Origin: Lagierella massiliensis | Lineage (GTDB): Bacteria; Bacillota; Clostridia; Tissierellales; Peptoniphilaceae | Assembly (NCBI RefSeq): GCF_001407835.1 | Contig: NZ_CYUO01000005.1 | Span: 868,001 to 932,000 of the forward strand | DNA: 64,000 bases | Direction of reading: 5' to 3' | Shown: positions 1-64,000 of the stretch, one piece after another | How positions within the stretch are numbered: the stretch's first letter is position 1 | How the letters are laid out: every line of letters starts with the position of its first letter | Notes under the pieces: model-generated | What the model was told of the DNA's origin: nothing | Seen by the model: the letters and a program-made list of their open reading frames with translations, nothing else | The model's database searches: none | Program-made: the position numbers and the translations under genes

Positions 1-379
1 ATTCGAGAGCTTCGAAATGTCCTTTAATTGTAAACTCAGATTCTTGCTCATGTAATAAAAAAATATCAATATAATCTGTATTAAGTCTTGTGAGTGCATC
101 TTCTAAAGCTTCCTGAGCAAGTTTTTTATTCCATGCATATGTCTTTGTCGCTACTACATAATTGTTTCTTGAAATACCTTTATACCCTTTTGCTATATAC
201 TCATAATTATTATAAAGCTGTGCTGTATCAATGAAATTAACACCTTTTTCAAAGGCATATCTAATTAGATATGCCCCTTTATCTACAGGTAGATTACTTT
301 GAAAAGGTGTAATAGTTAAACTGCCAAAACACATTGGAGAAACCATAATTCCTGTGTTTCCTAATTCTACTAATTCCAT
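1..379 (-). CDS. Aldo/keto reductase, N-terminal part (runs off the window)
   Basis: The first 126 codons of an NAD(P)H-dependent aldo/keto reductase of the bacterial MocA/YhdN-like kind; the rest lies left of base 1. Reading from the ATG at 379 gives a first beta strand with LGNTGIMVSPMCFGS, then FIDTAQLY, which holds the family's catalytic Asp and Tyr, a conserved Lys in ATKTYAW, and LLHEQE at the place of the active-site His. The substrate cannot be told. The start lies one base beyond the stop of ireB, so it is probably translated from the alaS-ireB transcript. AKR is not the usual neighbour of ireB (ruvX normally follows), so this looks like a local rearrangement. Confidence 0.88.
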   Translation of the reverse strand, partial: MELVELGNTGIMVSPMCFGSLTITPFQSNLPVDKGAYLIRYAFEKGVNFIDTAQLYNNYEYIAKGYKGISRNNYVVATKTYAWNKKLAQEALEDALTRLNTDYIDIFLLHEQESEFTIKGHFEALE

Positions 380-380
380 T

Positions 381-644
381 TTACTTGTCTTCGTTTAAAT
401 AGTATTTAAGAATCTCTTCTAGTAAATCATCTCTGTCTACTTGTCTGATAATATTTCTTGCATTTCCATGAGAGGTAATATAGGTTGGATCATCAGATAG
501 CAAATATCCTATGATTTGATTAATAGGATTATATCCCTTTTCCTTCAAGAGTTCATAAACTGTTGTTACAATATTTCTAATTGATTTTCCCGAATCTTTT
601 TGTGGTTCAAACATCATAGTTTCATTCAAATGATCTTTATTCAT
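381..644 (-). CDS. ireB: IreB-family regulatory phosphoprotein (UPF0297/DUF965)
   Basis: A small 87-residue cytosolic protein matching the IreB/YrzL family over its whole length. Typical features are the N-terminal threonine-containing stretch NETMMFEP, the core VYELLKEKGYNPINQIIGYLLSDDPTYI, and an acidic helical end. In Enterococcus IreB is the target of the Ser/Thr kinase IreK and influences cephalosporin tolerance; the residues phosphorylated there are N-terminal threonines, and Thr9 is the candidate here. It sits 24 bases after alaS, which is its classic position in Bacillota, with a good AGGAGG-like site. The usual ruvX downstream partner is absent. Identity is firm; the physiological role in this organism is inferred. 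Confidence 0.93.
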   Translation of the reverse strand: MNKDHLNETMMFEPQKDSGKSIRNIVTTVYELLKEKGYNPINQIIGYLLSDDPTYITSHGNARNIIRQVDRDDLLEEILKYYLNEDK

Positions 645-668
645 AAAACCCTCCTTGTTTTACTGATA

Positions 669-3308
669 CTATTTCTTTAAATTGTTTATTATTGATTCAA
701 CAGAGGAAAGAGCTTCATCAACCTTATCAATATGCCTGCCTCCTGCCATAGCAAAATCAGGTCTTCCTCCGCCATTTCCACCAGTTATTTTTGCAACTTC
801 TTTTACTATATTTCCTGCAGATATAGTCTTTCCAGCTAAATCTTTTGATACTGTAGCCAAGAAGTTTATCTTATCCCCTGCTACATTCGCAAGTACAACA
901 ACTCCTGATTGTAATCTATCCTTTAGATTGTCTCCTAATGCTCTTAAATTATCTACAGACATATCACTAACTCTATGAGTAATGAATTTTATTCCTGAGA
1001 CTTCCTTAACAGTTTTAAGAATATCATCACTGCCTTTTAAACTATCTTTTTCTTTCAACTTAGATAGTTCTTTTTCTAAAGTCTTAACTTCTATATGCAT
1101 ATATCTAATTTTAAATGCCAAATCTTTCTTTTCTGATTTTAAATTATCAGATAATTCATTTAAAACAGATTCGTCATCTTTTAGAACTTCATAAACTTTT
1201 CTACCAGTTATTGCTTCAATTCTTCTAACTCCTGCAGCAACCGATGATTCTGAAACTATTTTAAGCATTTGAATCTCGGATATATTATTTACGTGACATC
1301 CTCCACAAAGTTCTACAGAAAATTTATCTCCTACTGTTACAACTCTGACTATATCTTTATATTTATCTTCAAATAAACCTGTAGCTCCATATTCCTCAGA
1401 TTCTTTTAAAGTCATACTTTGTTTAAATACTGGTAGTGCTCTTGAAATAGAATCATTCACTATGTCTTGTACCTTTAGTAAATCTTCTTTTGAGATAGTT
1501 TCAAAATGAGTAATATCAAAACGAAGTCTATCTGGTCCAACATAAGATCCTGCTTGGTGAACATGATCCCCCAATACCTCTCTTAATGCTCTGTGTAATA
1601 AGTGAGTTGCTGTGTGATTTTTAGTAATGTCATGGCGTCTATCTACATCAACATAAAGATTAACTTTATCTCCTAAATTAATTTTCCCCTCTTTAACAGT
1701 AACAAAATGATAAATTCCATTATTCTTATTCTTTTTCGTATCAAAAACTTCAAGAAAACCTGTTTCAGATTTAATTAAACCAGTATCTCCTACCTGTCCT
1801 CCACCTTCTCCATAAAAAGGTGTGGTCTCTGTAATAACAATACCTTCTTCGCCAGCTGAAAGGCTATTTACTAAATCACCTTCCTTTAATATCATTATAA
1901 CTTCCGATTCAGCAGTCATGTTGTCATATCCAATAAAATTTGACTCTTGCAAATTAATTAGATATTCATTTTTTTCGTTTGCCCAACCGACATTGCCACT
2001 CTGTCTTGATGATCTCGATCTCTCTCTTTGTTCTTCAAGCAAGTTATTAAATTCATCAAGGTTTACATTTAAAGAATTTTCTTTTAAAATTTCAACCGTT
2101 AAATCTATTGGGAAACCATAAGTGTCATATAATTTAAAAGCATCTTCGCTATTAATATAGTCAAGGTTAGATTTTTTTGCATCCTCTATTAAATTTTCAA
2201 GTATTGAAAGACCTTGATCTATAGTTTCTTGGAACTTTCCTTCTTCAGAAGCAATTATTTTTGTTATTCTCTCTTTATCTCTTAACAATTCAGGATATTC
2301 CATATTGTAAATTTCCATAACCTTATTTACAACTTCTGTTAGAAATTTACCTTTTATACCTAATAACTTACCATGTCTTGAGGCTCTTCTGATTATTCTT
2401 CTAAGAACATATCCTCTACCTTCATTACTTGGAATTATCCCATCATATACTAAGAAAGTCATAGCTCTAACATGGTCTGCTATTATTCTTATAGAAATAT
2501 CTTTTTTGTCATCTGTCTTGTATTTCACACCGGAAATATCTTCAATAGTATGAATTATATCTTTAACAAGATTGATTTCAAAAATATTATCTGCATTTTC
2601 CATAACCATAGTGATTCTTTCAAGACCCATTCCTGTATCAATGTTTGGATGCTTTAAAGGAGTATAGTTACCTTTTGAATCCTTGTTAAATTGTGTAAAC
2701 ACTAAGTTCCAAACCTCTAAGAATCTATCACAATCACATCCAGGTTTACAATCTGGATCTCCACAGCCATACTTTATTCCTCTATCTACATGAATTTCAG
2801 AGCATGGTCCACATGGTCCTTCTTCAATTTCCCAAAAATTATCTTCTTTTCCAAGTCTTACTATTCTTTCTTCTGGTACACCTATCTTGTCTTTCCAAAT
2901 AGAAAATGCTTCGTCATCTTCTTCATATACAGAAATCCATAGAATCTCTTTAGGAATTTCCATTCTTTCAGTTAAAAATTCCCATGCCCATGAAATTGCC
3001 TCTTCTTTAAAATAGTTACCAAAAGAAAAATTTCCTAACATTTCAAAAAAAGTTCCATGTCTTTGAGTTATACCAACGGATTCGATATCTGCTGTTCTAA
3101 TACATCTTTGTGAAGATGCAGCTCTATTTCCAGGCATTTTTAATTCACCTGTAAAATATTTTTTTAAAGGTGCCATACCTGCGTTAATCAACAATAAACT
3201 GTCATCATCCATAGGTATTAGCGGGAAACTCTTTATTATATTATGTTCTTTTTCACGAAAAAATTCTAAAAATTCTTTTCTTATCTCATTTAAACCTAAG
3301 TCTTTCAT
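669..3308 (-). CDS. alaS: Alanyl-tRNA synthetase
   Basis: Charges tRNA-Ala with alanine and hydrolyses mischarged Ser/Gly-tRNA-Ala. The 879 residues are full length. In order: class II catalytic core (motif 1 region and the motif 2 stretch HGTFFEMLGNFSFGNYF near residues 80-100), a tRNA-binding helical domain, an editing domain with the zinc-type motifs HTATH (about 564-568) and CGGCH (about 667), and a C-Ala domain ending in a Gly-rich GGNGGGRPDFAMAGG (about 842). It begins nine bases after the upstream permease gene, so it seems to share that promoter and has no T-box leader of its own, unlike thrS in this window. Confidence 0.98.
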   Translation of the reverse strand: MKDLGLNEIRKEFLEFFREKEHNIIKSFPLIPMDDDSLLLINAGMAPLKKYFTGELKMPGNRAASSQRCIRTADIESVGITQRHGTFFEMLGNFSFGNYFKEEAISWAWEFLTERMEIPKEILWISVYEEDDEAFSIWKDKIGVPEERIVRLGKEDNFWEIEEGPCGPCSEIHVDRGIKYGCGDPDCKPGCDCDRFLEVWNLVFTQFNKDSKGNYTPLKHPNIDTGMGLERITMVMENADNIFEINLVKDIIHTIEDISGVKYKTDDKKDISIRIIADHVRAMTFLVYDGIIPSNEGRGYVLRRIIRRASRHGKLLGIKGKFLTEVVNKVMEIYNMEYPELLRDKERITKIIASEEGKFQETIDQGLSILENLIEDAKKSNLDYINSEDAFKLYDTYGFPIDLTVEILKENSLNVNLDEFNNLLEEQRERSRSSRQSGNVGWANEKNEYLINLQESNFIGYDNMTAESEVIMILKEGDLVNSLSAGEEGIVITETTPFYGEGGGQVGDTGLIKSETGFLEVFDTKKNKNNGIYHFVTVKEGKINLGDKVNLYVDVDRRHDITKNHTATHLLHRALREVLGDHVHQAGSYVGPDRLRFDITHFETISKEDLLKVQDIVNDSISRALPVFKQSMTLKESEEYGATGLFEDKYKDIVRVVTVGDKFSVELCGGCHVNNISEIQMLKIVSESSVAAGVRRIEAITGRKVYEVLKDDESVLNELSDNLKSEKKDLAFKIRYMHIEVKTLEKELSKLKEKDSLKGSDDILKTVKEVSGIKFITHRVSDMSVDNLRALGDNLKDRLQSGVVVLANVAGDKINFLATVSKDLAGKTISAGNIVKEVAKITGGNGGGRPDFAMAGGRHIDKVDEALSSVESIINNLKK

Positions 3309-3317
3309 TAAATTCTC

Positions 3318-4523
3318 CTATATATTTCTATGATTGTTATCAAAGAAAAAGTTTTTTATATCATTTTTAAAGTGACCTGTGACTACTTTAAGTGTTGCCA
3401 CAACTGGAACCGCAAATATCATTCCAGGAACTCCAAACATTCCAGCTCCTATAATTAAACTGACTAATATTAAAAGTGGATTTAATCCAATTGTAGTTCC
3501 AAGTATTTTTGGTGCAAGTATATTATTTTCAACCCATTGAATCAATACAAACGCAATCGCAACTATCACAGCTTTTATTGGGCTATCTACAAGTGCTAAA
3601 ACTACTGCGGGTATAAATCCAAGGGCTGGTCCTATATATGGAATAATATCTGCTACACAAGTTATAATTCCTATTATAAGTGCATAATCTATTCTCATAA
3701 TAAGTAAGAAAATTGTAGTCATTATTCCTACAGCTATAGCCATTATAAGTCTTCCTCTTACAAATTGAGAATTGACCCTATCTACCTCTCTAAAGAGAGA
3801 TACAGTACCTTTATATTTATTTGCAGGAACTTGCTTTTTAATCCAAATAAAATACTTTTCTTTGAACATAATAAAATAAAATGTAAATACTGGTATTAAA
3901 ACAATTCTCAAAATACCACTTGCGAGTCCTGAGACTTTTTCTCCAATATTACCCAATTCAAATATTAAATTATCCTGTACCTTATTTAAACTCTTTAATA
4001 TACTTTTAGTTCCATCTAATATAAAATCATTTACTGCCGGATAATCTTTAAATTTACCACCTATTTTATCACTTAATCGATTAACATATCTCACTATCTG
4101 AGGTATTGATTGGACTAAATTTTTAAGTTGTTCTACGAGCATCGGCCATAAGAATACCACTATTATTGCAAAAAACAGTATTACAATCAAATATACAATT
4201 AATATAGCATAGGATCTTTTTAACCCTAAATTTTCAAGTTTAATAACCAAAGGGTTTATTAAATACGCTACAATAATAGAAATAATAGCTGTAGATAGTG
4301 TTCTACTTACAATTGGATACTTGTTGAATATAAAGAGAGTTATAAGTATCAATATTATAATAATTGCCGTTCTCTTTATAAATATCTGATCAAATTTTAA
4401 TCTATTTCTTAAACTTACTTTCGTATTCCCAATGTTGATTAAATAGTAGATGCTAAATGATAATAAAAACACCACTAAAACCAATATGGTATTTAAAAGT
4501 AAATGTTGAACATCAAAAGGCAT
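3318..4523 (-). CDS. AI-2E/PerM-family transporter, possible exporter
   Basis: A polytopic membrane protein of 401 residues with the layout of the AI-2 exporter/PerM family. It has an N-terminal hydrophobic segment, two close hydrophobic segments at about 50-120, a soluble stretch around 130-200, then a hydrophobic C-terminal half containing IGPALGFIPAVVLAL and the family-typical NNILAPKILGTTIGLNPLLILV. The family exports autoinducer-2 in some species and works as a Na+/H+ antiporter in others, so the substrate is open. In Clostridia it often precedes alaS, as here. Residues after 385 form a short Asn/Phe-rich cytoplasmic tail. Confidence 0.9.
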   Translation of the reverse strand: MPFDVQHLLLNTILVLVVFLLSFSIYYLINIGNTKVSLRNRLKFDQIFIKRTAIIIILILITLFIFNKYPIVSRTLSTAIISIIVAYLINPLVIKLENLGLKRSYAILIVYLIVILFFAIIVVFLWPMLVEQLKNLVQSIPQIVRYVNRLSDKIGGKFKDYPAVNDFILDGTKSILKSLNKVQDNLIFELGNIGEKVSGLASGILRIVLIPVFTFYFIMFKEKYFIWIKKQVPANKYKGTVSLFREVDRVNSQFVRGRLIMAIAVGIMTTIFLLIMRIDYALIIGIITCVADIIPYIGPALGFIPAVVLALVDSPIKAVIVAIAFVLIQWVENNILAPKILGTTIGLNPLLILVSLIIGAGMFGVPGMIFAVPVVATLKVVTGHFKNDIKNFFFDNNHRNI

Positions 4524-4531
4524 TTATACAC

Positions 4532-4576
4532 ACCCCTAAAAGTAAATTATCTCTTATATAGTATATCATAGATTTT
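4532..4576 (-). promoter_or_regulatory. Candidate extended -10 promoter for the permease-alaS-ireB run
   Basis: On the minus strand the 84-base gap contains TATGATATACT, an extended -10 (TG, one base, TATACT), about 40 bases before the ATG. There is no good -35 at 17 bases. A GGGGTG ribosome site lies just upstream of the ATG at 4523. The terminator of the preceding Rrf2 gene lies immediately behind, so a promoter is expected here. Confidence 0.5.
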
Positions 4577-4606
4577 TGAAATTGAATTTCAATTACGAAA
4601 GAAATT

Positions 4607-4638
4607 AAGAAAACAAGATAAAATTATCTTGTTTTCTT
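4607..4638 (-). terminator. Terminator overlapping the end of the Rrf2 gene
   Basis: AAGAAAACAAGATAA, two bases, then its exact complement: a perfect 15-bp arm, AT-rich, whose left half on the transcript encodes the last codons of the Rrf2 regulator. A T-rich tail follows. The reading frame ends within the stem, so the last residues (KKTR) are constrained by the RNA structure. Confidence 0.75.
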
Positions 4639-5043
4639 AACATTTCTATCTACCATATCCTGTAAAGTTATAGAATCAATTGTATTATTAATTTCTTCTG
4701 CAATAACTTGCCATACTTGTCTTGCAACACAGTAATCTTCTTTACAACAAACTCCGTCTGAATTTGAACACTCTGTAACTCCAAAGAAATCTTCAGCCGA
4801 TCTTAACACATCACCAACTGTTATTTCATTAGGATCTCTGGTTAAGAAATATCCCCCTTTAGGGCCTCTTATACTATCGACTAAATTATCCTTTTTTAAT
4901 TTTCTAACCAATTGTTCTAAGTAACCCATTGGCAAATCAGTAGCTTTTGAAATTTCACTTAGAGGAATTGGGTCTTCTCCATAGTGTCTTGCTAACTCAA
5001 ACATTGTATGCAACCCATACCTGCCTTTAGTTGAAAGTCTCAT
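4624..5043 (-). CDS. Rrf2-family transcriptional regulator, IscR-like
   Basis: A 139-residue winged-helix regulator of the Rrf2 family. The start MRLSTKGRYGLHTMFELA is the family signature, followed by the recognition helix ATDLPMGYLEQLVRKLKK and the wing IRGPKGGYFL. It keeps cysteines at 92, 99, 100 and 105, nearly the positions of the three [2Fe-2S] ligands of IscR (92, 98, 104), so it probably senses iron-sulfur or redox state; CymR-type members lack these. No isc/suf genes follow it here, as its terminator overlaps its own stop. It lies 73 bases after leuS, and a long inverted repeat in that gap (TCAATTTTGA and its complement) is a possible autoregulatory site. Confidence 0.92.
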   Translation of the reverse strand: MRLSTKGRYGLHTMFELARHYGEDPIPLSEISKATDLPMGYLEQLVRKLKKDNLVDSIRGPKGGYFLTRDPNEITVGDVLRSAEDFFGVTECSNSDGVCCKEDYCVARQVWQVIAEEINNTIDSITLQDMVDRNVKKTR

Positions 5044-5116
5044 TATTTATCCTCCAAAATATCAATTTTGACTTTTGACATCCATTATCTCAAATTAAAT
5101 CAAAATTGAAAAACTC

Positions 5117-7528
5117 CTATTTTATTACTAAATTCACAATTTTTCCAGGAACATATATCTTTTTAACTATATTCTTATCTGCTAAAATAGATTGAAATTC
5201 ATCAGAAGATGTTACTTTATCAAAAACAGTTTCTTTTTCATCATCAACATTAATTTTTATAGTTCCCTTAACTTTTCCATTAAATTGAACAGGAATTTCT
5301 ATTATATCTTCAACTAATTTTTCATCATCATATTCAGGCCAGATTTGCTCATGTATTTTTCCATTCTTAATATTTAATTCCCATAACTCTTCAGTTATAT
5401 GAGGAGCAACTGGATTTAATAGAATTAGAAATGTTTCAAAATCTTTTAATGTGATTTTTGTATTTGAATAAAATCCATTTAATAATGTCATGAGCTGAGC
5501 TATAGCAGTATTGAATTTTAAATTTTCATAATCTTCAGTAACTTTTTTAATTGTTCTGTGAATTTCCCCTTCTAATTCTTTAGAGTATTCTTTTCCTTCT
5601 ATTAGTATTTCTTGAAGTTTCCAAACTCTCTCTAAAAATTTTCTACATCCCTTTACTCCATTATCTGACCATGGCGCTGATTTTTCAAAATCACCTATAA
5701 ACATTTCGTAGGTTCTTAATGTATCTGCTCCGTAGTCTCTTATTATATCATCAGGATTTACTACATTTCCTCTTGACTTTGACATTTTTTCGCCATTATC
5801 TCCAAGAATCATTCCATGACTTGTTCTCTTTTTATAAGGTTCTTTTGTATTTACTACTCCTATATCATATAAAAACTTATGCCAAAATCTTGAATATAGT
5901 AAATGTAGAGTTGTGTGTTCCATTCCTCCATTATACCAATCTACAGGAAGATAATAGTTTATATTATCTTTTGAAGAGATTTCCTTATTATTCTTTGGAT
6001 CTACATATCTTATATAATACCATGAGGAACCTGCCCATTGTGGCATTGTATCAGTTTCCCTTTTAGCATCTCCACCACAGCAAGGGCATTTAGTATTAAC
6101 AAAGCTATCTATATTTGCAAGTGGTGACTCGCCATCTCCAGTAGGTTCATAATTATCTACATCAGGAAGTTTAATTGGTAGTTCTTCTTCAGGTACTGCT
6201 ACCCAACCACATTTTTCACAATAAACAAGAGGTATAGGCTCTCCCCAGTATCTTTGTCTTGAAAATACCCAGTCTCTTAATTTATAATTAGTTTTTCTAT
6301 TACCAATTTTTAGCTCTTCAGCTTTTGAAATTATTTTTTCCGAAGCTTTTTTTACGTTAAGACCATTTATAAAATCAGAATTTATTAATTTACCATTTGC
6401 TATTTCTGTTAATGGAAGCTTATCTCCTTCTCCTTGAGAAATTACTTGTATAATTTCAAGTCCAAATTTCTTCGCAAAGTCACAGTCTCTTTGATCATGA
6501 GCTGGAACTGCCATAATGGCTCCTGTTCCATAGGTTGTAAGTACATAATCTGAAACATAAACTGGAATTTCTTTACCAGTGAATGGATGAACAGCTGTAA
6601 TTCCGTCAATTAAAACTCCAGTTTTATCTTTAACTAATTGTGTTCTTTCAAATTCCGACTTCTTCTCTGCCTCTTGTCTGTACTTTAATATTTCATCTGT
6701 ATTTTTAATAGTATCCTTATACTTTTCTAATAGTGGATGGTCAACTGCTATAACCATATAAGTAACTCCAAAAATAGTATCGGGTCTTGTTGTATATACT
6801 TTTATATGGTCATCTAAATTAGATAATTTAAAATCTAATTCACAACCATGAGTTCTACCAATCCAATTAATCTGTTGCATTTTAACTCTTTCTGGATAAT
6901 CAACTTCAGATAAATCGTCAATAAGTCTATCAGCATATTCAGTAATCTTTAACATCCACTGACTTTTAACTTTATGCTCAACTTCGCTTCCGCATCTTTC
7001 ACAATGTCCACTTATTACTTCTTCATTTGCAAGTCCTGTTTTACATGATGGACACCAGTTGATTGGCATTTCTTTTTTATATGCGAGACCCTTTTCAAAT
7101 AGTTTTAAAAATATCCATTGAGTCCATTTGTAATATTCAGGATCAGTTGTATTAATCTCTCTATCCCAGTCAAAAGAAAGCCCTATAGATTTCATTTGCT
7201 CTCTGAATCTATTAATATTAGTTTGAGTAATTAAAGCAGGATGAACTTTGTTCTTAATGGCATAATTTTCAGCTGGAAGACCAAAAGCATCCCATCCCAT
7301 TGGATAAAGGACATTATACCCTTGAAGTCTTCTCTTTCTTGAAACAATATCCATTGCAGTGTACGGTCTTGGATGACCTACATGAAGTCCCTGTCCTGAT
7401 GGATAAGGAAATTCTATGAGTGCATAAAATTTATCCTTATCATTATCAATTTCAGTTTTAAAAGTCTTATTTTCTTCCCAGTATTTTTGCCATTTTTTCT
7501 CAATGGCATTAGGATTATACAATTCCAT
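5117..7528 (-). CDS. leuS: Leucyl-tRNA synthetase
   Basis: Class Ia synthetase that charges tRNA-Leu, with editing. At 803 residues it has bacterial length. Visible parts: the HIGH-type site as HVGH in [17 protein letters not shown] (about 42-58), two Cys4 zinc-like clusters (CPSC...CERC near 158-179 and CEKC...CPCCGG in the 430-490 region), the CP1 editing domain with [14 protein letters not shown] and [20 protein letters not shown] about residue 578, and a C-terminal domain ending [17 protein letters not shown]. It has its own promoter and an unusual 160-base leader with a terminator-like hairpin, described separately. Confidence 0.98.
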
Positions 7529-7692
7529 ATTCTCCCCCCAAATATAACTATAATAAGAAAAAACTTTCGTTCCAAAATGACACGAAAGTTAATTTTAATT
7601 AATGAGATTTTATTATACTAAAATATTTTCTTTTATTATCTTCTTGTCATTACAAGACTTAACTTATCACTATTATTGAAATCGAATTTTAC
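7529..7692 (-). promoter_or_regulatory. leuS leader with terminator-like hairpin (candidate attenuator, not a canonical T-box)
   Basis: Transcription from the promoter at 7699-7727 would yield a leader of about 165 bases. It ends in AACTTTCGT, 11 bases, ACGAAAGTT and a T run (7562-7590), about 30 bases before the leuS ATG, with GGGGGGAG as ribosome site. Upstream bases 7659-7665 can pair for 7 bp with the 5' arm of the hairpin (7586-7592), a possible anti-terminator, and a CTTGT/ACAAG hairpin lies at 7643-7656. There is no AGGGTGGNACC T-box core and no leucine-rich leader peptide. The regulatory reading is inference. Confidence 0.5.
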
Positions 7693-7698
7693 AATCAA

Positions 7699-7727
7699 AT
7701 TATAGCATTTTAGTCTAATTAAATCAA
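7699..7727 (-). promoter_or_regulatory. leuS promoter
   Basis: On the minus strand TTGATT, 17 bases, TATAAT, with TG one base before the -10. It lies at the very end of the preceding ydbC-like gene, so leuS can be transcribed independently of it. Confidence 0.72.
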
Positions 7728-7948
7728 TCTTCAAACTCTTCTTTAAGAAGTTCTAATAGAATTTTAAATTCATCTTCTGTAAAAGTGACTCCTTTGCTCA
7801 TTCGAGTATGATCAGGATTCCACTCTCGAATATCATATTTAGCTGGTCTTTCAGACCAACTTACAAGATTCAATTCTTTTCTCCATCCCTTTGCGTTTTC
7901 AGATAATATACCCAAATTTTCAACAATTTCAAATTTAAATTCAGCCAT
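7724..7948 (-). CDS. YdbC-like ssDNA/RNA-binding protein (PC4 family)
   Basis: A 74-residue protein matching the bacterial YdbC/PC4 family. It starts with FKFEIVENLGILSENAKGW, then RKELNLVSWSERPAKYDIREW, the basic-aromatic beta sheet that grips single-stranded nucleic acid, and ends in one amphipathic dimerisation helix after GVTFTEDEF. The length is standard. Homologues bind ssDNA or RNA with little sequence preference; the cellular role is poorly known. It starts nine bases after the unknown gene upstream, with a GGAGGAAA ribosome site, so the two form a two-gene operon ahead of leuS. Confidence 0.9.
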   Translation of the reverse strand: MAEFKFEIVENLGILSENAKGWRKELNLVSWSERPAKYDIREWNPDHTRMSKGVTFTEDEFKILLELLKEEFED

Positions 7949-7957
7949 GTTTTCCTC

Positions 7958-8605
7958 CTACATAATAAAATTATTTTTATTAGGGATAACTGATAACAAC
8001 ATCCCGTTTATTTGCTTTATTATATCATTTAAGCGATTAATATCATCACATAGATCTTCTTCGTACTTAAACACATGTTTTAATATAAGTTTATCCTCTT
8101 CATTAAAATTTTTAATTAACTCATTTAAGGCACTATCAAACTCTTCTCCATTCTCTATGGCATAAGATAATATATTGAGAGCTTTGTTTTCACAAATATT
8201 TATTTTGTCTAAATCTTCATGTCTAAATGCAATTAACGAATTCGAAAGTATTTCATCTATTTCATTTTTCATTTTATCTATGTTAAATCTTTCAATAAGC
8301 TTTTTAATATTATAATACTTTTTTTCCATGATTTTTGATTTTTCAACATTTTTATCATCTATATGTATGCTCTTCATGAATTCAACATCGACAATTGAGT
8401 CAATTGAATAAAGCATATCGTCAGTCATTTCAGAATTTAATTCCAAAGCTTTCAAAACTTCTACCTCTTGCAATTTATAAAAAAGTTCTTTCTGTTTCAT
8501 ATTTCTTAAACTTTGTAAATTATCAATCTTTTCAAGATTAAAGTCAAATTCTTTGATTTTGTCAATTCTGTCTGATATTAATTCAAGTAAATTATCCCCA
8601 TTCAG
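7958..8605 (-). CDS. Unknown helical protein, apparent CTG start
   Basis: I do not recognise the family. The sequence is charged and predicted almost wholly helical, without membrane segments, signal peptide or metal motif. The first ATG (8500) has no ribosome site, but the open frame continues upstream with coding-like sequence to a stop at 8608. The only start-like codon in that extension is CTG at 8603-8605, with GGGGGG seven bases before it. This gives 215 residues. The N-terminal extension is amphipathic (LLELISDRIDKIKEF). It is followed after nine bases by the ydbC-like gene. Function unknown; possibly a small adaptor or DNA-associated protein, but nothing shows this. Confidence 0.6.
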   Translation of the reverse strand: MNGDNLLELISDRIDKIKEFDFNLEKIDNLQSLRNMKQKELFYKLQEVEVLKALELNSEMTDDMLYSIDSIVDVEFMKSIHIDDKNVEKSKIMEKKYYNIKKLIERFNIDKMKNEIDEILSNSLIAFRHEDLDKINICENKALNILSYAIENGEEFDSALNELIKNFNEEDKLILKHVFKYEEDLCDDINRLNDIIKQINGMLLSVIPNKNNFIM

Positions 8606-8628
8606 TTACGATCCCCCCTTTTTATCTT

Positions 8629-8656
8629 AGTTTATCATTAATAAAAAAAGTTTCAA
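8629..8656 (-). promoter_or_regulatory. Promoter for the unknown gene and ydbC-like gene
   Basis: Minus strand TTGAAA, 16 bases, TAAACT with a TG one base before the -10. The predicted start of transcription lies just ahead of the GGGGGG ribosome site and the CTG start, which supports the longer reading of the unknown gene. Confidence 0.5.
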
Positions 8657-8658
8657 AA

Positions 8659-8688
8659 TTGATTTTGAATTTACTGTTATGATATCAT
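8659..8688 (+). promoter_or_regulatory. Promoter for the small peptide and recX
   Basis: TTGATT, 18 bases, TATCAT with TG one base before the -10. It is divergent from the promoter of the unknown gene and about 40 bases ahead of the ATG at 8729. Confidence 0.55.
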
Positions 8689-8728
8689 TAAATCATAGAA
8701 ATTTAAAACTTTTAAGAAGGAGAATCTT

Positions 8729-8827
8729 ATGAAAAAAAATAATTTTATTGTAAAATTAGTTGCCGGACTTCTTGTTTTAGCTATGATATTTCCTATTATT
8801 TTTTCATTTTTAGCAACATGGAAATAA
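8729..8827 (+). CDS. 32-residue single-span membrane peptide overlapping recX
   Basis: ATG preceded by AAGGAG at the right distance. The product has a charged start (MKKNNFIVK), one hydrophobic segment from Leu10 to about Ala29, and a short TWK end. It overlaps the start of recX by ten bases, so translation is probably coupled. Its size and layout recall tiny Bacillota membrane peptides such as Prli42 or DUF4044, but similarity is too slight to name it. It is short, but the good ribosome site, the promoter behind it and the coupling make it likely to be real. Function unknown. Confidence 0.65.
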   Translation: MKKNNFIVKLVAGLLVLAMIFPIIFSFLATWK

Positions 8828-9429
8828 AAGATATTACTTTCGATGATAAAAAAGAGCTTTTTGTAATTAAATTTGATAAGAGTACTTTAAATGCAAGTTA
8901 TAACTTATATAACCAACTTAACCTTTCAAAGGGGAAAATCTTAAATGATGAAGAATTTTCTAAACTTAAAGATTTTAATGATTATAATGTAAATTTCTCT
9001 AAAGCTCTTAATTTTATAAGCTATAGAATACGATCAAAAAAAGAAGTCTATACTAAATTAAAAAAAGAAGATGTACCAGAAGAACATATTGATAAAATAA
9101 TTTCAAAACTTGAAGAAGATGAATATATAAATGACTATAGATTTGCAAAAGCTTTCTTTGAATCAAAAACCAGAATTAATAAGTGGTCAAACAAGAGAAT
9201 CGAATATGAACTTATTCAAAAAGGTATAAGTAAAGATATAATAAACGAATTTTCTTTAAATTTTAAAGAAATTGAATTTGAAAACGCTAAGGATTTAGCA
9301 GAAAAAAAGCTTCCACAATGGGAAAGAAAATTTGATGGATTCAAATTAAAGAATAAAATTTATACTTTTCTTTCTTCTAAAGGATTTGATTACAATACTA
9401 TAGAAAGGGTTCTTGGTGAACTACTTTGA
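8818..9429 (+). CDS. recX: RecX regulatory protein
   Basis: A 203-residue modulator of RecA filaments. It has the tandem three-helix repeats of RecX, with the signatures ALNFISYRIRSKKEVYTKL, EHIDKIISKLEEDEYINDYRFA and a final SSKGFDYNTIERVL. The roughly 55-residue N-terminal part is the beta-rich extension found in Bacillota and related RecX proteins. recA is not nearby. The ATG at 8818 lies inside the end of the small membrane peptide gene, and the TGA stop overlaps the TTG start of the next gene, so the three form a tight plus-strand operon. Confidence 0.92.
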   Translation: MEIKDITFDDKKELFVIKFDKSTLNASYNLYNQLNLSKGKILNDEEFSKLKDFNDYNVNFSKALNFISYRIRSKKEVYTKLKKEDVPEEHIDKIISKLEEDEYINDYRFAKAFFESKTRINKWSNKRIEYELIQKGISKDIINEFSLNFKEIEFENAKDLAEKKLPQWERKFDGFKLKNKIYTFLSSKGFDYNTIERVLGELL

Positions 9430-9677
9430 ATTATGTATATATTTTAAAATGTAGCGATGAAACTCTATATACTGGATGGACTACAGACCTGAAAAAGAGA
9501 ATCAAAACCCATAACTCTGGTAAGGGTGCAAAGTATACAAGAGGAAGAACTCCTGTGAAATTGATGTACTATGAAGAGTATGAAGATAAGCTTATAGCTC
9601 AAAGACGTGAAAGGGAAATAAAAAAATTAACAAGAGATGAAAAAATCCAATTAATTAAAGAAAAAAACCAAAATTAA
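9426..9677 (+). CDS. GIY-YIG nuclease-domain protein (YhbQ/YazA type)
   Basis: An 83-residue single-domain GIY-YIG protein. The motif reads VYIL...LYTGWT, followed by KKRIKTHNSGKGAKYTRGR and the metal-binding Glu in RREREIKKL, the pattern of the UPF0213 group. YhbQ-type members show weak DNA endonuclease activity and may act in repair; this is family knowledge. The start is TTG, the only in-frame choice, and overlaps the recX stop by four bases (TTGA). Its link to recX here hints at a shared role in DNA repair, but that is inference. Confidence 0.88.
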   Translation: MNYVYILKCSDETLYTGWTTDLKKRIKTHNSGKGAKYTRGRTPVKLMYYEEYEDKLIAQRREREIKKLTRDEKIQLIKEKNQN

Positions 9678-9697
9678 CTCTTTTTTAATTATGAAAA

Positions 9698-9737
9698 TAA
9701 AAAATGTAATTAGAGGTAATCCCCTAATTACATTTTT
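9698..9737. terminator. Bidirectional terminator between recX operon and degV
   Basis: AAAAATGTAATTAG, loop, then CTAATTACATTTTT: a 14-bp stem with A and T runs on both sides, so it can end transcripts from either strand. Its right arm overlaps the last codons of degV. Confidence 0.85.
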
Positions 9738-10621
9738 ATATTCATATATCCTTCTTCAATATTTTTCTTTAGTAGAGAGAACATCAAGGTTCCAGGCCCT
9801 GAATGAGAACTTATAACAGGTCCAATTTCGTCTATATATATGTTTGTAAATCCCATTTCACTTTCAAGTATTTCTTTAAAATCTAAAGCTGATTGTAAAG
9901 AATCTGAATGCCCTATAATGACGAGCTGATCTTTGCTGATGTCTTCATCTGTTTCTTTTTCGACCATTTCTACAAACTTTTTATAAACTTTTTTTAATCC
10001 CCTTGCCTTGTCAATTGGAACTAATCTTCCTTCTTTATCTACTATTAGAATGGGTTTTATATTAAGCATTCCTCCTACAACTTTTTCTGCTGCGGATACT
10101 CTCCCTCCCCTATAAAGGTATTTTAAATCATCAACTGTAAAGAATGTTATAGTAGAATCTATAAGTTCTTTTATTTTTAAAACAACATCTTTAAAACACA
10201 TTCCACTATTTATATATTCTACCGTTCTCCTTGCTAATAATCCAAATCCATATGAAGCAAGTTTAGAGTCAATTATTTCTATAACCGCATTAGGCTTTTC
10301 TTCAAGTAACATATTTTTAGCTAATCTTGCAGAATTTATTGAACTTGTTATACCACTTGATAATACTATGGAAATAACTTCATTTCCCTTTTCCACTTCT
10401 TCTAAAAAAGCTTTATAATATCCATCAATTGATATCTGTGCTGTAGTAAAGACATCTCCTTTTCTCATTCTTTCATTTAATTCTTTGGAAGTTATGTCTA
10501 TTCCATCTTTATACTCTACTTCATTACAAATTGCTGTAAAAGGTAATATACCTATATCATATTTTTTTGCCAACTCTTGAGATAAATCACACCCAGAGTC
10601 AACTAAAAGTTTTATACTCAT
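9728..10621 (-). CDS. DegV family fatty-acid-binding protein (FakB-like)
   Basis: A 297-residue two-domain DegV protein. Family markers are the N-terminal LLVDSGCDLS, then GDVFTTAQIS, SSGITSSINSAR and FFTVDDLKYLYRGGRVSAAE, and the C-terminal GPVISSHSGPGTLMFS. DegV proteins bind a fatty acid and, as FakB, present it to the kinase FakA to make acyl-phosphate for phospholipid synthesis; no fakA is in the window, but plsX, plsY and plsC are. It is a single-gene transcript with an extended -10 promoter and ends in the bidirectional hairpin. The specific lipid is unknown. Confidence 0.93.
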   Translation of the reverse strand: MSIKLLVDSGCDLSQELAKKYDIGILPFTAICNEVEYKDGIDITSKELNERMRKGDVFTTAQISIDGYYKAFLEEVEKGNEVISIVLSSGITSSINSARLAKNMLLEEKPNAVIEIIDSKLASYGFGLLARRTVEYINSGMCFKDVVLKIKELIDSTITFFTVDDLKYLYRGGRVSAAEKVVGGMLNIKPILIVDKEGRLVPIDKARGLKKVYKKFVEMVEKETDEDISKDQLVIIGHSDSLQSALDFKEILESEMGFTNIYIDEIGPVISSHSGPGTLMFSLLKKNIEEGYMNIKM

Positions 10622-10642
10622 TTTATCACCACACTTTAATTT

Positions 10643-10652
10643 ATTATAACAT
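10643..10652 (-). promoter_or_regulatory. degV extended -10 promoter
   Basis: Minus-strand ATGTTATAAT: TG, one base, perfect TATAAT, 22 bases before the degV ATG. No clear -35. Six bases separate it from the asnA -35 on the other strand. Confidence 0.55.
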
Positions 10653-10657
10653 GAACA

Positions 10658-10686
10658 TTGACCTAAAATCTATCTTTAAGTATAAT
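10658..10686 (+). promoter_or_regulatory. asnA promoter
   Basis: TTGACC, 17 bases, TATAAT: eleven of twelve consensus positions at ideal spacing. The ATG follows 41 bases later with AGGA ahead of it. It is back-to-back with the degV promoter, so polymerase at one may exclude the other. Confidence 0.85.
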
Positions 10687-10727
10687 ATCCATATTAATTG
10701 ATATTTTGAAAATAGGAATGTGATGAA

Positions 10728-11741
10728 ATGAATAATTTAATAATACCAGAAAATTATAAATCAAGTCTCGATTTAATAAAAACTCAAAAAGCTATAAAAT
10801 TAATTAAAGATTACTTTCAAATAAATCTATCTGATAAATTGAATTTAATAAGAGTATCCGCCCCACTTTTTGTTGATAAACAATCAGGTTTCAATGATAA
10901 TTTAAGTGGCTCTGAAATACCTGTATCCTTTAATGTTTTACAAGACGGAAAAAATGTAGAACTTGAAATTATACATTCTCTTGCAAAATGGAAAAGAAAT
11001 GCTCTCGCTTCATACAATATAGAAATTGGAGAAGGCATTTATACCGATATGAATGCCATAAGATCATGTGAAATATGTGACAACACTCATTCTTATTATG
11101 TAGACCAATGGGACTGGGAAAAAGCAATTTCTCCTGATGAAAGAAGCGAAGAGTATTTAAAAAAAGTGGTTAAAGATATTTATGATGTTCTATTAGACAC
11201 TGAAGAAATGCTATTTCAAAAATTTGATGACTATAAGAAAATTTTACCTAAAGATATAACTTTTGTTTCAACCTTTGAACTTGAAGAAATGTATCCGGAT
11301 AGTTCATTTGAAGAAAGAGAAAAATTATTCGCAAAAGAAAAAGGTGCAATTTTCATTTCAAAAATTGGAAGAAATTTAAAATGTGGTAAACCTCATAGTC
11401 TTAGGGCACCAGACTATGATGATTGGGATTTAAACGGTGATATTATTGTATGGAATCCAATACTAAATGACGCCCTTGAGCTATCTTCAATGGGAATACG
11501 CGTTGATTCAAAAACTTTAAAAAGACAGTTAGAGGAATCTAAAACTACAAACAGACTTAATTATGAATTTCATCAGAATTTAATAAACGGAAAATACCCT
11601 GAATGTATTGGTGGAGGTATTGGACAATCAAGACTGTGCATGTTTTTTTTACAAAAAGCACATATAGGAGAAGTTCAATCAAGCACATGGCCTAAATCCA
11701 TGATTGAAGAATGTAAAATTCATGGTATAAATCTTCTATAA
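10728..11741 (+). CDS. asnA: Aspartate-ammonia ligase (asparagine synthetase A)
   Basis: Makes asparagine from aspartate, ammonia and ATP through an aspartyl-adenylate; a class II synthetase-like enzyme in the cytosol. At 337 residues it matches AsnA over its length. Conserved stretches are LIRVSAPLFVDKQSGFNDNLSG, VPI-type dimer elements, VHSLAKWKR-like HSLAKWKRNAL, YTDMNAIR, YVDQWDWEKAI and the final GGGIGQSRLCMFFLQKAHIGEVQ. It stands alone between its own strong promoter and a strong terminator. AsnA uses ammonia rather than glutamine, which suits an ammonia-rich anaerobic life (inference). Confidence 0.97.
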   Translation: MNNLIIPENYKSSLDLIKTQKAIKLIKDYFQINLSDKLNLIRVSAPLFVDKQSGFNDNLSGSEIPVSFNVLQDGKNVELEIIHSLAKWKRNALASYNIEIGEGIYTDMNAIRSCEICDNTHSYYVDQWDWEKAISPDERSEEYLKKVVKDIYDVLLDTEEMLFQKFDDYKKILPKDITFVSTFELEEMYPDSSFEEREKLFAKEKGAIFISKIGRNLKCGKPHSLRAPDYDDWDLNGDIIVWNPILNDALELSSMGIRVDSKTLKRQLEESKTTNRLNYEFHQNLINGKYPECIGGGIGQSRLCMFFLQKAHIGEVQSSTWPKSMIEECKIHGINLL

Positions 11742-11745
11742 ATTT

Positions 11746-11787
11746 ACACCCGAATTAAAGATTAAATTTTAGTTCGGGTGTTTTTAT
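11746..11787 (+). terminator. asnA terminator
   Basis: ACACCCGAA and TTCGGGTGT enclose an AT-rich loop that extends the stem, followed by TTTTATT. Confidence 0.88.
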
Positions 11788-11829
11788 TGTATTTTATTTA
11801 GTAAAACGGTATCACACCCCTTAAATTAA

Positions 11830-11852
11830 ATACTAAATTAATGTATAATAAT
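11830..11852 (+). promoter_or_regulatory. Candidate promoter for the PPDK regulator-ppdK pair
   Basis: TATAAT lies about 35 bases before the ATG at 11879, with a poor TTAAAT at 17 bases as -35. A GAGGGAG ribosome site follows. The 137-base gap holds only the asnA terminator and this element. Confidence 0.45.
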
Positions 11853-11878
11853 ATTAGAAAATGTTTTGAGGGAGAAAT

Positions 11879-12691
11879 ATGCTGAAATTTATTGTAATAT
11901 CAGACTCCACTGGAGAAACTTGCGAGCAGATCGTAAGAGCTGCTTATGCACAATTCGATATAGAAGAAAAAGAAATTGAACGACATTCAAATGTTAGAAA
12001 TATCGATATCATCAACAAAATATTTAGTAAAATTGATAATGCTGAAAACACAATCATATTTTATTCTCTTGTTGATGAACATATTATTGAACATTTGAAG
12101 AAAATTAGTGAGCTTAAAAACTTGTACTCTGTTGATATTTTAACTCCTGCTATCATAGCAATTGAAAGGGTTTCTAATTTAGAACCTATAACTAAGCCTG
12201 GAGCTCTTCGAAATCTTGATGATCAATATTTTAAAAGAGTTGATGCTATAGATTTTGCTGTACGCTATGATGATGGAAAAGATCCCAGAGGTGTGCTATC
12301 TGCAGATGTCACAATTTTAGGAGTGTCTCGAACTTCTAAAACACCTCTATCAATGTATTTAGCAAATAAAAACTTCAGAGTTGCAAATATCCCGTTAGTT
12401 CCCGAAACACCGGTACCTAAAGAGATTTTTGAGGTTCCAAGCAAAAAAATAATTGGTCTTACTAATTCACCAGTTAAACTTAATTCTATTCGAAAATCAA
12501 GACTTCAATCCCTTGGCCTACCATCAAACTCTTCATATACAAATCTTGATAGGATTTTGTTAGAGTTAGAGTATGCTAATTCTATTATGAAAAAAATCGG
12601 ATGCCCTATAATAGATGTGTCCGATAGGGCTATTGAAGAAACAGCAGAAATAATTATTAGACATCTTAGAAAAATCAATAATAGGTTGTAG
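11879..12691 (+). CDS. Pyruvate, phosphate dikinase regulatory protein (DUF299)
   Basis: A 270-residue bifunctional enzyme that inactivates PPDK by ADP-dependent phosphorylation of an active-site Thr and reactivates it by Pi-dependent dephosphorylation. It has the family's N-terminal FIVISDSTGETCEQIVRA, the P-loop-like GVSRTSKTPLSMYLA (about 142-156) and the IPLVPETPVPKEIFE stretch. The gene is ten bases ahead of ppdK, so target and regulator are made together. Related PpsR proteins act on PEP synthase, but the downstream gene is PPDK, which settles the target here. The start ATG follows GAGGGAG. Confidence 0.93.
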   Translation: MLKFIVISDSTGETCEQIVRAAYAQFDIEEKEIERHSNVRNIDIINKIFSKIDNAENTIIFYSLVDEHIIEHLKKISELKNLYSVDILTPAIIAIERVSNLEPITKPGALRNLDDQYFKRVDAIDFAVRYDDGKDPRGVLSADVTILGVSRTSKTPLSMYLANKNFRVANIPLVPETPVPKEIFEVPSKKIIGLTNSPVKLNSIRKSRLQSLGLPSNSSYTNLDRILLELEYANSIMKKIGCPIIDVSDRAIEETAEIIIRHLRKINNRL

Positions 12692-12701
12692 GAGGAATCA
12701 A

Positions 12702-15335
12702 ATGACAAAAAAGTATGTTTATGATTTTTTAGAAGGTAATAAGGACATGAGGTCCCTTCTTGGAGGAAAAGGAGCTAATTTAGCTGAAATGACAAATTTA
12801 GGTCTTTCAGTACCTCCAGGATTTACTATTACTACTGAAGCATGTAATAGATATTATGATGAAAATGAAACTCTTTGGAAAGAGCTTTTGGAAGAAGTAA
12901 AAGAACATATAAAAACCACTGAAGAAAAGCTAAATAAAAAATTCTCTGATAAAGAAAATCCTTTACTTTTCTCAGTTAGAAGTGGTGCTGTTTTCTCAAT
13001 GCCAGGCATGATGGATACAATTCTTAATCTTGGTCTAAATGATGAATCTGTTAAAGGCTTAGCTAATTCTACAGGGAACGAAAGATTTGCATATGATTCA
13101 TACAGAAGATTTATTCAAATGTTCTCTGATGTTGCTATGGAAATCCCTAAGGTTCATTTTGATACAGCTTTAGAAAATATGAAAGAAAATAGAAAGGCAA
13201 AACTTGACACAGACCTTACAGCGGATGATCTAAAACAATTGGTTTCTGAGTACAAAGAAATATATAAAGAAGAAACTGGTGAAGACTTCCCTCAAGATCC
13301 TGTTGTTCAATTAGAACATTCAATAGAAGCAGTTTTTAAATCATGGAATAACCCAAGAGCAAAAGTATATAGGAAATTAAATGGTATTGATGATTCACTT
13401 GGTACAGCTGTAAATGTTCAATCTATGGTTTTTGGTAATATGGGCGAAAATTCAGGTACTGGTGTTGCCTTTTCAAGAAACCCTGCTACTGGTGAAAATA
13501 AATTATTTGGGGAATATTTAATAAATGCTCAAGGTGAAGACGTTGTTGCAGGAATTAGAACTCCTCAAGAAATTTTGACTTTGCATGAAGAAATGCCTTC
13601 AGTTTATGATGAATTTGTCGAAACTGCTGAAAAGCTTGAAAAACATTATAAAGATATGCAAGACCTTGAGTTTACAATAGAAAAAGGTAAACTTTATATC
13701 TTACAAACCAGAAATGGAAAAAGAACAACTCAAGCTGCATTAAATATCGCAGTGGATTTGGTTGAAGAAGGTCTAATTACAAAAGAAGAAGCAATTCTTA
13801 GAATTGAACCTCTAACATTAAATCAACTTTTACATCATACTTTCGATGAAAAACAACTTAAAAATGCAGAACTTATAACTAAAGGTCTCGCTGCCTCCCC
13901 AGGTGCTGCAAGTGGTAAAATATACTTCAATGCACACGAAGCTGTAGAAGCTGCTAAAAATGGCGAAAAAGTTGTACTTGTAAGACAAGAAACTTCTCCT
14001 GAAGATATAGAAGGAATGGTAACAGCTGAAGGTATACTTACAGCAAGAGGCGGAATGACTTCACACGCTGCTGTAGTTGCAAGAGGAATGGGTAAATGCT
14101 GTGTTGCAGGTGCTTCTGATGTCGTTGTAGATGAAATTTTAAAAGTTATGCGAACACCAAAATACGTTCTTCATGAAGGAGACTACATTTCTTTAAACGG
14201 CAGTGACGGTTCCATATATTTGGGTGAAATTGAAAAAGTTGAGCCTACCCTATCAGGAAATTTTGAAAAATTTATGTCATGGGCTGATGAGATCAGAGAT
14301 ATGGGAGTTAGAGCAAATGCAGACACTCCAAGGGATGCTAAACAAGCTTTATCTTTTGGAGCTGAAGGTATCGGTTTAACAAGAACTGAACACATGTTTT
14401 TTGATGAAAAAAGAATTCCAATTGTTAGAGAAATGATTTTATCAAAGAATTTAGAACAAAGACAAAAAGCTTTAGAAGAACTTAGACCTATGCAAGAAAA
14501 TGACTTTTATGAAATATATAAAGTAATGGGAGAAAAATCTGTAACTACAAGACTTTTAGACCCACCACTACATGAATTCTTACCAACTAAAAAGGAAGAT
14601 ATTGAAGCTCTTGCACAAAAAATGAATCTTTCTTACAATGAAGTTAACGATACTGTAAATGACTTAAAAGAAGTAAACCCTATGCTTGGTCACAGAGGCT
14701 GTAGACTTGCAATAACATATCCTGAAATCTATCGTATGCAAGCAAGAGCTATCGTTACAGCTGCATTAAAATTAAAAAAAGAAGGAATTAGTGTAACTCC
14801 TGAAATAATGATTCCTCTAATTGGTGATCTTAAAGAATTAAAGTACGTTAAATCTGAAATAGTCGATGAAATAAATAATGTTTTTGAAGAATTTAATTCA
14901 AAAGTTGAATACAAAATCGGTACTATGATAGAAGTTCCAAGAGCTGCACTACTTGCTGATGAAATTGCAAAAGAAGCTGACTTCTTCAGTTTTGGTACAA
15001 ATGACATGACTCAAATGACATTTGGCTTTTCAAGAGACGATGCTGGAAAATTCCTATCAGATTATGAAGATAAAAAGATTTATCCAAGAAGTCCTTTTGA
15101 AGAACTTGACAGAAAAGGCGTTGGTAAATTACTTGATATCGCCGCCAAAGGTGGACGTGAATCAAATCCAGATATCCATTTAGGAATTTGTGGTGAACAT
15201 GGTGGAGATCCAAAATCAATTGAATTCTGCTATAGCATTGGACTTGATTATGTATCTTGTTCCCCTTATAGAGTACCAATAGCAAGACTTACCGCTGCTC
15301 AAGCAAAAGTAAAAAAAGAAAAAAATATAAAATAA
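12702..15335 (+). CDS. ppdK: Pyruvate, phosphate dikinase
   Basis: Interconverts PEP, AMP and PPi with pyruvate, ATP and Pi; in anaerobes it often works in glycolysis or in amino-acid fermentation. Full length at 877 residues. Order: N-terminal ATP-grasp domain starting KYVYDFLEGNKDMRSLLGGKGANLAEM, the swivelling phosphohistidine domain with GGMTSHAAVVARGMGK (catalytic His; the Thr two residues before it is the regulatory site), and the PEP/pyruvate TIM barrel with GAEGIGLTRTEHMFF and FSFGTNDMTQMTFGFSRDD, ending in HLGICGEHGGDP. A strong AGGAGG site precedes the ATG. A terminator follows. Confidence 0.98.
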   Translation: MTKKYVYDFLEGNKDMRSLLGGKGANLAEMTNLGLSVPPGFTITTEACNRYYDENETLWKELLEEVKEHIKTTEEKLNKKFSDKENPLLFSVRSGAVFSMPGMMDTILNLGLNDESVKGLANSTGNERFAYDSYRRFIQMFSDVAMEIPKVHFDTALENMKENRKAKLDTDLTADDLKQLVSEYKEIYKEETGEDFPQDPVVQLEHSIEAVFKSWNNPRAKVYRKLNGIDDSLGTAVNVQSMVFGNMGENSGTGVAFSRNPATGENKLFGEYLINAQGEDVVAGIRTPQEILTLHEEMPSVYDEFVETAEKLEKHYKDMQDLEFTIEKGKLYILQTRNGKRTTQAALNIAVDLVEEGLITKEEAILRIEPLTLNQLLHHTFDEKQLKNAELITKGLAASPGAASGKIYFNAHEAVEAAKNGEKVVLVRQETSPEDIEGMVTAEGILTARGGMTSHAAVVARGMGKCCVAGASDVVVDEILKVMRTPKYVLHEGDYISLNGSDGSIYLGEIEKVEPTLSGNFEKFMSWADEIRDMGVRANADTPRDAKQALSFGAEGIGLTRTEHMFFDEKRIPIVREMILSKNLEQRQKALEELRPMQENDFYEIYKVMGEKSVTTRLLDPPLHEFLPTKKEDIEALAQKMNLSYNEVNDTVNDLKEVNPMLGHRGCRLAITYPEIYRMQARAIVTAALKLKKEGISVTPEIMIPLIGDLKELKYVKSEIVDEINNVFEEFNSKVEYKIGTMIEVPRAALLADEIAKEADFFSFGTNDMTQMTFGFSRDDAGKFLSDYEDKKIYPRSPFEELDRKGVGKLLDIAAKGGRESNPDIHLGICGEHGGDPKSIEFCYSIGLDYVSCSPYRVPIARLTAAQAKVKKEKNIK

Positions 15336-15348
15336 TGTAATACAATGT

Positions 15349-15377
15349 AGAGAGCTTTCACTTGATAGCTCTCTTTT
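15349..15377 (+). terminator. ppdK terminator
   Basis: AGAGAGCT, ten bases, AGCTCTCT, then TTTTG. Confidence 0.82.
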
Positions 15378-15386
15378 GTAATTTAA

Positions 15387-15412
15387 AAAGAGTTGTCAAA
15401 TGACAACTCTAA
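15387..15412 (-). terminator. pyr operon terminator
   Basis: On the minus strand AGAGTTGTCA, two bases, TGACAACTCT, then TTTTTAAATT. It closes the six-gene pyr operon 12 bases after pyrE and faces the ppdK terminator. Confidence 0.85.
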
Positions 15413-15424
15413 TTTTATATTAAA

Positions 15425-16000
15425 TTAAAACTTTTTTCTGCTACCAGGTTTTACAAGTTCTAACCCCTCTTTACAGAATGGACAATCTTCTTTGTCATAG
15501 ATGTTTATTTCAAGACTTATTGCAGGATATAATTTTGTGCCTATATCTCTACCTGATGTTCTATCAGCTAAGCATGCAATTCCTAAACAATTTGCTCCGT
15601 GATCTTCTATAACTTTAATTGTTTCAAATGAACTCTTTCCAGTTGTTACAACATCTTCTACTACAAGTACATTTGCTCCTTTAGGAATTTCAAAACCTCT
15701 TCTTAGAGTCATTACATCATCTTGTCTTTCAGTGAAAATGGCAGGAACTCCCAATGCTCTTCCAAGTTCATATGCAATTATTATACCACCCATTGCAGGA
15801 CCAACTACTAAGTCAACTTTTATTCCATCAGCATCAATTTTTTCTTTTATAATTTTACAAACTTCTTCTGCCTTTTCTGGATATTGTAATAGCTTTGCAC
15901 ATTGAATGTATTTGTCACTGTGTTTTCCTGAAGATAGTAAAAAGTGTCCAGTTAATAAGGCTTCGCTTTCTTTAAGTAATTCTAAAACTCTATTTTCCAT
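15425..16000 (-). CDS. pyrE: Orotate phosphoribosyltransferase
   Basis: Adds ribose-5-phosphate from PRPP to orotate, giving OMP. The 191 residues include the PRPP-binding loop VLVVEDVVTTGKSS (about 110-123) and the N-terminal FLLSSGKHSDKYIQCA substrate stretch. It ends with ...CPFCKEG, a Cys pair seen in the longer clostridial and archaeal-like OPRTases. It is the last gene of the operon, nine bases after pyrD. Some PyrE-like proteins are distant paralogues, but the operon settles this one. Confidence 0.96.
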   Translation of the reverse strand: MENRVLELLKESEALLTGHFLLSSGKHSDKYIQCAKLLQYPEKAEEVCKIIKEKIDADGIKVDLVVGPAMGGIIIAYELGRALGVPAIFTERQDDVMTLRRGFEIPKGANVLVVEDVVTTGKSSFETIKVIEDHGANCLGIACLADRTSGRDIGTKLYPAISLEINIYDKEDCPFCKEGLELVKPGSRKKF

Positions 16001-16009
16001 TTTATCCCC

Positions 16010-16906
16010 CTAAATAATTCCTCTTATTTCATCCAAGCTCTTTATTCCTTGATCCAACATAAATTTTTCCATGCCTTCAACTATTTCAACCATTGCATTT
16101 GGATTAACAAAGTTTGCAGTACCAACTTGTATTGCTGTTGCTCCTACCATGATATACTCTAATGCGTCTTGCCAATTCATAATCCCACCAATTCCAATTA
16201 CAGGAATATTTACAACAGAACATACATCATGAACCATTCTAAGTGCAATTGGTTTTATTGCAGGTCCTGAAAGTCCTGCTGTGATATTAGAAAATATAGG
16301 TTTTTTGTTATATATATCAACAGCTAATGCATTAAATGTATTCACTAATGAAAGTCCATCAGCTCCCGCTTCTTCGCATTTAACTGCCATGTCCTTAATA
16401 TTTTCTGCATTCGGTGAAAGCTTTACAACCAAAGTTTTTTCAGTTGATTTTCTTACTTCTCTTACAACTTCCTCTGCAATATCACATTTGATTCCAAAAG
16501 CCATACCACCTTCTTTTACATTTGGGCAAGAAATGTTAAGTTCAATTAATTCGATATCAGTTTTGTTAAGTAACTCAATTGATTTAATATATTCATCTAT
16601 TGTAGCTCCTCCAACATTAACTAATATCTTTGTGTCATAATTTCTTAAAAATTCTAAATCATTTTTTATAAATTCCTCAGTTGATGGATTTTGAAGACCT
16701 ATGCTATTCATTATCCCAGATGGAGTTTCATGAATTCTAATACCTTTATTACCTGGTTTCGCTTTAAAAGTTACACCTGAAGTTGCGATTCCACCAATCT
16801 TATTAAAATCTACATAGGGTTCATATTCTCTTCCAAAACCAAATGTACCTGAAGCTGCAATAACTGGATTTTTTAAAACTGAGTTGCATAATTTTGTACT
16901 AAGCAT
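16010..16906 (-). CDS. pyrD: Dihydroorotate dehydrogenase, catalytic subunit (class 1B)
   Basis: Flavoprotein TIM barrel that oxidises dihydroorotate to orotate. It pairs with PyrK to use NAD+ (class 1B), as the neighbour shows. Motifs are [15 protein letters not shown], the active-site Cys in [13 protein letters not shown] (about 132) and the FMN phosphate site [17 protein letters not shown] chose the ATG at 16906, which GAGGTG precedes at good distance, rather than the TTG one codon earlier. It overlaps the end of pyrK by eight bases, as befits two subunits made in equal amount. Confidence 0.97.
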
Positions 16907-17627
16907 CAAAAATCACCTCTTCTCCCTTAAATATAGGTCCTTCATGGCAAACTCTTTTTACTCCCTTCGTAGTTTCAATTGCACAGCCATAACAAGCCCC
17001 TATACCACATGCCATATGAGATTCTAAAGAGTAGAAGGATTTTCCTGAAAGCTCTCTTTTTTGAAGTGATTGCATCATAGGATTTGGACCACATGCAAAT
17101 ATATAGTCATATTTATCCTCTATTATATCTGTGACTAAACCTTTGTGACCTTCTTCTCCAGTTATAGTTGTTATATTTACATTATCTACATGCTTAGCAA
17201 ATTCTTCCATTAGATAGCTTTTGTCATAAAATCCAGCATATATATCGATTTTTCCTTTTAAATTCTTTGCAAGGTACATAAACGGCGCTATACCTATTCC
17301 ACCTGCAACAATTGCACAATTTTCCACACCTTCTGTTGGAAAACTGTTTCCAAGAGGACCTAATGTCTTAATATATGCCCCTTCCTTTAATTCAGAAAGT
17401 ATTCCTGTTCCTTTCCCAACAACTTTATAGAGAAAGGAAATTTTATTTTCTTCTAAATCGTATATACTTAGAGGTCTTGGAAGTAATGGACTATCATCCC
17501 AAGCTCTTAGCATATAGAACTGTCCTGGTTTTCCTTCATATTTTCCTTCAAGTTCCATCAAATAAATGTCATCTTGAATGTGTTTGTTAAGAATGATTTT
17601 ACTATCCTTGTAATTTTTCTTCTCCAT
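16899..17627 (-). CDS. pyrK: Dihydroorotate dehydrogenase electron-transfer subunit
   Basis: Carries electrons from PyrD to NAD+ through FAD and one [2Fe-2S] cluster. The 242 residues show the ferredoxin-reductase fold: [24 protein letters not shown] (FAD site), [17 protein letters not shown] (NAD site), and a C-terminal cluster with [14 protein letters not shown] plus CHEGPIF, giving the four ligands expected. Its start overlaps the end of pyrF by 26 bases, with AAAGGA five bases before the ATG. Confidence 0.96.
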
Positions 17628-18471
17628 ATATATCCTTTCTCATTTTTAGTACAGCATTTCTTGTACATTCTTGGAATTTATTTTCTCCGCCTTCAATTTT
17701 TTTGTAAGCAGTGATTATACCTCTTGAGGAGTTAACAACACCACCATTAAAATTGTTTAAGTAAAGTCTAATATCTTCAGCTTTGCCGCCTTGTGCTCCG
17801 TAACCTGGAATTAAGAAGAATGATTTTTCATATCTTTCTCTTATTTCTTTTGCTTCTTCGCTATATGTTCCTCCAACTACAAAGCCTAAGGAACTATATC
17901 CACACTCTCCTAATATTTCCTGTGCCATTTTGTATATGTTATCACCAATTGTATAGTACATTGGTTCATTATTATACTCTAAGTATTCTATGTCTTTTGC
18001 TCCAGGATTAGATGTTCTTAAAAGAACAAATGCTCCTTTATCTCCACTCTTTAAGTATTCCATATAAGGTGTAATGCTATCGTAACCCATATATGGATTT
18101 AATGTAATGAAATCTACTTCAAAATCACCTGTAAAATGAGCTCTTGCATATTCTTTTGCAGTGTTTGCTATGTCTCCTCGTTTTACATCACCTATTGAAA
18201 TACAGTTTTTATCTCTAAGGTATTTTAAAGTTCTTTTATAAGCCTTAAGTCCTTCAATTCCCATCGCTTCGTAATAGGCTATTTGGACTTTGTAAACACC
18301 TGTAATATCATAGGTTGCATCTATGATTTGTTTATTGTACTCAAATACAACATCTTCTACCTTTGAACTTTTATTTTTGATATTTTCAGGTATATAATCC
18401 ATTGAGGTATCAAGTCCTACACACACAAAACCCTTTTCTTCAACTGAATTATAAAGCTTATCGATTATCAT
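17602..18471 (-). CDS. pyrF: Orotidine-5'-phosphate decarboxylase (long form)
   Basis: Decarboxylates OMP to UMP, the last step. At 289 residues it is the longer type-2 form typical of actinobacteria and many clostridia. The catalytic network lies in [18 protein letters not shown] (about 93-110), with [17 protein letters not shown] after it and the phosphate-binding end VVNSSRGI. The ATG follows directly on the pyrI stop with GAGGAAT ahead of it. Confidence 0.96.
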
Positions 18472-18900
18472 TTATTCCTCCTTGTCATAAATTTGATCAC
18501 AGTATGCACATTTATATAATTTTTGTTCTCGATCTATAAGTTCAAATCTATGAACTATATTTCTTTCACTTGTAGAAATACAACGAGGATTTTTACAGTG
18601 AATTACATCTTCAACTACCTCTGGTAGTTCTACATTTATCTTTTTTACTATTTTTTGATCTTCAATAATATTAACAGTTATTGTTTCGTCAATTAAACCA
18701 AGAACCCTTAAATCTAAATCTATTACATTTTCTATTTTAATTATGTCTTTTCTTCCCATAGCTTTTGAGTTTGCATTCATTATTAAAGCAACAGAGTAGT
18801 CTGCCTTATCTAAATCAAGCATTTCATATAGCATATGGCCATGTCCTGCCTTAATATGGTCTATTACAATCCCCTTATTGATACTATTAATTGTTAACAT
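18472..18900 (-). CDS. pyrI: Aspartate carbamoyltransferase regulatory subunit
   Basis: Binds CTP and ATP and controls PyrB by allostery. The 142 residues comprise the nucleotide-binding domain beginning LTINSINKGIVIDHIKAGHG and the C-terminal zinc domain with four Cys (CKNPRCIS ... YKCAYC) that docks on PyrB. Most Bacillus-type ATCases lack PyrI; its presence suggests an enterobacterial-like dodecamer, as in many clostridia. Its ATG overlaps the last base of the pyrB stop, giving coupled translation. Confidence 0.96.
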   Translation of the reverse strand: MLTINSINKGIVIDHIKAGHGHMLYEMLDLDKADYSVALIMNANSKAMGRKDIIKIENVIDLDLRVLGLIDETITVNIIEDQKIVKKINVELPEVVEDVIHCKNPRCISTSERNIVHRFELIDREQKLYKCAYCDQIYDKEE

Positions 18901-19820
18901 TATTTCACCCCTAATAATTTTAATATAAGTGCCATTCTAACAATTACGCCGTATTTAACTTGTTTAAAGTAAACCGCTCTTGGATCACTATCGACTTCTA
19001 CGGCTATTTCATTTACTCTTGGAAGTGGATGAAGTATTGCCAAATCTTTTTTTGCATCTTCTAACTTTTCAAGAGTTAATATATAAGAATCCTTAAGTCT
19101 TATATAATCTTCTTCATTAAAAAATCTTTCTCTTTGTACTCTTGTCATATATAAGATGTCAAGTTCTCCCATTACTGAACTCAACTTTTCAGTTTCAACA
19201 AATTCAATGTTTTTACTTCTTAAATTTATTTTTATATACTCTGGAATTTTTAATTCTTCAGGAGAAATAAATACAAACTTATTGTTAGGATACATACTCA
19301 TTGCTTTTACAAGTGAATGAACTGTACGTCCAAACTTTAAATCTCCGCATAGTCCAATAGTTAAATTTTCAAAAGTACCCTTTGTTTGCATTATAGTTAG
19401 TAGGTCAGTTAATGTTTGAGTTGGATGTTGATGACCGCCATCCCCTGCATTTATTAATGGAACTGTTGTAAAGTCCTTTGATAAAGTTGCAGATCCTTCC
19501 TTTGGATGTCTCATTGCTATTATGTCAACATAGTTACTTATGGTTTTAACTGTATCTGCTAAACTTTCTCCTTTTGCAGTAGATGATGAAGCACTTTCTG
19601 AAAATCCTATACAGTCTCCACCAAGTCTATGGATTGCTGACTCAAAACTAAGTCTTGTTCTTGTTGATGGTTCAAAAAAAAGAGTCCCCAGAATTTTACC
19701 AGTACAGCAACTGGAAAAACTCTCAGGACTCTTAATAATGTCTTGAGCTAAATCCATTATTTCACTAATATCTTCTTTAGAAAAATCATTAATCTCTATT
19801 AAATCTCTTCCAGATAACAT
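18900..19820 (-). CDS. pyrB: Aspartate carbamoyltransferase catalytic subunit
   Basis: Joins carbamoyl phosphate and aspartate, the first committed step of pyrimidine synthesis. The 306 residues have the carbamoyl-phosphate signature [20 protein letters not shown], the mobile loop [22 protein letters not shown], and the aspartate site [10 protein letters not shown]. It is first in the operon, about 35 bases after the -10, with GGAGG eight bases before the ATG. No room exists for a PyrR attenuator leader, so control probably lies elsewhere. Confidence 0.97.
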
Positions 19821-19854
19821 TTATTATGCCTCCTCTATATTTTTTTCTTAAAAT

Positions 19855-19883
19855 AAGATACCATTTTAAAATCATATTGTCAA
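19855..19883 (-). promoter_or_regulatory. pyr operon promoter
   Basis: Minus strand TTGACA, 17 bases, TATCTT: perfect -35 and good -10. Transcription would start about 28 bases before pyrB. Confidence 0.85.
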
Positions 19884-19943
19884 ATTATTTTTCAAAATTT
19901 TTTCAAATATAATTTTATGATATGAAAAGATAACTTTTTTTCA

Positions 19944-19973
19944 TAAAAAATAAGAGGATTTAAATCCCCTTAT
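19944..19973 (-). terminator. Terminator of the moeA-to-CYTH operon
   Basis: On the minus strand a 12-bp near-palindrome ATAAGGGGATTT/AAATCCTCTTAT with one G-U pair, followed by TTTTTT. It overlaps the end of the CYTH gene. Between it and the pyr promoter lies only AT-rich DNA without a gene. Confidence 0.8.
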
Positions 19974-20502
19974 ATTCTTCTCTTAATTCTTTTATGGATT
20001 TGGAACTGATATTTTCTTTTGAAATATCAAATTCATTAAGAAAACTATTTAATTCTTCTTCTGAGTTAGCTTCTATTTCAGCATAATCAAAAGGAAATGA
20101 ATTTCTGTCCCAATAATCAAAATCTATTCTAATGTTATTATATGAATAGCTAAATCTTTCTTTAAAAGTAGACTTAAAGCTATCAAGTTTAATAAATTCT
20201 AATATCTTCTTGAGATTTGTAAGGCTATCAAACTCAATAGTATATTCTTCAGCTTTTTTAAACTCTGCATCCTCTACCATCTTTTTATAAGTTAAATAAT
20301 TATATGATTCATTATTGAGCATATCTTTCACAAGTCTTATTCTCATATAATCTTTATCGGATATTAACTTAATGGTTTTAGACGAAATCAATATATTTTC
20401 TTGCTCTTCATGATGGGACATGACTGCTCCCTTTTTTAAAAGCCTATTTTTAAAATCATCTAAATCAATATTAATTACTTTTACTTCTAATTCTCTTTCC
20501 AC
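19960..20502 (-). CDS. CYTH-domain protein (adenylate cyclase class IV/triphosphatase-like)
   Basis: A 180-residue CYTH protein. It starts with the family's acidic-basic MERELEVKVINID, followed by the tunnel strands DKDYMRIRLVKD, YLTYKKMV and FSYSYNNIRIDFDYWD, and EAEIEANSEEELNSFL near the end. CYTH enzymes hydrolyse inorganic or organic triphosphates, and some make cAMP; which applies cannot be told. The start is GTG, overlapping the nagB stop by one base (TAGTG). It closes the operon. Confidence 0.86.
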   Translation of the reverse strand: MERELEVKVINIDLDDFKNRLLKKGAVMSHHEEQENILISSKTIKLISDKDYMRIRLVKDMLNNESYNYLTYKKMVEDAEFKKAEEYTIEFDSLTNLKKILEFIKLDSFKSTFKERFSYSYNNIRIDFDYWDRNSFPFDYAEIEANSEEELNSFLNEFDISKENISSKSIKELREEYKGI

Positions 20503-21224
20503 TATCTTATTTTAACGCTGCTTTCATCTATAAATACAGTTACATCATGATGCAATTTTAATAGAGAAACTGGAACTTTTGTTGAAATTTTATCCTTATT
20601 AATTAAATAGTTAGTTGCTTCTTCTTTATTTTTTCCACTTATTAAAAGAATAATTTTTTCTGCATTGAAAATTGTTCCCATACCCATGGAAATAGCCTTA
20701 GTTGGAACTTCATCTTCACTTTCAAAAAATCTTGCATTTGCTTTGATGGTGCTTTCTTCCAAATCAACAACAGATGTTGAATAATTTAACTCTTCATCAG
20801 GTTCATTAAATGCAATATGTCCATCTGGTCCAATACCAAGTATTTGTATATCTACTCTTTCTGAACTTCTTACATCATTTTCATAATCTACTACTTCTTT
20901 TTCAGGATCTTTATTTCCTTGTGGAATTCTTATATTTTCTTTTTTTACATTTATGTGGTTTAACAAATTATCATACATAAAATAATTATAGGATTGAGGA
21001 TTGTCAGGAGTCAAACCTATATACTCATCAAGATTAAAAGTTTTAACTTCTGAAAAGTCTAAACCGTTAACATGAGCATCAATTAAACATTTGTATAGTC
21101 CAACAGGTGTTGATCCTGTTGCAAGGCCCAGTATAGAATCTTTTTTATTCTTAATTTGGTCTATTATCATTTGTGCAGATTCTTTGCTCATTTCATCATA
21201 GTTTTTTGTGTAAATTACTTTCAT
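20502..21224 (-). CDS. nagB: Glucosamine-6-phosphate deaminase
   Basis: Converts glucosamine-6-phosphate to fructose-6-phosphate and ammonia, linking amino-sugar use to glycolysis. The 240 residues carry LGLATGSTPVGLY (phosphate site), the catalytic Asp in FNLDEYIGL and GIGPDGHIAFNEPDE with the ring-opening Asp/His/Glu set. Unlike the longer E. coli enzyme it has the Bacillus-like short form without the C-terminal allosteric extension. nagA is not adjacent. It is 32 bases after the phosphoesterase, in the same operon. Confidence 0.95.
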   Translation of the reverse strand: MKVIYTKNYDEMSKESAQMIIDQIKNKKDSILGLATGSTPVGLYKCLIDAHVNGLDFSEVKTFNLDEYIGLTPDNPQSYNYFMYDNLLNHINVKKENIRIPQGNKDPEKEVVDYENDVRSSERVDIQILGIGPDGHIAFNEPDEELNYSTSVVDLEESTIKANARFFESEDEVPTKAISMGMGTIFNAEKIILLISGKNKEEATNYLINKDKISTKVPVSLLKLHHDVTVFIDESSVKIR

Positions 21225-21256
21225 TTCTTCCTCCTATTTTTTATTTGCAGACAAGC

Positions 21257-21931
21257 CTAATCAGATATTTTTATAGGTTTGAACTGCAGATAGTCGCTTG
21301 ATGTACAAAAGTACTCAATTCCATCAACGACTCCTTCAACCACATTAACAAGTCCTGGTCCATGTAGATGACCATAGACGCATTTAGTAACCCCATGTTC
21401 TTTTAGGATATAATGAAAATCATTTGGAAGTTTTTCATTAGTAAAAGGTGGATAGTGAAGCATTCCTATTTTATCTTTGCCTTTTGGCGCTGATTTCAAA
21501 GAAAGATCAAGTCTTAATAGCTCTCTTCTGTAAATATTATACTCCTCACTTTCTTCTGTCAGATAATCCCAACCTCTTGTTCCAACTATAAAATAATCAT
21601 TAAATTCAAAATAATTATTTTGTAAAAAGAAAATGCTTTTTAAATTTAAAGAATTATTTTTATTTAGAGAACTCCACCAATAATCGTGATTTCCCTTTAA
21701 AAAAACCTTTTTACCTGGTAATTCTTCTATCCTAATTAAGTCGTGATATGCTTCTTCCAAATTGATAGCCCACGAAATATCTCCAGATACAAGTACTAAA
21801 TCACTATCTTTAACTATTTGTTTCCAATTATGAAAAATTCTTTCTTCATAATCTTCCCATCTATCTCCAAATAGAGTCATGGTCTTTTCTTTCGTATAAT
21901 CCAAATGTAAATCAGAAATACTATAAATCAT
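21257..21931 (-). CDS. Metallophosphoesterase (COG1768-like)
   Basis: A 224-residue calcineurin-like phosphoesterase. The metal ligands are laid out in order: ISDLHLD at the start, LVLVSGDISWAI, FLKGNHDYWW and the final VYGHLHGPG. It matches a Bacillota group of compact phosphohydrolases whose substrate is unknown to me. Eight bases separate it from the YhaN-like ATPase gene. It differs from the nuclease-type phosphoesterase two genes earlier in having no extra C-terminal domain. Confidence 0.88.
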   Translation of the reverse strand: MIYSISDLHLDYTKEKTMTLFGDRWEDYEERIFHNWKQIVKDSDLVLVSGDISWAINLEEAYHDLIRIEELPGKKVFLKGNHDYWWSSLNKNNSLNLKSIFFLQNNYFEFNDYFIVGTRGWDYLTEESEEYNIYRRELLRLDLSLKSAPKGKDKIGMLHYPPFTNEKLPNDFHYILKEHGVTKCVYGHLHGPGLVNVVEGVVDGIEYFCTSSDYLQFKPIKISD

Positions 21932-21939
21932 TTTCTCAC

Positions 21940-24066
21940 CTATAAATTTATAATTTTAACATCTTGATATGACTTTAAAACTTCTAACTCTCTATCCTGA
22001 CAGCTTAATATAATAATTTGATTGTTACTTAGCTTTTTATTCAAGATATAAATTATATCTTTAAGTCTTTTGTCATCCAAGTAATTAAATGCATCATCTA
22101 AAATGAGAAAATCCGATTTATCATATAGTTCAGTACATATGGCTATCTTAAGAACGAGAAAAATTATATCTTGCGAACCTTTACTCAAACTTAAAGATGA
22201 TTTAATATCACTACTTCCATTTCCTTTATAAGAAACGTTTAAAAATTCATCAATATAAAATTTTATATTGTTACCATAAATCGGTTCCAAAAGTGAATTT
22301 ACACTTTTTATAAGTTTTGGAACAAAATTTGCTTTTAATTCCTCAAAAGATTCTTCAACAAGCTTTAAAGTCATCTCAATTATTTTTGACTTATTTTCAA
22401 GCTCATCTATTCTATTAGATGTGCTTTTTTCTTTATCTAATAGACTTGGAAGTTTTATTATTTCACTATCCAATATCTTTATTCGTTCTTTTAATCTTAC
22501 TATCTCATTATAAATTTCATCTTTTTCTTTTCTTAAATCTTCAAGTTCAGTGTTTTCGACCAAATAAAATTCTTTTGAAAATTCTATCTTTTTAAAATTC
22601 GAATTTCCTGTTAAAGTTTTTGTCCTTGTAATAAATTCAAGTCTGGAGTTACAGTCTTTTAAATTGTTTTCACAATTAGAAAGATCTTCATCAAGTTCTT
22701 TTATCTCTCTTATTCCAATATTAAACTTATCATTAATAGTCTTATCGATATCTAACAGAGAATTATTTTTGTCTTCCTCGTCATTTAATAAATACTCTAT
22801 TTCCTTATCTAAATCTTCTATTTTTTTGTAATAAAAATCTCTATCTTTTTTTGCTTTTTCAAAGTTATCTTTATCAAATTTATTTATATTTTGTTTTTGT
22901 ATAACAAAACATATAAGATTAACTACTACAAACCCAATAAATATAGTTAAATTTGTTAGATTTGTATAATTTTTTAGGAGAAAACAAACAATTATTGTAA
23001 ATAAAAATACTGTAAAAAATTTAAATTTACTTAATTTAGAACTTTTGGTACTTGCTTGTACTTTTTCATCAAGATTTTTTGAGATATCTAAATACTTTTT
23101 ATATACTTGTCTTTTTTCTTGAGAAAGCTCATCAAAAGCTTTTTCCAAATACTTCTCTTCTTCTTTTATTTTTAAATACTTTTGAAGGTATGGATCATAT
23201 AACTTTTTAGAATTTTCAATTTCTAACTTCTTTTTCTTTAAGTTGCAAATTTCATTTAATAATTCTTCTTTTTCTTTAAGTATTTTGGAGTCCATTTCTT
23301 GTTTTTCATAAGATAATTGATTTTGTTTTAACTCAAAAAGTTTGTTTTTTTCAATAAACTTCTTTTCCAAACCAGAAAGTCTATCTAATGAGTTATCATA
23401 CTCTTTTTTTAATTCTGTAATTCTTTTTACTTCAGAACTTACAATTCTATATTCTTCATATGCTTTTCCAAGCGGTTTATTAACGTTAGTTTTAGTCCCA
23501 ATATCTCTTTTAAGTCCTATTAAATATTCGACACTTTTTTTACTTGAAGTTAAATCTTCATAGTTTTCCTTATTCTTAAGCATAGTGTCTGTAATATATC
23601 TTGTAGATTCATCTTTAATTCCGACATTGTTCTGTCCAATTATTTTACTGTTATTAAAAACCTCACTACTTACATTAAAAAAGTATTCTCCAGGAAAACT
23701 TTTATTAGACTGTTTATATCCATTTAATGTTTCGGTAATATCTTTACCAGTTTTTTCGTTGTATATATTATATTCACCATTTTGAAAATTTCTATAAACT
23801 CGTAATATTTCTCCATCATTTTCAATTATAATAGAACCCTCATAATTAGAAGAATCCCATGGTCGATACTTTTCTAAATCTTCATTGTATCTGGTAGTTT
23901 TTAAATATGGTTTCACAAAACCATAAAATACACCTTCAATAAATTTAACACATGTGCTTTTCCCTGCTTCATTATCTCCTTTAATTAAAATAAAGTCGTC
24001 TTTTAAGTCGATTGTTTTATTTGTAAATTTTCCAAAGGCAGTTATTTCCAGTTTTAAAAGCTTCAT
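21940..24066 (-). CDS. Rad50/SbcC-like (YhaN-type) ATPase with membrane hairpin in the coiled coil
   Basis: A 708-residue ABC-type ATPase of the SMC/Rad50 class. N-terminal half-ATPase with P-loop KGDNEAGKSTCVKFIEG (about 29-45), long coiled coil, two hydrophobic spans at about 349-389, a second coiled coil, then the C-terminal half with signature LSKGSQDIIFLVLK and Walker B FLILDDAFNYLD, followed by IILSCQD. No zinc-hook CxxC stands at the apex; the two membrane spans take its place, as in my memory of YhaN. It overlaps its nuclease-like partner by four bases (ATGA). Probably a membrane-tethered nuclease complex; substrate unknown. Shorter than B. subtilis YhaN (963 residues). Confidence 0.85.
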   Translation of the reverse strand: MKLLKLEITAFGKFTNKTIDLKDDFILIKGDNEAGKSTCVKFIEGVFYGFVKPYLKTTRYNEDLEKYRPWDSSNYEGSIIIENDGEILRVYRNFQNGEYNIYNEKTGKDITETLNGYKQSNKSFPGEYFFNVSSEVFNNSKIIGQNNVGIKDESTRYITDTMLKNKENYEDLTSSKKSVEYLIGLKRDIGTKTNVNKPLGKAYEEYRIVSSEVKRITELKKEYDNSLDRLSGLEKKFIEKNKLFELKQNQLSYEKQEMDSKILKEKEELLNEICNLKKKKLEIENSKKLYDPYLQKYLKIKEEEKYLEKAFDELSQEKRQVYKKYLDISKNLDEKVQASTKSSKLSKFKFFTVFLFTIIVCFLLKNYTNLTNLTIFIGFVVVNLICFVIQKQNINKFDKDNFEKAKKDRDFYYKKIEDLDKEIEYLLNDEEDKNNSLLDIDKTINDKFNIGIREIKELDEDLSNCENNLKDCNSRLEFITRTKTLTGNSNFKKIEFSKEFYLVENTELEDLRKEKDEIYNEIVRLKERIKILDSEIIKLPSLLDKEKSTSNRIDELENKSKIIEMTLKLVEESFEELKANFVPKLIKSVNSLLEPIYGNNIKFYIDEFLNVSYKGNGSSDIKSSLSLSKGSQDIIFLVLKIAICTELYDKSDFLILDDAFNYLDDKRLKDIIYILNKKLSNNQIIILSCQDRELEVLKSYQDVKIINL

Positions 24067-25160
24067 GAATCCTCCCTCATTAAAGCATTTAATCCATATT
24101 TTAATATTTGTTTTTTTATATCATCACTTTCATTTAATGCATTTACCTTGTTTATAAAAATACCAATATGATTATCTCTATTTAACTCGGATATTTTTTC
24201 TATATCATAGTTTTCTTCAGTATTGTCAATAACTTCAATATAATATACATATTTTTTAAGAGCTTCTTCAAGACCATTTACATCTAAGTCAAAACCTATC
24301 GGAAGTTTTCCCGTAAGAGTCAATCTTATATAATTATTTTTATCACTTACAATAACATTGTTTTTTAAATACTCTACCAAATAGTAGAAATCAAAATTTT
24401 CTCTTAAATCATAGATAACTAAGGTAAAGATTGAACTGGAAATAGGTATTAACTTTGAATATACTCTATGATTTTCAATTTCTCCAAAAATCGCACCATG
24501 AAAACCAGTTTCTTTAAAAGAAAGAGGTTCTATAGATCCAGGATATATTATATTTTCTTTAAGCTTTTGTGGTTTATGAATATGACCAAGAGCAATATAG
24601 TCAAACCCAAGATCTTTGATAGATTCTAACGTTATATTCATATAGTTGATATTAGGATTTAATACATCAGCATGTAACATTAAAATATTAATCTTGTTTT
24701 GATCTAATTTTACATGTTCAAAATATGATAATTTATTTAAAATCCTATCTGTATAACTTATTCCGTAGACATTATAATCTTCAAATTCAAAACATTCTAA
24801 ACTATTATTTTGAAATACAAATACATTTGAAGGCAAGTTCAAATATCTAAACTTTGAAGTTTTCGAATAAGGATCATGATTTCCAAATATTACAAAAATA
24901 TTAACTTCGGGTACTGCTCTAAACAAAGAATTAAGTCTTTCTAAAATTGATATAGTTACATAATTTTCGTTAAATATATCTCCGCATAAAAAAATACAAT
25001 TTACTCTCTTTTCCTTAGCATAAGAAAATAAACTTTCAATTGAATCCCATATATTCTCTCTACGGTTTTCTACTAATTCAACTGGCAAGTCTGAAGAGTA
25101 AAAATTAGATCCCAAGTGAAAGTCTCCACTGTGTAAAAATGTTATCCTATCTTTTTTCAT
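24063..25160 (-). CDS. SbcD/Mre11-like (YhaO-type) exonuclease subunit
   Basis: A 365-residue metallophosphoesterase of the SbcD/Mre11/YhaO kind. Metal-binding motifs come in order: LHSGDFHLGSNF, FLCGDIFNENY, VIFGNHDPY, LMLHADV and ALGHIHKPQ, then PGSIEPLSFKE. The last 120 residues would be the capping and partner-binding region. It should form the nuclease heads of a complex with the YhaN-like ATPase encoded next. Its start lies 14 bases inside the end of the unknown gene upstream, so the three are translated together. Confidence 0.88.
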   Translation of the reverse strand: MKKDRITFLHSGDFHLGSNFYSSDLPVELVENRRENIWDSIESLFSYAKEKRVNCIFLCGDIFNENYVTISILERLNSLFRAVPEVNIFVIFGNHDPYSKTSKFRYLNLPSNVFVFQNNSLECFEFEDYNVYGISYTDRILNKLSYFEHVKLDQNKINILMLHADVLNPNINYMNITLESIKDLGFDYIALGHIHKPQKLKENIIYPGSIEPLSFKETGFHGAIFGEIENHRVYSKLIPISSSIFTLVIYDLRENFDFYYLVEYLKNNVIVSDKNNYIRLTLTGKLPIGFDLDVNGLEEALKKYVYYIEVIDNTEENYDIEKISELNRDNHIGIFINKVNALNESDDIKKQILKYGLNALMREDS

Positions 25161-25776
25161 AATATCTATACTCTTCTTTCCTATCTTGTCTAATAAATAT
25201 CTCCAAGATATCGAAACTTAATTTATATGCATTAAAAATTTTAATGAGTAAATCCCTTATTTTATTTGCTGGAAATTTTGTTTCAATATATACGCTATTT
25301 CCTATTGACTTTGCATTTCTTATCTTGTTTTTCTCCAAACTAAAATAGGTCTTCTTCCGTCCATTAAAATCAGTCTTTTCTGTAAAAGATCTAAATATAA
25401 CTGGATCGAGTTTATAAAAATATTCACAAAGATTTATATATAGTTCATAGTATGAGTTAATCTTTATAATCTCTCCTCTATAGAGTCTATATCCTTCTGG
25501 CTTAGTATAAGTAAAATCGTGATTAAGAGTTACTTTGTTTGTAGTTATTTTACTAAGTTCAAACTCTTTTAATCTTAATTGGATATTTATTGGCTCAATA
25601 GACTCTAAAATTGAATTTGAAATATTCAAAAAATTTTCAATTTTTTCCCTGTCTTTTATTGTTAACTCATATTCTAAAGCTTTATTAAAATATTCTATTT
25701 GATCTTCCAGTGATGTTTTTATATTAAATACAAGCTCTGGATTTTTTTCTGTTAATTGGTCAAAAAATTTTTTCAT
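25147..25776 (-). CDS. Unknown protein in the YhaO/YhaN-like cluster
   Basis: I do not recognise this 209-residue protein as a named family. The first 90 residues are helical and charged. The rest looks like a separate module: a short beta part (YRLYRGEIIKINSYYELY), a helix, then GRKKTYFSLEKNK, IGNSVYIETKFPANKIRDLL and a final LEIFIR. I recall a similar ending, with GRKR...YVETNLSAN, as a C-terminal unit on varied bacterial proteins, but cannot name it. It overlaps the YhaO-like gene by 14 bases and may be a partner of that complex, which is inference. No membrane segment or catalytic motif is seen. Confidence 0.75.
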   Translation of the reverse strand: MKKFFDQLTEKNPELVFNIKTSLEDQIEYFNKALEYELTIKDREKIENFLNISNSILESIEPINIQLRLKEFELSKITTNKVTLNHDFTYTKPEGYRLYRGEIIKINSYYELYINLCEYFYKLDPVIFRSFTEKTDFNGRKKTYFSLEKNKIRNAKSIGNSVYIETKFPANKIRDLLIKIFNAYKLSFDILEIFIRQDRKEEYRYYEKR

Positions 25777-25787
25777 ATAATCCCTCT

Positions 25788-26816
25788 TTAGAGATATTCT
25801 TTTTTCAAATATTCTACAAACTTTCTCACATCATTTAATTCAAAAGTATCCACTTCAAAATCATTATTACTTAGGTCCGTTATTACCGCCTTTAATGGAT
25901 ATGAAGATATAGTCTTTTTGGAATTACTTTCTCTTACTATTTCATATTTATTAAAATTAGAATCTTTAAGCCCTTCAATCAAAACTAAATCATAATCATT
26001 AGAATCTTTCAAAAAATAATTTATGTCTTTTGAAGATTTTTCTATAATTTGATATTTATAATCCGAGTATACTACCGAGGAATATGCTCCATTTAAAAAG
26101 GCAATATTAGAGTCCCTATCATCTTCTAATATAAAGTCATGACCATCATGTTTAATATATTTTACTTTATATCCTTCTGAACTCAACAAATTTATAACTT
26201 TTGATATAAAAGTAGTTTTTCCAGAATTTTTTGCGCCACAAATACAAACTATATTGTCATTTATAAGTTTTTTATATTGAGATGGATAATTTATATTTGA
26301 CAGGATATTAGATTTAAATTTGCTGAAATTTAGCGGAACTCTTTTAGCATTTTCATCATATAGAAGTTCCATAAGCTTATATTTTTTTTCTTCAATTCTA
26401 TTTTCTATAACAGGTACTATACTTTTTGGATATATTGAAGCAAGTGGGTTTAATTTCCCCTCATGTTCAAATGTAATTATCCTATTTTCATTTGAAATAT
26501 AAGTTGATAAAAATTCTGCCACTTCACATCTTATAAATTGCATATCAACTCCTACTATAAAAACATTTTCTGTTTTTGCTTCTTTTAATATTTCAAGAAT
26601 ACCTGAAATAGGCCCTATATCTTTATATTTATCTCTTACAATTTTATAACCTGCTATTAAATTATCAGAATTGTTGTTAGAAATTATTATGGGATAATCT
26701 TTAAATTCATCTACCAGGTTTTCTAAAAAAGTTTTGTTTTTATATTGCAATTTTGCTTTATCATATCCCATTCTGCTACTTTTACCACCTGCAAGAATTC
26801 CTATAGTTAAATTCAT
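25788..26816 (-). CDS. MobA-MobB fusion: molybdenum cofactor guanylyltransferase with MobB GTPase
   Basis: A 342-residue two-domain protein. Residues 1 to about 160 are MobA-like, with the GTP signature LAGGKSSRMGYDKAKLQYK and VGVDMQF; they attach GMP to molybdopterin. From about 168 a MobB domain follows, with P-loop CICGAKNSGKTT, KYIKHDGHDF and DLVLIEGLKDS. The two are separate genes in E. coli; fusions are known elsewhere. The gene abuts moeA (no gap), giving a short cofactor block. Genes for precursor synthesis (moaA, moaC and others) are not in the window. The cofactor product would be the bis-MGD type if the domain acts as in E. coli. Confidence 0.9.
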   Translation of the reverse strand: MNLTIGILAGGKSSRMGYDKAKLQYKNKTFLENLVDEFKDYPIIISNNNSDNLIAGYKIVRDKYKDIGPISGILEILKEAKTENVFIVGVDMQFIRCEVAEFLSTYISNENRIITFEHEGKLNPLASIYPKSIVPVIENRIEEKKYKLMELLYDENAKRVPLNFSKFKSNILSNINYPSQYKKLINDNIVCICGAKNSGKTTFISKVINLLSSEGYKVKYIKHDGHDFILEDDRDSNIAFLNGAYSSVVYSDYKYQIIEKSSKDINYFLKDSNDYDLVLIEGLKDSNFNKYEIVRESNSKKTISSYPLKAVITDLSNNDFEVDTFELNDVRKFVEYLKKEYL

Positions 26817-27995
26817 TTAAAATAAGTAAATAATCTTTACTTTATCTCCTTCCTTAATTTCTTCGTTTGGATTTTGTAAAACCAAACAATTACATTTAGA
26901 TAAGTTAGAAATTACAGATGAGTTATGTAAACTTTCCAACTCTACAAACTCCCCATCAGTTTTAGCTCTTACAAATCTATTTATTTTGCTTGGTTTTAAA
27001 TAACTATTTTTCACTATTCTTTCATATACCTTATTACTATAATAGGTACTTTCATAATACTTTTCTACTACAGACCAAAATAAGACTTGGAAGTTTACCA
27101 TGGCTGCAAATGGATTTCCTGATACACTAAGTATGATTTTGTCCTTATATTTACCTGAAGTAACTGGAGTTCCTGGTTTCATCTTAACTTTTTTAAATAG
27201 AGTTTTTATATTTAAAAGTTCATATATTTTTTCGATATAATCATATTTACCAACAGAAACACCACCTGTAGTGATAATAGCATCTACATCTTTAGCCTCT
27301 TCTATTGATTTTTTTATATTTTCAATATCATCATCTACAATCTTAGTTTCAACAACATCTATTTTATATTTTTCTAATATCGCTTTAATCATATAGGTTG
27401 ATATGGCATAAATTTTACCTTTTTCAAGCTTTTCACCCGGTTTAATTAACTCTGACCCTGTAGAAATTAAAGATACTTTTAAAGGTCTATATACTTTTAC
27501 TAAATCCAGTCCAATTCCTGCAAAAATTCCTATATGACCAGAATTAATAATAGTTCCTTTTTTTATTAAAGTTTCTCCCTTTTTTATATCTTCTCCAACA
27601 ACACAATAATTAAAATGTTTTCCAACGGGATTTAAAACGTTAATCATATCATTTTCTATTATGACATCTTCCTGTTTAACTACACAGTCATAACCATCTG
27701 GTACATATGCACCAGTCATTACTCTTACACAAGTGTTTTTTTCATAAGGATAATCATTAAAATCACCTGCTGCATTTTCACCAATGACTTTAAATTTATT
27801 ATTATCTTCTAAGTCTTTATGATTAAAAGCATATCCATCCATTGCTGACTTTGGAAAATCTGGTACATTTATATCTGAAATAATATCTTGTGCTAAAACA
27901 TAGCCAGTTGATTCAAAAGAATCAATCTCAATAGTTTCATTACATTTATTTGTATTTTCTTTAATTTTTTCTATAGCTTCTTTTACAGTTAACAT
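26817..27995 (-). CDS. moeA: Molybdopterin molybdenumtransferase
   Basis: Inserts molybdate into adenylylated molybdopterin. Domains in order: N-terminal linker domain with LAQDIISDINVPDFPKSAMDGYA, the beta domain with VRVMTGAYVPDGYDCVVKQED, the MoCF-like domain with STGSELIKPGE, TGGVSVGKYDYIE and LSVSGNPFAAM, and a C-terminal beta barrel ending EEIKEGDKVKIIYLF. The ATG at 27995 has AAGG six bases upstream; the TTG 15 bases earlier has none, so I use 392 residues. It is first in an eight-gene operon. Confidence 0.95.
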   Translation of the reverse strand: MLTVKEAIEKIKENTNKCNETIEIDSFESTGYVLAQDIISDINVPDFPKSAMDGYAFNHKDLEDNNKFKVIGENAAGDFNDYPYEKNTCVRVMTGAYVPDGYDCVVKQEDVIIENDMINVLNPVGKHFNYCVVGEDIKKGETLIKKGTIINSGHIGIFAGIGLDLVKVYRPLKVSLISTGSELIKPGEKLEKGKIYAISTYMIKAILEKYKIDVVETKIVDDDIENIKKSIEEAKDVDAIITTGGVSVGKYDYIEKIYELLNIKTLFKKVKMKPGTPVTSGKYKDKIILSVSGNPFAAMVNFQVLFWSVVEKYYESTYYSNKVYERIVKNSYLKPSKINRFVRAKTDGEFVELESLHNSSVISNLSKCNCLVLQNPNEEIKEGDKVKIIYLF

Positions 27996-28010
27996 GTCAC
28001 ACCTTCTCAA

Positions 28011-28030
28011 TAAATATTATATCAAAACCT
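28011..28030 (-). promoter_or_regulatory. moeA operon extended -10 promoter
   Basis: Minus strand TTTTGATATAAT: TG, one base, perfect TATAAT at 28016-28021, with weak -35. Transcription would begin about 14 bases before the moeA ATG, so the leader is nearly absent and holds no Moco riboswitch. Confidence 0.65.
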
Positions 28031-28048
28031 TTAAAATTACTCTAATTG

Positions 28049-28075
28049 AAAAAGCCGATAGTAAAACTATCGGCT
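28049..28075 (-). terminator. thrS terminator
   Basis: AGCCGATAGT, three bases, ACTATCGGCT, then TTTTT in the minus direction. A 10-bp perfect stem, six bases after the thrS stop. Confidence 0.9.
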
Positions 28076-28080
28076 AATAT

Positions 28081-29985
28081 CTATTTTTTTGATTGTATTT
28101 CATTTAATAGGTCTTTAGCAAACTCGTCCACTGAAACTGAACCCTTGTCTCCCTCGTCTCTCTTTCTTACAGAAACAGTTTTTTCTTCAACTTCTTTTTC
28201 ACCAACTATCAAACTATATGGTATTTTTTGAATTTGGGCTTCTCTAATTTTGAATCCAACTTTTTCAGCTCTATCATCAACTTCAGATCTTATTCCTAAC
28301 TCTTTTAGCTTTTCATTTATTTCATAAGCATAGTCGTTGAACTTATCTGAAATTGGTAAAATTCTTGCTTGAACTGGTGCAAGCCATGCAGGGAACTTAC
28401 CAGCGTAGTGTTCAATCAATATTCCTAAAAATCTTTCAATTGATCCAAGAATTGCTCTATGAACCATTACAGGTCTCTTTTTTTCACCATCACTGTCAAC
28501 ATAAGTTAATTCAAATCTTTCTGGCATTTGAAAATCTAATTGGATTGTACCACATTGCCAAGTTCTTCCAATTGCATCTTCTAAGTGGAAGTCTATTTTT
28601 GGTCCGTAGAAGGCTCCATCTCCCTCATTTATTGAGTAATCAAAATCTTTTGAATCCAAAGCTTCCTTCAAACTATTAATAGCCATATCCCAATCTTCAT
28701 CAGAACCCATTGAGTTCTCAGGTCTTGTTGAAAGTTCAACATTATATTTAAAACCAAATACAGAATAAATGTAATCACAAAGGTCAATTACTTTTGATAC
28801 TTCCTCTTTAATTTGATCTTTTAACATATAAATATGGGCATCATCTTGTGTGAATGCTCTGACTCTAAATAGTCCATGAAGAGCTCCTGATAGCTCATGT
28901 CTATGAACAAGTCCCATTTCTGCAAGCTTTAAAGGAAAATCTCTATAGCTGTGCATTCCAGATTTATATACTAATATAGATCCTGGACAGTTCATAGGCT
29001 TAACAGCATAATCTTGGTCGTCTATTTTTGTAAAGTACATATTTTCTTTATAGTGATCCCAGTGACCTGATTGATGCCATAGAGATTCACTTAATATAAT
29101 AGGTGTTTGAATTTCTCCATAGCCCTCTTTTTTATGAACTTCTCTCCAGAAATTCATAAGCTCATTCTTCACTATCATTCCATTTGGATGGAAGAATGGA
29201 AAACCTGGCCCTTCTTCTTGGAAACTAAATAAATCTAATTCTTTTCCTAATTTTCTATGGTCTCTCTTTTTTGCTTCTTCTATGAAATCTAAATATTCTG
29301 TAAGTTGTTTTTGCTTTTCAAAACTAATTGCATAGATTCTTTGAAGCATGTTATTCTTCTCGTCGCCTCTCCAATATGCTCCTGCAACTGAAAGAAGTTT
29401 TACAGCTTTAATTTTTTTAATATCATATAGATGAGGTCCTTTACAAAGGTCTATAAACTCACCTAACTTATAGAAAGATATAATCTCATCTTCTGGAAGA
29501 TGTTCAATAAGATCTACTTTATAATTTTCTCCTTTTTCTTTGAAGAATTTTACAGCTTCATCTCTTGGCATTTCATATCTTTCAACCTTGTGCCCCTCTT
29601 TTATAATCTTTTTCATTTCTTCTTCAATCTTTGGAAGATCTTCGTCAGTAAATCTGTGCTCAAGGTCAAAGTCATAATAAAATCCATTTGCAATTGCAGG
29701 TCCTATACCAAATTTAACATCTTTATATAATCTTTGTACAGCCAATGCCATAATATGAGCAGAAGTATGCCAAAATATTTTCTTTCCTTCTTCATCTTCA
29801 AACTTAACAAATCTTACATTACTGTCTTCTCTAATAGGTTCTTGTAATCCCATTATTCTATCATTAACTACCGCACCTAAGACAACCCTTGCAAGTCCTT
29901 CTGAAATATCTCTTGCAACTTCTCCAAGTAAAACTCCTGATTCATATTTTCTAACAGAATCATCAGGTAAAATAATTTTTATCAT
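28081..29985 (-). CDS. thrS: Threonyl-tRNA synthetase
   Basis: Charges tRNA-Thr; 634 residues, full length. The TGS domain begins MIKIILPDDSVRKYESG, the editing domain carries HTSAHIMALAVQRLY (about 73-87) and the SVAGAYWRGD stretch, and the class II core holds ELSGALHGLFRVRAFTQDDAHI (motif 2 region) and the zinc ligands Cys/His/His in MNCPGSI, HRHEL and MVHRAI. The anticodon domain ends in IPYSLIVGEKEVEEKTVSVR. A T-box leader sits before it, and an AGGAGG site leads the ATG. Confidence 0.98.
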   Translation of the reverse strand: MIKIILPDDSVRKYESGVLLGEVARDISEGLARVVLGAVVNDRIMGLQEPIREDSNVRFVKFEDEEGKKIFWHTSAHIMALAVQRLYKDVKFGIGPAIANGFYYDFDLEHRFTDEDLPKIEEEMKKIIKEGHKVERYEMPRDEAVKFFKEKGENYKVDLIEHLPEDEIISFYKLGEFIDLCKGPHLYDIKKIKAVKLLSVAGAYWRGDEKNNMLQRIYAISFEKQKQLTEYLDFIEEAKKRDHRKLGKELDLFSFQEEGPGFPFFHPNGMIVKNELMNFWREVHKKEGYGEIQTPIILSESLWHQSGHWDHYKENMYFTKIDDQDYAVKPMNCPGSILVYKSGMHSYRDFPLKLAEMGLVHRHELSGALHGLFRVRAFTQDDAHIYMLKDQIKEEVSKVIDLCDYIYSVFGFKYNVELSTRPENSMGSDEDWDMAINSLKEALDSKDFDYSINEGDGAFYGPKIDFHLEDAIGRTWQCGTIQLDFQMPERFELTYVDSDGEKKRPVMVHRAILGSIERFLGILIEHYAGKFPAWLAPVQARILPISDKFNDYAYEINEKLKELGIRSEVDDRAEKVGFKIREAQIQKIPYSLIVGEKEVEEKTVSVRKRDEGDKGSVSVDEFAKDLLNEIQSKK

Positions 29986-29994
29986 CTCTGCCTC

Positions 29995-30185
29995 CTATTA
30001 TAAATAAAAAAGACTTCTCCATCCCTACATATCGTAGGGACGAAAAAGCCGTGGTTCCACCCTAATTTCTTCTCAATTAATTATTCACTCCAGATTAGTA
30101 TTCACATATTCATTTACTTATGGAAACTCTCAGCTATGTTACCAATCTCTTAAAGTTTAAATATGTTACTTGGATCCTTCTTCGT
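29995..30185 (-). promoter_or_regulatory. T-box riboswitch of thrS
   Basis: The leader has the T-box core AGGGTGGAACCACGG at 30049-30063, then a terminator stem GTCCCTAC/GTAGGGAT (30022-30040) with a TTTTTT tail. The alternative antiterminator pairs AGGG with CCCT and ACG with CGT. Upstream is stem I with AGAGATTGGTAAC and GCTGAGAG. The likely specifier codon is ACT at 30097-30099, in AATACTAATCTGGAGTG, which codes for threonine. Uncharged tRNA-Thr would therefore allow read-through to thrS. The leader begins right after the hisS stop, so hisS transcripts may run into it. Confidence 0.93.
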
Positions 30186-31481
30186 TTATAAATATTTAAT
30201 TAAATCGTCATATGAGCAAGAAACTTGTTCTCCTGTGATCATATTTCTTAAAGAGTATGTTTTTGACTTAACTTCTTCTTCTCCAATGATAATCGTATAT
30301 GGAACATTTAACTTATCAGCATATCCAAATTGCTTTTTAAGTTTACCACCTTCCAAATAGATTTGTACCATCTTATCATCTTTTCTAAGTTCTGTCAATA
30401 ACTCTATACCGTTATTTTCATACCCTTTCATAGGAATTATTAAACAATCAGTTATGTGTGCACTTGACTCCTTCAAAAGATTAGATTCGTTTAGTTGATA
30501 AAAAAGTCTTGTTAAACCAATACTCATTCCAACTCCTGGAAGTTTTTGTTTTGTATAGTTCTCAGCTAAATTTTCATATCGTCCACCAGAGCAAACTGAA
30601 CCGATAGATTCATATCCTGTTAAAATAGTTTCATACACTGAACCAGTATAATAATCAAGTCCTCTTGTAATACTTAATTGAATTTGTATATTTTCTTCCT
30701 TTACTCCAAGTGCCTTCATATTCTCATAAACAAACTTTAATTCTTTAAGACCTTCTTGAAATAATTCATTGGAGATGTTAAGTCCTTCCAAGTATTCAAT
30801 AATTTCATCATTAGTTCCTTTTGTAGCAATAAAATCCAATAATTTATCAATAACTTTAGAATCTAAACCATAGTCAATAAACTCATTTTTTACGTTATCT
30901 TCGCCAATTTTATCAAGTTTATCAATTGTCCTTAAAGTAAAAATAAAATCATCAAGACCTATTGACTCAAAAAATCCATTTAGAAGTTTTCTATTGTTAA
31001 AAAGAAATTTAAAATTACTAAATCCAAGTTTTGTAAATACTTCACTCATTGCTGCTGGTATTTCTGCATCATTATAGAGAGAAAGTTTTTCATGTCCTAC
31101 TATATCAATATCACATTGGTAAAACTCTCTATATCTTCCTCTTTGATTCCTCTCTCCCCTATATACTTTAGCTATGTGATATCTTCTAAAAGGAAAATTA
31201 ATATCACTAAAATATTGTGAAACATATCTTGCAAGTGGAACAGTTAGGTCATATCTAAGACCTATCTTGGAAGATCCTTTTTCAAATGCATATACCTGTT
31301 TAGAAGTCTCTCCTCCACCTTTAGCAAAAAGTATCTCCTGCTTTTCCATAACAGGGGTGTCAAGTGGTAAAAAACCATACTTTTTAAACGTTTCTTCAAT
31401 CGTATCTTTAATTTCATTAAATAATATCTGGTCTTGTGGCAACAATTCCATCATACCTGATAAAATACTCGGTTTAATCAT
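30186..31481 (-). CDS. hisS: Histidyl-tRNA synthetase
   Basis: Class II synthetase for tRNA-His, 431 residues, full length. Start is GMMELLPQDQILF; motif 2 is VYRGERNQRGRYREFYQCDID, the histidine-A motif is SITRGLDYYTGSVYE and motif 3 lies in GMSIGLTRLFYQL. The C-terminal anticodon domain has VPYTIIIGEEEVKSKTYSLRNM. There is no hisZ-type truncation. The ATG follows GGAGGAATAA and lies eight bases within the end of the upstream gene. Confidence 0.97.
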   Translation of the reverse strand: MIKPSILSGMMELLPQDQILFNEIKDTIEETFKKYGFLPLDTPVMEKQEILFAKGGGETSKQVYAFEKGSSKIGLRYDLTVPLARYVSQYFSDINFPFRRYHIAKVYRGERNQRGRYREFYQCDIDIVGHEKLSLYNDAEIPAAMSEVFTKLGFSNFKFLFNNRKLLNGFFESIGLDDFIFTLRTIDKLDKIGEDNVKNEFIDYGLDSKVIDKLLDFIATKGTNDEIIEYLEGLNISNELFQEGLKELKFVYENMKALGVKEENIQIQLSITRGLDYYTGSVYETILTGYESIGSVCSGGRYENLAENYTKQKLPGVGMSIGLTRLFYQLNESNLLKESSAHITDCLIIPMKGYENNGIELLTELRKDDKMVQIYLEGGKLKKQFGYADKLNVPYTIIIGEEEVKSKTYSLRNMITGEQVSCSYDDLIKYL

Positions 31482-32229
31482 TTATTCCTCCTCTAATACC
31501 TATAATAGAACCTAAATCTATAAATTCACAGTCCTTAGGATAATAATGTTTTATATTTTCATTTTGAAGTATTTCAACTAACTTGTCACTATATTTGTAT
31601 CTTTCTAAATTTCCATAAAATAATAATTCATCTTCTGAAATCATTCCACCACATCCACCAATAAACCCAGTGTCATATCCAGGTAAATAAATATCTCCAA
31701 ATGGTATTAAATAACAGTTTATTCCATTAATCGAATAGGCTTTATAAAGTCCTTTATCGGAAGTTATAACTGTGTCTTTACCAATTATTAAAGATGAACA
31801 CTTACTGTAACCTTGTTTAACTAATATTGGTTTCGAATTTCCCAACAAATTTTTTTCTATATTTAAATCAATACAGTTTTCCTTGTAAAAATAATAATCT
31901 TTGGTCCTTGAAACATTTAGTGCTACGTCATTTGGATATAATTTATTTAACTCATTTGATGATGGAATAACTTCGACGCCATATTTTTTTAATTTTTCTC
32001 TATAATAAGTTTCATGTTTATTATAGACTACAATTTTTTTATAATCTATAGGATGAACTGCCATGTCAGGATGATCCTTTACTGGATCATCTATTTCTTC
32101 TATGGGTAATGTTTTTATAATATCTATTTTTAAATCACTGAGTAACTGTTTAAATCCTTCGCTTATTTTATAGCTTACAATTACGGCTTTAACTCTATCT
32201 TTAAATACAAATGGATTTATTTTTTTCAC
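31474..32229 (-). CDS. DUF6873-like GME-fold protein, uncertain start
   Basis: A 251-residue protein resembling the DUF6873 family that shares the fold of guanidino-modifying enzymes. Conserved-looking parts are DHPDMAVHPI, ALNVSRTKDYYFY, GYSKCSSLIIG, TSDKGLYKAY, DIYLPGYDTGFIGGCGGMI and DLGSIIGIRGG. A Cys, Asp and His could form an active site, but function is unknown. The GTG at 32229 sits inside the only ribosome site (AGGGGTG). That site is ideally placed for the ATA codon three codons later (32220). No ATG occurs until about 55 codons in, which would cut the fold. It overlaps hisS by eight bases and leads that operon. Confidence 0.65.
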   Translation of the reverse strand: MKKINPFVFKDRVKAVIVSYKISEGFKQLLSDLKIDIIKTLPIEEIDDPVKDHPDMAVHPIDYKKIVVYNKHETYYREKLKKYGVEVIPSSNELNKLYPNDVALNVSRTKDYYFYKENCIDLNIEKNLLGNSKPILVKQGYSKCSSLIIGKDTVITSDKGLYKAYSINGINCYLIPFGDIYLPGYDTGFIGGCGGMISEDELLFYGNLERYKYSDKLVEILQNENIKHYYPKDCEFIDLGSIIGIRGGIND

Positions 32230-32485
32230 CCCTATTTAATGTGTTCTAACATGAGTTTAATAAAGTTGTAAAAATATAAAATCTTCACTAAAAATACTTT
32301 AAGAAATTGGAAATAAAGTCTAAAATCTGATATAATTTTTATAAAAGTATCCAAACTTTATCATCATAGACCTATGACATAATGATTTTCAAATTCTTAT
32401 ATAATTTAATTTGACTTTTGTACAAAATTATTGTATCATAAAGCTTGTAGTTAGTTAAATATTTAAAATAAAATATGATTTTTCA
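32230..32485. other. AT-rich gap without genes upstream of the hisS operon
   Basis: About 255 bases, strongly AT-rich, with no open frame of note. On the minus strand TTGTAC, 18 bases, TATAAG (near 32410) is one possible promoter for the DUF6873-hisS operon, and TTTATAAAAATTATATC nearer the gene is another possible -10 region. No T-box, riboswitch or repeat was found in this part. Confidence 0.4.
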
Positions 32486-32490
32486 ACATA

Positions 32491-32547
32491 TACCCAATAA
32501 CGTAGGCTTTGCTAAGCAAAAAAAAATTAGCGAGTGGGGAATAAAAA
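32491..32547 (+). repeat. Structured repeat, copy 1
   Basis: Shares the core TAGGCTTTGC, one variable base, AAGCAAAAAAA and then an AGCG..TGGG stretch with copy 2. Ends pair as CCCA/TGGG, and inside is the hairpin TTTGC/GCAAA. The strand is arbitrary; no function is known to me. Confidence 0.6.
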
Positions 32548-32589
32548 AATATTTTAAAAAACTTCTTAACATAAAAATTTAATAGATAT

Positions 32590-32610
32590 GCCCAGATAGC
32601 TCAGTCGGTA
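32590..32610 (+). pseudogene. Truncated tRNA-Phe 5' part
   Basis: GCCCAGATAGCTCAGTCGGTA, 21 bases identical to the 5' acceptor strand and D-arm of the intact tRNA-Phe 156 bases downstream. It stops in the D loop, after which the second copy of the structured repeat begins. It cannot form a tRNA. It is a remnant of duplication or of an insertion in a tRNA gene. Confidence 0.85.
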
Positions 32611-32620
32611 TAAGTAAGTG

Positions 32621-32700
32621 TCCCATTTCCCACAGGAAATGGCGGCAATGACTTAGGCTTTGCGAAGCAAAAAAAGAATGAGCGGATGGGATATAATAAA
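32621..32700 (+). repeat. Structured repeat, copy 2
   Basis: Outer stem TCCCAT/ATGGGA (32621-32626 and 32686-32691), hairpin ATTTCC-CACA-GGAAAT at 32625-32640, and hairpin TTTGC-GAA-GCAAA at 32659-32671 followed by an A run. The core matches copy 1. The end carries GGGATATAATA, which contains a -10-like TATAAT that could serve the tRNA genes, although no -35 is seen. Confidence 0.6.
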
Positions 32701-32745
32701 ATAATCTTTTAATGACAAGTATTAACAAATACATCTATATTATGC

Positions 32746-32821
<76 letters not shown>

Positions 32822-32831
32822 AGAAATATTT

Positions 32832-32906
32832 GCGGAAGTGGCTCAGTGGTAGAGCATCGCCTTGCCAAGGCGAGGGTCGCGGGTTCGAGTCCCGTCTTCC
32901 GCTCCA
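32832..32906 (+). tRNA. tRNA-Gly (GCC)
   Basis: Acceptor GCGGAAG pairs with CTTCCGC, then T and encoded CCA. Anticodon stem CGCCT/AGGCG with loop TGCCA giving anticodon GCC, and T-arm GCGGGTTCGAGTCCCGT. Ten bases after tRNA-Phe. Confidence 0.97.
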
Positions 32907-32910
32907 ATAT

Positions 32911-32984
32911 GGCGACATAGCCAAGTGGTAAGGCAAAGGTCTGCAACACCTCTACCCCCGGTTCAAATCCGGGTGTCGCCTCCA
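32911..32984 (+). tRNA. tRNA-Cys (GCA)
   Basis: Acceptor GGCGACA pairs with TGTCGCC, then T and encoded CCA. Anticodon loop CTGCAAC gives GCA; T-arm CCCGGTTCAAATCCGGG. The fifth pair of the anticodon stem is an A-C mismatch. Four bases after tRNA-Gly. Confidence 0.95.
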
Positions 32985-32986
32985 AG

Positions 32987-33017
32987 GTAGTATATCAAAT
33001 GATATACTACTTTTTTT
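32987..33017 (+). terminator. tRNA operon terminator
   Basis: GTAGTATATC, four bases, GATATACTAC, then TTTTTTT. It begins three bases after the tRNA-Cys CCA. Confidence 0.92.
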
Positions 33018-33070
33018 ATTTCATAGTAAAATCCTCTTTTCATTTATTTTAATAATATTTTTTTGCACAA

Positions 33071-33096
33071 AAAAACTACCTTTAAAGGTAGTTTTT
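33071..33096. terminator. Terminator of rnpB (palindromic)
   Basis: AAAAACTACC and its complement form a 13-bp palindromic arm ending in a T run on both strands. It closes rnpB on the minus strand and can backstop the tRNA operon. Confidence 0.88.
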
Positions 33097-33097
33097 A

Positions 33098-33416
33098 GGA
33101 CCAGAAAATAAGCCGTGTTCTGTTTTTGATAATCATCTATCTACCCTTATTGTTACCAATAAGGTCAAGCGATCTACCTATGGTGTAGCGAGCAACTACA
33201 TTGTTCCATCTTGATCTTGCACCAAATGGGGTTTACATAGCAACTTAGTCGCCTAAGTCCTGGTGAGCTCTTACCTCGCCTTTCCACCCTTACCATAAAT
33301 GGCGGTATCTCTCTGTTGCACTATCCTTAGGGTCGCCCCCACTGGACGTTATCCAGCATCCTGCTCTGTGGTGCACGGACTTTCCTCGTTATTTCACGCG
33401 ATTATCTTTTCTACTC
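33098..33416 (-). ncRNA. rnpB: RNase P RNA
   Basis: Catalytic RNA that removes the 5' leader of precursor tRNAs. On the minus strand the universal parts appear in order: GAGGAAAGTCC (P4 5' strand, 33380s), GCAGGATGCTGG, GGGGGCGACC, AAGGGTGGAAAGG with GGTAAGAGCTCACC, and ACAGAACACGGCTTA near the 3' end (P4 3' strand). About 320 bases. The arrangement of P10/P11 looks like type A, though I cannot fold it. An extended -10 lies at 33423-33432, giving a start near 33416. It faces the three tRNA genes it would process. Confidence 0.96.
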
Positions 33417-33422
33417 CATAAT

Positions 33423-33432
33423 ATTATAACAT
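33423..33432 (-). promoter_or_regulatory. rnpB extended -10 promoter
   Basis: Minus strand ATGTTATAAT, TG-n-TATAAT, with no -35; the upstream part would lie in the end of nif3. Start of transcription seven bases on matches the 5' end of the RNA. Confidence 0.65.
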
Positions 33433-33433
33433 A

Positions 33434-34210
33434 CTAAATGATTTTTCTTTTTGAAATGTCAAATTTAAAAATATAAATCTCTTCCTCCACAAGTTTACAA
33501 AAGTATTTAAATAAAAAATCTATAGAGTCTATTTCAGAATTATAATGGCCTATATCTAAAATAGATAGATTATTTTCTAAAGCTTTCTGCCCGTCGTGGT
33601 ATTTTATATCTCCTGTAATAAGTAAATCTATTTTTTCATCAATGCACTTATCTATTGCAAAAGCACCGCTACCACCCATTACAGCAACTTTCTCAACTTC
33701 TTCGTTTAAATCTCCATAAGAAACTAAACTACTTAAATTTAACTTGTCTTTAACAAATTCTGCCATATTAAATAAGCTAATTTTTTCTATTTCAGATTTT
33801 TTTCCAAGACCATTTTCGGAATCTTCTTCTTTAAAAAGAACTTCATTATTCTTTAATCCCAGTTTTTCTGCAAGAATATTCGAAACACCAAAACTAACTT
33901 TGTCAAAGTTTGTGTGTGCAGAGTAAACTGTAATTCTATTTTTAACTAATAGCTCTAAAATTCTTCCTCTATTTGAATAAAAATCTAAAGACTTAATTTC
34001 TTCAAAAAAGAATGGATGGTGAAGAAATATAAAGTTTATATTTTTTTCTATTGCAAAGTCTACCAACTCTTTTGAAAGGTCTAAACCTATTACAATACCT
34101 TTTAAGACTTCTTTGCTAAAGTCTACTTGAACTCCAGAGTTATCCCAGTCTTCTTGCAGACTTAACGGACAATCCTCTTCAAATTTATTAATTACTTCGA
34201 TTACTTTCAA
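33434..34210 (-). CDS. Nif3-like dinuclear metal-centre protein
   Basis: A 258-residue NIF3/DUF34 family protein. Metal ligands appear as IFLHHPFFF (His-His), YSAHTNFDK (His), DIGHYNSEID near the end (His and Glu). It belongs to the short form without the inserted PII-like domain. It probably hydrolyses a damaged or cyclic nucleotide-like compound (GTP cyclohydrolase-like folds), but the true role of the family is unsettled. The start is TTG, with AGGTG ten bases before it, 23 bases inside trmK, an arrangement common in Bacillota. Confidence 0.9.
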   Translation of the reverse strand: MKVIEVINKFEEDCPLSLQEDWDNSGVQVDFSKEVLKGIVIGLDLSKELVDFAIEKNINFIFLHHPFFFEEIKSLDFYSNRGRILELLVKNRITVYSAHTNFDKVSFGVSNILAEKLGLKNNEVLFKEEDSENGLGKKSEIEKISLFNMAEFVKDKLNLSSLVSYGDLNEEVEKVAVMGGSGAFAIDKCIDEKIDLLITGDIKYHDGQKALENNLSILDIGHYNSEIDSIDFLFKYFCKLVEEEIYIFKFDISKRKII

Positions 34211-34889
34211 TTTCTTTTGTCACCTGTCTTAAATATTCTTTTCTTTCATTGAAGTTATTGATTTTTTCAGTCATGTCTTCCTTACTCAAGGCCTCTATAT
34301 TATATATTATATTATCAATTTTTTTAATCTCTAAATTGATAAATTCATTTAAATTGCAGGAACCTTTTTCAATCAAAATTTTTCCAAATTCATAATAATA
34401 ATCTTTTTTATATTGTTCTAAACCAGACTCGACCTTTAATATCTGATAGTATTTGTTATTTTCAAAAACATCAGATTCATCAGCAATAATATATCCATTT
34501 TCATGAAGAAATCTTCGTAGCGCTTCGATATTATTATTTCCTTGGAGTATTAATGTATTTACTGACTTTGCAACTTCTGGACTATCACTAAGAATTTTCG
34601 AAATCAAAATCCCTCCCATTCCAGATATAATTATGGTATCCACTTCAAATGGTTTTAGTGCTTTTAGGCCATCAGAAACTATTGGATAAATATTTTGATA
34701 CTTCATATTATTTTCTATTTTTAATTTCAATTTTAAAAGTGATTTCTCGCTTACATCAATCCCAATTATCCTCTTAGCTATTCTATTTTTAGATAAATAT
34801 ATTGGAACCAATCCATGATCAGTTCCAATATCAGCAACTATAGAATTATTCTCTACAAATTCAACTATTTTTTCTAATCTACTTGTCAT
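34188..34889 (-). CDS. trmK: tRNA (adenine22-N1)-methyltransferase
   Basis: Methylates N1 of A22 in the D-arm of bacterial tRNAs. The 233 residues show VADIGTDHGLVPIYLSK (SAM motif I), IIGIDVSEKSLLKLK, and IISGMGGILISKIL, the TrmK NPPY-equivalent signature, then LILQGNNNIEALRRFLHENGY. The C-terminal part is a helical coiled domain. It comes two bases after rpoD in the usual order rpoD-trmK-nif3. Confidence 0.95.
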   Translation of the reverse strand: MTSRLEKIVEFVENNSIVADIGTDHGLVPIYLSKNRIAKRIIGIDVSEKSLLKLKLKIENNMKYQNIYPIVSDGLKALKPFEVDTIIISGMGGILISKILSDSPEVAKSVNTLILQGNNNIEALRRFLHENGYIIADESDVFENNKYYQILKVESGLEQYKKDYYYEFGKILIEKGSCNLNEFINLEIKKIDNIIYNIEALSKEDMTEKINNFNERKEYLRQVTKEIESNRSN

Positions 34890-34891
34890 AT

Positions 34892-36097
34892 CTACTCCAA
34901 AAAGTCCCTTAATTTTTGACTCCTACTTGGATGTTTTAACTTTCTCAAGGCTTTAGCTTCGATCTGTCTGATTCTTTCTCTCGTTACGTTAAATTCTTTA
35001 CCTACTTCTTCTAATGTTCTTGGAGTACCATCAGTTAAACCAAATCTAAGTTCAAGAACTTTCCTTTCTCTATGATTAAGAGTTGACAATATTTCATCTA
35101 ATTGTTCTCTAAGCATAGTGTAGTTTGCCGCTTCATCTGGAGCAACTGCTGTTTCATCTTCAATAAAGTCTCCAAGGTGACTATCTTCTTCTTCTCCTAT
35201 AGGAGTTTCTAATGATACGGGTTCTTGAGCAATTTTTCTTACTTCTCGTACTTTTTCTACATCTATTCCCATTTCTTTTGCAATTTCTTCATTTGTAGGA
35301 TCTCTTCCTAAAGATTGAATTAACTGTCTCTCAATTCTAACAAGTTTATTTATAGTCTCAACCATGTGAACAGGAATTCTTATCGTTCTCGCTTGATCTG
35401 CAATCGCTCTTGTTATGGCTTGTCTTATCCACCAAGTTGCATATGTTGAAAATTTAAATCCACGTGTATAATCAAACTTTTCTACAGCCTTCATAAGACC
35501 CAAATTTCCTTCTTGAATCAAATCTAAGAACTGCATCCCTCTACCAACATACCTTTTAGCTATACTTACAACTAACCTGAGATTTGCTTCTGCAAGTCTC
35601 CTCTTTGCATAAACATCTCCTTTTTCCATTCTTTGAGCAAGTTCCACTTCCTCTTCTGCTGTAAGTAGAGATATTTTCCCGATCTCTTTTAAATACATTT
35701 TAACTGGATCATCTACACTAATGCCTTTTATATCAACGGCTAAATTCTTGACTTTATTTAATTCAGATGATTCATCATAGTCTTCTTCTTCATCTATGTC
35801 TTCATCATCTTTTTCATTATCTAAATCTTCATCTTCGCCATCAGACGAATTATTTTCTCTCTCAATTTCATCTTCTTTTAAAAGTTCTATATTTTCTTTT
35901 TCTAAATATTCCTTTAATTCTTCTATTTCATCATCTGTTAATTCAGAAAAGCCCTCTATTCCTGTAAATTTATCGTACTCAATCATATCGTCATTATCTG
36001 ATGCAATTGATAGAAGTTCCTCAAAAATATCTTTTTTTAATCCTTCTAATTCTTCACTATACTCTTCATAAGTTTTAGTGTATTTACTGTTCTTCAC
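34892..36097 (-). CDS. rpoD: RNA polymerase primary sigma factor (RpoD/SigA)
   Basis: Main sigma-70 factor, 401 residues. After a strongly acidic linker (about 84-118, long Asp/Glu runs) come region 1.2 ([19 protein letters not shown]), region 2 ([43 protein letters not shown]), region 3 and region 4 with the helix-turn-helix [27 protein letters not shown]. The start is GTG: the GGGGAGGG site fits it, and the overlapping ATG is out of frame. It lies 14 bases after dnaG, the classic macromolecular-synthesis order. The many TTGACA/TATAAT promoters seen here would be its targets. Confidence 0.98.
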
Positions 36098-36111
36098 ATT
36101 ACCCTCCCCTT

Positions 36112-37884
36112 TTAAATACTTTTCAAAAGCGAATCTATTTTAAATATTTTATTTGCCAGTTCAGTATAAGATTTTTCTAAACCTTCAGATAATCCTTCAC
36201 TCTCTTGAAGAAGAATTAATTGTTCTTTAAGATTATCTCTTTCTATAATTAAAACATGCCTTTTAAGGGAGTTTAAAAATCTTATAATATTTTCTTCCTC
36301 AGTATAATAATCTCTATTTCGTATAAATAAAACAGTTCTGAGAATTTTCTTGATGTTGCTATCTCCTTTAAGTTCTTCCAGTTCTTTTAAAGTTGTATCA
36401 ATTGACAATTCATTTTCTTCTATAAAAACAATTGTAGGTATAAAAAATTTGGTTTCATCTTCCAAAAAACTCGTAGAGTCCAAAATTTTACTTCTCAATT
36501 CAAAATCGCTATTAAAAAGATAATATTTTATACTTTCCAAAAAAATAAATTTAGAATTGCTATTCACCTTGTTTACTTTAGGTACATCATTTACAGAGGG
36601 TGGTTGAAATTTTTTCTGTTTAGTTAACTCTGTTTTTATACTATCTACATTAATATTTAAATCTTTTGAAAATCTTGTTAAATATTCATCTTGGACAAGT
36701 TTGTTATCTATCTCATTTAAAAGTTTAACAAGTTCATCTAAGAACTGACTCTTACTATTGATATCTTCTAAATCATAGTTCTTCAGTAATTTAGTATAAT
36801 TATATAAAATAGAATTCAAAGAATTTGTTATTAATGTTTCAAAAGAATCCTTTCCATATTTTTTTATATAATCATCAGGATCAAGCTGTTCAGGTAGTTC
36901 TATAACATTTGCTTGTATATCAATTTCTTTAAAAATTTGTATTGCTCTTTCTGTCGCTTTTTGACCAGCTGAATCTCCATCATAGCATAAATATATATTT
37001 TTTGTATATCTACTGATTAATTTAGCTTGTTCTTTTGTAAGAGCCGTCCCTAATGAAGCTACACAATAATCAATTCCATAATTGTATAAAGATATTACAT
37101 CGACATAACCTTCAACTATAACAACCTTGTCTTTTTTAGAAATTGAATTAAAATTTGTAACTCCATATAGATTTTTTGACTTGTGATATACTATGGACTC
37201 TGGGGAATTTATATATTTAGCTCTATCATCAACCAGAGTTCTACCACCAAATCCTATTACTTCTTTCCTGTTATTAGTAATCGGAAAAATAAGTCTGTTT
37301 CTATATGCATCATATAAATGACCGCTTGCTGACTTTTTAATTAGTCCAAGCTCTAACAAGTCGTCTGTACTTACATTTTTATCTTTAAAGTAATTAAGTA
37401 AATTATCAAATCCATCTGGCGCATACCCTAACATAAATTTATTGACTACAGATTTATTTAACCCTCTATTGGATAAATACTGTTTGGGCAATTCATAAGT
37501 TAAAAGCTGTTGAAAAAAATAATACTTGGCTTCTTCATTTATTCTAAGTAGAGCTTTCCTATGCTCATAAAGCTCTTTATCTACATTGCCTGTATCAAGA
37601 AAAATTCCCAATTTATCAGCTAAAAAATGTATCGCTTCAATATAATTTAAATTTTCTTTTTTCATAATAAAAGTTATAGAGTCTCCACCGGCTCCACATC
37701 CAAAACAATGAAATATTCCCTTGTTTCTTGATACAGTAAAAGAAGGAGTTTTTTCGTTATGAAAAGGACATAGTCCTATGTAGTTCTGACCTGAAGGTTT
37801 TAATTCCACATAATCTGAAATAATATTTACAATATCCAGTTGATCTTTTATATCTTGAATTTTTTCTTCAGGTATATAAGCCAT
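36112..37884 (-). CDS. dnaG: DNA primase
   Basis: Makes RNA primers at the replication fork. About 590 residues from the ATG at 37884, which GGAGG precedes; the upstream ATG in frame has no ribosome site and reads low-complexity sequence. It has a CHC2 zinc finger ([11 protein letters not shown] ... [10 protein letters not shown], about 39-65), the RNA polymerase core with [20 protein letters not shown] (TOPRIM, about 260) and [17 protein letters not shown]. The C-terminal helicase-binding domain is shorter and degenerate-looking, but present. Confidence 0.97.
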
Positions 37885-37894
37885 TTTTCCTCCA

Positions 37895-38917
37895 TTATAT
37901 ATGCCATTGTTTAGGAATAAATATATTTTTGTATTCCTGTATGGCAAAAGTATCTGTCATTCCAGCAATATAATCTGTCACTATATCCTCTTTAGTTGAA
38001 CTTTTTAACTCATCACTTGTCTTATAAAGTTCTAAATGTTCTTTAGGTAATTTATCAAAATGTTTCATAAAATACAGATATAGTCTTTCGATTAAATCCT
38101 TTGCTTTTTCCTCGTCTTGTTTGACTATTGGATTAAAATAAACTTCTTCAAACATAAATTTACGAAGTTGCATCATTAGTTTGTATTCTTCATCACTCAT
38201 AATGATATCATTTTTCCCAAAACTTTCCTTAATTACATTGACAACCATATTATTAATTCTTTCAGATGGAGAATTCCCAAACATTTCACGTATGTTTTCA
38301 GGTAAATCTTCTTCAGTCAAAATACCTGCTCTTATAGAATCATCAATATCGTGATTAATATACGCAATTCTATCGGCAAATTTAATAACACGACCTTCTA
38401 AAGTAATTGCCTTTTTATCACCTGCGTGATTTTCAATTCCGTCTATAACTTCATCTGTTAAATTTAGACCCTTTTTATTGTTTCTGATCTCTAAATATTT
38501 TACGATTCTACTTGATTGCATATAGTGCTTAAACCCTTTAGGATGTAATGAATTAAGTGCATCCTCTCCCATATGACCAAATGGAGTATGCCCAAGATCA
38601 TGAGAAAGTGCAATCGCCTCTGTTAAATCTTCATTAAGTTCTAAAGCTCTTGAAATAGTTCTTGCAATTTGAGCAACTTCAAGAGTATGGGTTAACCTTG
38701 TTCTGTAATGATCTTTTTCAGGAGAAATATAAACTTGAGTCTTGTGTTTCAATCTTCTGAAGGATTTTGAATGGATTATTCTATCTCTGTCTCTCTGAAA
38801 AGAAGTTCTAAAGAAATCCTCCTCTTCAGTATATTTTCTTTTTGAAAATCTACTCTTAGCTGCATATTCAGATAGGTAGTTAATTTCAAATTCTTCTTGT
38901 TTAACTCTGGTATTCAT
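37895..38917 (-). CDS. dgt: Deoxyguanosinetriphosphate triphosphohydrolase-like HD protein
   Basis: A 340-residue HD-domain enzyme that cleaves dNTPs to deoxynucleoside and triphosphate. Motifs are RDRDRIIHSKSFRRLKHKTQV, HYRTRLTHTLEVAQIART, and the HD pair in LSHDLGHTPFGHMGEDAL. It is of the shorter clostridial kind near 340 residues. ATG with AAGGAGAG upstream. It opens the operon with dnaG 10 bases on, a common arrangement in clostridia and relatives (dgt-dnaG-rpoD). The nucleotide preference is unknown. Confidence 0.93.
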   Translation of the reverse strand: MNTRVKQEEFEINYLSEYAAKSRFSKRKYTEEEDFFRTSFQRDRDRIIHSKSFRRLKHKTQVYISPEKDHYRTRLTHTLEVAQIARTISRALELNEDLTEAIALSHDLGHTPFGHMGEDALNSLHPKGFKHYMQSSRIVKYLEIRNNKKGLNLTDEVIDGIENHAGDKKAITLEGRVIKFADRIAYINHDIDDSIRAGILTEEDLPENIREMFGNSPSERINNMVVNVIKESFGKNDIIMSDEEYKLMMQLRKFMFEEVYFNPIVKQDEEKAKDLIERLYLYFMKHFDKLPKEHLELYKTSDELKSSTKEDIVTDYIAGMTDTFAIQEYKNIFIPKQWHI

Positions 38918-38947
38918 ATAAGCTCTCCTTATTATCTACTTAATAAA

Positions 38948-38977
38948 ATGATACCCAATAAGATTAAACATCAACAA
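38948..38977 (-). promoter_or_regulatory. Promoter of the dgt-dnaG-rpoD-trmK-nif3 operon
   Basis: TTGTTG, 18 bases, TATCAT on the minus strand, 31 bases ahead of the dgt ATG. Moderate match. Confidence 0.5.
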
Positions 38978-38986
38978 ACAATGAAT

Positions 38987-39017
38987 AAAAAAAGATAGAG
39001 CTAACTCTACCTTTTTT
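38987..39017 (-). terminator. Terminator after ispH-rpsA
   Basis: GGTAGAG, four bases, CTCTATC with one G-U pair, then TTTTTTT. It ends the 13-gene argR-to-ispH run. Confidence 0.88.
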
Positions 39018-39019
39018 AA

Positions 39020-41053
39020 TTATTCTTCGCTATCTTCGCTTTCGTCAAGCTTAGCCGCAATTAAATCTCCCAGATTATGTTCTAACTCCTGATTTTCATA
39101 TTCAGGAACTTTTTCTTGTTTAGGTTTTTGAACTCTCTTTGGTTGAGGTCTTGGTTTTACTTCAGGTTTTTCTTTGGTTTCTTTTATGCTTAGAGCTATT
39201 CTTTTGCTTTCAGGATTTATTTCCAATATTTTAGCTTCTATTTCGTCGCCGATATTAAGCTCATCTGATGGTTTTTCTACATGTTCATATGAAATTTGAG
39301 AAACGTGAACTAAACCTTCAACCCCTTCTTGAAGTCTTACGAAAGCACCAAAGTCTAATAGATTAACAACTTCTCCCTTAACGATGTCTCCCTCTTTGTT
39401 GTTTTCCATAAATTCTTCAAAAGGTTTCTTTGTTAACTGTTTTAAGCCAAGAGAAATTCTATTTCTTTCTTTATTTGCCCTTAATATTTTAACTTCTATT
39501 TCGTCGCCTACTTTTAGAACATCTGATGGGTGATTTATTCTCTTCCATGAAATATCAGAGATGTGAATTAAACCATCTACTCCTCCTATGTCGACAAAAG
39601 CTCCAAAATCAGTTAATCTTTCAACTTTTCCTTCTATTACCTTACCAACTTCAATATTTTCCCAAGCTTCGTCAAGTTTCTTTTGAAGTTTTTCTTCTTC
39701 AATAACTCTACTTGATAAAACAAGTCTTCTCTTCTTTTCATCTAAGTTGATAATTTTACATTCTAAAGTCTCACCAACATAAGGAGATAAATCCTTGACA
39801 AAAGTAGTAGCAACTTGGGATCCAGGAATAAAAGCGTTGATGTCAAATACAGTTGCTAAAAGTCCTCCTTTAACAACTTTAGTAACCTTAGCTTCAACTG
39901 TTTCATCATTTTCAGAAATTTCTACTAACTTTCTCCAATTCTTTAATCCTTCTACTCTTCTTGTTGAAAGCACTACATTACCTTCACCATCATCAAGCTT
40001 GATAACATAAACTTCAACTTCTTGACCTTCTTTAAAAAGATCTTTAGGTTTAGCATTAGGATCAGATGAAAGCTCATCTTGCTTAATTATTCCATCTGAA
40101 GTATATCCTATATTCACCATAACTTCAGAATCAGTAACGTAAATAACGCTACCTTTAACCACGTCTTTAGGGTATATCTTTGTTATACTACCCTCAACTT
40201 GCTCCATAAATTCGTCTTTGCTGTAATTATCCATTACTTGAACAACCTCCTCAATTATCCAAGCAGGTGTGGATGCACCTGCCGTAATTCCTATTTTATT
40301 ATATTTACATACTTCTTGTAAAGATAAATCATCTATGGTTTCAATCATAAATGTATTTTTACAATGCTTTTTGGACAATTCAAAGAGCTTGTTAGTGTTT
40401 GAACTTGTTCTTCCTCCTATAACGACCATTGCGTCCACCACCTTGGCAAGTTCAACAGTCGCCTGTTGTCTATTCTTAGTTGCATTGCATATTGTATTTT
40501 TTATCACTACATTAGTATTGCTATCCTTTATTATATCAGATATTTCAAAAAATTTCTCGTAAATGTTTGTAGTTTGTGAAATTATATATAATTTGTCAAG
40601 TCCAACTACTTTTTTTGCTTCATCTTCTGAGTAAATTATGATAGGCTCTTTCTTTAAATGTCCAGCCATAGCTTTAATTTCTGGATGTTCTCTCTTACCT
40701 ATTATAACTATCTTATATCCTTCTTCCTCAGCCTTTTGAATCCTTTTATAAATTGATAAAAGCACAGGACATGTACAATCTATAACATTGTATCCTAATT
40801 CTTTATACTTTTCTATATTTGATAAAGTTTCTCCATGACTTCTAATAATTATATTTGAATTTTTATCTGTTTTAGGTGGATTATCTTCAATTTTAAAACC
40901 TAATCCCTTTAGTCTATTAACTTCTTGAGGATTATGAATCAAATCTCCCGTTGCAATTGTATCTTTATTAGAATTTAGTGTCTCTTCAGTTTTTTCTACG
41001 GCATTTTTCACGCCAAAACAAAATCCTGAATGTTCTGCAATTAGAATTTCCAT
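39020..41053 (-). CDS. IspH-ribosomal protein S1 fusion (HMBPP reductase plus four S1 domains)
   Basis: 677 residues. The first ~280 are IspH, the [4Fe-4S] enzyme that makes IPP/DMAPP in the MEP pathway; the three cluster cysteines are intact in HSGFCFGV (Cys12), DCTCPVL and TICNATKNRQ. Then four S1 domains (start near DVVKGSVIYV, ETVEAKVTKV, GKVIEGKVERLTDFGAF and GDIVKGEVVNLLDFGAF), and an Arg/Pro/Glu-rich tail. This fusion is known in clostridia. The S1 half is expected to bind mRNA on the 30S subunit. The ATG at 41053 has GAGGAG four bases before it and is the start of the IspH fold; the longer open frame is rejected. Confidence 0.93.
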   Translation of the reverse strand: MEILIAEHSGFCFGVKNAVEKTEETLNSNKDTIATGDLIHNPQEVNRLKGLGFKIEDNPPKTDKNSNIIIRSHGETLSNIEKYKELGYNVIDCTCPVLLSIYKRIQKAEEEGYKIVIIGKREHPEIKAMAGHLKKEPIIIYSEDEAKKVVGLDKLYIISQTTNIYEKFFEISDIIKDSNTNVVIKNTICNATKNRQQATVELAKVVDAMVVIGGRTSSNTNKLFELSKKHCKNTFMIETIDDLSLQEVCKYNKIGITAGASTPAWIIEEVVQVMDNYSKDEFMEQVEGSITKIYPKDVVKGSVIYVTDSEVMVNIGYTSDGIIKQDELSSDPNAKPKDLFKEGQEVEVYVIKLDDGEGNVVLSTRRVEGLKNWRKLVEISENDETVEAKVTKVVKGGLLATVFDINAFIPGSQVATTFVKDLSPYVGETLECKIINLDEKKRRLVLSSRVIEEEKLQKKLDEAWENIEVGKVIEGKVERLTDFGAFVDIGGVDGLIHISDISWKRINHPSDVLKVGDEIEVKILRANKERNRISLGLKQLTKKPFEEFMENNKEGDIVKGEVVNLLDFGAFVRLQEGVEGLVHVSQISYEHVEKPSDELNIGDEIEAKILEINPESKRIALSIKETKEKPEVKPRPQPKRVQKPKQEKVPEYENQELEHNLGDLIAAKLDESEDSEE

Positions 41054-41054
41054 A

Positions 41055-41624
41055 CTACTCCTCAATATTATATATTTTTTTATAAACTTCCATTGTAAGC
41101 TCTTTATTAATATCCCTTCCAAATTCTTTAAAATCTTCTGGATAAACTAAATCTCTAAAAGTTACCTTTATAGGTCTGAACAACTTGTAATCAGTATCTA
41201 TATAGACTGGTAGTATAGGTGATCCCGTTCTATTTGAAATCATTCCAACACCCTCTTTAATGTTTTCAACAGATACAGTTTTAACTCTGGTTCCTTCTGG
41301 GAATATGCCAAGCACATCCCCTCTTTTTAATATAGACATAGCTGTTCTTACGCTTTTTAAATCAGTTTTTGATCTATTAACTGGAAATGCTCCAAGTTTT
41401 TTTAAAATATGACTTAGTATAGGCTTATGAAATAGTTCTTCTTTAGCCATAAAATAAATCTTTCTATCACAAACCTGTGCAAGAACAACCGGATCAAGCA
41501 AACTTGTGTGATTTGCACAAATTATTAAAGGACCATCTTTTGGAATTTTATCTTTATCGTACACTTCAAATTTAAAAAATAATTGAAGCATACCTCCACA
41601 AAAAACTTTTAAAAATTTATACAT
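41055..41624 (-). CDS. plsC: 1-acyl-sn-glycerol-3-phosphate acyltransferase
   Basis: Adds the second acyl chain to lysophosphatidate at the membrane. The 189 residues carry the catalytic ICANHTSLLDPV (His-x4-Asp) and LGIFPEGTRV, with AFPVNRSKTD between. A hydrophobic N-terminal end is present but no full-length membrane span. This family often follows cmk in Bacillota and Clostridia. Its ATG overlaps the cmk end by eight bases and is led by AGAGG. Confidence 0.93.
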   Translation of the reverse strand: MYKFLKVFCGGMLQLFFKFEVYDKDKIPKDGPLIICANHTSLLDPVVLAQVCDRKIYFMAKEELFHKPILSHILKKLGAFPVNRSKTDLKSVRTAMSILKRGDVLGIFPEGTRVKTVSVENIKEGVGMISNRTGSPILPVYIDTDYKLFRPIKVTFRDLVYPEDFKEFGRDINKELTMEVYKKIYNIEE

Positions 41625-42501
41625 CTATACCTCTTATTATATTTATAATCTTTTCTACAACCTCTTTTAAAGTCATTTCCGTACTATCAATGAAATGTGC
41701 ATCCTCCGCTTGTTTAAGAGGTGAGATTTTCCTGTTTGAGTCTATGATATCCCTTGCTTTTAAATCTTCTAATATCTCTTCATAGCTTTTGTCTAAAGAA
41801 GATTTTTCATCTTTATAGCGTCTCATGGCTCTTTCCTCGGCTGTTGCAGTTATAAAAAATTTATACTTTGCATCAGGAAAAACTACAGTTCCTATATCCC
41901 TTCCGTCCAAAACTATAGATTTACCTTTAGAAATATTTCTTTGTAAATCAACCAGTACTTCTCTAACAATAGGGACTGCAGAAACCCTTGAAACATTTTT
42001 TGTAACTTCGTCCCCTCTTATTTCTTTAGAAATATCTTCTCCGTTTAAAATAACACTGTCTTTTTCAAAGTCAATATTTATATTTCCAATAACTTTTTTT
42101 ATTTCTTCTTCAGTTAAACTAATATTTTCCTTTAGAAGATAATAGGTGAATGCACGATACATAGCTCCTGTATCTAAATAATTTATACCAAGTATTTTAG
42201 AAATTTCCTTAGCTACTGTGCTTTTTCCTGAAGCTGATGGTCCATCAATTGCAACAACAAAGTTTTCTTTTTCTACTATGTCTATGGAAATATCATTATT
42301 GTCTTCATCTTCTAAAGTTGATGTCTTTACAAATCCTTCAAAGTCATACTTGTCCAGGTAGTTTGAAACTTCTTGGTACATTTCAGGAATTGTAATAAGC
42401 ACATCATTTTTAGTAGTGTCTATATTTTTTAATTCTTCATAAATAAGATTTGCGATATCTTTGCTACTTTTGCCTTCTAATTTTAAATTGTTAATTATCA
42501 T
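41617..42501 (-). CDS. cmk: Cytidylate kinase with N-terminal extension
   Basis: Phosphorylates CMP and dCMP. The kinase starts at about residue 80: VVAIDGPSASGKSTVAKEIS, then YLDTGAMYRAFTYYLL, SRVSAVPIVREVLVDLQR, VLDGRDIGTVVFPDA and the lid KFFITATAEERAMRRYKDE, ending HFIDSTEMTL. The first 78 residues are an extra alpha-beta unit (MIINNLKLEGKSSKDIANL...) with an acidic linker DEDNNDISID. It is not part of usual Cmk (about 220 residues) and I cannot assign it; a loosely TusA-like fold is only a guess. It overlaps HI0933-type gene by 11 bases. Confidence 0.92.
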   Translation of the reverse strand: MIINNLKLEGKSSKDIANLIYEELKNIDTTKNDVLITIPEMYQEVSNYLDKYDFEGFVKTSTLEDEDNNDISIDIVEKENFVVAIDGPSASGKSTVAKEISKILGINYLDTGAMYRAFTYYLLKENISLTEEEIKKVIGNINIDFEKDSVILNGEDISKEIRGDEVTKNVSRVSAVPIVREVLVDLQRNISKGKSIVLDGRDIGTVVFPDAKYKFFITATAEERAMRRYKDEKSSLDKSYEEILEDLKARDIIDSNRKISPLKQAEDAHFIDSTEMTLKEVVEKIINIIRGIDV

Positions 42502-43723
42502 TACAATCGTCCTTTATGTTACTTCCTGCAAGAAATCCTGTAGAGTAGGCTATTTGTAAGTTATATCCTCCAGTAAAGGCATCTACATCTATAACTTCAC
42601 CAACAAAATACAAATTTTTTATCTTTTTAGACTCCATTGTTGATGAGTCTATTTCCTTAACTTCCACTCCACCTCTGGTTATTATGGCCTCATTAAAATC
42701 TCTTATATCATTTATATTAAATTCAAGGCCTTTAATGTTTTTTATAAGCCTATGTCTTTCTTCTTTAGTAATTTGATTTATCTTTTTATCCCTTGGAATA
42801 TTAGACAATTCTAAAATAGGTTTGATTAATGATTTGATTAATAGATCCTTTAAACCATTTTCAATATCCTTATTGATATACTTATTGAAATCTCGATTTA
42901 TTCTATCATCTAACTGATTATAATTCAAACCAGGTTTCAAATCTATTGATAATGAACACTTCTCCTTTGGATAGATTAATGAAGATAGGCTTAATATGGT
43001 TGGCCCAGATATTCCAAAGTGAGTGAATAATGCTTCTCCAAATTCTTTTTTATAAGGCTTCCCATTTTTATTTAATGTAACTTCTACATTCTTTAGGTTA
43101 ACTCCAGAAAGTTCTTTATGAATTGAGCTATTTAAATTAAGTCCCACAAGACCTGGGTAGATGTCAGTTACTTCAATTCCAAAATTTTTTGCAAACTTAT
43201 AGCCATCACCAGTTGAACCTGTTGACTTATAAGAGTTTCCACCAGTTGCAATTACAAGATAATCACAAGAAAAGCTATTATTCTTTGAATAAAGCTTAAA
43301 TATATCATCAGCCTTTTCTATATACCTTATGTCTTCATCGAAAATAAGATTAATTTGTTTGTCATTTAATATTTTTTTAAATGTTTTTATAACATCCGAG
43401 GATTTGTCTGATGATGGAAAAACCCTATCTCCCCTTTCAACTTTATATTCCAAACCGTATTCATTCAACAAGTTTAAAATATCCATGTTGCTAAATGAAT
43501 AAAATGCAGAGTACATGAATTTTTCATTTCTATTAATTTGTGGGAAGAATTCAGATATGTCTTTATAATTTGTTATATTACATCTTCCCTTGCCAGTGAT
43601 ATATAGCTTTTTACCAAGCTTTTCGTTTTTTTCGATTATTGTTACATTATTATTTTCATTTTTTGCTGCAATAGCAGCCATCATTCCAGCAGGACCGCCG
43701 CCAATAACTATAACTTCCTTCAT
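42491..43723 (-). CDS. HI0933-family FAD-dependent oxidoreductase
   Basis: A 410-residue flavoprotein of the HI0933/YhiN group (aminoacetone oxidase-like). Dinucleotide fold VIGGGPAGMMAAIAAK at the start, the family signature GKKLYITGKGRCNITN, and GGVEVKEIDSSTMESKK with GEVIDVDAFTGGYNLQIAYSTG at the C-terminal end. Substrate unknown. In Clostridia this gene commonly precedes cmk-plsC-ispH, as it does here. Its ATG overlaps the preceding stop by four bases. Confidence 0.92.
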   Translation of the reverse strand: MKEVIVIGGGPAGMMAAIAAKNENNNVTIIEKNEKLGKKLYITGKGRCNITNYKDISEFFPQINRNEKFMYSAFYSFSNMDILNLLNEYGLEYKVERGDRVFPSSDKSSDVIKTFKKILNDKQINLIFDEDIRYIEKADDIFKLYSKNNSFSCDYLVIATGGNSYKSTGSTGDGYKFAKNFGIEVTDIYPGLVGLNLNSSIHKELSGVNLKNVEVTLNKNGKPYKKEFGEALFTHFGISGPTILSLSSLIYPKEKCSLSIDLKPGLNYNQLDDRINRDFNKYINKDIENGLKDLLIKSLIKPILELSNIPRDKKINQITKEERHRLIKNIKGLEFNINDIRDFNEAIITRGGVEVKEIDSSTMESKKIKNLYFVGEVIDVDAFTGGYNLQIAYSTGFLAGSNIKDDCNDN

Positions 43724-44277
43724 TTTATTTTCTCCAATGTAATAAGAAAAGGAGGATTGTTTTTTTGATTTATAAAATCAAATTTAATAATTTCAAACTC
43801 CTTTTGATTTAATTCTTTTAAATACTTTTCAATATGTATTGCTTCTTCCAATCCAGATGGATGTCCAGGATAGAATGTAATAAACACCCTACCATTTGGA
43901 TTTAGCTTTTCAAGTAATACTTCAAGGCTATTAATCACCTTTTTATAGTTTGTAACAATTTTTTTATCACCTTTTGGTAGGTAACCTAAGTTGTAAACTG
44001 AAATATCTATATTTTCCTTTACGTATTTATCTATGTACTCATGGCTATCTAAAATAAGATTGATATTACTTAACTCTTTTTCATTAAATTTTTCTATTGT
44101 ATTTTGAATACTAATATCCTGAATGTCAAATCCATAAAATTTACTTTCATTTCCTAAAATATTAACAAGTTTTCTTAAGTCATTTCCATTTCCAAGGGTC
44201 ATATCAACAGCTACTAAATTTTTCCCTTTATAATCTTGTAAAAATAAATCCAATATTCCCTTGCAGTTTTTAATCAT
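43720..44277 (-). CDS. Class I SAM methyltransferase (YtqB-like)
   Basis: A 185-residue methyltransferase with a SAM-binding motif VAVDMTLGNGNDLRKL and a second motif in YGFDIQDISIQNT. The later stretch ISVYNLGYLPKGDKKI and the end ITFYPGHPSGLEEA are typical of the rRNA_methylase (YtqB) family; B. subtilis YtqB methylates tRNA wobble mnm5s2U precursors as MnmM. The family role here is inferred from that. Overlaps the next gene's ATG. Confidence 0.88.
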   Translation of the reverse strand: MIKNCKGILDLFLQDYKGKNLVAVDMTLGNGNDLRKLVNILGNESKFYGFDIQDISIQNTIEKFNEKELSNINLILDSHEYIDKYVKENIDISVYNLGYLPKGDKKIVTNYKKVINSLEVLLEKLNPNGRVFITFYPGHPSGLEEAIHIEKYLKELNQKEFEIIKFDFINQKNNPPFLITLEKIK

Positions 44278-44629
44278 TACAACAACTTCCTTTTAAGAAA
44301 TCTAAAATATGAATTGGTGATTCAGGAAGTAACTCTTCCAAATTTTTATTTTCGTAATTAAGATATTCAAATCCTAAATCATAAACTTTAGAAGCAGTTG
44401 CTCTAAGATAAAAATTTTTATCTAAAAAATCAAAGTCACCTACTATTTTAAACTCTCTTAAATAACAATTTTTGCCATTTATTTCTATTTTGCTATATCC
44501 TACTATTTTTTCATCTTCAAAAAGCGTAAAAAATATTTCTGGTACTTTATAATTTAAACTCAATTCAATATCATATTTTTCTTTAAAATAATCCAAATCC
44601 TTTGGATTTGAATCTTTAACTACTAACAT
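44270..44629 (-). CDS. Small GNAT-like protein
   Basis: A 119-residue protein I cannot firmly identify. The order DYFKEKYDIE, EIFFTLFEDEKIVGYSKIEINGKNCYLREFKI and VYDLGFEYLNYENKNL looks like a short N-acetyltransferase (GNAT) fold, but the acetyl-CoA P-loop R/Q-x-x-G-x-G/A is not clear. It may therefore be degenerate or bind something else. It ends in CCND. It is flanked by rluB and the YtqB-like gene, overlapping both by one to eight bases, so it is certainly part of the same operon. Confidence 0.7.
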   Translation of the reverse strand: MLVVKDSNPKDLDYFKEKYDIELSLNYKVPEIFFTLFEDEKIVGYSKIEINGKNCYLREFKIVGDFDFLDKNFYLRATASKVYDLGFEYLNYENKNLEELLPESPIHILDFLKGSCCND

Positions 44630-45318
44630 TATAAACTCCTTAAATAATCTACTTCTTCCTTTGTAAGTTTTCTAAATTTTCCTTCAGGTAGATAATTATC
44701 TTTTATTTTTCCAATAGAAATTCTCTTTAAGTCAACAACTTTGCATCCAATGTAATTAAACATTCTTCTAACTTGTCTATTTTTTCCTTCAGATATTGAT
44801 ATTTGATAATTATAATTAGAAATCTTTTTTATTTTGCATCTCTTTGTCAAATATCCATCCATTGGTATTCCTCTAATCAAGGTTTTTAAATCCACTTCTT
44901 TAGGTTTTTTATCTAATATTACCTCATAGGTTTTAAATATATCCTTCTTTGGATGAGTCAATTTATAAGTCAAATCCCCATCATTTGTAATAATAATTAT
45001 TCCCCTACTATCTTTATCAAGTCTTCCAACAGGATATAATCTTTCCTCTGATTTTACCAAATCAAGTACAGTTTTTTCTGCATGTGGATCTTTTACAGTT
45101 GATACATATCCAATAGGTTTGTTTAAAAGAAAATACTCGAATTTTTTAGATAATTTTACTTCTTTACCGTCTAACTTTATTATATCTTCCGGAGAAACTT
45201 TCACCCCAAGTTCTTTAACTACATCCTCATTTATACTGACTCTTCCCTGTGAAATTAATTCGTCAGCTTGCCTTCTTGAACAAACTCCACTGTGTGCAAG
45301 ATACTTATTAATCCTCAC
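44629..45318 (-). CDS. rluB: rRNA large-subunit pseudouridine synthase (RluB type)
   Basis: Isomerises uridine in 23S rRNA. The 229 residues have the S4 RNA-binding domain MRINKYLAHSGVCSRRQADEL, the RsuA-like catalytic part with the active Asp in YPVGRLDKDSRGII, and KNRQVRRMFNYIGCKVVDLKRI. Family assignment to RluB rather than RsuA follows the scpA-scpB-rluB order seen throughout Bacillota. The ATG overlaps the scpB stop by 11 bases. Confidence 0.93.
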   Translation of the reverse strand: MRINKYLAHSGVCSRRQADELISQGRVSINEDVVKELGVKVSPEDIIKLDGKEVKLSKKFEYFLLNKPIGYVSTVKDPHAEKTVLDLVKSEERLYPVGRLDKDSRGIIIITNDGDLTYKLTHPKKDIFKTYEVILDKKPKEVDLKTLIRGIPMDGYLTKRCKIKKISNYNYQISISEGKNRQVRRMFNYIGCKVVDLKRISIGKIKDNYLPEGKFRKLTKEEVDYLRSL

Positions 45319-45847
45319 TTTTATTTACCTCTAAAAATAATTGCTCTACCTCATTTTTTTGAGGAAGATGTTTTAAATCAACCAAATCAAATACTCTTAA
45401 AAATTCATCTGTTGTACCATATAGTATTGGTCTACCAATTTGTTCAAGTCTTCCAACTTCCATTATCAAATCTCTTGAAAGTAAAGTGTCGATAGGTCCT
45501 TGAGATCTAACTCCTCTTATCTCTTCAATTTCAACTCTAGTGATTGGTTGTTTATAAGCTATAATTGAAAGCACTTCCATTGATGAATTTGTAATGTTTT
45601 TATTATCATTCTTATTGACCAATTTCTTAACAAATTCTAAGTTACATTCTTTTGTAACATATTGAAAATTGTCACCATATTGTTTTAACTCAACTCCCCT
45701 GTCTGAAGAATTACAATCAGATACCATCTCCTTAAGTATCTTTTTAGTTTCTCCTGGAGTTTTTTCTATTATCTTTGCAATTTCTTTATATGAAAGGGGT
45801 TCTCCCCATATATATAATAATGACTCAATTATAGACTTATAATTCAT
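45308..45847 (-). CDS. scpB: Segregation and condensation protein B
   Basis: Winged-helix kleisin-interacting (Kite) subunit of the Smc-ScpAB condensin. Starts NYKSIIESLLYIWGEPLSYKE, and the second winged helix holds SSMEVLSIIAYKQPITRVEIEEIRG and GRPILYGTTDEFLRVF, family signatures. I chose the ATG at 45847, with AAGGTG five bases upstream, not the GTG two codons earlier. The rest of the complex, smc, lies 9 kb away at 54.5-58.0 kb. Confidence 0.95.
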   Translation of the reverse strand: MNYKSIIESLLYIWGEPLSYKEIAKIIEKTPGETKKILKEMVSDCNSSDRGVELKQYGDNFQYVTKECNLEFVKKLVNKNDNKNITNSSMEVLSIIAYKQPITRVEIEEIRGVRSQGPIDTLLSRDLIMEVGRLEQIGRPILYGTTDEFLRVFDLVDLKHLPQKNEVEQLFLEVNKSED

Positions 45848-46571
45848 CTTCACACCTTAATTCTATGAATATTTCATCAAAGTTTTCATCTTGATATAAT
45901 TTCACTTCATTTATTTTTAACAATTCCAATATAGAAAGAAATAGAGTTACAAGTTCGCTTACGTGCATATTATTATGGAAAAAATCAGAGAAATTCATTT
46001 TCTTTCCTGGAATTAACTTGTTTTTTATGATACTCATATATTCATCAACAGAAAATTCTTCTCTTTTCAAGATATCAAACTTTTCTAAATTCTTTTGCCT
46101 CTTATCAATTCTACTTATCACTTTAAATAATTCGTTGTAGAGTATTAATCCATCTCCAATTATTTTGTTCTCTGTTTTGTTTTCAAAAAAATCGGACAAA
46201 TCTTCCTGCAACTTAGGATATGAACTGTCCGCTTTATCTTTATGCTTTTGTAACTCTTGTGAAAGTTCCTTAATCTTTTTATATTCTCTAAGCCTTGTTA
46301 ATATCATTTCTTCTGTAACAGTTTCTTCTTCATCTAAAAACTCATTTTTTGGAAGTAATTTTTTTGACTTTATCTCAAGTAATGTACTTGCTAAAAAAAT
46401 AAAATCTGCTATATTTTCAGGATTTATAGTCTTTAATTCTTCAACTTCCCTTAAGAAATCTTCAGTTATGTCACTTAATTTTACAGTATAAATATCTATC
46501 TTATTTTTTTCAATTAAACTTAACAAGAGGTCAAATGGACCTTGAAAATAATCAGTTTCTATCTTATACAT
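45837..46571 (-). CDS. scpA: Segregation and condensation protein A
   Basis: The kleisin that bridges the Smc heads. The 244 residues begin YFQGPFDLLLSLIEKNKIDIY and continue with IADFIFLASTLLEIKSKKLLP, both hallmarks of ScpA. The C-terminal winged helix ends TLFLSILELLKINEVKLYQ. It overlaps scpB by 11 bases. ScpA and ScpB are expected to act in a 1:2 complex with Smc. Confidence 0.95.
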   Translation of the reverse strand: MYKIETDYFQGPFDLLLSLIEKNKIDIYTVKLSDITEDFLREVEELKTINPENIADFIFLASTLLEIKSKKLLPKNEFLDEEETVTEEMILTRLREYKKIKELSQELQKHKDKADSSYPKLQEDLSDFFENKTENKIIGDGLILYNELFKVISRIDKRQKNLEKFDILKREEFSVDEYMSIIKNKLIPGKKMNFSDFFHNNMHVSELVTLFLSILELLKINEVKLYQDENFDEIFIELRCEDEL

Positions 46572-46574
46572 ACT

Positions 46575-47192
46575 TTACCCCAACAAACCATACATAAATT
46601 TTAAAACAAAATCTGACATAGAGAGTACAACTTTTGAAATTGCACCTGTAAAAATAAGTGCAATCAATATCATATTTGTATATCTTTCCACACTAAGCAA
46701 TTTATAATTTACTTTATCTGGTAAAAATGTCATTACAATCTTTGAACCATCAAGTGGAGGTAATGGTATTAAATTAAATACTCCCAATAGCACATTGTAT
46801 TGTACCATAGACTTAACAAATAAAATTAAATAGGGATTCGCATCAACTCTTGATATCACAAAATTAAATATTACAAGAGATATAAAAGCGAGCAAAAAAT
46901 TGGTTATAACTCCTGAAATCGAAACTAAGAAATTACCCAATTTCTTTTTTCTAAAATTATAGGGGTTTATTGGTACAGGTTTCGCCCATCCAAAATGAAA
47001 TATTAAGAGTGATAACGTCCCAAGTGGAGACAAGTGTTTTAATGGATTTAAAGATAATCTTCCACTATCCTTTGCCGTGGTATCTCCCATGTAAAGTGCC
47101 GCTACTCCATGTGCGTTTTCATGTAATATTAAAGATACTAATAGTGCTGAGTAAATTACTATATAAGTTAATATAGTTTGTAAATTAAACAT
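46575..47192 (-). CDS. Site-2 protease family membrane metallopeptidase (M50)
   Basis: A 205-residue membrane protein with LILHENAHGVAALYMGD, the HExxH zinc site, GWAKPVPINPYNFRKKK, and FNLIPLPPLDGSKI as the second metal motif. Hydrophobic spans are at about 8-28, 90-115, 125-140 and 175-200. It is the short form without a PDZ domain; the family cleaves proteins in the membrane, but the substrate is unknown. It is next to scpA in many Bacillota. It overlaps the Nudix gene by eight bases. Confidence 0.92.
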   Translation of the reverse strand: MFNLQTILTYIVIYSALLVSLILHENAHGVAALYMGDTTAKDSGRLSLNPLKHLSPLGTLSLLIFHFGWAKPVPINPYNFRKKKLGNFLVSISGVITNFLLAFISLVIFNFVISRVDANPYLILFVKSMVQYNVLLGVFNLIPLPPLDGSKIVMTFLPDKVNYKLLSVERYTNMILIALIFTGAISKVVLSMSDFVLKFMYGLLG

Positions 47193-47721
47193 TTTTATCC
47201 CTTTTACTCTTTAAATATAGCAATCCTATAATCGTCTTTGAATCTTCAATTTTACCTTCTTCAATCATATTCAACGCCTCTTCTAATGAGTACTCTTCTA
47301 TCTTTAAGTCTTCTCCTTCATCACCTTCTAATGGACTTGGAAATAATTCAGTTGCTAAAAAATATGACATCTTTTCATCTGTAAATCCGGGAGATGAATA
47401 TGAGTCAAATAGATATTCATAATCCTTTGCATCAAATTTTATTTCTTCTTGTAACTCTCTTTTAGCGGCTTCTTTAGGAAGCTCATTCGACTCAATAAGT
47501 CCAGCTGGAAGTTCAATTAACTCTTTGTCAACAGCTTTCCTATATTGACGAACAAATATGACTTTTTCATCCTTTAATGCAATTATTGTAACTGCATTCG
47601 CATGTTCAACTATTTCTCTTTTTGAATATTTTCTATTCTTAAGTTCGACAGTATCAACTCTTAAGTTTAAGATTCTACCTTCATATATCATTTCAGATTT
47701 TATCGTCTGTTCTTTACTCAT
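47185..47721 (-). CDS. Nudix hydrolase (ADP-ribose pyrophosphatase-like)
   Basis: 178 residues after the ATG at 47721; the longer frame begins in recN. The fold fits NudF/ADP-ribose pyrophosphatase: IVEHANAVTIIALKDEKVIFVRQYRKAVDKELIELPAGLIE. The Nudix box reads GLIESNELPKEAAKRELQEEI, with the catalytic REL-QEE intact, but the usual Gly after EE-x is Lys (EEIKF). The ATG follows the recN TAA by one base and GAAGGAG by nine. Substrate probably ADP-ribose, from family similarity. Confidence 0.9.
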   Translation of the reverse strand: MSKEQTIKSEMIYEGRILNLRVDTVELKNRKYSKREIVEHANAVTIIALKDEKVIFVRQYRKAVDKELIELPAGLIESNELPKEAAKRELQEEIKFDAKDYEYLFDSYSSPGFTDEKMSYFLATELFPSPLEGDEGEDLKIEEYSLEEALNMIEEGKIEDSKTIIGLLYLKSKRDKNV

Positions 47722-47722
47722 C

Positions 47723-49423
47723 TTATTTCTCTCCTTCGTTAAATTGGAACTTGCCCTGTTCAATCATATCAACTGCCTGTTTGATTGTATTTTCAGTTAT
47801 GTCAATTCCTCCTATTAACCTGGAAATTTCCATTACTCTCTCTTTTTCATCTATAGCTCTGATATTTGAAATTGTATCTAAATCACGCTCACTTTTTTCT
47901 ATTAGCATATGCGATGATGCAAGTGATGCTATTTGTGCAAGGTGTGATATTGTTATTATCTGTCTGGACTTTGAAATCATTTGTAACTTCTCTCCAACAA
48001 GAATAGCTGTTCGTCCACTAATACCAGTATCAACTTCATCAAATATCAAAGTATCCACATTGTCCACTGAAGCTAAGGATGTTTTTAATGCCAACATTAT
48101 TCTTGAAAGCTCTCCTCCAGAAGCAACTTTATTCAAAGGCATCAACGGCTGACCCACATTTGTAGAGATATTAAACTCCACTATGTCCTTTCCCATTGAC
48201 GTGATTTTTTCATCTTCAAAAAAAACAATAGAAAACTTTGCATTTGGCATATTTAAGCCTTTTACATTTTTAAGAATATCCTTTTCAAGATTTTTGCTTA
48301 CTTTCTTTCGTATATCTGTCAGCCTACTACATAGATTTTTACAATCCAAATGCTTTTTATTAATCTCTTTATTCAGTATTTCAATATTTTCTTCTATCTT
48401 TTCTAATATATCAAGTCTTTCCTTAGATTTTTCTCTAAAGTCTATTAATTCTGAAATATCTGATCCATATTTTCTCTTCAGATTTGTAATATTCAATATG
48501 GTTTCATCAAGTAAATGTAATTTTTCTTCATCATAGTACAAGCCGTTTTGATAGTTTTCTATATCTCTATAAACATCTTCAAGTTCATAGTATGAAGACT
48601 CTATTCTATCAGATATTTCAGTTAAATCCAAATCCAGCTCTTTTAACTCCAAAAGCTCAGATACAATCTCAGATAGAGAGCCTAAAACATCAAAGTTTCC
48701 AAATTCACTACCCTTTAAGTTTTCAGATATGCCTGATATAGACATTTTTATCCTATCGATATTACTAAGAACCTTAAATTCATTTTCAATTTCTCTTTCA
48801 TCAAAATTTTCCAAGTCAATGCTCTCTAACTCTTCAATCTGAAACCTTAAAATATCCTTTTCTCTATCTATTTCTTCAGAACTTAAGCTAAGACTTGAAA
48901 GTTCTTTTTTTAAATTTTGTAATTCCTTAAGTTTTTTATCTAAGTCATTCAAAATATTTTTGTTTCCTTCTGGACTGAAATCATCTAATATTTTTATATA
49001 GTTAGATTTGTTCAAAAGGGTTTGATTTTCATTTTGACTATGAATATCTATAAGATCTTTCATCATTTCTTTTAAAAAGCTTAAAGTAACATTTCTACCA
49101 TTAATTCTGTTGTTACTTATTCCTGACTTCTGTGATTCCCTTGTTACAATGAGAACACCATCTTCTAATTCATACCCCATCTCTTTAAATCTATTTAATT
49201 TTTCTTCTGATGATATAATAAATTTTCCTTCTACAATTGAAGAATTTCCATATTTACCAATATAAGACTTTTGAAATCTGTCCCCTATCAGAAGCTTAAG
49301 TGCATTTACAAGTATTGTCTTACCTGCTCCAGTTTCACCAGTGATTACATTGAAATTTGAATCGAATTCAACTTGCAACTTTTCAATAATAACAAAATTT
49401 TGAATATAAAGTTCAGCTAACAT
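47723..49423 (-). CDS. recN: DNA repair protein RecN
   Basis: SMC-like ATPase for double-strand break repair; 566 residues, full length. Half-ATPase with P-loop VITGETGAGKTILVNALKL (about 28-46), coiled coils, then a C-terminal signature LNKVASGGELSRIMLALK and Walker B LIFDEVDTGISGRTAILV, plus TISHLAQIAS. It sits 11 bases after argR, as in B. subtilis, Clostridia and relatives, and overlaps no gene at its end. Confidence 0.97.
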   Translation of the reverse strand: MLAELYIQNFVIIEKLQVEFDSNFNVITGETGAGKTILVNALKLLIGDRFQKSYIGKYGNSSIVEGKFIISSEEKLNRFKEMGYELEDGVLIVTRESQKSGISNNRINGRNVTLSFLKEMMKDLIDIHSQNENQTLLNKSNYIKILDDFSPEGNKNILNDLDKKLKELQNLKKELSSLSLSSEEIDREKDILRFQIEELESIDLENFDEREIENEFKVLSNIDRIKMSISGISENLKGSEFGNFDVLGSLSEIVSELLELKELDLDLTEISDRIESSYYELEDVYRDIENYQNGLYYDEEKLHLLDETILNITNLKRKYGSDISELIDFREKSKERLDILEKIEENIEILNKEINKKHLDCKNLCSRLTDIRKKVSKNLEKDILKNVKGLNMPNAKFSIVFFEDEKITSMGKDIVEFNISTNVGQPLMPLNKVASGGELSRIMLALKTSLASVDNVDTLIFDEVDTGISGRTAILVGEKLQMISKSRQIITISHLAQIASLASSHMLIEKSERDLDTISNIRAIDEKERVMEISRLIGGIDITENTIKQAVDMIEQGKFQFNEGEK

Positions 49424-49434
49424 TGTTCCTCTCT

Positions 49435-49887
49435 TTATTTCATCAATGCTTTAATCTCATCTACAACTTCATCAAGTTTGTTTTTATCATCTACTGCTAT
49501 AAAAATTATATCATTTCCTGATAGAATACCACTAATATGCTTTATCTTCGCATTTGTAATTGGTACAGCTGAAACAGTTGCAGTATGAGAAATAGTCTTT
49601 ACGATAACCATTTCACCATTGTGTTCAATACTTAGAACTGCTGATTTAAAAATCTTATCAAGTCTTTCATTTAAAGAATCATGAACAGTATCTATCACAG
49701 AATAGTGATATTCCCCGTCTTTTGTCTGTACTTTTGTAATTCTTAATTCCTTTATATCTCTTGATATGGTTGCTTGAGTAGCAAAAACTTCATTTTCTTC
49801 AAGTAATTCTGATAATTCTTCTTGTGTTCTTATTTCATACTTATCAACCAAGTCAAGAATCAATCTTTGTCTTGCATATTTTTTCAT
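49435..49887 (-). CDS. argR: Arginine repressor
   Basis: A 150-residue ArgR/AhrC protein. The N-terminal winged helix has RQRLILDLVDKYEIRTQEEL and the recognition part ATQATISRDIKELRITKV; the C-terminal hexamer and arginine site carries GNDIIFIAVDDKNKLDEVVDEI. The ATG follows AAGGAG. It starts the 13-gene run from its own promoter. No arginine biosynthesis or arginine deiminase gene is in the window. ArgR often regulates itself, so an ARG-like box in its upstream region is plausible, but I did not recognise one. Confidence 0.95.
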   Translation of the reverse strand: MKKYARQRLILDLVDKYEIRTQEELSELLEENEVFATQATISRDIKELRITKVQTKDGEYHYSVIDTVHDSLNERLDKIFKSAVLSIEHNGEMVIVKTISHTATVSAVPITNAKIKHISGILSGNDIIFIAVDDKNKLDEVVDEIKALMK

Positions 49888-49916
49888 ATAATACTCCTTA
49901 CATAAGTATATCTTTT

Positions 49917-49945
49917 AATATATGTAATCTCTTTGATTTTGCCAA
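49917..49945 (-). promoter_or_regulatory. argR promoter
   Basis: Minus strand TTGGCA, 17 bases, TATATT, 30 bases ahead of the argR ATG. It would drive the run to 39 kb. Confidence 0.68.
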
Positions 49946-49971
49946 AGTAACTTATATGAATATGATAATAA

Positions 49972-49986
49972 GAGCTTAAAAAGCTC
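49972..49986 (-). terminator. Weak hairpin after ispA
   Basis: GAGCTT, three bases, AAGCTC, then TTATTATC. Only six pairs and a poor T run, immediately after the ispA stop; some read-through into argR is possible. Confidence 0.45.
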
Positions 49987-50829
49987 CTATATATCTCGAT
50001 TAATAAATTCCTTCGTCAAATTCTCTAAAAAATCTGTGTTTTTATTTAAAGATTTTAGACATTTCATAGCTTTTTTTGAATGCTTATGAATAAGGTCTAT
50101 AATCTCTTCCTTATCTTTAATTAAAGTTGCATAAGTAAGTTTCGAAGATTCTAAATCTTCCTCATAATCAAGCATATCGTCCCTAAGTTGAAATGCTATT
50201 CCAAAATTATACCCAAACTCTTCTGATAGAGATATTTCTTCTTTAGTCGCTCCTGCCGTTATTGCAGCGCATTTGCAAGAAGCTTTGATGAGTCCACAAG
50301 TCTTTTTATCATACATATCAAAAAAATCTGACTTATTCTCAAGCTTATTTTGAATATCTAAAACCTGTCCATAAATCATTCCATCATAGCCTGATTGGGA
50401 ATAAAAATATTTTGAAGCTTCAATAAAATTATCTTTATTGTCTGATTTTGATATTGCCATAAGAATTTTTTCCATACTCTTGTTGAGAAGACCATCTCCA
50501 ATTAATATAGCCATATCTTCACCAAATTTTTTATGAACAGTTGGTTTGCCTCTTCTCATATCGTCGTTATCCATAGCTGGAAGATCATCATGAACAAGTG
50601 AGTAGTTATGAATTAATTCTATTGCATACGCAAAATCTTTACAAGGTTCATCAACTTCTTTAAATAGACTATAGAACTCAACGAATAAAATCGGTCTAAG
50701 TCTCTTGCCGTTATTCATCAAAGAATAAAATGAACCATCTTCTAAAATATTTTTATCGTTAAAAATACTTTTAAGTCCTTTGTTTATAAATCTCTTTCTT
50801 AATTCAAATTCTTCAATAAAATTATTCAT
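49987..50829 (-). CDS. ispA: Short-chain polyprenyl diphosphate synthase (FPP synthase-like)
   Basis: Condenses IPP with allylic diphosphates to make farnesyl or geranylgeranyl diphosphate. The 280 residues have the first Asp-rich motif in HDDLPAMDNDDMRRGK (DDxx(xx)D), the second in FQLRDDMLDYEED, and GKRLRPIL near the start. Residues before the first motif are bulky Tyr-Ser-Leu, usual for FPP. The ATG at 50829 is preferred over the GTG one codon before; it overlaps xseB by eight bases. The dxs, tlyA and nadK genes that usually stand between ispA and argR are missing. Confidence 0.93.
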   Translation of the reverse strand: MNNFIEEFELRKRFINKGLKSIFNDKNILEDGSFYSLMNNGKRLRPILFVEFYSLFKEVDEPCKDFAYAIELIHNYSLVHDDLPAMDNDDMRRGKPTVHKKFGEDMAILIGDGLLNKSMEKILMAISKSDNKDNFIEASKYFYSQSGYDGMIYGQVLDIQNKLENKSDFFDMYDKKTCGLIKASCKCAAITAGATKEEISLSEEFGYNFGIAFQLRDDMLDYEEDLESSKLTYATLIKDKEEIIDLIHKHSKKAMKCLKSLNKNTDFLENLTKEFINRDI

Positions 50830-51055
50830 CACTATTTAATATATTTGGGTCAAAATCAGACTCTCCATCCTCTGTCATCATTCTAATTTTACCCTCTTCC
50901 CTATCTAATATTTCCATTAATTTTTTATGATGCATTAGTGCCTCTTCATAAAGTTTAACATTTTCTTCTAAAGTAATATTGTCATCTTCAAGCTTTTCCA
51001 ATATTTCTTCCAATCTATTTAAACTATCTTCATAGTTTGAAAAATTATTTTCCAT
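50822..51055 (-). CDS. xseB: Exodeoxyribonuclease VII small subunit
   Basis: 77 residues. The conserved XseB block is NYEDSLNRLEEILEKLEDDNITLEENVKLYEEALMHHKKL, a long helix that pairs with XseA. The ATG at 51055 has AAGGAG eight bases upstream; the earlier TTG has only two bases of spacing. It overlaps xseA by eleven bases. It lies between xseA and ispA as in most Bacillota. Confidence 0.95.
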   Translation of the reverse strand: MENNFSNYEDSLNRLEEILEKLEDDNITLEENVKLYEEALMHHKKLMEILDREEGKIRMMTEDGESDFDPNILNSDE

Positions 51056-52382
51056 TTTCAATACTCCTTACTTCTGTAGTAGCTATACCATCTTCAAAAT
51101 GAAGTTCTAATAACTCTCCAACTTTTAAGCTCTTTGCTGAGTTGATATATGCGCCTTTTGATGTAGCTCTAATATACCCAAGTTTTTTTATCCTTAAATC
51201 ATTATGCAATTCAACCCTTGTTTGCAATTCTTTTAATTTCAATCTTTCCTGATTTAGTTTTGCAAATGTTTTTATCTTTATGATTTTTTTAATATTGTTT
51301 AATTCGTCCTTTGTCAACTCAATTCTTTGAATTGGATTATGTTCCATTAGGTATATACTAAATTTTTCTAACCTGTCTCTTTCTTTAATTATATTTAGCT
51401 TAACTTGCCTATCTATTCTAAGATTTAACTTTTGATTTTCTTCTTTCAATTTGCATATCTTATCTAATGGGTTGTAGACTTTAATCAAACTAAAATAATA
51501 ATCCAACTTTTTTCTCTCTTCTATAAAGTAATTAGAGTAAGCCTTCTCAATTAAATTTAATTTCTTATTCAAGTTTTCTTTTAAATCCACAAGATTTGGC
51601 GTACAAAGTTCTGCGGCTGCTGTTGGAGTAGCTGCTCTTAAATCTGAAACAAAATCGGATAGCATATTATCTACTTCATGACCTACTGCAGAAATTATTG
51701 GTTTTTTTGAGTTAAATATCTTTAAAAGTAATTCTTCATCATTAAAGCAATTTAAATCTTCAAAGGAACCTCCCCCTCGACCTATTACAATAAAATCTAT
51801 AAATTCATAGGAATTTAAAACTTCTATCCCGTTTATCAAACTCTTCGGTGCATTCTGTCCTTGTACTATTGCTGGATAAATATATATATTTACAATTGGA
51901 AATCTTCTTCTTATAGTTGTGATAATATCTCTAATAGCAGCCCCGTTAGGTGATGTTACTACTCCAATATTCTTAGGCATTTTAGTTATCTGACGTTTAT
52001 GACTTTCATCAAAGTAACCTAACTCTTTAAATTTTTCTTTCAGTAATTCATATTGTCTATAGATATCTCCAATACCTGTGTTTATAACTTCTTTAACGAG
52101 GAGCTGATAATAACCGCCCTTCTCATATGTTATTACACTTGCTCTCAACGAAATCTTATCTCCATCTGAAAGTTGTAAAGTTTTAGAAATCTCCATATTT
52201 CTGAAAATAATACATTTAATCGAAGCTTCTTCATCCTTTAGGCTAAAATAGATATTTCCAGAAGATTTTTTAAAATTAGAGACTTCTCCCTCAACAAATA
52301 CATTTATCAGCATAGGATCTCTTTTTAATAGAGTTGAAATATATTTACTTATTTCTGATACAGTAAAGGCTTTACTATTCAT
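51045..52382 (-). CDS. xseA: Exodeoxyribonuclease VII large subunit
   Basis: Catalytic subunit that degrades single-stranded DNA in both directions. About 445 residues. The N-terminal OB fold begins [24 protein letters not shown], and the catalytic core has [23 protein letters not shown] with [27 protein letters not shown]. Long helices follow. ATG at 52382 (GGTGAGG upstream) is favoured over the GTG three codons earlier; it overlaps the nusB end by eight bases. Confidence 0.96.
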
Positions 52383-52782
52383 TAACCTCACCTTTTGAAA
52401 TACTTCCTAATACGCCATTTATAAATCTATAGGAGTCTTCCGATGAATATTTTTTTGCTATCTCAACAGCTTCGTTAATAGCAACTCTATCTGGAATATT
52501 ATCATCATAAATAATTTCATTTGTAGCAACTCTTAATATGGACTTATCTATACAATATAGCCTATTAAAGTCCCATCCTATCAAATTATCTTTTATTTTT
52601 TCATCAATTTCATCAAGATTATCTATTATCGAAAAAATTGAACTCTCTATAAAATCTCTATGTTTTTCATCTATCTCAAAGTGATTAATAAACACTTCGA
52701 CATCTTCTTTGTCAAATACTTCATTAATAGTAATTTGGAAAATAAATTTTACAATCCATTCTCTGGCTTCTTTTCTATTCAA
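52375..52782 (-). CDS. nusB: Transcription antitermination factor NusB (TTG start)
   Basis: Binds boxA with NusE (S10) in rRNA antitermination. The reading frame opens ten codons earlier, but the TTG at 52782 gives [17 protein letters not shown], the usual NusB beginning, with GGAGG four bases before it. This start leaves 135 residues. The family parts [30 protein letters not shown] are present. A terminator hairpin ends nine bases before the ribosome site, in the supposed extra coding part, which argues against the longer frame. Confidence 0.93.
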
Positions 52783-52793
52783 AATTCCTCCAT

Positions 52794-52820
52794 AAAAAAT
52801 CCCTCTTATCACAAGAGGGA
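52794..52820 (-). terminator. Terminator between asp23 and nusB
   Basis: TCCCTCTT, five bases, AAGAGGGA, then TTTTTT in the minus direction. It follows the asp23 stop by six bases and is followed by the nusB ribosome site only five bases later. Any nusB transcript from the asp23 promoter must cross it. Confidence 0.9.
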
Positions 52821-52826
52821 TAAAAT

Positions 52827-53165
52827 CTAATATATACCAACAACACTTGTGTTTACTTGTGACACATTCAAACCTGTAAAGTTTTCTACATTTTCTTTTA
52901 TTTTTTCTTGAATATTTCTTGAAACCTCAGGAATTCTAACTCCCATTTTTAAAATTACATTTACATTAATATTCACAAAATCTCTACCAACATTCACTTG
53001 TACAGCTCTTGAAGCACCTCTTATGCCGTCGGTGATTCTTTCTCCTAATCCACCTGCAAGCCCTGCTACTCCTTCAATTTCTAATGTAGATGTGCTTGCA
53101 ATTTTGTTTATAATCTCGTTTGATATCTTTACAGTTCCATTTTCAAATTTATTTTTATTCAACAT
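52827..53165 (-). CDS. Asp23/Gls24 family envelope stress protein
   Basis: 112 residues of the Asp23 (DUF322) family: [27 protein letters not shown], then [57 protein letters not shown]. It probably lines the membrane through a partner such as AmaP, but no partner is here. The ATG at 53165 has GGGGG five bases upstream, so I use it rather than four codons earlier. A small asp23 gene in front of nusB is standard in Clostridia. Confidence 0.93.
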
Positions 53166-53180
53166 ATTATCCCCCATTTC

Positions 53181-53209
53181 ATTTTAACAAATGTTATAAT
53201 TCATTGCAA
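53181..53209 (-). promoter_or_regulatory. asp23 promoter
   Basis: Minus strand TTGCAA, 17 bases, TAAAAT with TG one base before the -10; 16 bases ahead of the ATG. Confidence 0.65.
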
Positions 53210-53217
53210 TAAAGTAG

Positions 53218-54465
53218 CTAACTGAATATTGCAGAAATAAAATCTTTTGGATTAAATTCCATAAGTTGATCTATTTGCTCTCCTACTCCAATATATTTTA
53301 TTGGAATGTTAAATTCTGATTCTATTGGAAATACCATTCCTCCCTTAGCAGTACCATCAAGTTTAGTTATAACAACTCCTGTTATATCAGCAACCTCTTT
53401 AAACTGTTTTACTTGTAAAATTGCATTTTGTCCAGTCGTTCCATCAACCACCAATAAAACTTCTTTTCTTGCATCAGGGTATTCCCTATCTACAATTCTA
53501 TGAATTTTTTCTAATTCATTCATAAGATTCTTTTTATTGTGAAGCCTTCCTGCGGTGTCACAAATAAGGATGTCAGTATTTTTAGATTTTGCTGATGCTA
53601 TTCCATCAAATACAACAGATGCTGGATCTGCTCCCTCTTGGTGAGATATTATATCTACACCTGCTCTATTAGACCATTCATTTAATTGCTCTATGGCAGC
53701 GGCTCTAAATGTATCTGCAGCAACAAGAGTTACAGATTTTCCTTCCGTCTTATATTTTGATGCAAGTTTTCCTATAGTAGTTGTCTTTCCAACTCCATTC
53801 ACACCTATAACAAGCATAATTAAAGGAGTATCTTTTATATTCATGCTATTATCAAGATTTGCTTCTTCAAGTTTTTCAATCATAATATTCATCAACATAT
53901 TTTTTACTTCTTTAGGATCTTTAATTCTTTTAAGCTTAACTTGGCTTTCAAGTTCATCCATAATATGCATTGTTGACTCTACACCTATATCTGCAGATAT
54001 TAAAATTTCTTCAAGTTCTTCAAAAAGTTCTTCGTCAACTTTTTGATACCTTGCCAATGCACTGTCGATTTTATTTGAGATGTTGTCTCTTGTTTTTTGA
54101 AGGCCACTGAAAAGATTGTTAAAGAAACCCTTTTTTTCTACTTTCTCTTTGGTCTCTTCTACTTTTACTTCTTCTGACTTTTCAATAACTTTTTCTTTTT
54201 CAATTTCAGAATCTTCTTCTAATTCTATTTTCCCCTGTTCTTCAACGATAATAGATTCATTTTCAGAAGCATTTTCTTTTAAATCTTCTTTTGAATCCAC
54301 TTCAGAATCTAAATCTTCTTTGATAGAATCCTTTATATTTTCGATATTTTCTTGAATATTTTTAGACTCTTCTGTTATATCTTTTAAACTTTTTTCTACT
54401 TCTTCTTTAGTATCTTCAATTTTTTCTTTGTTTTTCTTAAACTTATTAAAAAAACTTTCTAACAT
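53218..54465 (-). CDS. ftsY: Signal recognition particle receptor FtsY
   Basis: Receptor for SRP-ribosome complexes at the membrane. 415 residues. The first 110 or so are a highly acidic A domain rich in Glu/Asp/Lys. The N domain holds TRDNISNKIDSALARYQKVDEELFEELEEILISADIG; the G domain holds VIGVNGVGKTTTIGKLA, VAADTFRAAAIEQL, LICDTAGRLHNKKNLM and VVITKLDGTAKGGM. Nine bases after smc. ftsY and smc in this order with rnc and radical SAM are typical of Clostridia. The SRP protein gene ffh is not in the window. Confidence 0.97.
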   Translation of the reverse strand: MLESFFNKFKKNKEKIEDTKEEVEKSLKDITEESKNIQENIENIKDSIKEDLDSEVDSKEDLKENASENESIIVEEQGKIELEEDSEIEKEKVIEKSEEVKVEETKEKVEKKGFFNNLFSGLQKTRDNISNKIDSALARYQKVDEELFEELEEILISADIGVESTMHIMDELESQVKLKRIKDPKEVKNMLMNIMIEKLEEANLDNSMNIKDTPLIMLVIGVNGVGKTTTIGKLASKYKTEGKSVTLVAADTFRAAAIEQLNEWSNRAGVDIISHQEGADPASVVFDGIASAKSKNTDILICDTAGRLHNKKNLMNELEKIHRIVDREYPDARKEVLLVVDGTTGQNAILQVKQFKEVADITGVVITKLDGTAKGGMVFPIESEFNIPIKYIGVGEQIDQLMEFNPKDFISAIFS

Positions 54466-54473
54466 AGTTCCTC

Positions 54474-57400
54474 CTACTTTAATTTTAAGGAAATAACTTT
54501 ACTAACTCCTTCTTCCTCCATACTTACCCCATATAGCACATCTGCAATCTCCATTGTAGTTTTTCTATGGGATATCATGATAAATTGAGTTGAATCTGTT
54601 AATGATTTTAAATAATTTGTGTATCTGAAAATATTTGCTTCATCAAGTGCCGCATCTATCTCGTCCAAAATACAAAAAGGCGATGGTCTTGTCTCAAAAA
54701 TAGCAAATAGAAGAGCAACTGCTGTAAGTGCTTTTTCTCCCCCAGATAAAAGTGTCAAACTTTGTAATTTTTTTCCAGGAGGCTCTGCAACTATTTCAAC
54801 TCCAGACTCTAAAGGATTTGTTCCCTCTAACTTAAGCTCTGCATTTCCTCCATCAAAAAGAATTTTAAAAATCTTTTGAAATCTACCATTTATATCTTTA
54901 AACGATGTTGTAAACATCTCTTTCATTTCCTTGTTAAGATTTTTAATTATCTCCTCAATATCATTTTTAGATTTCATCAAGTCGTTCTTCTGGTTTAAAA
55001 GAAAATTAAGGTCTTCATCAACGATTTTAAATTCTTCAATTGTATCTACACTGAAATAACCAAGTTCTCTTAAATCTTTTTTTAATATTTTAAGTTCTTT
55101 TCTTGAAGGTTCCTCTACCTCTTCTACTAACGTAAACTTATCAATATAAACCGAATACTCCTCAAGACAATTATTACGTATTCTAGAAATATTTGAATTT
55201 AAATTTTCAATTTTTTCAAAATTCAACCCCATTGAGTATTCTAATTTTACATTTATCTCCTTATTGTCTCGTAGCTCTTCTCTTCTTTCCAAAAGTTCAT
55301 TTTGTCTCGATTTGAAATCAACTTCATTTTCTTCTAAAATATTTTGAATTTCAATAATCTTTCTATTTAAAACTTTAAGTTCAGAATTGTATTTTTCAAT
55401 ATTTTCTCTATTAACTCTCAAATCTAATTCTACTTTTTCTTTAGACTCCATATCAAGCTTAAGTCTATAAGAAAAATCTTCATTTTCATTTTTAATATCT
55501 TTTTCTTTATTTAATAAGATATTTAAATCCCTCTCTAAGCTCTCTATTTTAGAGTTAATATTTATCTTTTCGATTTCTTGTTTTCTATTTTCAGAGTTAT
55601 TGTTTTCAAACTTTAATTTCAACTCATCATTCTCTATACTTAGTCTTTGAATTTCTTCTTTTATGCTTTCAGGATTTTCTAAATCTAATTCTTCAAAAGA
55701 AATATTTAATATGCTTTCATACTTACTAACAGCTTTTTCATATAATGATTGTTTTACTTTTATATCATTGGAAAGAATTTGAATTTTTTCTTCTAATTCA
55801 ATCTTTTCTTTTTCTTCTATATTTTTTTCTACTTCAATAAGCTTATGTTCTTCATGGTAATTTTTTATTAAGATGTCCAATTTCTTAAGTTCTTTAATTA
55901 ATTTCTCTTTTTCATTTGACATCTGTTTAGTTTCTTTTTCAAGTTCTAAAATCTTATTGTTTCTATTTAATATTTCTGTATTAGAAGATTTTCCAGTATA
56001 TCCGCCTACTATAGATCCCCATGAGTTAAATATCTCTCCGTCAAGGGTGACAATTCTATACCTATTATATTTTTTAGAAACTTCTATTGCATCTTCAAGA
56101 TTATAAACTACTAATGTATTATTTAAAAAGTGATTTATAAGGCCCTTAAACTTTTTGTCACAGTTAATTAATTCTGAAGCAATAGCCAAAATTTTAGGAT
56201 CCTCAAATTTAAAATTTGAATCATGTTTATTTATTTTATTAAGAGGTAAAAATGTTAGTCTTCCAATTCGTTCTGACTTTAAAAATTCTATTAATACCTT
56301 AGCATCATATTCATTTTCAACTACAACATTTTGTAAAGAGCCTCCTAAGGCGTTATTAATTGCAATAAGATATTTATCTTCGACTTCAATTAAATCTGCC
56401 AAGGTTCCAATGCACTTGTCTTTTAAGTTAGTTTTTTTAATACGATTAAAAAAATTTGAAACCTGCTTACTATATCCTTCGTAATTATTTCTAACATTTA
56501 TATAGAAATTAAGTTCCCTATCTTTTGTCTGTAGTTCAACTTCAACCTTATGATACTTTTCGTTTAATTTTGTATAATCATCTTTACAAAACTCGATTTT
56601 ATTTTTTAATTCTTCAATCTCTGATACTTGTCCAAAAACTTTATTTCTAACTTCATTATAGATTTTATTTAAATTATTATAATCTTGTCTTAATTTTTTT
56701 AACTCTTCTTCTAAAGTATGTTTATCCTGGGAAAGTTTTGAAATATCCTCTTTTCGACTTTCAAAAATCCTTTCTCTGGTAAGCTTTTCTACCTGTATAT
56801 TATTCAAAGTTTCTTTTAAAGAAAGAATTTTAGATTCTTTTTCATTTAGTAATAAATTTAAACTATCTATCTCTTTCTTAAATTCTAATACTTTACAATT
56901 GACATTCTCAAGTTCTTTTTTCCTATTGAGCAAAGAGTTATTTATTTCTATTTTTTCTACATCTATTTCTTCAGATTTTATTTTATTTGTTTCCAATTTT
57001 TCTTCAAAATACTTAATCTCTTTTGAAATTCTATCAATTTCATTATTGCCATTCAAAACCCTTTCTTCAGTAAGCTTGAGTTTAAGATTGTAATCTTGAA
57101 TTTTATCTTTTACAGAACTTTCATCCGTCGAAAGTCTTTTTATCTCTTCTTCCAAACTTTTAAGACTATTACTCTCTTCTTCAATCTTTGGTTCAATTTT
57201 TGAAATAAGATCGTTATAGTAGTCTATTTCTTCTTTAATTGACTTATTTTCTCTTATTACTTCATTGTATTTATTTTGTATTATCTCAACATCTACTAAG
57301 TAATAATAAAGATCTAAAAGCTTTATATCCTTTGTAAGTTTTAACCCAATGGTTGCTTTCTTAGCTTGCTTTTCAAGATAGTCTCTATTTTCTTGTTTTT

Positions 57401-57989
57401 GTATTAAAACATCTTCAATTCTTCCAAGATTTGTAACTGTCTTGTCAAGCTTTTTTAAAGCTTCTTCCTTCTTATACTTATACTTCGAAATACCAGAAGC
57501 TTCTTCAAATATATATCTTCTGTCTTCACTCTTATTAGAAAGAATCTCATCAATTCTACCTTGTCCGATAATAGAATACCCTTCCTTACCTATACCAGTA
57601 TCCATAAAAAGTTCTCTTATATCTTTAAGACGACAAGCTTTTTTATTGATGTAGTACTGAGACTCTCCTGTTCTAAAAACTCTTCTTGTAACAACTACCT
57701 TTTCATATTCTATAGGTATCCACTTTTCGCTATTATCAAATGATAGAGAAACTGAAGCAAAATTTAATGGCGCAATTTTTTCTGTACCTGAAAATATAAC
57801 ATCTTCCATCTTGCTTCCACGAAGTGACTTTGCAGATTGTTCTCCCAAAACCCATCTTATGGCGTCAGAGATATTTGACTTTCCACTTCCATTAGGTCCA
57901 ACTATGGCACATATAGGATTATTAAATTGTAAATTTACTTTATCTTTAAAAGATTTAAAACCCTTTAATTCAACCGCTTCTAATTTCAC
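54474..57989 (-). CDS. smc: Chromosome segregation ATPase SMC
   Basis: Core of condensin Smc-ScpAB; 1171 residues. N-terminal ATPase half with AIVGPNGSGKSNISDAIRWVLGEQSAKSLRGSKMEDVIFSG, a coiled coil, the hinge (about 520-660, with VGGYTGKSSN at its end), the second coiled coil, and the C-terminal half with LLSGGEKALTAVALLFAI and the Walker B FCILDEIDAALDEANI. Starts at GTG, directly after the radical SAM stop. The coiled coils are rich in Lys/Glu/Asn. Partners scpA and scpB are at 45.3-46.6 kb. Confidence 0.97.
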   Translation of the reverse strand: MKLEAVELKGFKSFKDKVNLQFNNPICAIVGPNGSGKSNISDAIRWVLGEQSAKSLRGSKMEDVIFSGTEKIAPLNFASVSLSFDNSEKWIPIEYEKVVVTRRVFRTGESQYYINKKACRLKDIRELFMDTGIGKEGYSIIGQGRIDEILSNKSEDRRYIFEEASGISKYKYKKEEALKKLDKTVTNLGRIEDVLIQKQENRDYLEKQAKKATIGLKLTKDIKLLDLYYYLVDVEIIQNKYNEVIRENKSIKEEIDYYNDLISKIEPKIEEESNSLKSLEEEIKRLSTDESSVKDKIQDYNLKLKLTEERVLNGNNEIDRISKEIKYFEEKLETNKIKSEEIDVEKIEINNSLLNRKKELENVNCKVLEFKKEIDSLNLLLNEKESKILSLKETLNNIQVEKLTRERIFESRKEDISKLSQDKHTLEEELKKLRQDYNNLNKIYNEVRNKVFGQVSEIEELKNKIEFCKDDYTKLNEKYHKVEVELQTKDRELNFYINVRNNYEGYSKQVSNFFNRIKKTNLKDKCIGTLADLIEVEDKYLIAINNALGGSLQNVVVENEYDAKVLIEFLKSERIGRLTFLPLNKINKHDSNFKFEDPKILAIASELINCDKKFKGLINHFLNNTLVVYNLEDAIEVSKKYNRYRIVTLDGEIFNSWGSIVGGYTGKSSNTEILNRNNKILELEKETKQMSNEKEKLIKELKKLDILIKNYHEEHKLIEVEKNIEEKEKIELEEKIQILSNDIKVKQSLYEKAVSKYESILNISFEELDLENPESIKEEIQRLSIENDELKLKFENNNSENRKQEIEKININSKIESLERDLNILLNKEKDIKNENEDFSYRLKLDMESKEKVELDLRVNRENIEKYNSELKVLNRKIIEIQNILEENEVDFKSRQNELLERREELRDNKEINVKLEYSMGLNFEKIENLNSNISRIRNNCLEEYSVYIDKFTLVEEVEEPSRKELKILKKDLRELGYFSVDTIEEFKIVDEDLNFLLNQKNDLMKSKNDIEEIIKNLNKEMKEMFTTSFKDINGRFQKIFKILFDGGNAELKLEGTNPLESGVEIVAEPPGKKLQSLTLLSGGEKALTAVALLFAIFETRPSPFCILDEIDAALDEANIFRYTNYLKSLTDSTQFIMISHRKTTMEIADVLYGVSMEEEGVSKVISLKLK

Positions 57990-59051
57990 CTAATCCAAAC
58001 CCCTATAACTTTTCAAAAACTTGTCCATGTCAAGATCTACCGAATCCATACTTGATTGAATCCTAATCTTATCAATATTTGTTCCATGAACTCTAAACTT
58101 TTTTATTTTGTATTTTTCTATTAAAAATTTCTTATTCGTTCCTTTATTTCCAATAAGATAGTTTAATTCACTATTTTTTACATATACATCTATCTCTTGT
58201 CTAATAAAGTTTTTCAAAGCTTCATCCATAGCATCTTTGTAGAGTTCTTGAATCGTAAGCTGTCTTATTGATGGATGAAATGGCCCTGCAACAACATCTT
58301 TCCCAAGAGTTATATTATCTGTAGGCTGTAACCCTATTCTTATAACATCAATTCCATTTTTATAAAATTTACAAAAAATATCTTTACAGAGAATTATTGT
58401 GTCATTTAGAGTATACGGATTGTACTCTCCAGCTAAATAAAGTTTCTCCAAGAAGCTATCTTTAATTACAAGAGTTGGATATATTCTTACAAATTCTGGC
58501 CCAATTTTTATAAATTCATCAGCTGTATATAAATCCATTTCCATATCTGATTTATATAGACCTAACATCTGTTGTAGTCCAAGTCTAAATCCGAATTCCT
58601 TTATTAGTTTTGAAGATTTATAAACTACATCTGACAGATGATTTCTTTGGTTTGCAATAAGAACCTCATCCACAAGAGACTGAACACCGAGTTCTATAGT
58701 TGAAACTCCATATGCTTTCAATATGTTTAGAATATTTTCATCAATATAGTCAGGTCTTGTTGAAAGTCTCAAAGAATTTACAACCCCTCTATCAATAAAA
58801 CTCTTTCCTATACTTAAAAATTCCTTCATTACATCCATAGGAAGCCCTGTGAAGCTACCTCCATAAAATGCAATTTGTGTTTCATTATCCTTATTTGAAA
58901 AATAATTCAAATACTCTTCAATAGAATTCTTTGTATCTTCATAATCTTTTATATAATCTTGATTTGTTATCTTTCGTTGATTACAGAAAACACAATCATT
59001 AGGGCATCCATAATGTGGAACAAATACTGGTATAATATTTAACTTACTCAA
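57990..59051 (-). CDS. Radical SAM protein, Elp3-like
   Basis: 353 residues. The cluster motif is HYGCPNDCVFCNQRK, CxxxCxxC. The SAM barrel includes IAFYGGSFTGLP, LRLSTRPDYI and TIELGVQSLVDEVLIANQRNH, which place it with Elp3-like proteins lacking the acetyltransferase domain. Such proteins commonly stand between rnc and smc in Clostridia, but their reaction is unknown to me. The start is TTG (GGGGA six bases before), eight bases inside the end of rnc. Confidence 0.9.
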   Translation of the reverse strand: MSKLNIIPVFVPHYGCPNDCVFCNQRKITNQDYIKDYEDTKNSIEEYLNYFSNKDNETQIAFYGGSFTGLPMDVMKEFLSIGKSFIDRGVVNSLRLSTRPDYIDENILNILKAYGVSTIELGVQSLVDEVLIANQRNHLSDVVYKSSKLIKEFGFRLGLQQMLGLYKSDMEMDLYTADEFIKIGPEFVRIYPTLVIKDSFLEKLYLAGEYNPYTLNDTIILCKDIFCKFYKNGIDVIRIGLQPTDNITLGKDVVAGPFHPSIRQLTIQELYKDAMDEALKNFIRQEIDVYVKNSELNYLIGNKGTNKKFLIEKYKIKKFRVHGTNIDKIRIQSSMDSVDLDMDKFLKSYRGLD

Positions 59052-59760
59052 AGTCTATCCCCATTTTTATAATAGAATTTTTTGCAGCATCTTGTTCTGC
59101 TTGTTTTTTATTTTTCCCAACTCCCTGTTCCAGTGCAGTTGTTCCACAAAATGCAGTAACATAAAAAGTTTTATCATGATCTGGTCCAGTAGAATTGTCA
59201 AGTCTATAAGTCAATTTTTCCTTCATTTCCCTTTGAATATAATTTTGTAATATCGACTTGTAATTTAAGCTTGAAGTTTCTAGATATTTCATAAAAAGTC
59301 CTATATGTTTTACAGTAATCAAATCATACACAACCTCGTATGAAGAATCTAAATATATTGATGCCATCAAAGCTTCAAATGTGTCTGAAAGAGTTGATAT
59401 TCTTTTTTTTCCTCCAGACTTAGCCTCTCCCTTTCCCATAATCAATAAATCTCCAAGCTTAAAATGCTCTGCTGCATAACCAAAACTTGGCTCACATGTA
59501 ACCATGCTCTTCAACTTCGTTAGTTTACCTTCATCTTTCTCATGATATTTTTTAAAAAAATATTCAGCAAATACCGCTCCAAGTATTGCATCTCCTAAAA
59601 ATTCTAACCTTTCGTTTGATTTGTAATTTTTATTTTTTGACTCATTTACCTTTGAAATATGATGGAAGGCATAATCTAAAAGTTCAATATCATTGAACTT
59701 ATAGCCTATACGCTCTTCCAAAGCATTCAATTGTTTAAGCCTTTCACCACTCAATATCAA
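59044..59760 (-). CDS. rnc: Ribonuclease III
   Basis: Cleaves double-stranded RNA, including rRNA precursors. 238 residues. RNase III domain with signature NERLEFLGDAILGAVFAEYFF (about 48-68; catalytic Glu/Asp), then DTFEALMASIYLD (second metal site), then a double-stranded RNA-binding domain to GKNKKQAEQDAAKNSI. The start is TTG with AGAGG six bases upstream, three bases after the acpP stop. It follows acpP in the classical order. Confidence 0.96.
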   Translation of the reverse strand: MILSGERLKQLNALEERIGYKFNDIELLDYAFHHISKVNESKNKNYKSNERLEFLGDAILGAVFAEYFFKKYHEKDEGKLTKLKSMVTCEPSFGYAAEHFKLGDLLIMGKGEAKSGGKKRISTLSDTFEALMASIYLDSSYEVVYDLITVKHIGLFMKYLETSSLNYKSILQNYIQREMKEKLTYRLDNSTGPDHDKTFYVTAFCGTTALEQGVGKNKKQAEQDAAKNSIIKMGIDFE

Positions 59761-59762
59761 TT

Positions 59763-59990
59763 TTAACCTCTTTTGCTGCTTTCGATGTATGAAACTATAT
59801 CTGAAACTGTAATTATTTCATCTAACTTAGAATCATCTATTTCAATATCAAACTCATCTTCGAGGGCCATAACAAGTTCTACAAGACCGATTGAATCAGC
59901 ACCTAAGTCTTCTCTTATTACAGTATCCATGTTTACATTTTCCACATCAAATTCTTCTTTTATAACTTCTGAAACTTTATCAAAAATCAT
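59763..59990 (-). CDS. acpP: Acyl carrier protein
   Basis: 75-residue carrier for fatty acid synthesis. The phosphopantetheine Ser lies in REDLGADSIGLVELVMALE (Ser36-like). Acidic throughout, as expected. GGAGG precedes the ATG; one base separates it from the plsX stop. PlsX uses acyl-ACP, so the adjacency is functional. Confidence 0.96.
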   Translation of the reverse strand: MIFDKVSEVIKEEFDVENVNMDTVIREDLGADSIGLVELVMALEDEFDIEIDDSKLDEIITVSDIVSYIESSKRG

Positions 59991-59991
59991 T

Positions 59992-60978
59992 TTAAACCTC
60001 CAAGTTTTCTTCTATTTTTCTTACAACATCTTTTTTTACAAATTGAATTAACTTATCTATTCCGGTTTCGATTGCTCTTTCATTCGAACTTCCATGAGCT
60101 TTAAAAACAGCTTTTTTAACCCCAAGAAGTGGTGCTGCACCAACTTCATTATAATCAAAACTACTTTTAAGTTTATATAGTGCAGGTTTCATTAATGCTG
60201 CACCTATTTTTGTTCTAAATGAAGACATTATTCCTTCTTTTAAAATTTCTGTAAGTCTTATGGCAGTGCCCTCAATGCTTTTTAATAACACATTTCCTGA
60301 AAAGCCATCGGTAACTATAACATCTACATTCCCACTTAATGCGTCCCTTGCTTCAATATTACCTACAAAGTTTAAGTTCATATTCTTTAGATGTTCATAA
60401 GTTTCTTTTCTTAAACTGTCACCTTTATTTTCTTCTGTACCTACAGAAAGGAGTCCTATTCTTGGTTTTGCTACATTTAAAACTTCTCTTGAATAAACAT
60501 TTCCCATTACCGCAAACTGATAAAGAAGTTCTGGAGTACAGTCCATGTTAGCTCCCCCATCAAGTAAAAGTGTATAATTATCTTTTGCAGGTAATACCAC
60601 CGTCAAAGCTCCTCTTGATATATTATCTATTCTCTTAACTATCAGAGTCGCACCTGCAAGAAGTGCTCCTGTGCTTCCACAGGAAAGAATTCCATCATAG
60701 TTCTCTTCTTTTAATTTTTTCAACCCCAATGTAATTGAAGAATTCTTTTTTCTCCTAATTGCAAGAGCCGGCTCTTCCTCGTTAGAAATAAATTCATTTG
60801 TATCTATTATTTCTATTCTATTTTTGTTTTTTGAATCTTTAATTAATTCTATAATTTCCTTTTCAGGTCCGATAAAAGTTATTTCAATCTCTTGATGGTT
60901 ATCTAAAGCTCTAAGTCCACCTTTAACTACCACTTCGCACCCTTTATCTGCACCTAATGTATCCAATAATATTTTCAT
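59992..60978 (-). CDS. plsX: Phosphate acyltransferase PlsX
   Basis: Makes acyl-phosphate from acyl-ACP, the first step of phospholipid synthesis with PlsY. 328 residues from the ATG at 60978, preceded by GAGGTG; the earlier start is rejected for lack of a site. Motifs are LLDTLGADKGCEVVVKGG, LSCGSTGALLAGATL, LLDGGANMDCTPELLYQFAVMG, RIGLLSVGTEENKG and VDVIVTDGFSGNVLLKSIEG. The usual fapR neighbour is absent. An extended -10 (TATGGTAAAAT) lies about 22 bases before. Confidence 0.96.
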   Translation of the reverse strand: MKILLDTLGADKGCEVVVKGGLRALDNHQEIEITFIGPEKEIIELIKDSKNKNRIEIIDTNEFISNEEEPALAIRRKKNSSITLGLKKLKEENYDGILSCGSTGALLAGATLIVKRIDNISRGALTVVLPAKDNYTLLLDGGANMDCTPELLYQFAVMGNVYSREVLNVAKPRIGLLSVGTEENKGDSLRKETYEHLKNMNLNFVGNIEARDALSGNVDVIVTDGFSGNVLLKSIEGTAIRLTEILKEGIMSSFRTKIGAALMKPALYKLKSSFDYNEVGAAPLLGVKKAVFKAHGSSNERAIETGIDKLIQFVKKDVVRKIEENLEV

Positions 60979-60989
60979 ATTACACCTCA

Positions 60990-61008
60990 CTATATTTTAC
61001 CATATAAA
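60990..61008 (-). promoter_or_regulatory. plsX operon extended -10 promoter
   Basis: Minus strand TATGGTAAAAT, TG-n-TAAAAT, weak -35. No FapR-type operator was recognised. The 148-base gap from plsX to rpmF otherwise holds only the rpmF terminator. Confidence 0.5.
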
Positions 61009-61092
61009 AAGTGTTTTATGCATTCTTAAAGTTTTATAGATACATTTAATTCAAATTTTGTTACATTCCATTTATTTAATTAATTCTAAAAT

Positions 61093-61117
61093 AAAAAAGA
61101 GAGGAAAAATCCTCTCT
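61093..61117 (-). terminator. rpmF terminator
   Basis: AGAGAGGA, four bases, TCCTCTCT, then TTTTTTAT in the minus direction. Confidence 0.88.
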
Positions 61118-61126
61118 AATCTCTTA

Positions 61127-61312
61127 TTAATCTTCATCAACTGATAAGATTGATTTGCCATCATAATAACCGCAATTTCTACAAACTCTATGTGGTAATT
61201 TTGGTTCATGGCATTCAGGGCATTCAACTATAGTTACTTTAGGTAACTGATATGATGATGCTCTTCTCTTGTCTCTTCTAGCTTTGGAAGTTTTTCTCTT
61301 TGGTACTGCCAT
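61127..61312 (-). CDS. rpmF: Ribosomal protein L32
   Basis: 61-residue ribosomal protein. Start AVPKRKTSKARRDKRRA, followed by the zinc-binding Cys4: CPECHEPK and CRNCGYY. The acidic tail SVDED is usual. RBS GAGGAGGTG before ATG. It has its own promoter and terminator and so is transcribed alone. The usual upstream DUF177 (YceD) gene is absent between it and ackA, and the plsX that usually follows is downstream. Confidence 0.97.
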   Translation of the reverse strand: MAVPKRKTSKARRDKRRASSYQLPKVTIVECPECHEPKLPHRVCRNCGYYDGKSILSVDED

Positions 61313-61356
61313 TATTACACCTCCTCAATAGTTAAATCTTTTTTAATTTTTTTAAA

Positions 61357-61381
61357 TTATGGGAGGCTAACAGTCCCATAA
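61357..61381 (-). promoter_or_regulatory. Hairpin in the rpmF leader
   Basis: TTATGGGA, nine bases, TCCCATAA: an 8-bp perfect arm about 45 bases before the rpmF ATG and without a T run, so not a terminator. Possibly a binding site or mRNA stabiliser; its function is unknown. Confidence 0.45.
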
Positions 61382-61418
61382 GCTAATAAGTTATGATTTA
61401 AATTTATCTAACGTTAGT

Positions 61419-61447
61419 ATTATACTTATTTTTAGAAACCTTGTCAA
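61419..61447 (-). promoter_or_regulatory. rpmF promoter
   Basis: Minus strand TTGACA, 17 bases, TATAAT: perfect consensus. It lies against the end of ackA, with its -35 over the last base(s) around the stop. Confidence 0.95.
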
Positions 61448-62635
61448 CTACTTACTTAATTCTAATGTATCTCTTGCTATCATAAGTTCTTCATTTGTTG
61501 GAACAATAAATACTTTTATCTTAGAATCATCTGCAGAGATTAAAGCTTCTTTTCTAACTTTGTTCTTTTCTTCATCAAGTATGATTCCAAAGTTTTCAAG
61601 ATCTTTTAATATAGCAGCTCTTGAAGTTATACCATTTTCTCCAATACCACCTGCAAAGCATATTGCATCAACATGACCAAGTTCAAGAAGGTAAGCACCT
61701 AAGAATTTTCTAACTCTGTTGTGGAACATGTCAAGTGCAAGTTTTGCTCTTTCATTTCCTTCGTTGCTTGCTTGTTCTAAGTCTCTAAAGTCTGAACTTA
61801 GTCCTGATATTCCAAGAACACCAGACTTTTTATTAAGGAATTGATTCATTTCATCTGGTGAAAGACCTTCTTCATTTTGAATAAAGTTTAAAACTGTTGG
61901 ATCTAAGTCACCTGATCTTGTTCCCATGATAAGTCCTTCCAACGGAGTAAGTCCCATTGTTGTGTTTAAACATTTACCATTTTTTATAGCTGCTAAAGAT
62001 GATCCATTACCTAAATGTAGAGTTACTATATTAATATCTTTTTGATCTTTTCTCAATAATTCAGCAGTTCTTCTTGTAATATACTTATGACTTGTTCCAT
62101 GGAAACCAAATTTTCTTAATCTATATTTTTCATAGTATTCATAAGGTATTCCATACATATAATTATATGCTGGCATTGTCATATGGAAAGCTGTATCAAA
62201 TACTGCTACATTTGGTTTGCCAGGAAGTATTTTTTCACAAGCTTCAATTCCCATTAAGTTTGCTGGGTTGTGAAGCGGACCAAATTTAATATATTCTTTA
62301 ATGATTGATTTTACATGGTCATCAATAAGTGTTGAGTCAACACATTCTTCTCCACCATGAAGTACTCTATGTCCAATTGCATTAATTTCATCAACGCTCT
62401 TGATAGCTCCTTTTTCAGGATCAGTTAAGAAATCAAATACTAAAGTTAAAGCTTCAGTATGTGTAGGCATTGGAGCTTCTTTAGACATTTTTTTGTCTCC
62501 AACTTCTTGAGATATCTTTGATCCTTCAATTCCAATTCTTTCAACTAAACCTTTTGCGATAACTTCTTCATTTTCCATATCAAATAATTGATACTTCAAT
62601 GATGAACTACCACAATTTACTACTAATACTTTCAT
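61448..62635 (-). CDS. ackA: Acetate kinase
   Basis: Makes ATP and acetate from acetyl phosphate, the energy-yielding step of fermentation. 395 residues from the ATG at 62635, with GGAGGGTGT upstream. Signatures: LVVNCGSSSLKYQLFDM, GHRVLHGGEE, VFDTAFHMTMP, FGFHGTSHKYITRR, LHLGNGSSLAAIKNGKCLNTTMG and FAGGIGENG. pta is not adjacent. It stands about 57 bases after plsY and may share its transcript. Confidence 0.97.
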   Translation of the reverse strand: MKVLVVNCGSSSLKYQLFDMENEEVIAKGLVERIGIEGSKISQEVGDKKMSKEAPMPTHTEALTLVFDFLTDPEKGAIKSVDEINAIGHRVLHGGEECVDSTLIDDHVKSIIKEYIKFGPLHNPANLMGIEACEKILPGKPNVAVFDTAFHMTMPAYNYMYGIPYEYYEKYRLRKFGFHGTSHKYITRRTAELLRKDQKDINIVTLHLGNGSSLAAIKNGKCLNTTMGLTPLEGLIMGTRSGDLDPTVLNFIQNEEGLSPDEMNQFLNKKSGVLGISGLSSDFRDLEQASNEGNERAKLALDMFHNRVRKFLGAYLLELGHVDAICFAGGIGENGITSRAAILKDLENFGIILDEEKNKVRKEALISADDSKIKVFIVPTNEELMIARDTLELSK

Positions 62636-62692
62636 ACACCCTCCTGAAATATTATTATTCACAATTTTACTAAACAATTATATCACAAATTA

Positions 62693-63280
62693 TTATTTTT
62701 TGCCTAATTTAGACTCTTGTCCCATTCTAATTCTATGGATATTGGATCTATGTCTCCATATAGCTATAGCTCCTAAAATTATTAAAAGGGCCGCTACTTC
62801 ATATTTTTTAGTAACAAGGTAATATATTCCTTTGATAACACTTGTACAAGCTGCTGCAATAGAACCCAAAGAAACCATCTTAGTTATTCCAACCACAATC
62901 GAAAAAATTAATATTAAAGTTAGTGCAAATAAAGGACTTAAAGCTATAAATACTCCTAAAGAAGTAGCTATTCCCTTACCACCTTTTAAATTAAAGTAAA
63001 TGGGCCAGTTATGTCCACATACAGCACCAACTCCTCCAAGTAAAAGGCCTACATCTCCAAAAAGTTTATAGCCTATCATTGATGGCAAAAATCCCTTTAG
63101 TGTATCGAGTAATAATGTAGCTATTGCAAAGTTTTTACCAAAAGTTCGTAGTACATTGGTAGCTCCAGCGTTGCCTGAACCAAAGTCTCTTATATCTTCT
63201 TTGCGAAAAATCTTTCCAAGTATAATAGCCCAAGAAATAGATCCTACAAGATAGGATAATAAAAGGAAAATAAACTTCAT
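62693..63280 (-). CDS. plsY: Acyl-phosphate:glycerol-3-phosphate acyltransferase PlsY
   Basis: Membrane enzyme that transfers the acyl group from acyl-phosphate (made by PlsX) to glycerol-3-phosphate. 195 residues, about five membrane spans. Conserved loops: GSISWAIILGKIF, DFGSGNAGATNVLRTFGK, VCGHNWPIYFNLKGGKGIATSLG and WRHRSNIHRIRMGQESKLGKK at the end. It overlaps der by one base. Confidence 0.96.
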   Translation of the reverse strand: MKFIFLLLSYLVGSISWAIILGKIFRKEDIRDFGSGNAGATNVLRTFGKNFAIATLLLDTLKGFLPSMIGYKLFGDVGLLLGGVGAVCGHNWPIYFNLKGGKGIATSLGVFIALSPLFALTLILIFSIVVGITKMVSLGSIAAACTSVIKGIYYLVTKKYEVAALLIILGAIAIWRHRSNIHRIRMGQESKLGKK

Positions 63281-64000
63281 TATCTACTCCTTGGTCCCCT
63301 TGGTTTTAAATCAAATAATATTGGGACCCCTTCAAATTTAAAATACTCTCTTATTTGATTTTCTAAATATCTTAAGTAAGAAAAATGCATTAGTTCTTTT
63401 TTATTTATATGAAAGACTATCTTTGGAGGTCTTGTAGAGACCTGAGATGCATAAAATATCTTTAATCTTTCTCCTTTATCTGTTGGTGGAGCACTATGAA
63501 GTACTGCTTCGTTTATGATTTCATTTAATGTCCCAGTACTGATTCTCATTGAGTAATTTTCATTTACCTTTTCAATCATTTGAAATAAATTATAAACCCT
63601 TAGATTATTTTTTACTGACATAAAAACTATCGGAACATAATTTATAAATCCAAGTCTTGTCCTAATTTCCTTTTCAAATTGTCTTTGAGTTGTTTCGTCC
63701 TTGTCTATTAAATCCCATTTGTTTACAGCAATAATCATTGCTTTTCCATTGTCATGAGCATATCCTATTATTTTAGAATCTTGTTCTGTGACTCCCTCAG
63801 CTGCATCAATCATTAAAACCGATATATCTGAATTGTCAATTGAAGAAAGTGTTCTCACAACACTGTACCTTTCAACTTCTTCATCAATATATCTCTTTCT
63901 TCTAAGACCTGCTGTATCAATAAGAATATAGTCATGCCCATTATATTTAAAATTTGAATCAATAGAATCTCTTGTAGTTCCAGCAATATTTGTAACTATC
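63280..64000 (-). CDS. der: GTPase Der (EngA), C-terminal part (runs off the window)
   Basis: The end of the double-GTPase Der that helps build the 50S subunit. The visible 240 residues run from the switch I of the second GTPase: IVTNIAGTTRDSID, then LIDTAGLRRKRY (G3), IIAVNKWDLIDKD (G4), VFMSVKNNL (G5-type), and the C-terminal KH-like domain ending LKPRGPRSR. The reading frame is open to base 64000, so the N-terminal part, including GTPase 1, lies outside. Codon phase: base 64000 is the third base of a codon. Confidence 0.95.
   Translation of the reverse strand, partial: IVTNIAGTTRDSIDSNFKYNGHDYILIDTAGLRRKRYIDEEVERYSVVRTLSSIDNSDISVLMIDAAEGVTEQDSKIIGYAHDNGKAMIIAVNKWDLIDKDETTQRQFEKEIRTRLGFINYVPIVFMSVKNNLRVYNLFQMIEKVNENYSMRISTGTLNEIINEAVLHSAPPTDKGERLKIFYASQVSTRPPKIVFHINKKELMHFSYLRYLENQIREYFKFEGVPILFDLKPRGPRSR

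Follow-up and report, generated by a model that had tools for sequence, protein, structure and literature searches.

Introduction

The YhaO/YhaN pair of Bacillota is named SbcEF in the literature, with YhaN as SbcE. The title of Krishnamurthy et al. 2010, a paper cited in PMC3896406 and PMC4205851, ties SbcE/YhaN to the repair of double-strand breaks. The LexA/SOS regulon of Bacillus pumilus includes yhaO and yhaN according to a paper that also names the yhaONM cluster (PMC3896406), and SbcE has been reported among the SsbA-interacting proteins (PMC7031210). SbcCD and Mre11-Rad50 share with this pair the nuclease and ATPase classes and a presumed end-processing mechanism. Also considered here were SeqA, a regulator of replication in E. 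coli in which Arg116, Thr117, Arg118, Asn150 and Asn152 make the contacts to GATC DNA (PMC6225831), and the GmrSD type IV restriction enzymes, for which a 2015 survey of domain architectures gave DUF4268, DUF4357 and DNA_binding_1 as extra domains, left other stretches unassigned and did not mention SeqA (PMC4619093).

The window, which is the whole stretch of DNA analysed, comprises 64,000 nucleotides from Lagierella massiliensis (contig NZ_CYUO01000005.1, positions 868,001 to 932,000 of the forward strand). The host genome belongs to the Lagierella/Mediannikoviicoccus group and is 1.83 Mb in size. A sequence-only reading had proposed three of its genes as an undescribed, membrane-tethered nuclease system with a third protein of 209 residues, here called U209. 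As set out below, the SbcEF pair is known, and what is new is its neighbour with a predicted SeqA fold, which is specific to one lineage.

Gene content and order of the locus

The three overlapping genes of that reading were borne out as real ORFs in the order U209, yhaO and yhaN, all on the minus strand, with overlaps of 14 bases between U209 and yhaO and 4 bases between yhaO and yhaN. They are part of a tight minus-strand run of moeA, a mobAB fusion, U209, yhaO, yhaN, a metallophosphoesterase gene, nagB and a CYTH-like gene, in which the names moeA, nagB and CYTH were given by inspection of the sequence. The features were as follows.

25147 to 25776, minus strand: U209, 209 aa, N-terminal helical bundle and predicted C-terminal SeqA-fold domain (ORF, orthologues and AlphaFold2 model)
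25195 to 25485, minus strand: SeqA-like domain of U209, residues 98-194 (VIA-align and domain profile)
24063 to 25160, minus strand: YhaO/SbcF-like nuclease of the Mre11/SbcD family, 365 aa (Pfam Metallophos, NCBIfam sbcd and motifs)
21940 to 24066, minus strand: YhaN/SbcE-like ATPase of the Rad50 type, 708 aa (Pfam AAA_27 and place after yhaO)
22900 to 23034, minus strand: hydrophobic hairpin in the ATPase (residues 345-389), putative anchor to the membrane where the coiled coil turns (spans and model)
21257 to 21931, minus strand: metallophosphoesterase, 224 aa, directly downstream of yhaN (Metallophos, E 2.2e-12)

The YhaO/YhaN pair

YhaO was found to contain a Metallophos domain (Pfam, E 3.1e-15) with the metal motifs DFH, GDI, GNHD, LHAD and GHIH intact, and it matched the NCBIfam sbcd model with an E-value of 1.4e-18, under the cut-off of that model. 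The N-terminus of YhaN was recognised by Pfam as a YhaN-type AAA_27 domain (45.8 bits, cut-off 22), with B. subtilis as the control match to AAA_27, and the Walker A motif GDNEAGKS, the ABC-type signature SLSKGS and the Walker B motif FLILDDAF were located by eye. The assignment as an SbcD/YhaO-like nuclease and a Rad50/YhaN-like ATPase was confirmed by the Metallophos domain, the motifs and AAA_27.

YhaO homologues were present in 47 of the 61 sampled genomes of the host family, and yhaN directly followed yhaO in 44 of the 45 host-family loci examined. A wider sample of 20 loci, from as many genomes across the phylum, likewise showed the yhaO-yhaN pair throughout, and YhaN-type ATPases were found far outside the host family. 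Judged from its domains and motifs, YhaO/YhaN of this locus is a Mre11/Rad50-type pair, SbcEF, which is already known and named; the proposal of an undescribed system did not hold for the pair, nor for the hairpin of YhaN, which is ordinary for its family.

AAA_27 in the ATPase, the Mre11-like nuclease and the tight yhaO-yhaN order are common to this locus and to SbcEF of B. subtilis and other Bacillota, in whose sampled relatives a hydrophobic span likewise lies in mid-protein and the zinc hook is lacking. The differences are that YhaN, with 708 aa, is shorter than most relatives outside the host family (about 800-1200 aa), and that an additional gene for a predicted SeqA-fold protein lies upstream of yhaO. 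In comparison with SbcCD and Mre11-Rad50, CxxC is absent, a membrane-type hairpin is predicted and the sbcd match is below the cut-off. SbcC (TIGR00618) gave no match above the cut-off in the host genome; only 1 of the 14 control genomes passed this cut-off, so that the result is uninformative on the absence of SbcCD.

The hydrophobic hairpin of YhaN

Hydrophobic spans of YhaN were located at residues 345-363 and 371-389, with Kyte-Doolittle means of 2.01 and 2.34, respectively, and the CxxC zinc hook was absent from the YhaN sequence; both the missing hook and the two spans at about 349-389, at the turn of the coiled coil, agree with what had been read from the sequence earlier. When the YhaN sequence was shuffled, two spans were obtained anywhere in the protein in 44 of the 1000 shuffles. 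A single sequence would thus be weak evidence, and it is conservation that makes the spans convincing. One or two mid-protein spans, with no CxxC there, were detected in all 43 full-length YhaN proteins of the host family and in 19 of the 20 YhaN proteins sampled across the phylum. In the AlphaFold2 model of YhaN (mean pLDDT only 68.6, with the N-terminal head poorly modelled), the helices 198-367 and 371-448 are separated by a break at residues 368-370, between the spans.

The other coiled-coil ATPases of the host genome are mostly without such spans: none was found in the RecN-like protein (47723-49423) or in the DndD-like protein, and SMC (54474-57989) has a single marginal span close to the C-terminus. 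A surface-shaving study of the Staphylococcus haemolyticus proteome lists YhaN with the membrane proteins (PMC7137321).

The coiled-coil turn of YhaN is thus probably a membrane hairpin, a predicted anchor, as judged from the sequences and the model, and we conclude from the sampled sequences that a membrane-type hairpin in the place of the zinc hook is the norm for YhaN. Since nearly all relatives carry it, the hairpin is not regarded as peculiar to this locus. For the membrane-anchored complex proposed earlier, the hairpin itself is probable and conserved. The membrane-type hairpin, general among the widely sampled YhaN ATPases, would place a repair complex that is little understood at the membrane, the site at which the cell deals with incoming DNA.

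Predicted fold of U209

U209 was modelled with AlphaFold2 from six orthologue sequences, which gave a helical bundle at the N-terminus and an alpha/beta domain at the C-terminus (mean pLDDT 79.8, pTM 0.53). Comparison by VIA-align gave E. coli SeqA (1lrr_A) as the best match, with Z 9.9, an rmsd of 2.2 Å and 94 aligned residues. The top three matches were all SeqA chains (Z 9.7-9.9; residues 98-194 of U209 against 72-180 of SeqA), and those after SeqA reached Z 7.7 or less and fell on the helical part of U209. The comparison is a re-examination of Foldseek candidates, and folds missed by Foldseek would stay hidden in it; in Foldseek the top match was also SeqA, with a probability of 0.99 and an E-value of 0.15 that alone is not significant. 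The matches to SeqA are confined to residues 98-194, with the N-terminal half of U209 outside them.

At the sequence level, U209 matched the NCBIfam SeqA model in the same region (E 0.063, 13 bits, cut-off 185) and the PDB sequence of SeqA with E 0.63, and a homologue of U209 (L035_3) matched Pfam SeqA with E 0.0043, below the cut-off. The profile of 20 domains scored 15.3 bits on SeqA, against 8.8 for the best of 2000 shuffles and -1.5 for the reversed sequence, and hhalign of the U209 domain against SeqA gave P 1.3e-4. Each of these lines is weak, and jointly they make it very probable that the C-terminal half of U209 has a divergent SeqA fold. The description of the 209-residue protein as unknown was revised accordingly for this half. 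With the C-terminal domain of SeqA (PF03925), U209 has the predicted fold and the motif GRxxxYF in common at about 12-13% identity; the part preceding the DNA-binding domain is a multimerisation domain in SeqA and is modelled as a helical bundle in U209.

Predicted DNA contacts and methylation

The SeqA residues Arg116, Thr117, Arg118, Asn150 and Asn152 align with Arg140, Lys141, Lys142, Lys167 and Pro169 of U209, respectively. The basic loop is thus retained in U209, whereas both GATC-contact asparagines are replaced, and no asparagine was present at either position in the aligned U209 orthologues. A match to the D12-type Dam methylase (PF02086), the partner of SeqA, was not found in the host genome. 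With both asparagines lost and no D12-type Dam found, we predict from the model and the alignment that U209 would bind DNA without GATC reading of the SeqA type, and the reading of Dam-type methylation by U209 was set aside.

A wider form of this idea is that U209 reads methylated or hemimethylated DNA in the manner of SeqA and steers the nuclease to or from newly replicated DNA. The predicted SeqA fold, the other N6/N4-type methylases encoded in the host genome and the occurrence of the domain in restriction enzymes are in its favour, but the lost asparagines and the missing Dam match speak against it, and we consider it improbable.

The SeqA-like domain in other proteins

The Pfam search of U209 gave no match up to an E-value of 1, and no Pfam model recognised the U209-type domain at threshold in U209 or in the other carriers described here. 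By profile searches across the order, the domain was detected in 27 of 249 genomes. Stand-alone proteins with the domain were 212-237 aa in length and in unrelated settings, and distant homologues of U209 stand alone near, for example, choloylglycine hydrolase and acetyltransferase genes. A 361-aa protein with the domain adjoins an HNH gene and the gene of a type I restriction R subunit. The domain was further found inside several GmrSD proteins, in two of which (L044 and L045) it lies between GmrSD_C and DUF4268. The C-terminal domain of U209 is thus common to some GmrSD enzymes; U209 differs from them in being without a GmrS or GmrD domain and in its repair-type operon.

A broader reading may tentatively be put forward, in which a SeqA-fold family of DNA-binding modules in Bacillota, not modelled before and outside gammaproteobacterial replication control, would serve as the targeting part of several DNA-cutting machines: fused into GmrSD proteins, in a type I restriction operon, and in membrane-tethered SbcEF as an accessory subunit of its own. 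DNA binding by a SeqA-like fold is proposed as a testable function for U209, which had matched nothing in the databases, and for a part of some GmrSD restriction enzymes to which no domain had been assigned.

The sharing of the domain with restriction enzymes also bears on whether the locus is a Lamassu-like antiphage defence module made up of SMC, nuclease and sensor. PADLOC gave only weak matches over the trio (LmuB, PDC-S10 and PtuA), among them YhaN to LmuB with E 5e-8 and YhaO to PDC-S10 with E 1.8e-7, and PADLOC and PHROGs yielded nothing useful for U209. The occurrence of YhaO in most host-family genomes, and of YhaN-type ATPases far more widely, is instead as for core repair, the neighbours are housekeeping genes, and no mobile or island setting was seen in the window. 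Viral contigs, and plasmid and phage collections searched by tblastn, yielded no relatives of U209. A defence module is accordingly regarded as very improbable.

Distribution and history of U209

Seven close orthologues of U209 were identified (G000, G031, G057, G049, G018, G011 and G130), each with mobAB on one side and, directly downstream, yhaO on the other. In the named records, identity over the 209-residue protein was 84% for Mediannikoviicoccus vaginalis and 57% for Lagierella massiliensis, with Gallicola and Miniphocaeibacter more distant. The spacing to yhaO varies among the relatives, with overlaps of 14 and 17 bases and elsewhere an 8-base gap. U209 was upstream of yhaO in only 5 of the 45 host-family loci examined, the others having mostly unrelated genes there, and a U209-like gene was absent from the 20 yhaO/yhaN loci sampled across the phylum. 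In the YhaO tree, the five U209 carriers that were placed formed one group (UFBoot 96, SH-aLRT 81), with a sister lacking U209. As the carriers are one clade and most loci are without U209, one insertion followed by descent is the simplest history.

The recurrence beside YhaO/YhaN genes in unrelated genomes that would have been in favour of the proposal was not observed, U209 being next to the pair in one clade only. Homologues scattered apart from the pair, which would count against a dedicated subunit, occurred among the distant ones and not among the seven close ones. U209 as a general obligate subunit was rejected, since most YhaO/YhaN loci are without it. The narrower claim of a dedicated subunit is supported in part, by the invariable place next to yhaO within the clade, and it does not extend to the family or the phylum.

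U209 may instead act on its own, as a DNA-binding protein or a regulator that entered a housekeeping operon, makes no contact with YhaO/YhaN and adjoins them by descent from one ancestral insertion. This possibility, to which we give some weight, is in keeping with the single clade of carriers, with the functionally unrelated neighbours moeA, mobAB and nagB and with the distant homologues standing beside unrelated genes; against it, the adjacency to yhaO persists despite divergence to 38% identity and altered spacing. A physical partnership of U209 with YhaO/YhaN, as suggested by adjacency, is judged slightly short of an even chance; moeA, mobAB, nagB and the CYTH-like gene are in the same operon, which makes adjacency weak evidence of joint function.

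Proposed mechanism

The preferred reading, to which we give about even chances, is a membrane-held SbcEF end-processing complex with the clade-specific U209 as an accessory DNA-binding factor. The ATP-driven heads of YhaN would hold DNA ends and gate the metal-dependent nuclease YhaO, and the coiled coil of YhaN would end in a membrane hairpin and not in a zinc hook, so that the complex would work on the cytoplasmic side of the membrane. In a single clade of the host family, the U209 gene would have been added in front of yhaO, and its steady place there suggests that U209 may be an accessory factor which brings or holds DNA for the YhaO/YhaN nuclease. This reading joins results of the present analysis, namely the hydrophobic hairpin of YhaN, the order of the genes, the restriction to one clade and a SeqA fold in the predicted model, to putative properties: insertion in the membrane, enzymatic activity, binding of DNA by U209, and its contact with YhaO/YhaN. 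The presence of the U209 domain in DNA-acting settings, within GmrSD proteins and close by a gene of type I restriction, is supportive.

The points against are the variable spacing, the lack of U209 beside most YhaO/YhaN pairs and a fold taken from a six-sequence model.

At the other end of the pair, a metallophosphoesterase gene directly followed yhaN at 36 of the 44 host-family loci and is the usual companion of YhaO/YhaN in the host family. It occupies the place downstream of yhaN that in B. subtilis is taken by yhaM.

Genes around yhaO and yhaN

The genes on either side of the minus-strand repair genes in the window, with their coordinates, were as follows:
21257-21931, minus strand, metallophosphoesterase (224 aa), directly 3' of yhaN
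25788-26816, MobA-MobB fusion (342 aa)

The metallophosphoesterase gene, immediately after yhaN, was kept in 36 of the 44 Peptoniphilaceae loci, and its product is nearer to a standing third partner of yhaO/yhaN than the 209-aa gene is. The gene for MobA and MobB, fused as a single protein, adjoins moeA and precedes the repair genes. In two relatives, yhaN was split into two frames of 307 and 419 aa (genome G036, locus L087), and yhaO was shortened to 231 aa and followed by a 99-aa frame (genome G022, locus L106); both are frameshifts or assembly errors.

SeqA-like domains and a cluster with a DndD-like ATPase at other loci

L044:5932-8457, GmrSD type IV restriction protein with SeqA-like domain
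L045:3923-6448, GmrSD type IV restriction protein with SeqA-like domain
L039:7359-7997, stand-alone SeqA-like protein
G000:C4:131000-142000, cluster L190, same genome as the window

Both GmrSD proteins were arranged in the order of GmrSD_C, SeqA-like domain and DUF4268, the stretch between GmrSD_C and DUF4268 being without Pfam assignment. The stand-alone protein ended abruptly inside the domain and adjoined a transposase-like frame; it was possibly cut by insertion. Cluster L190 encodes a helicase, a 921-aa protein and a 678-aa ATPase judged DndD-like by eye, and has the look of a locus for defence or DNA modification.
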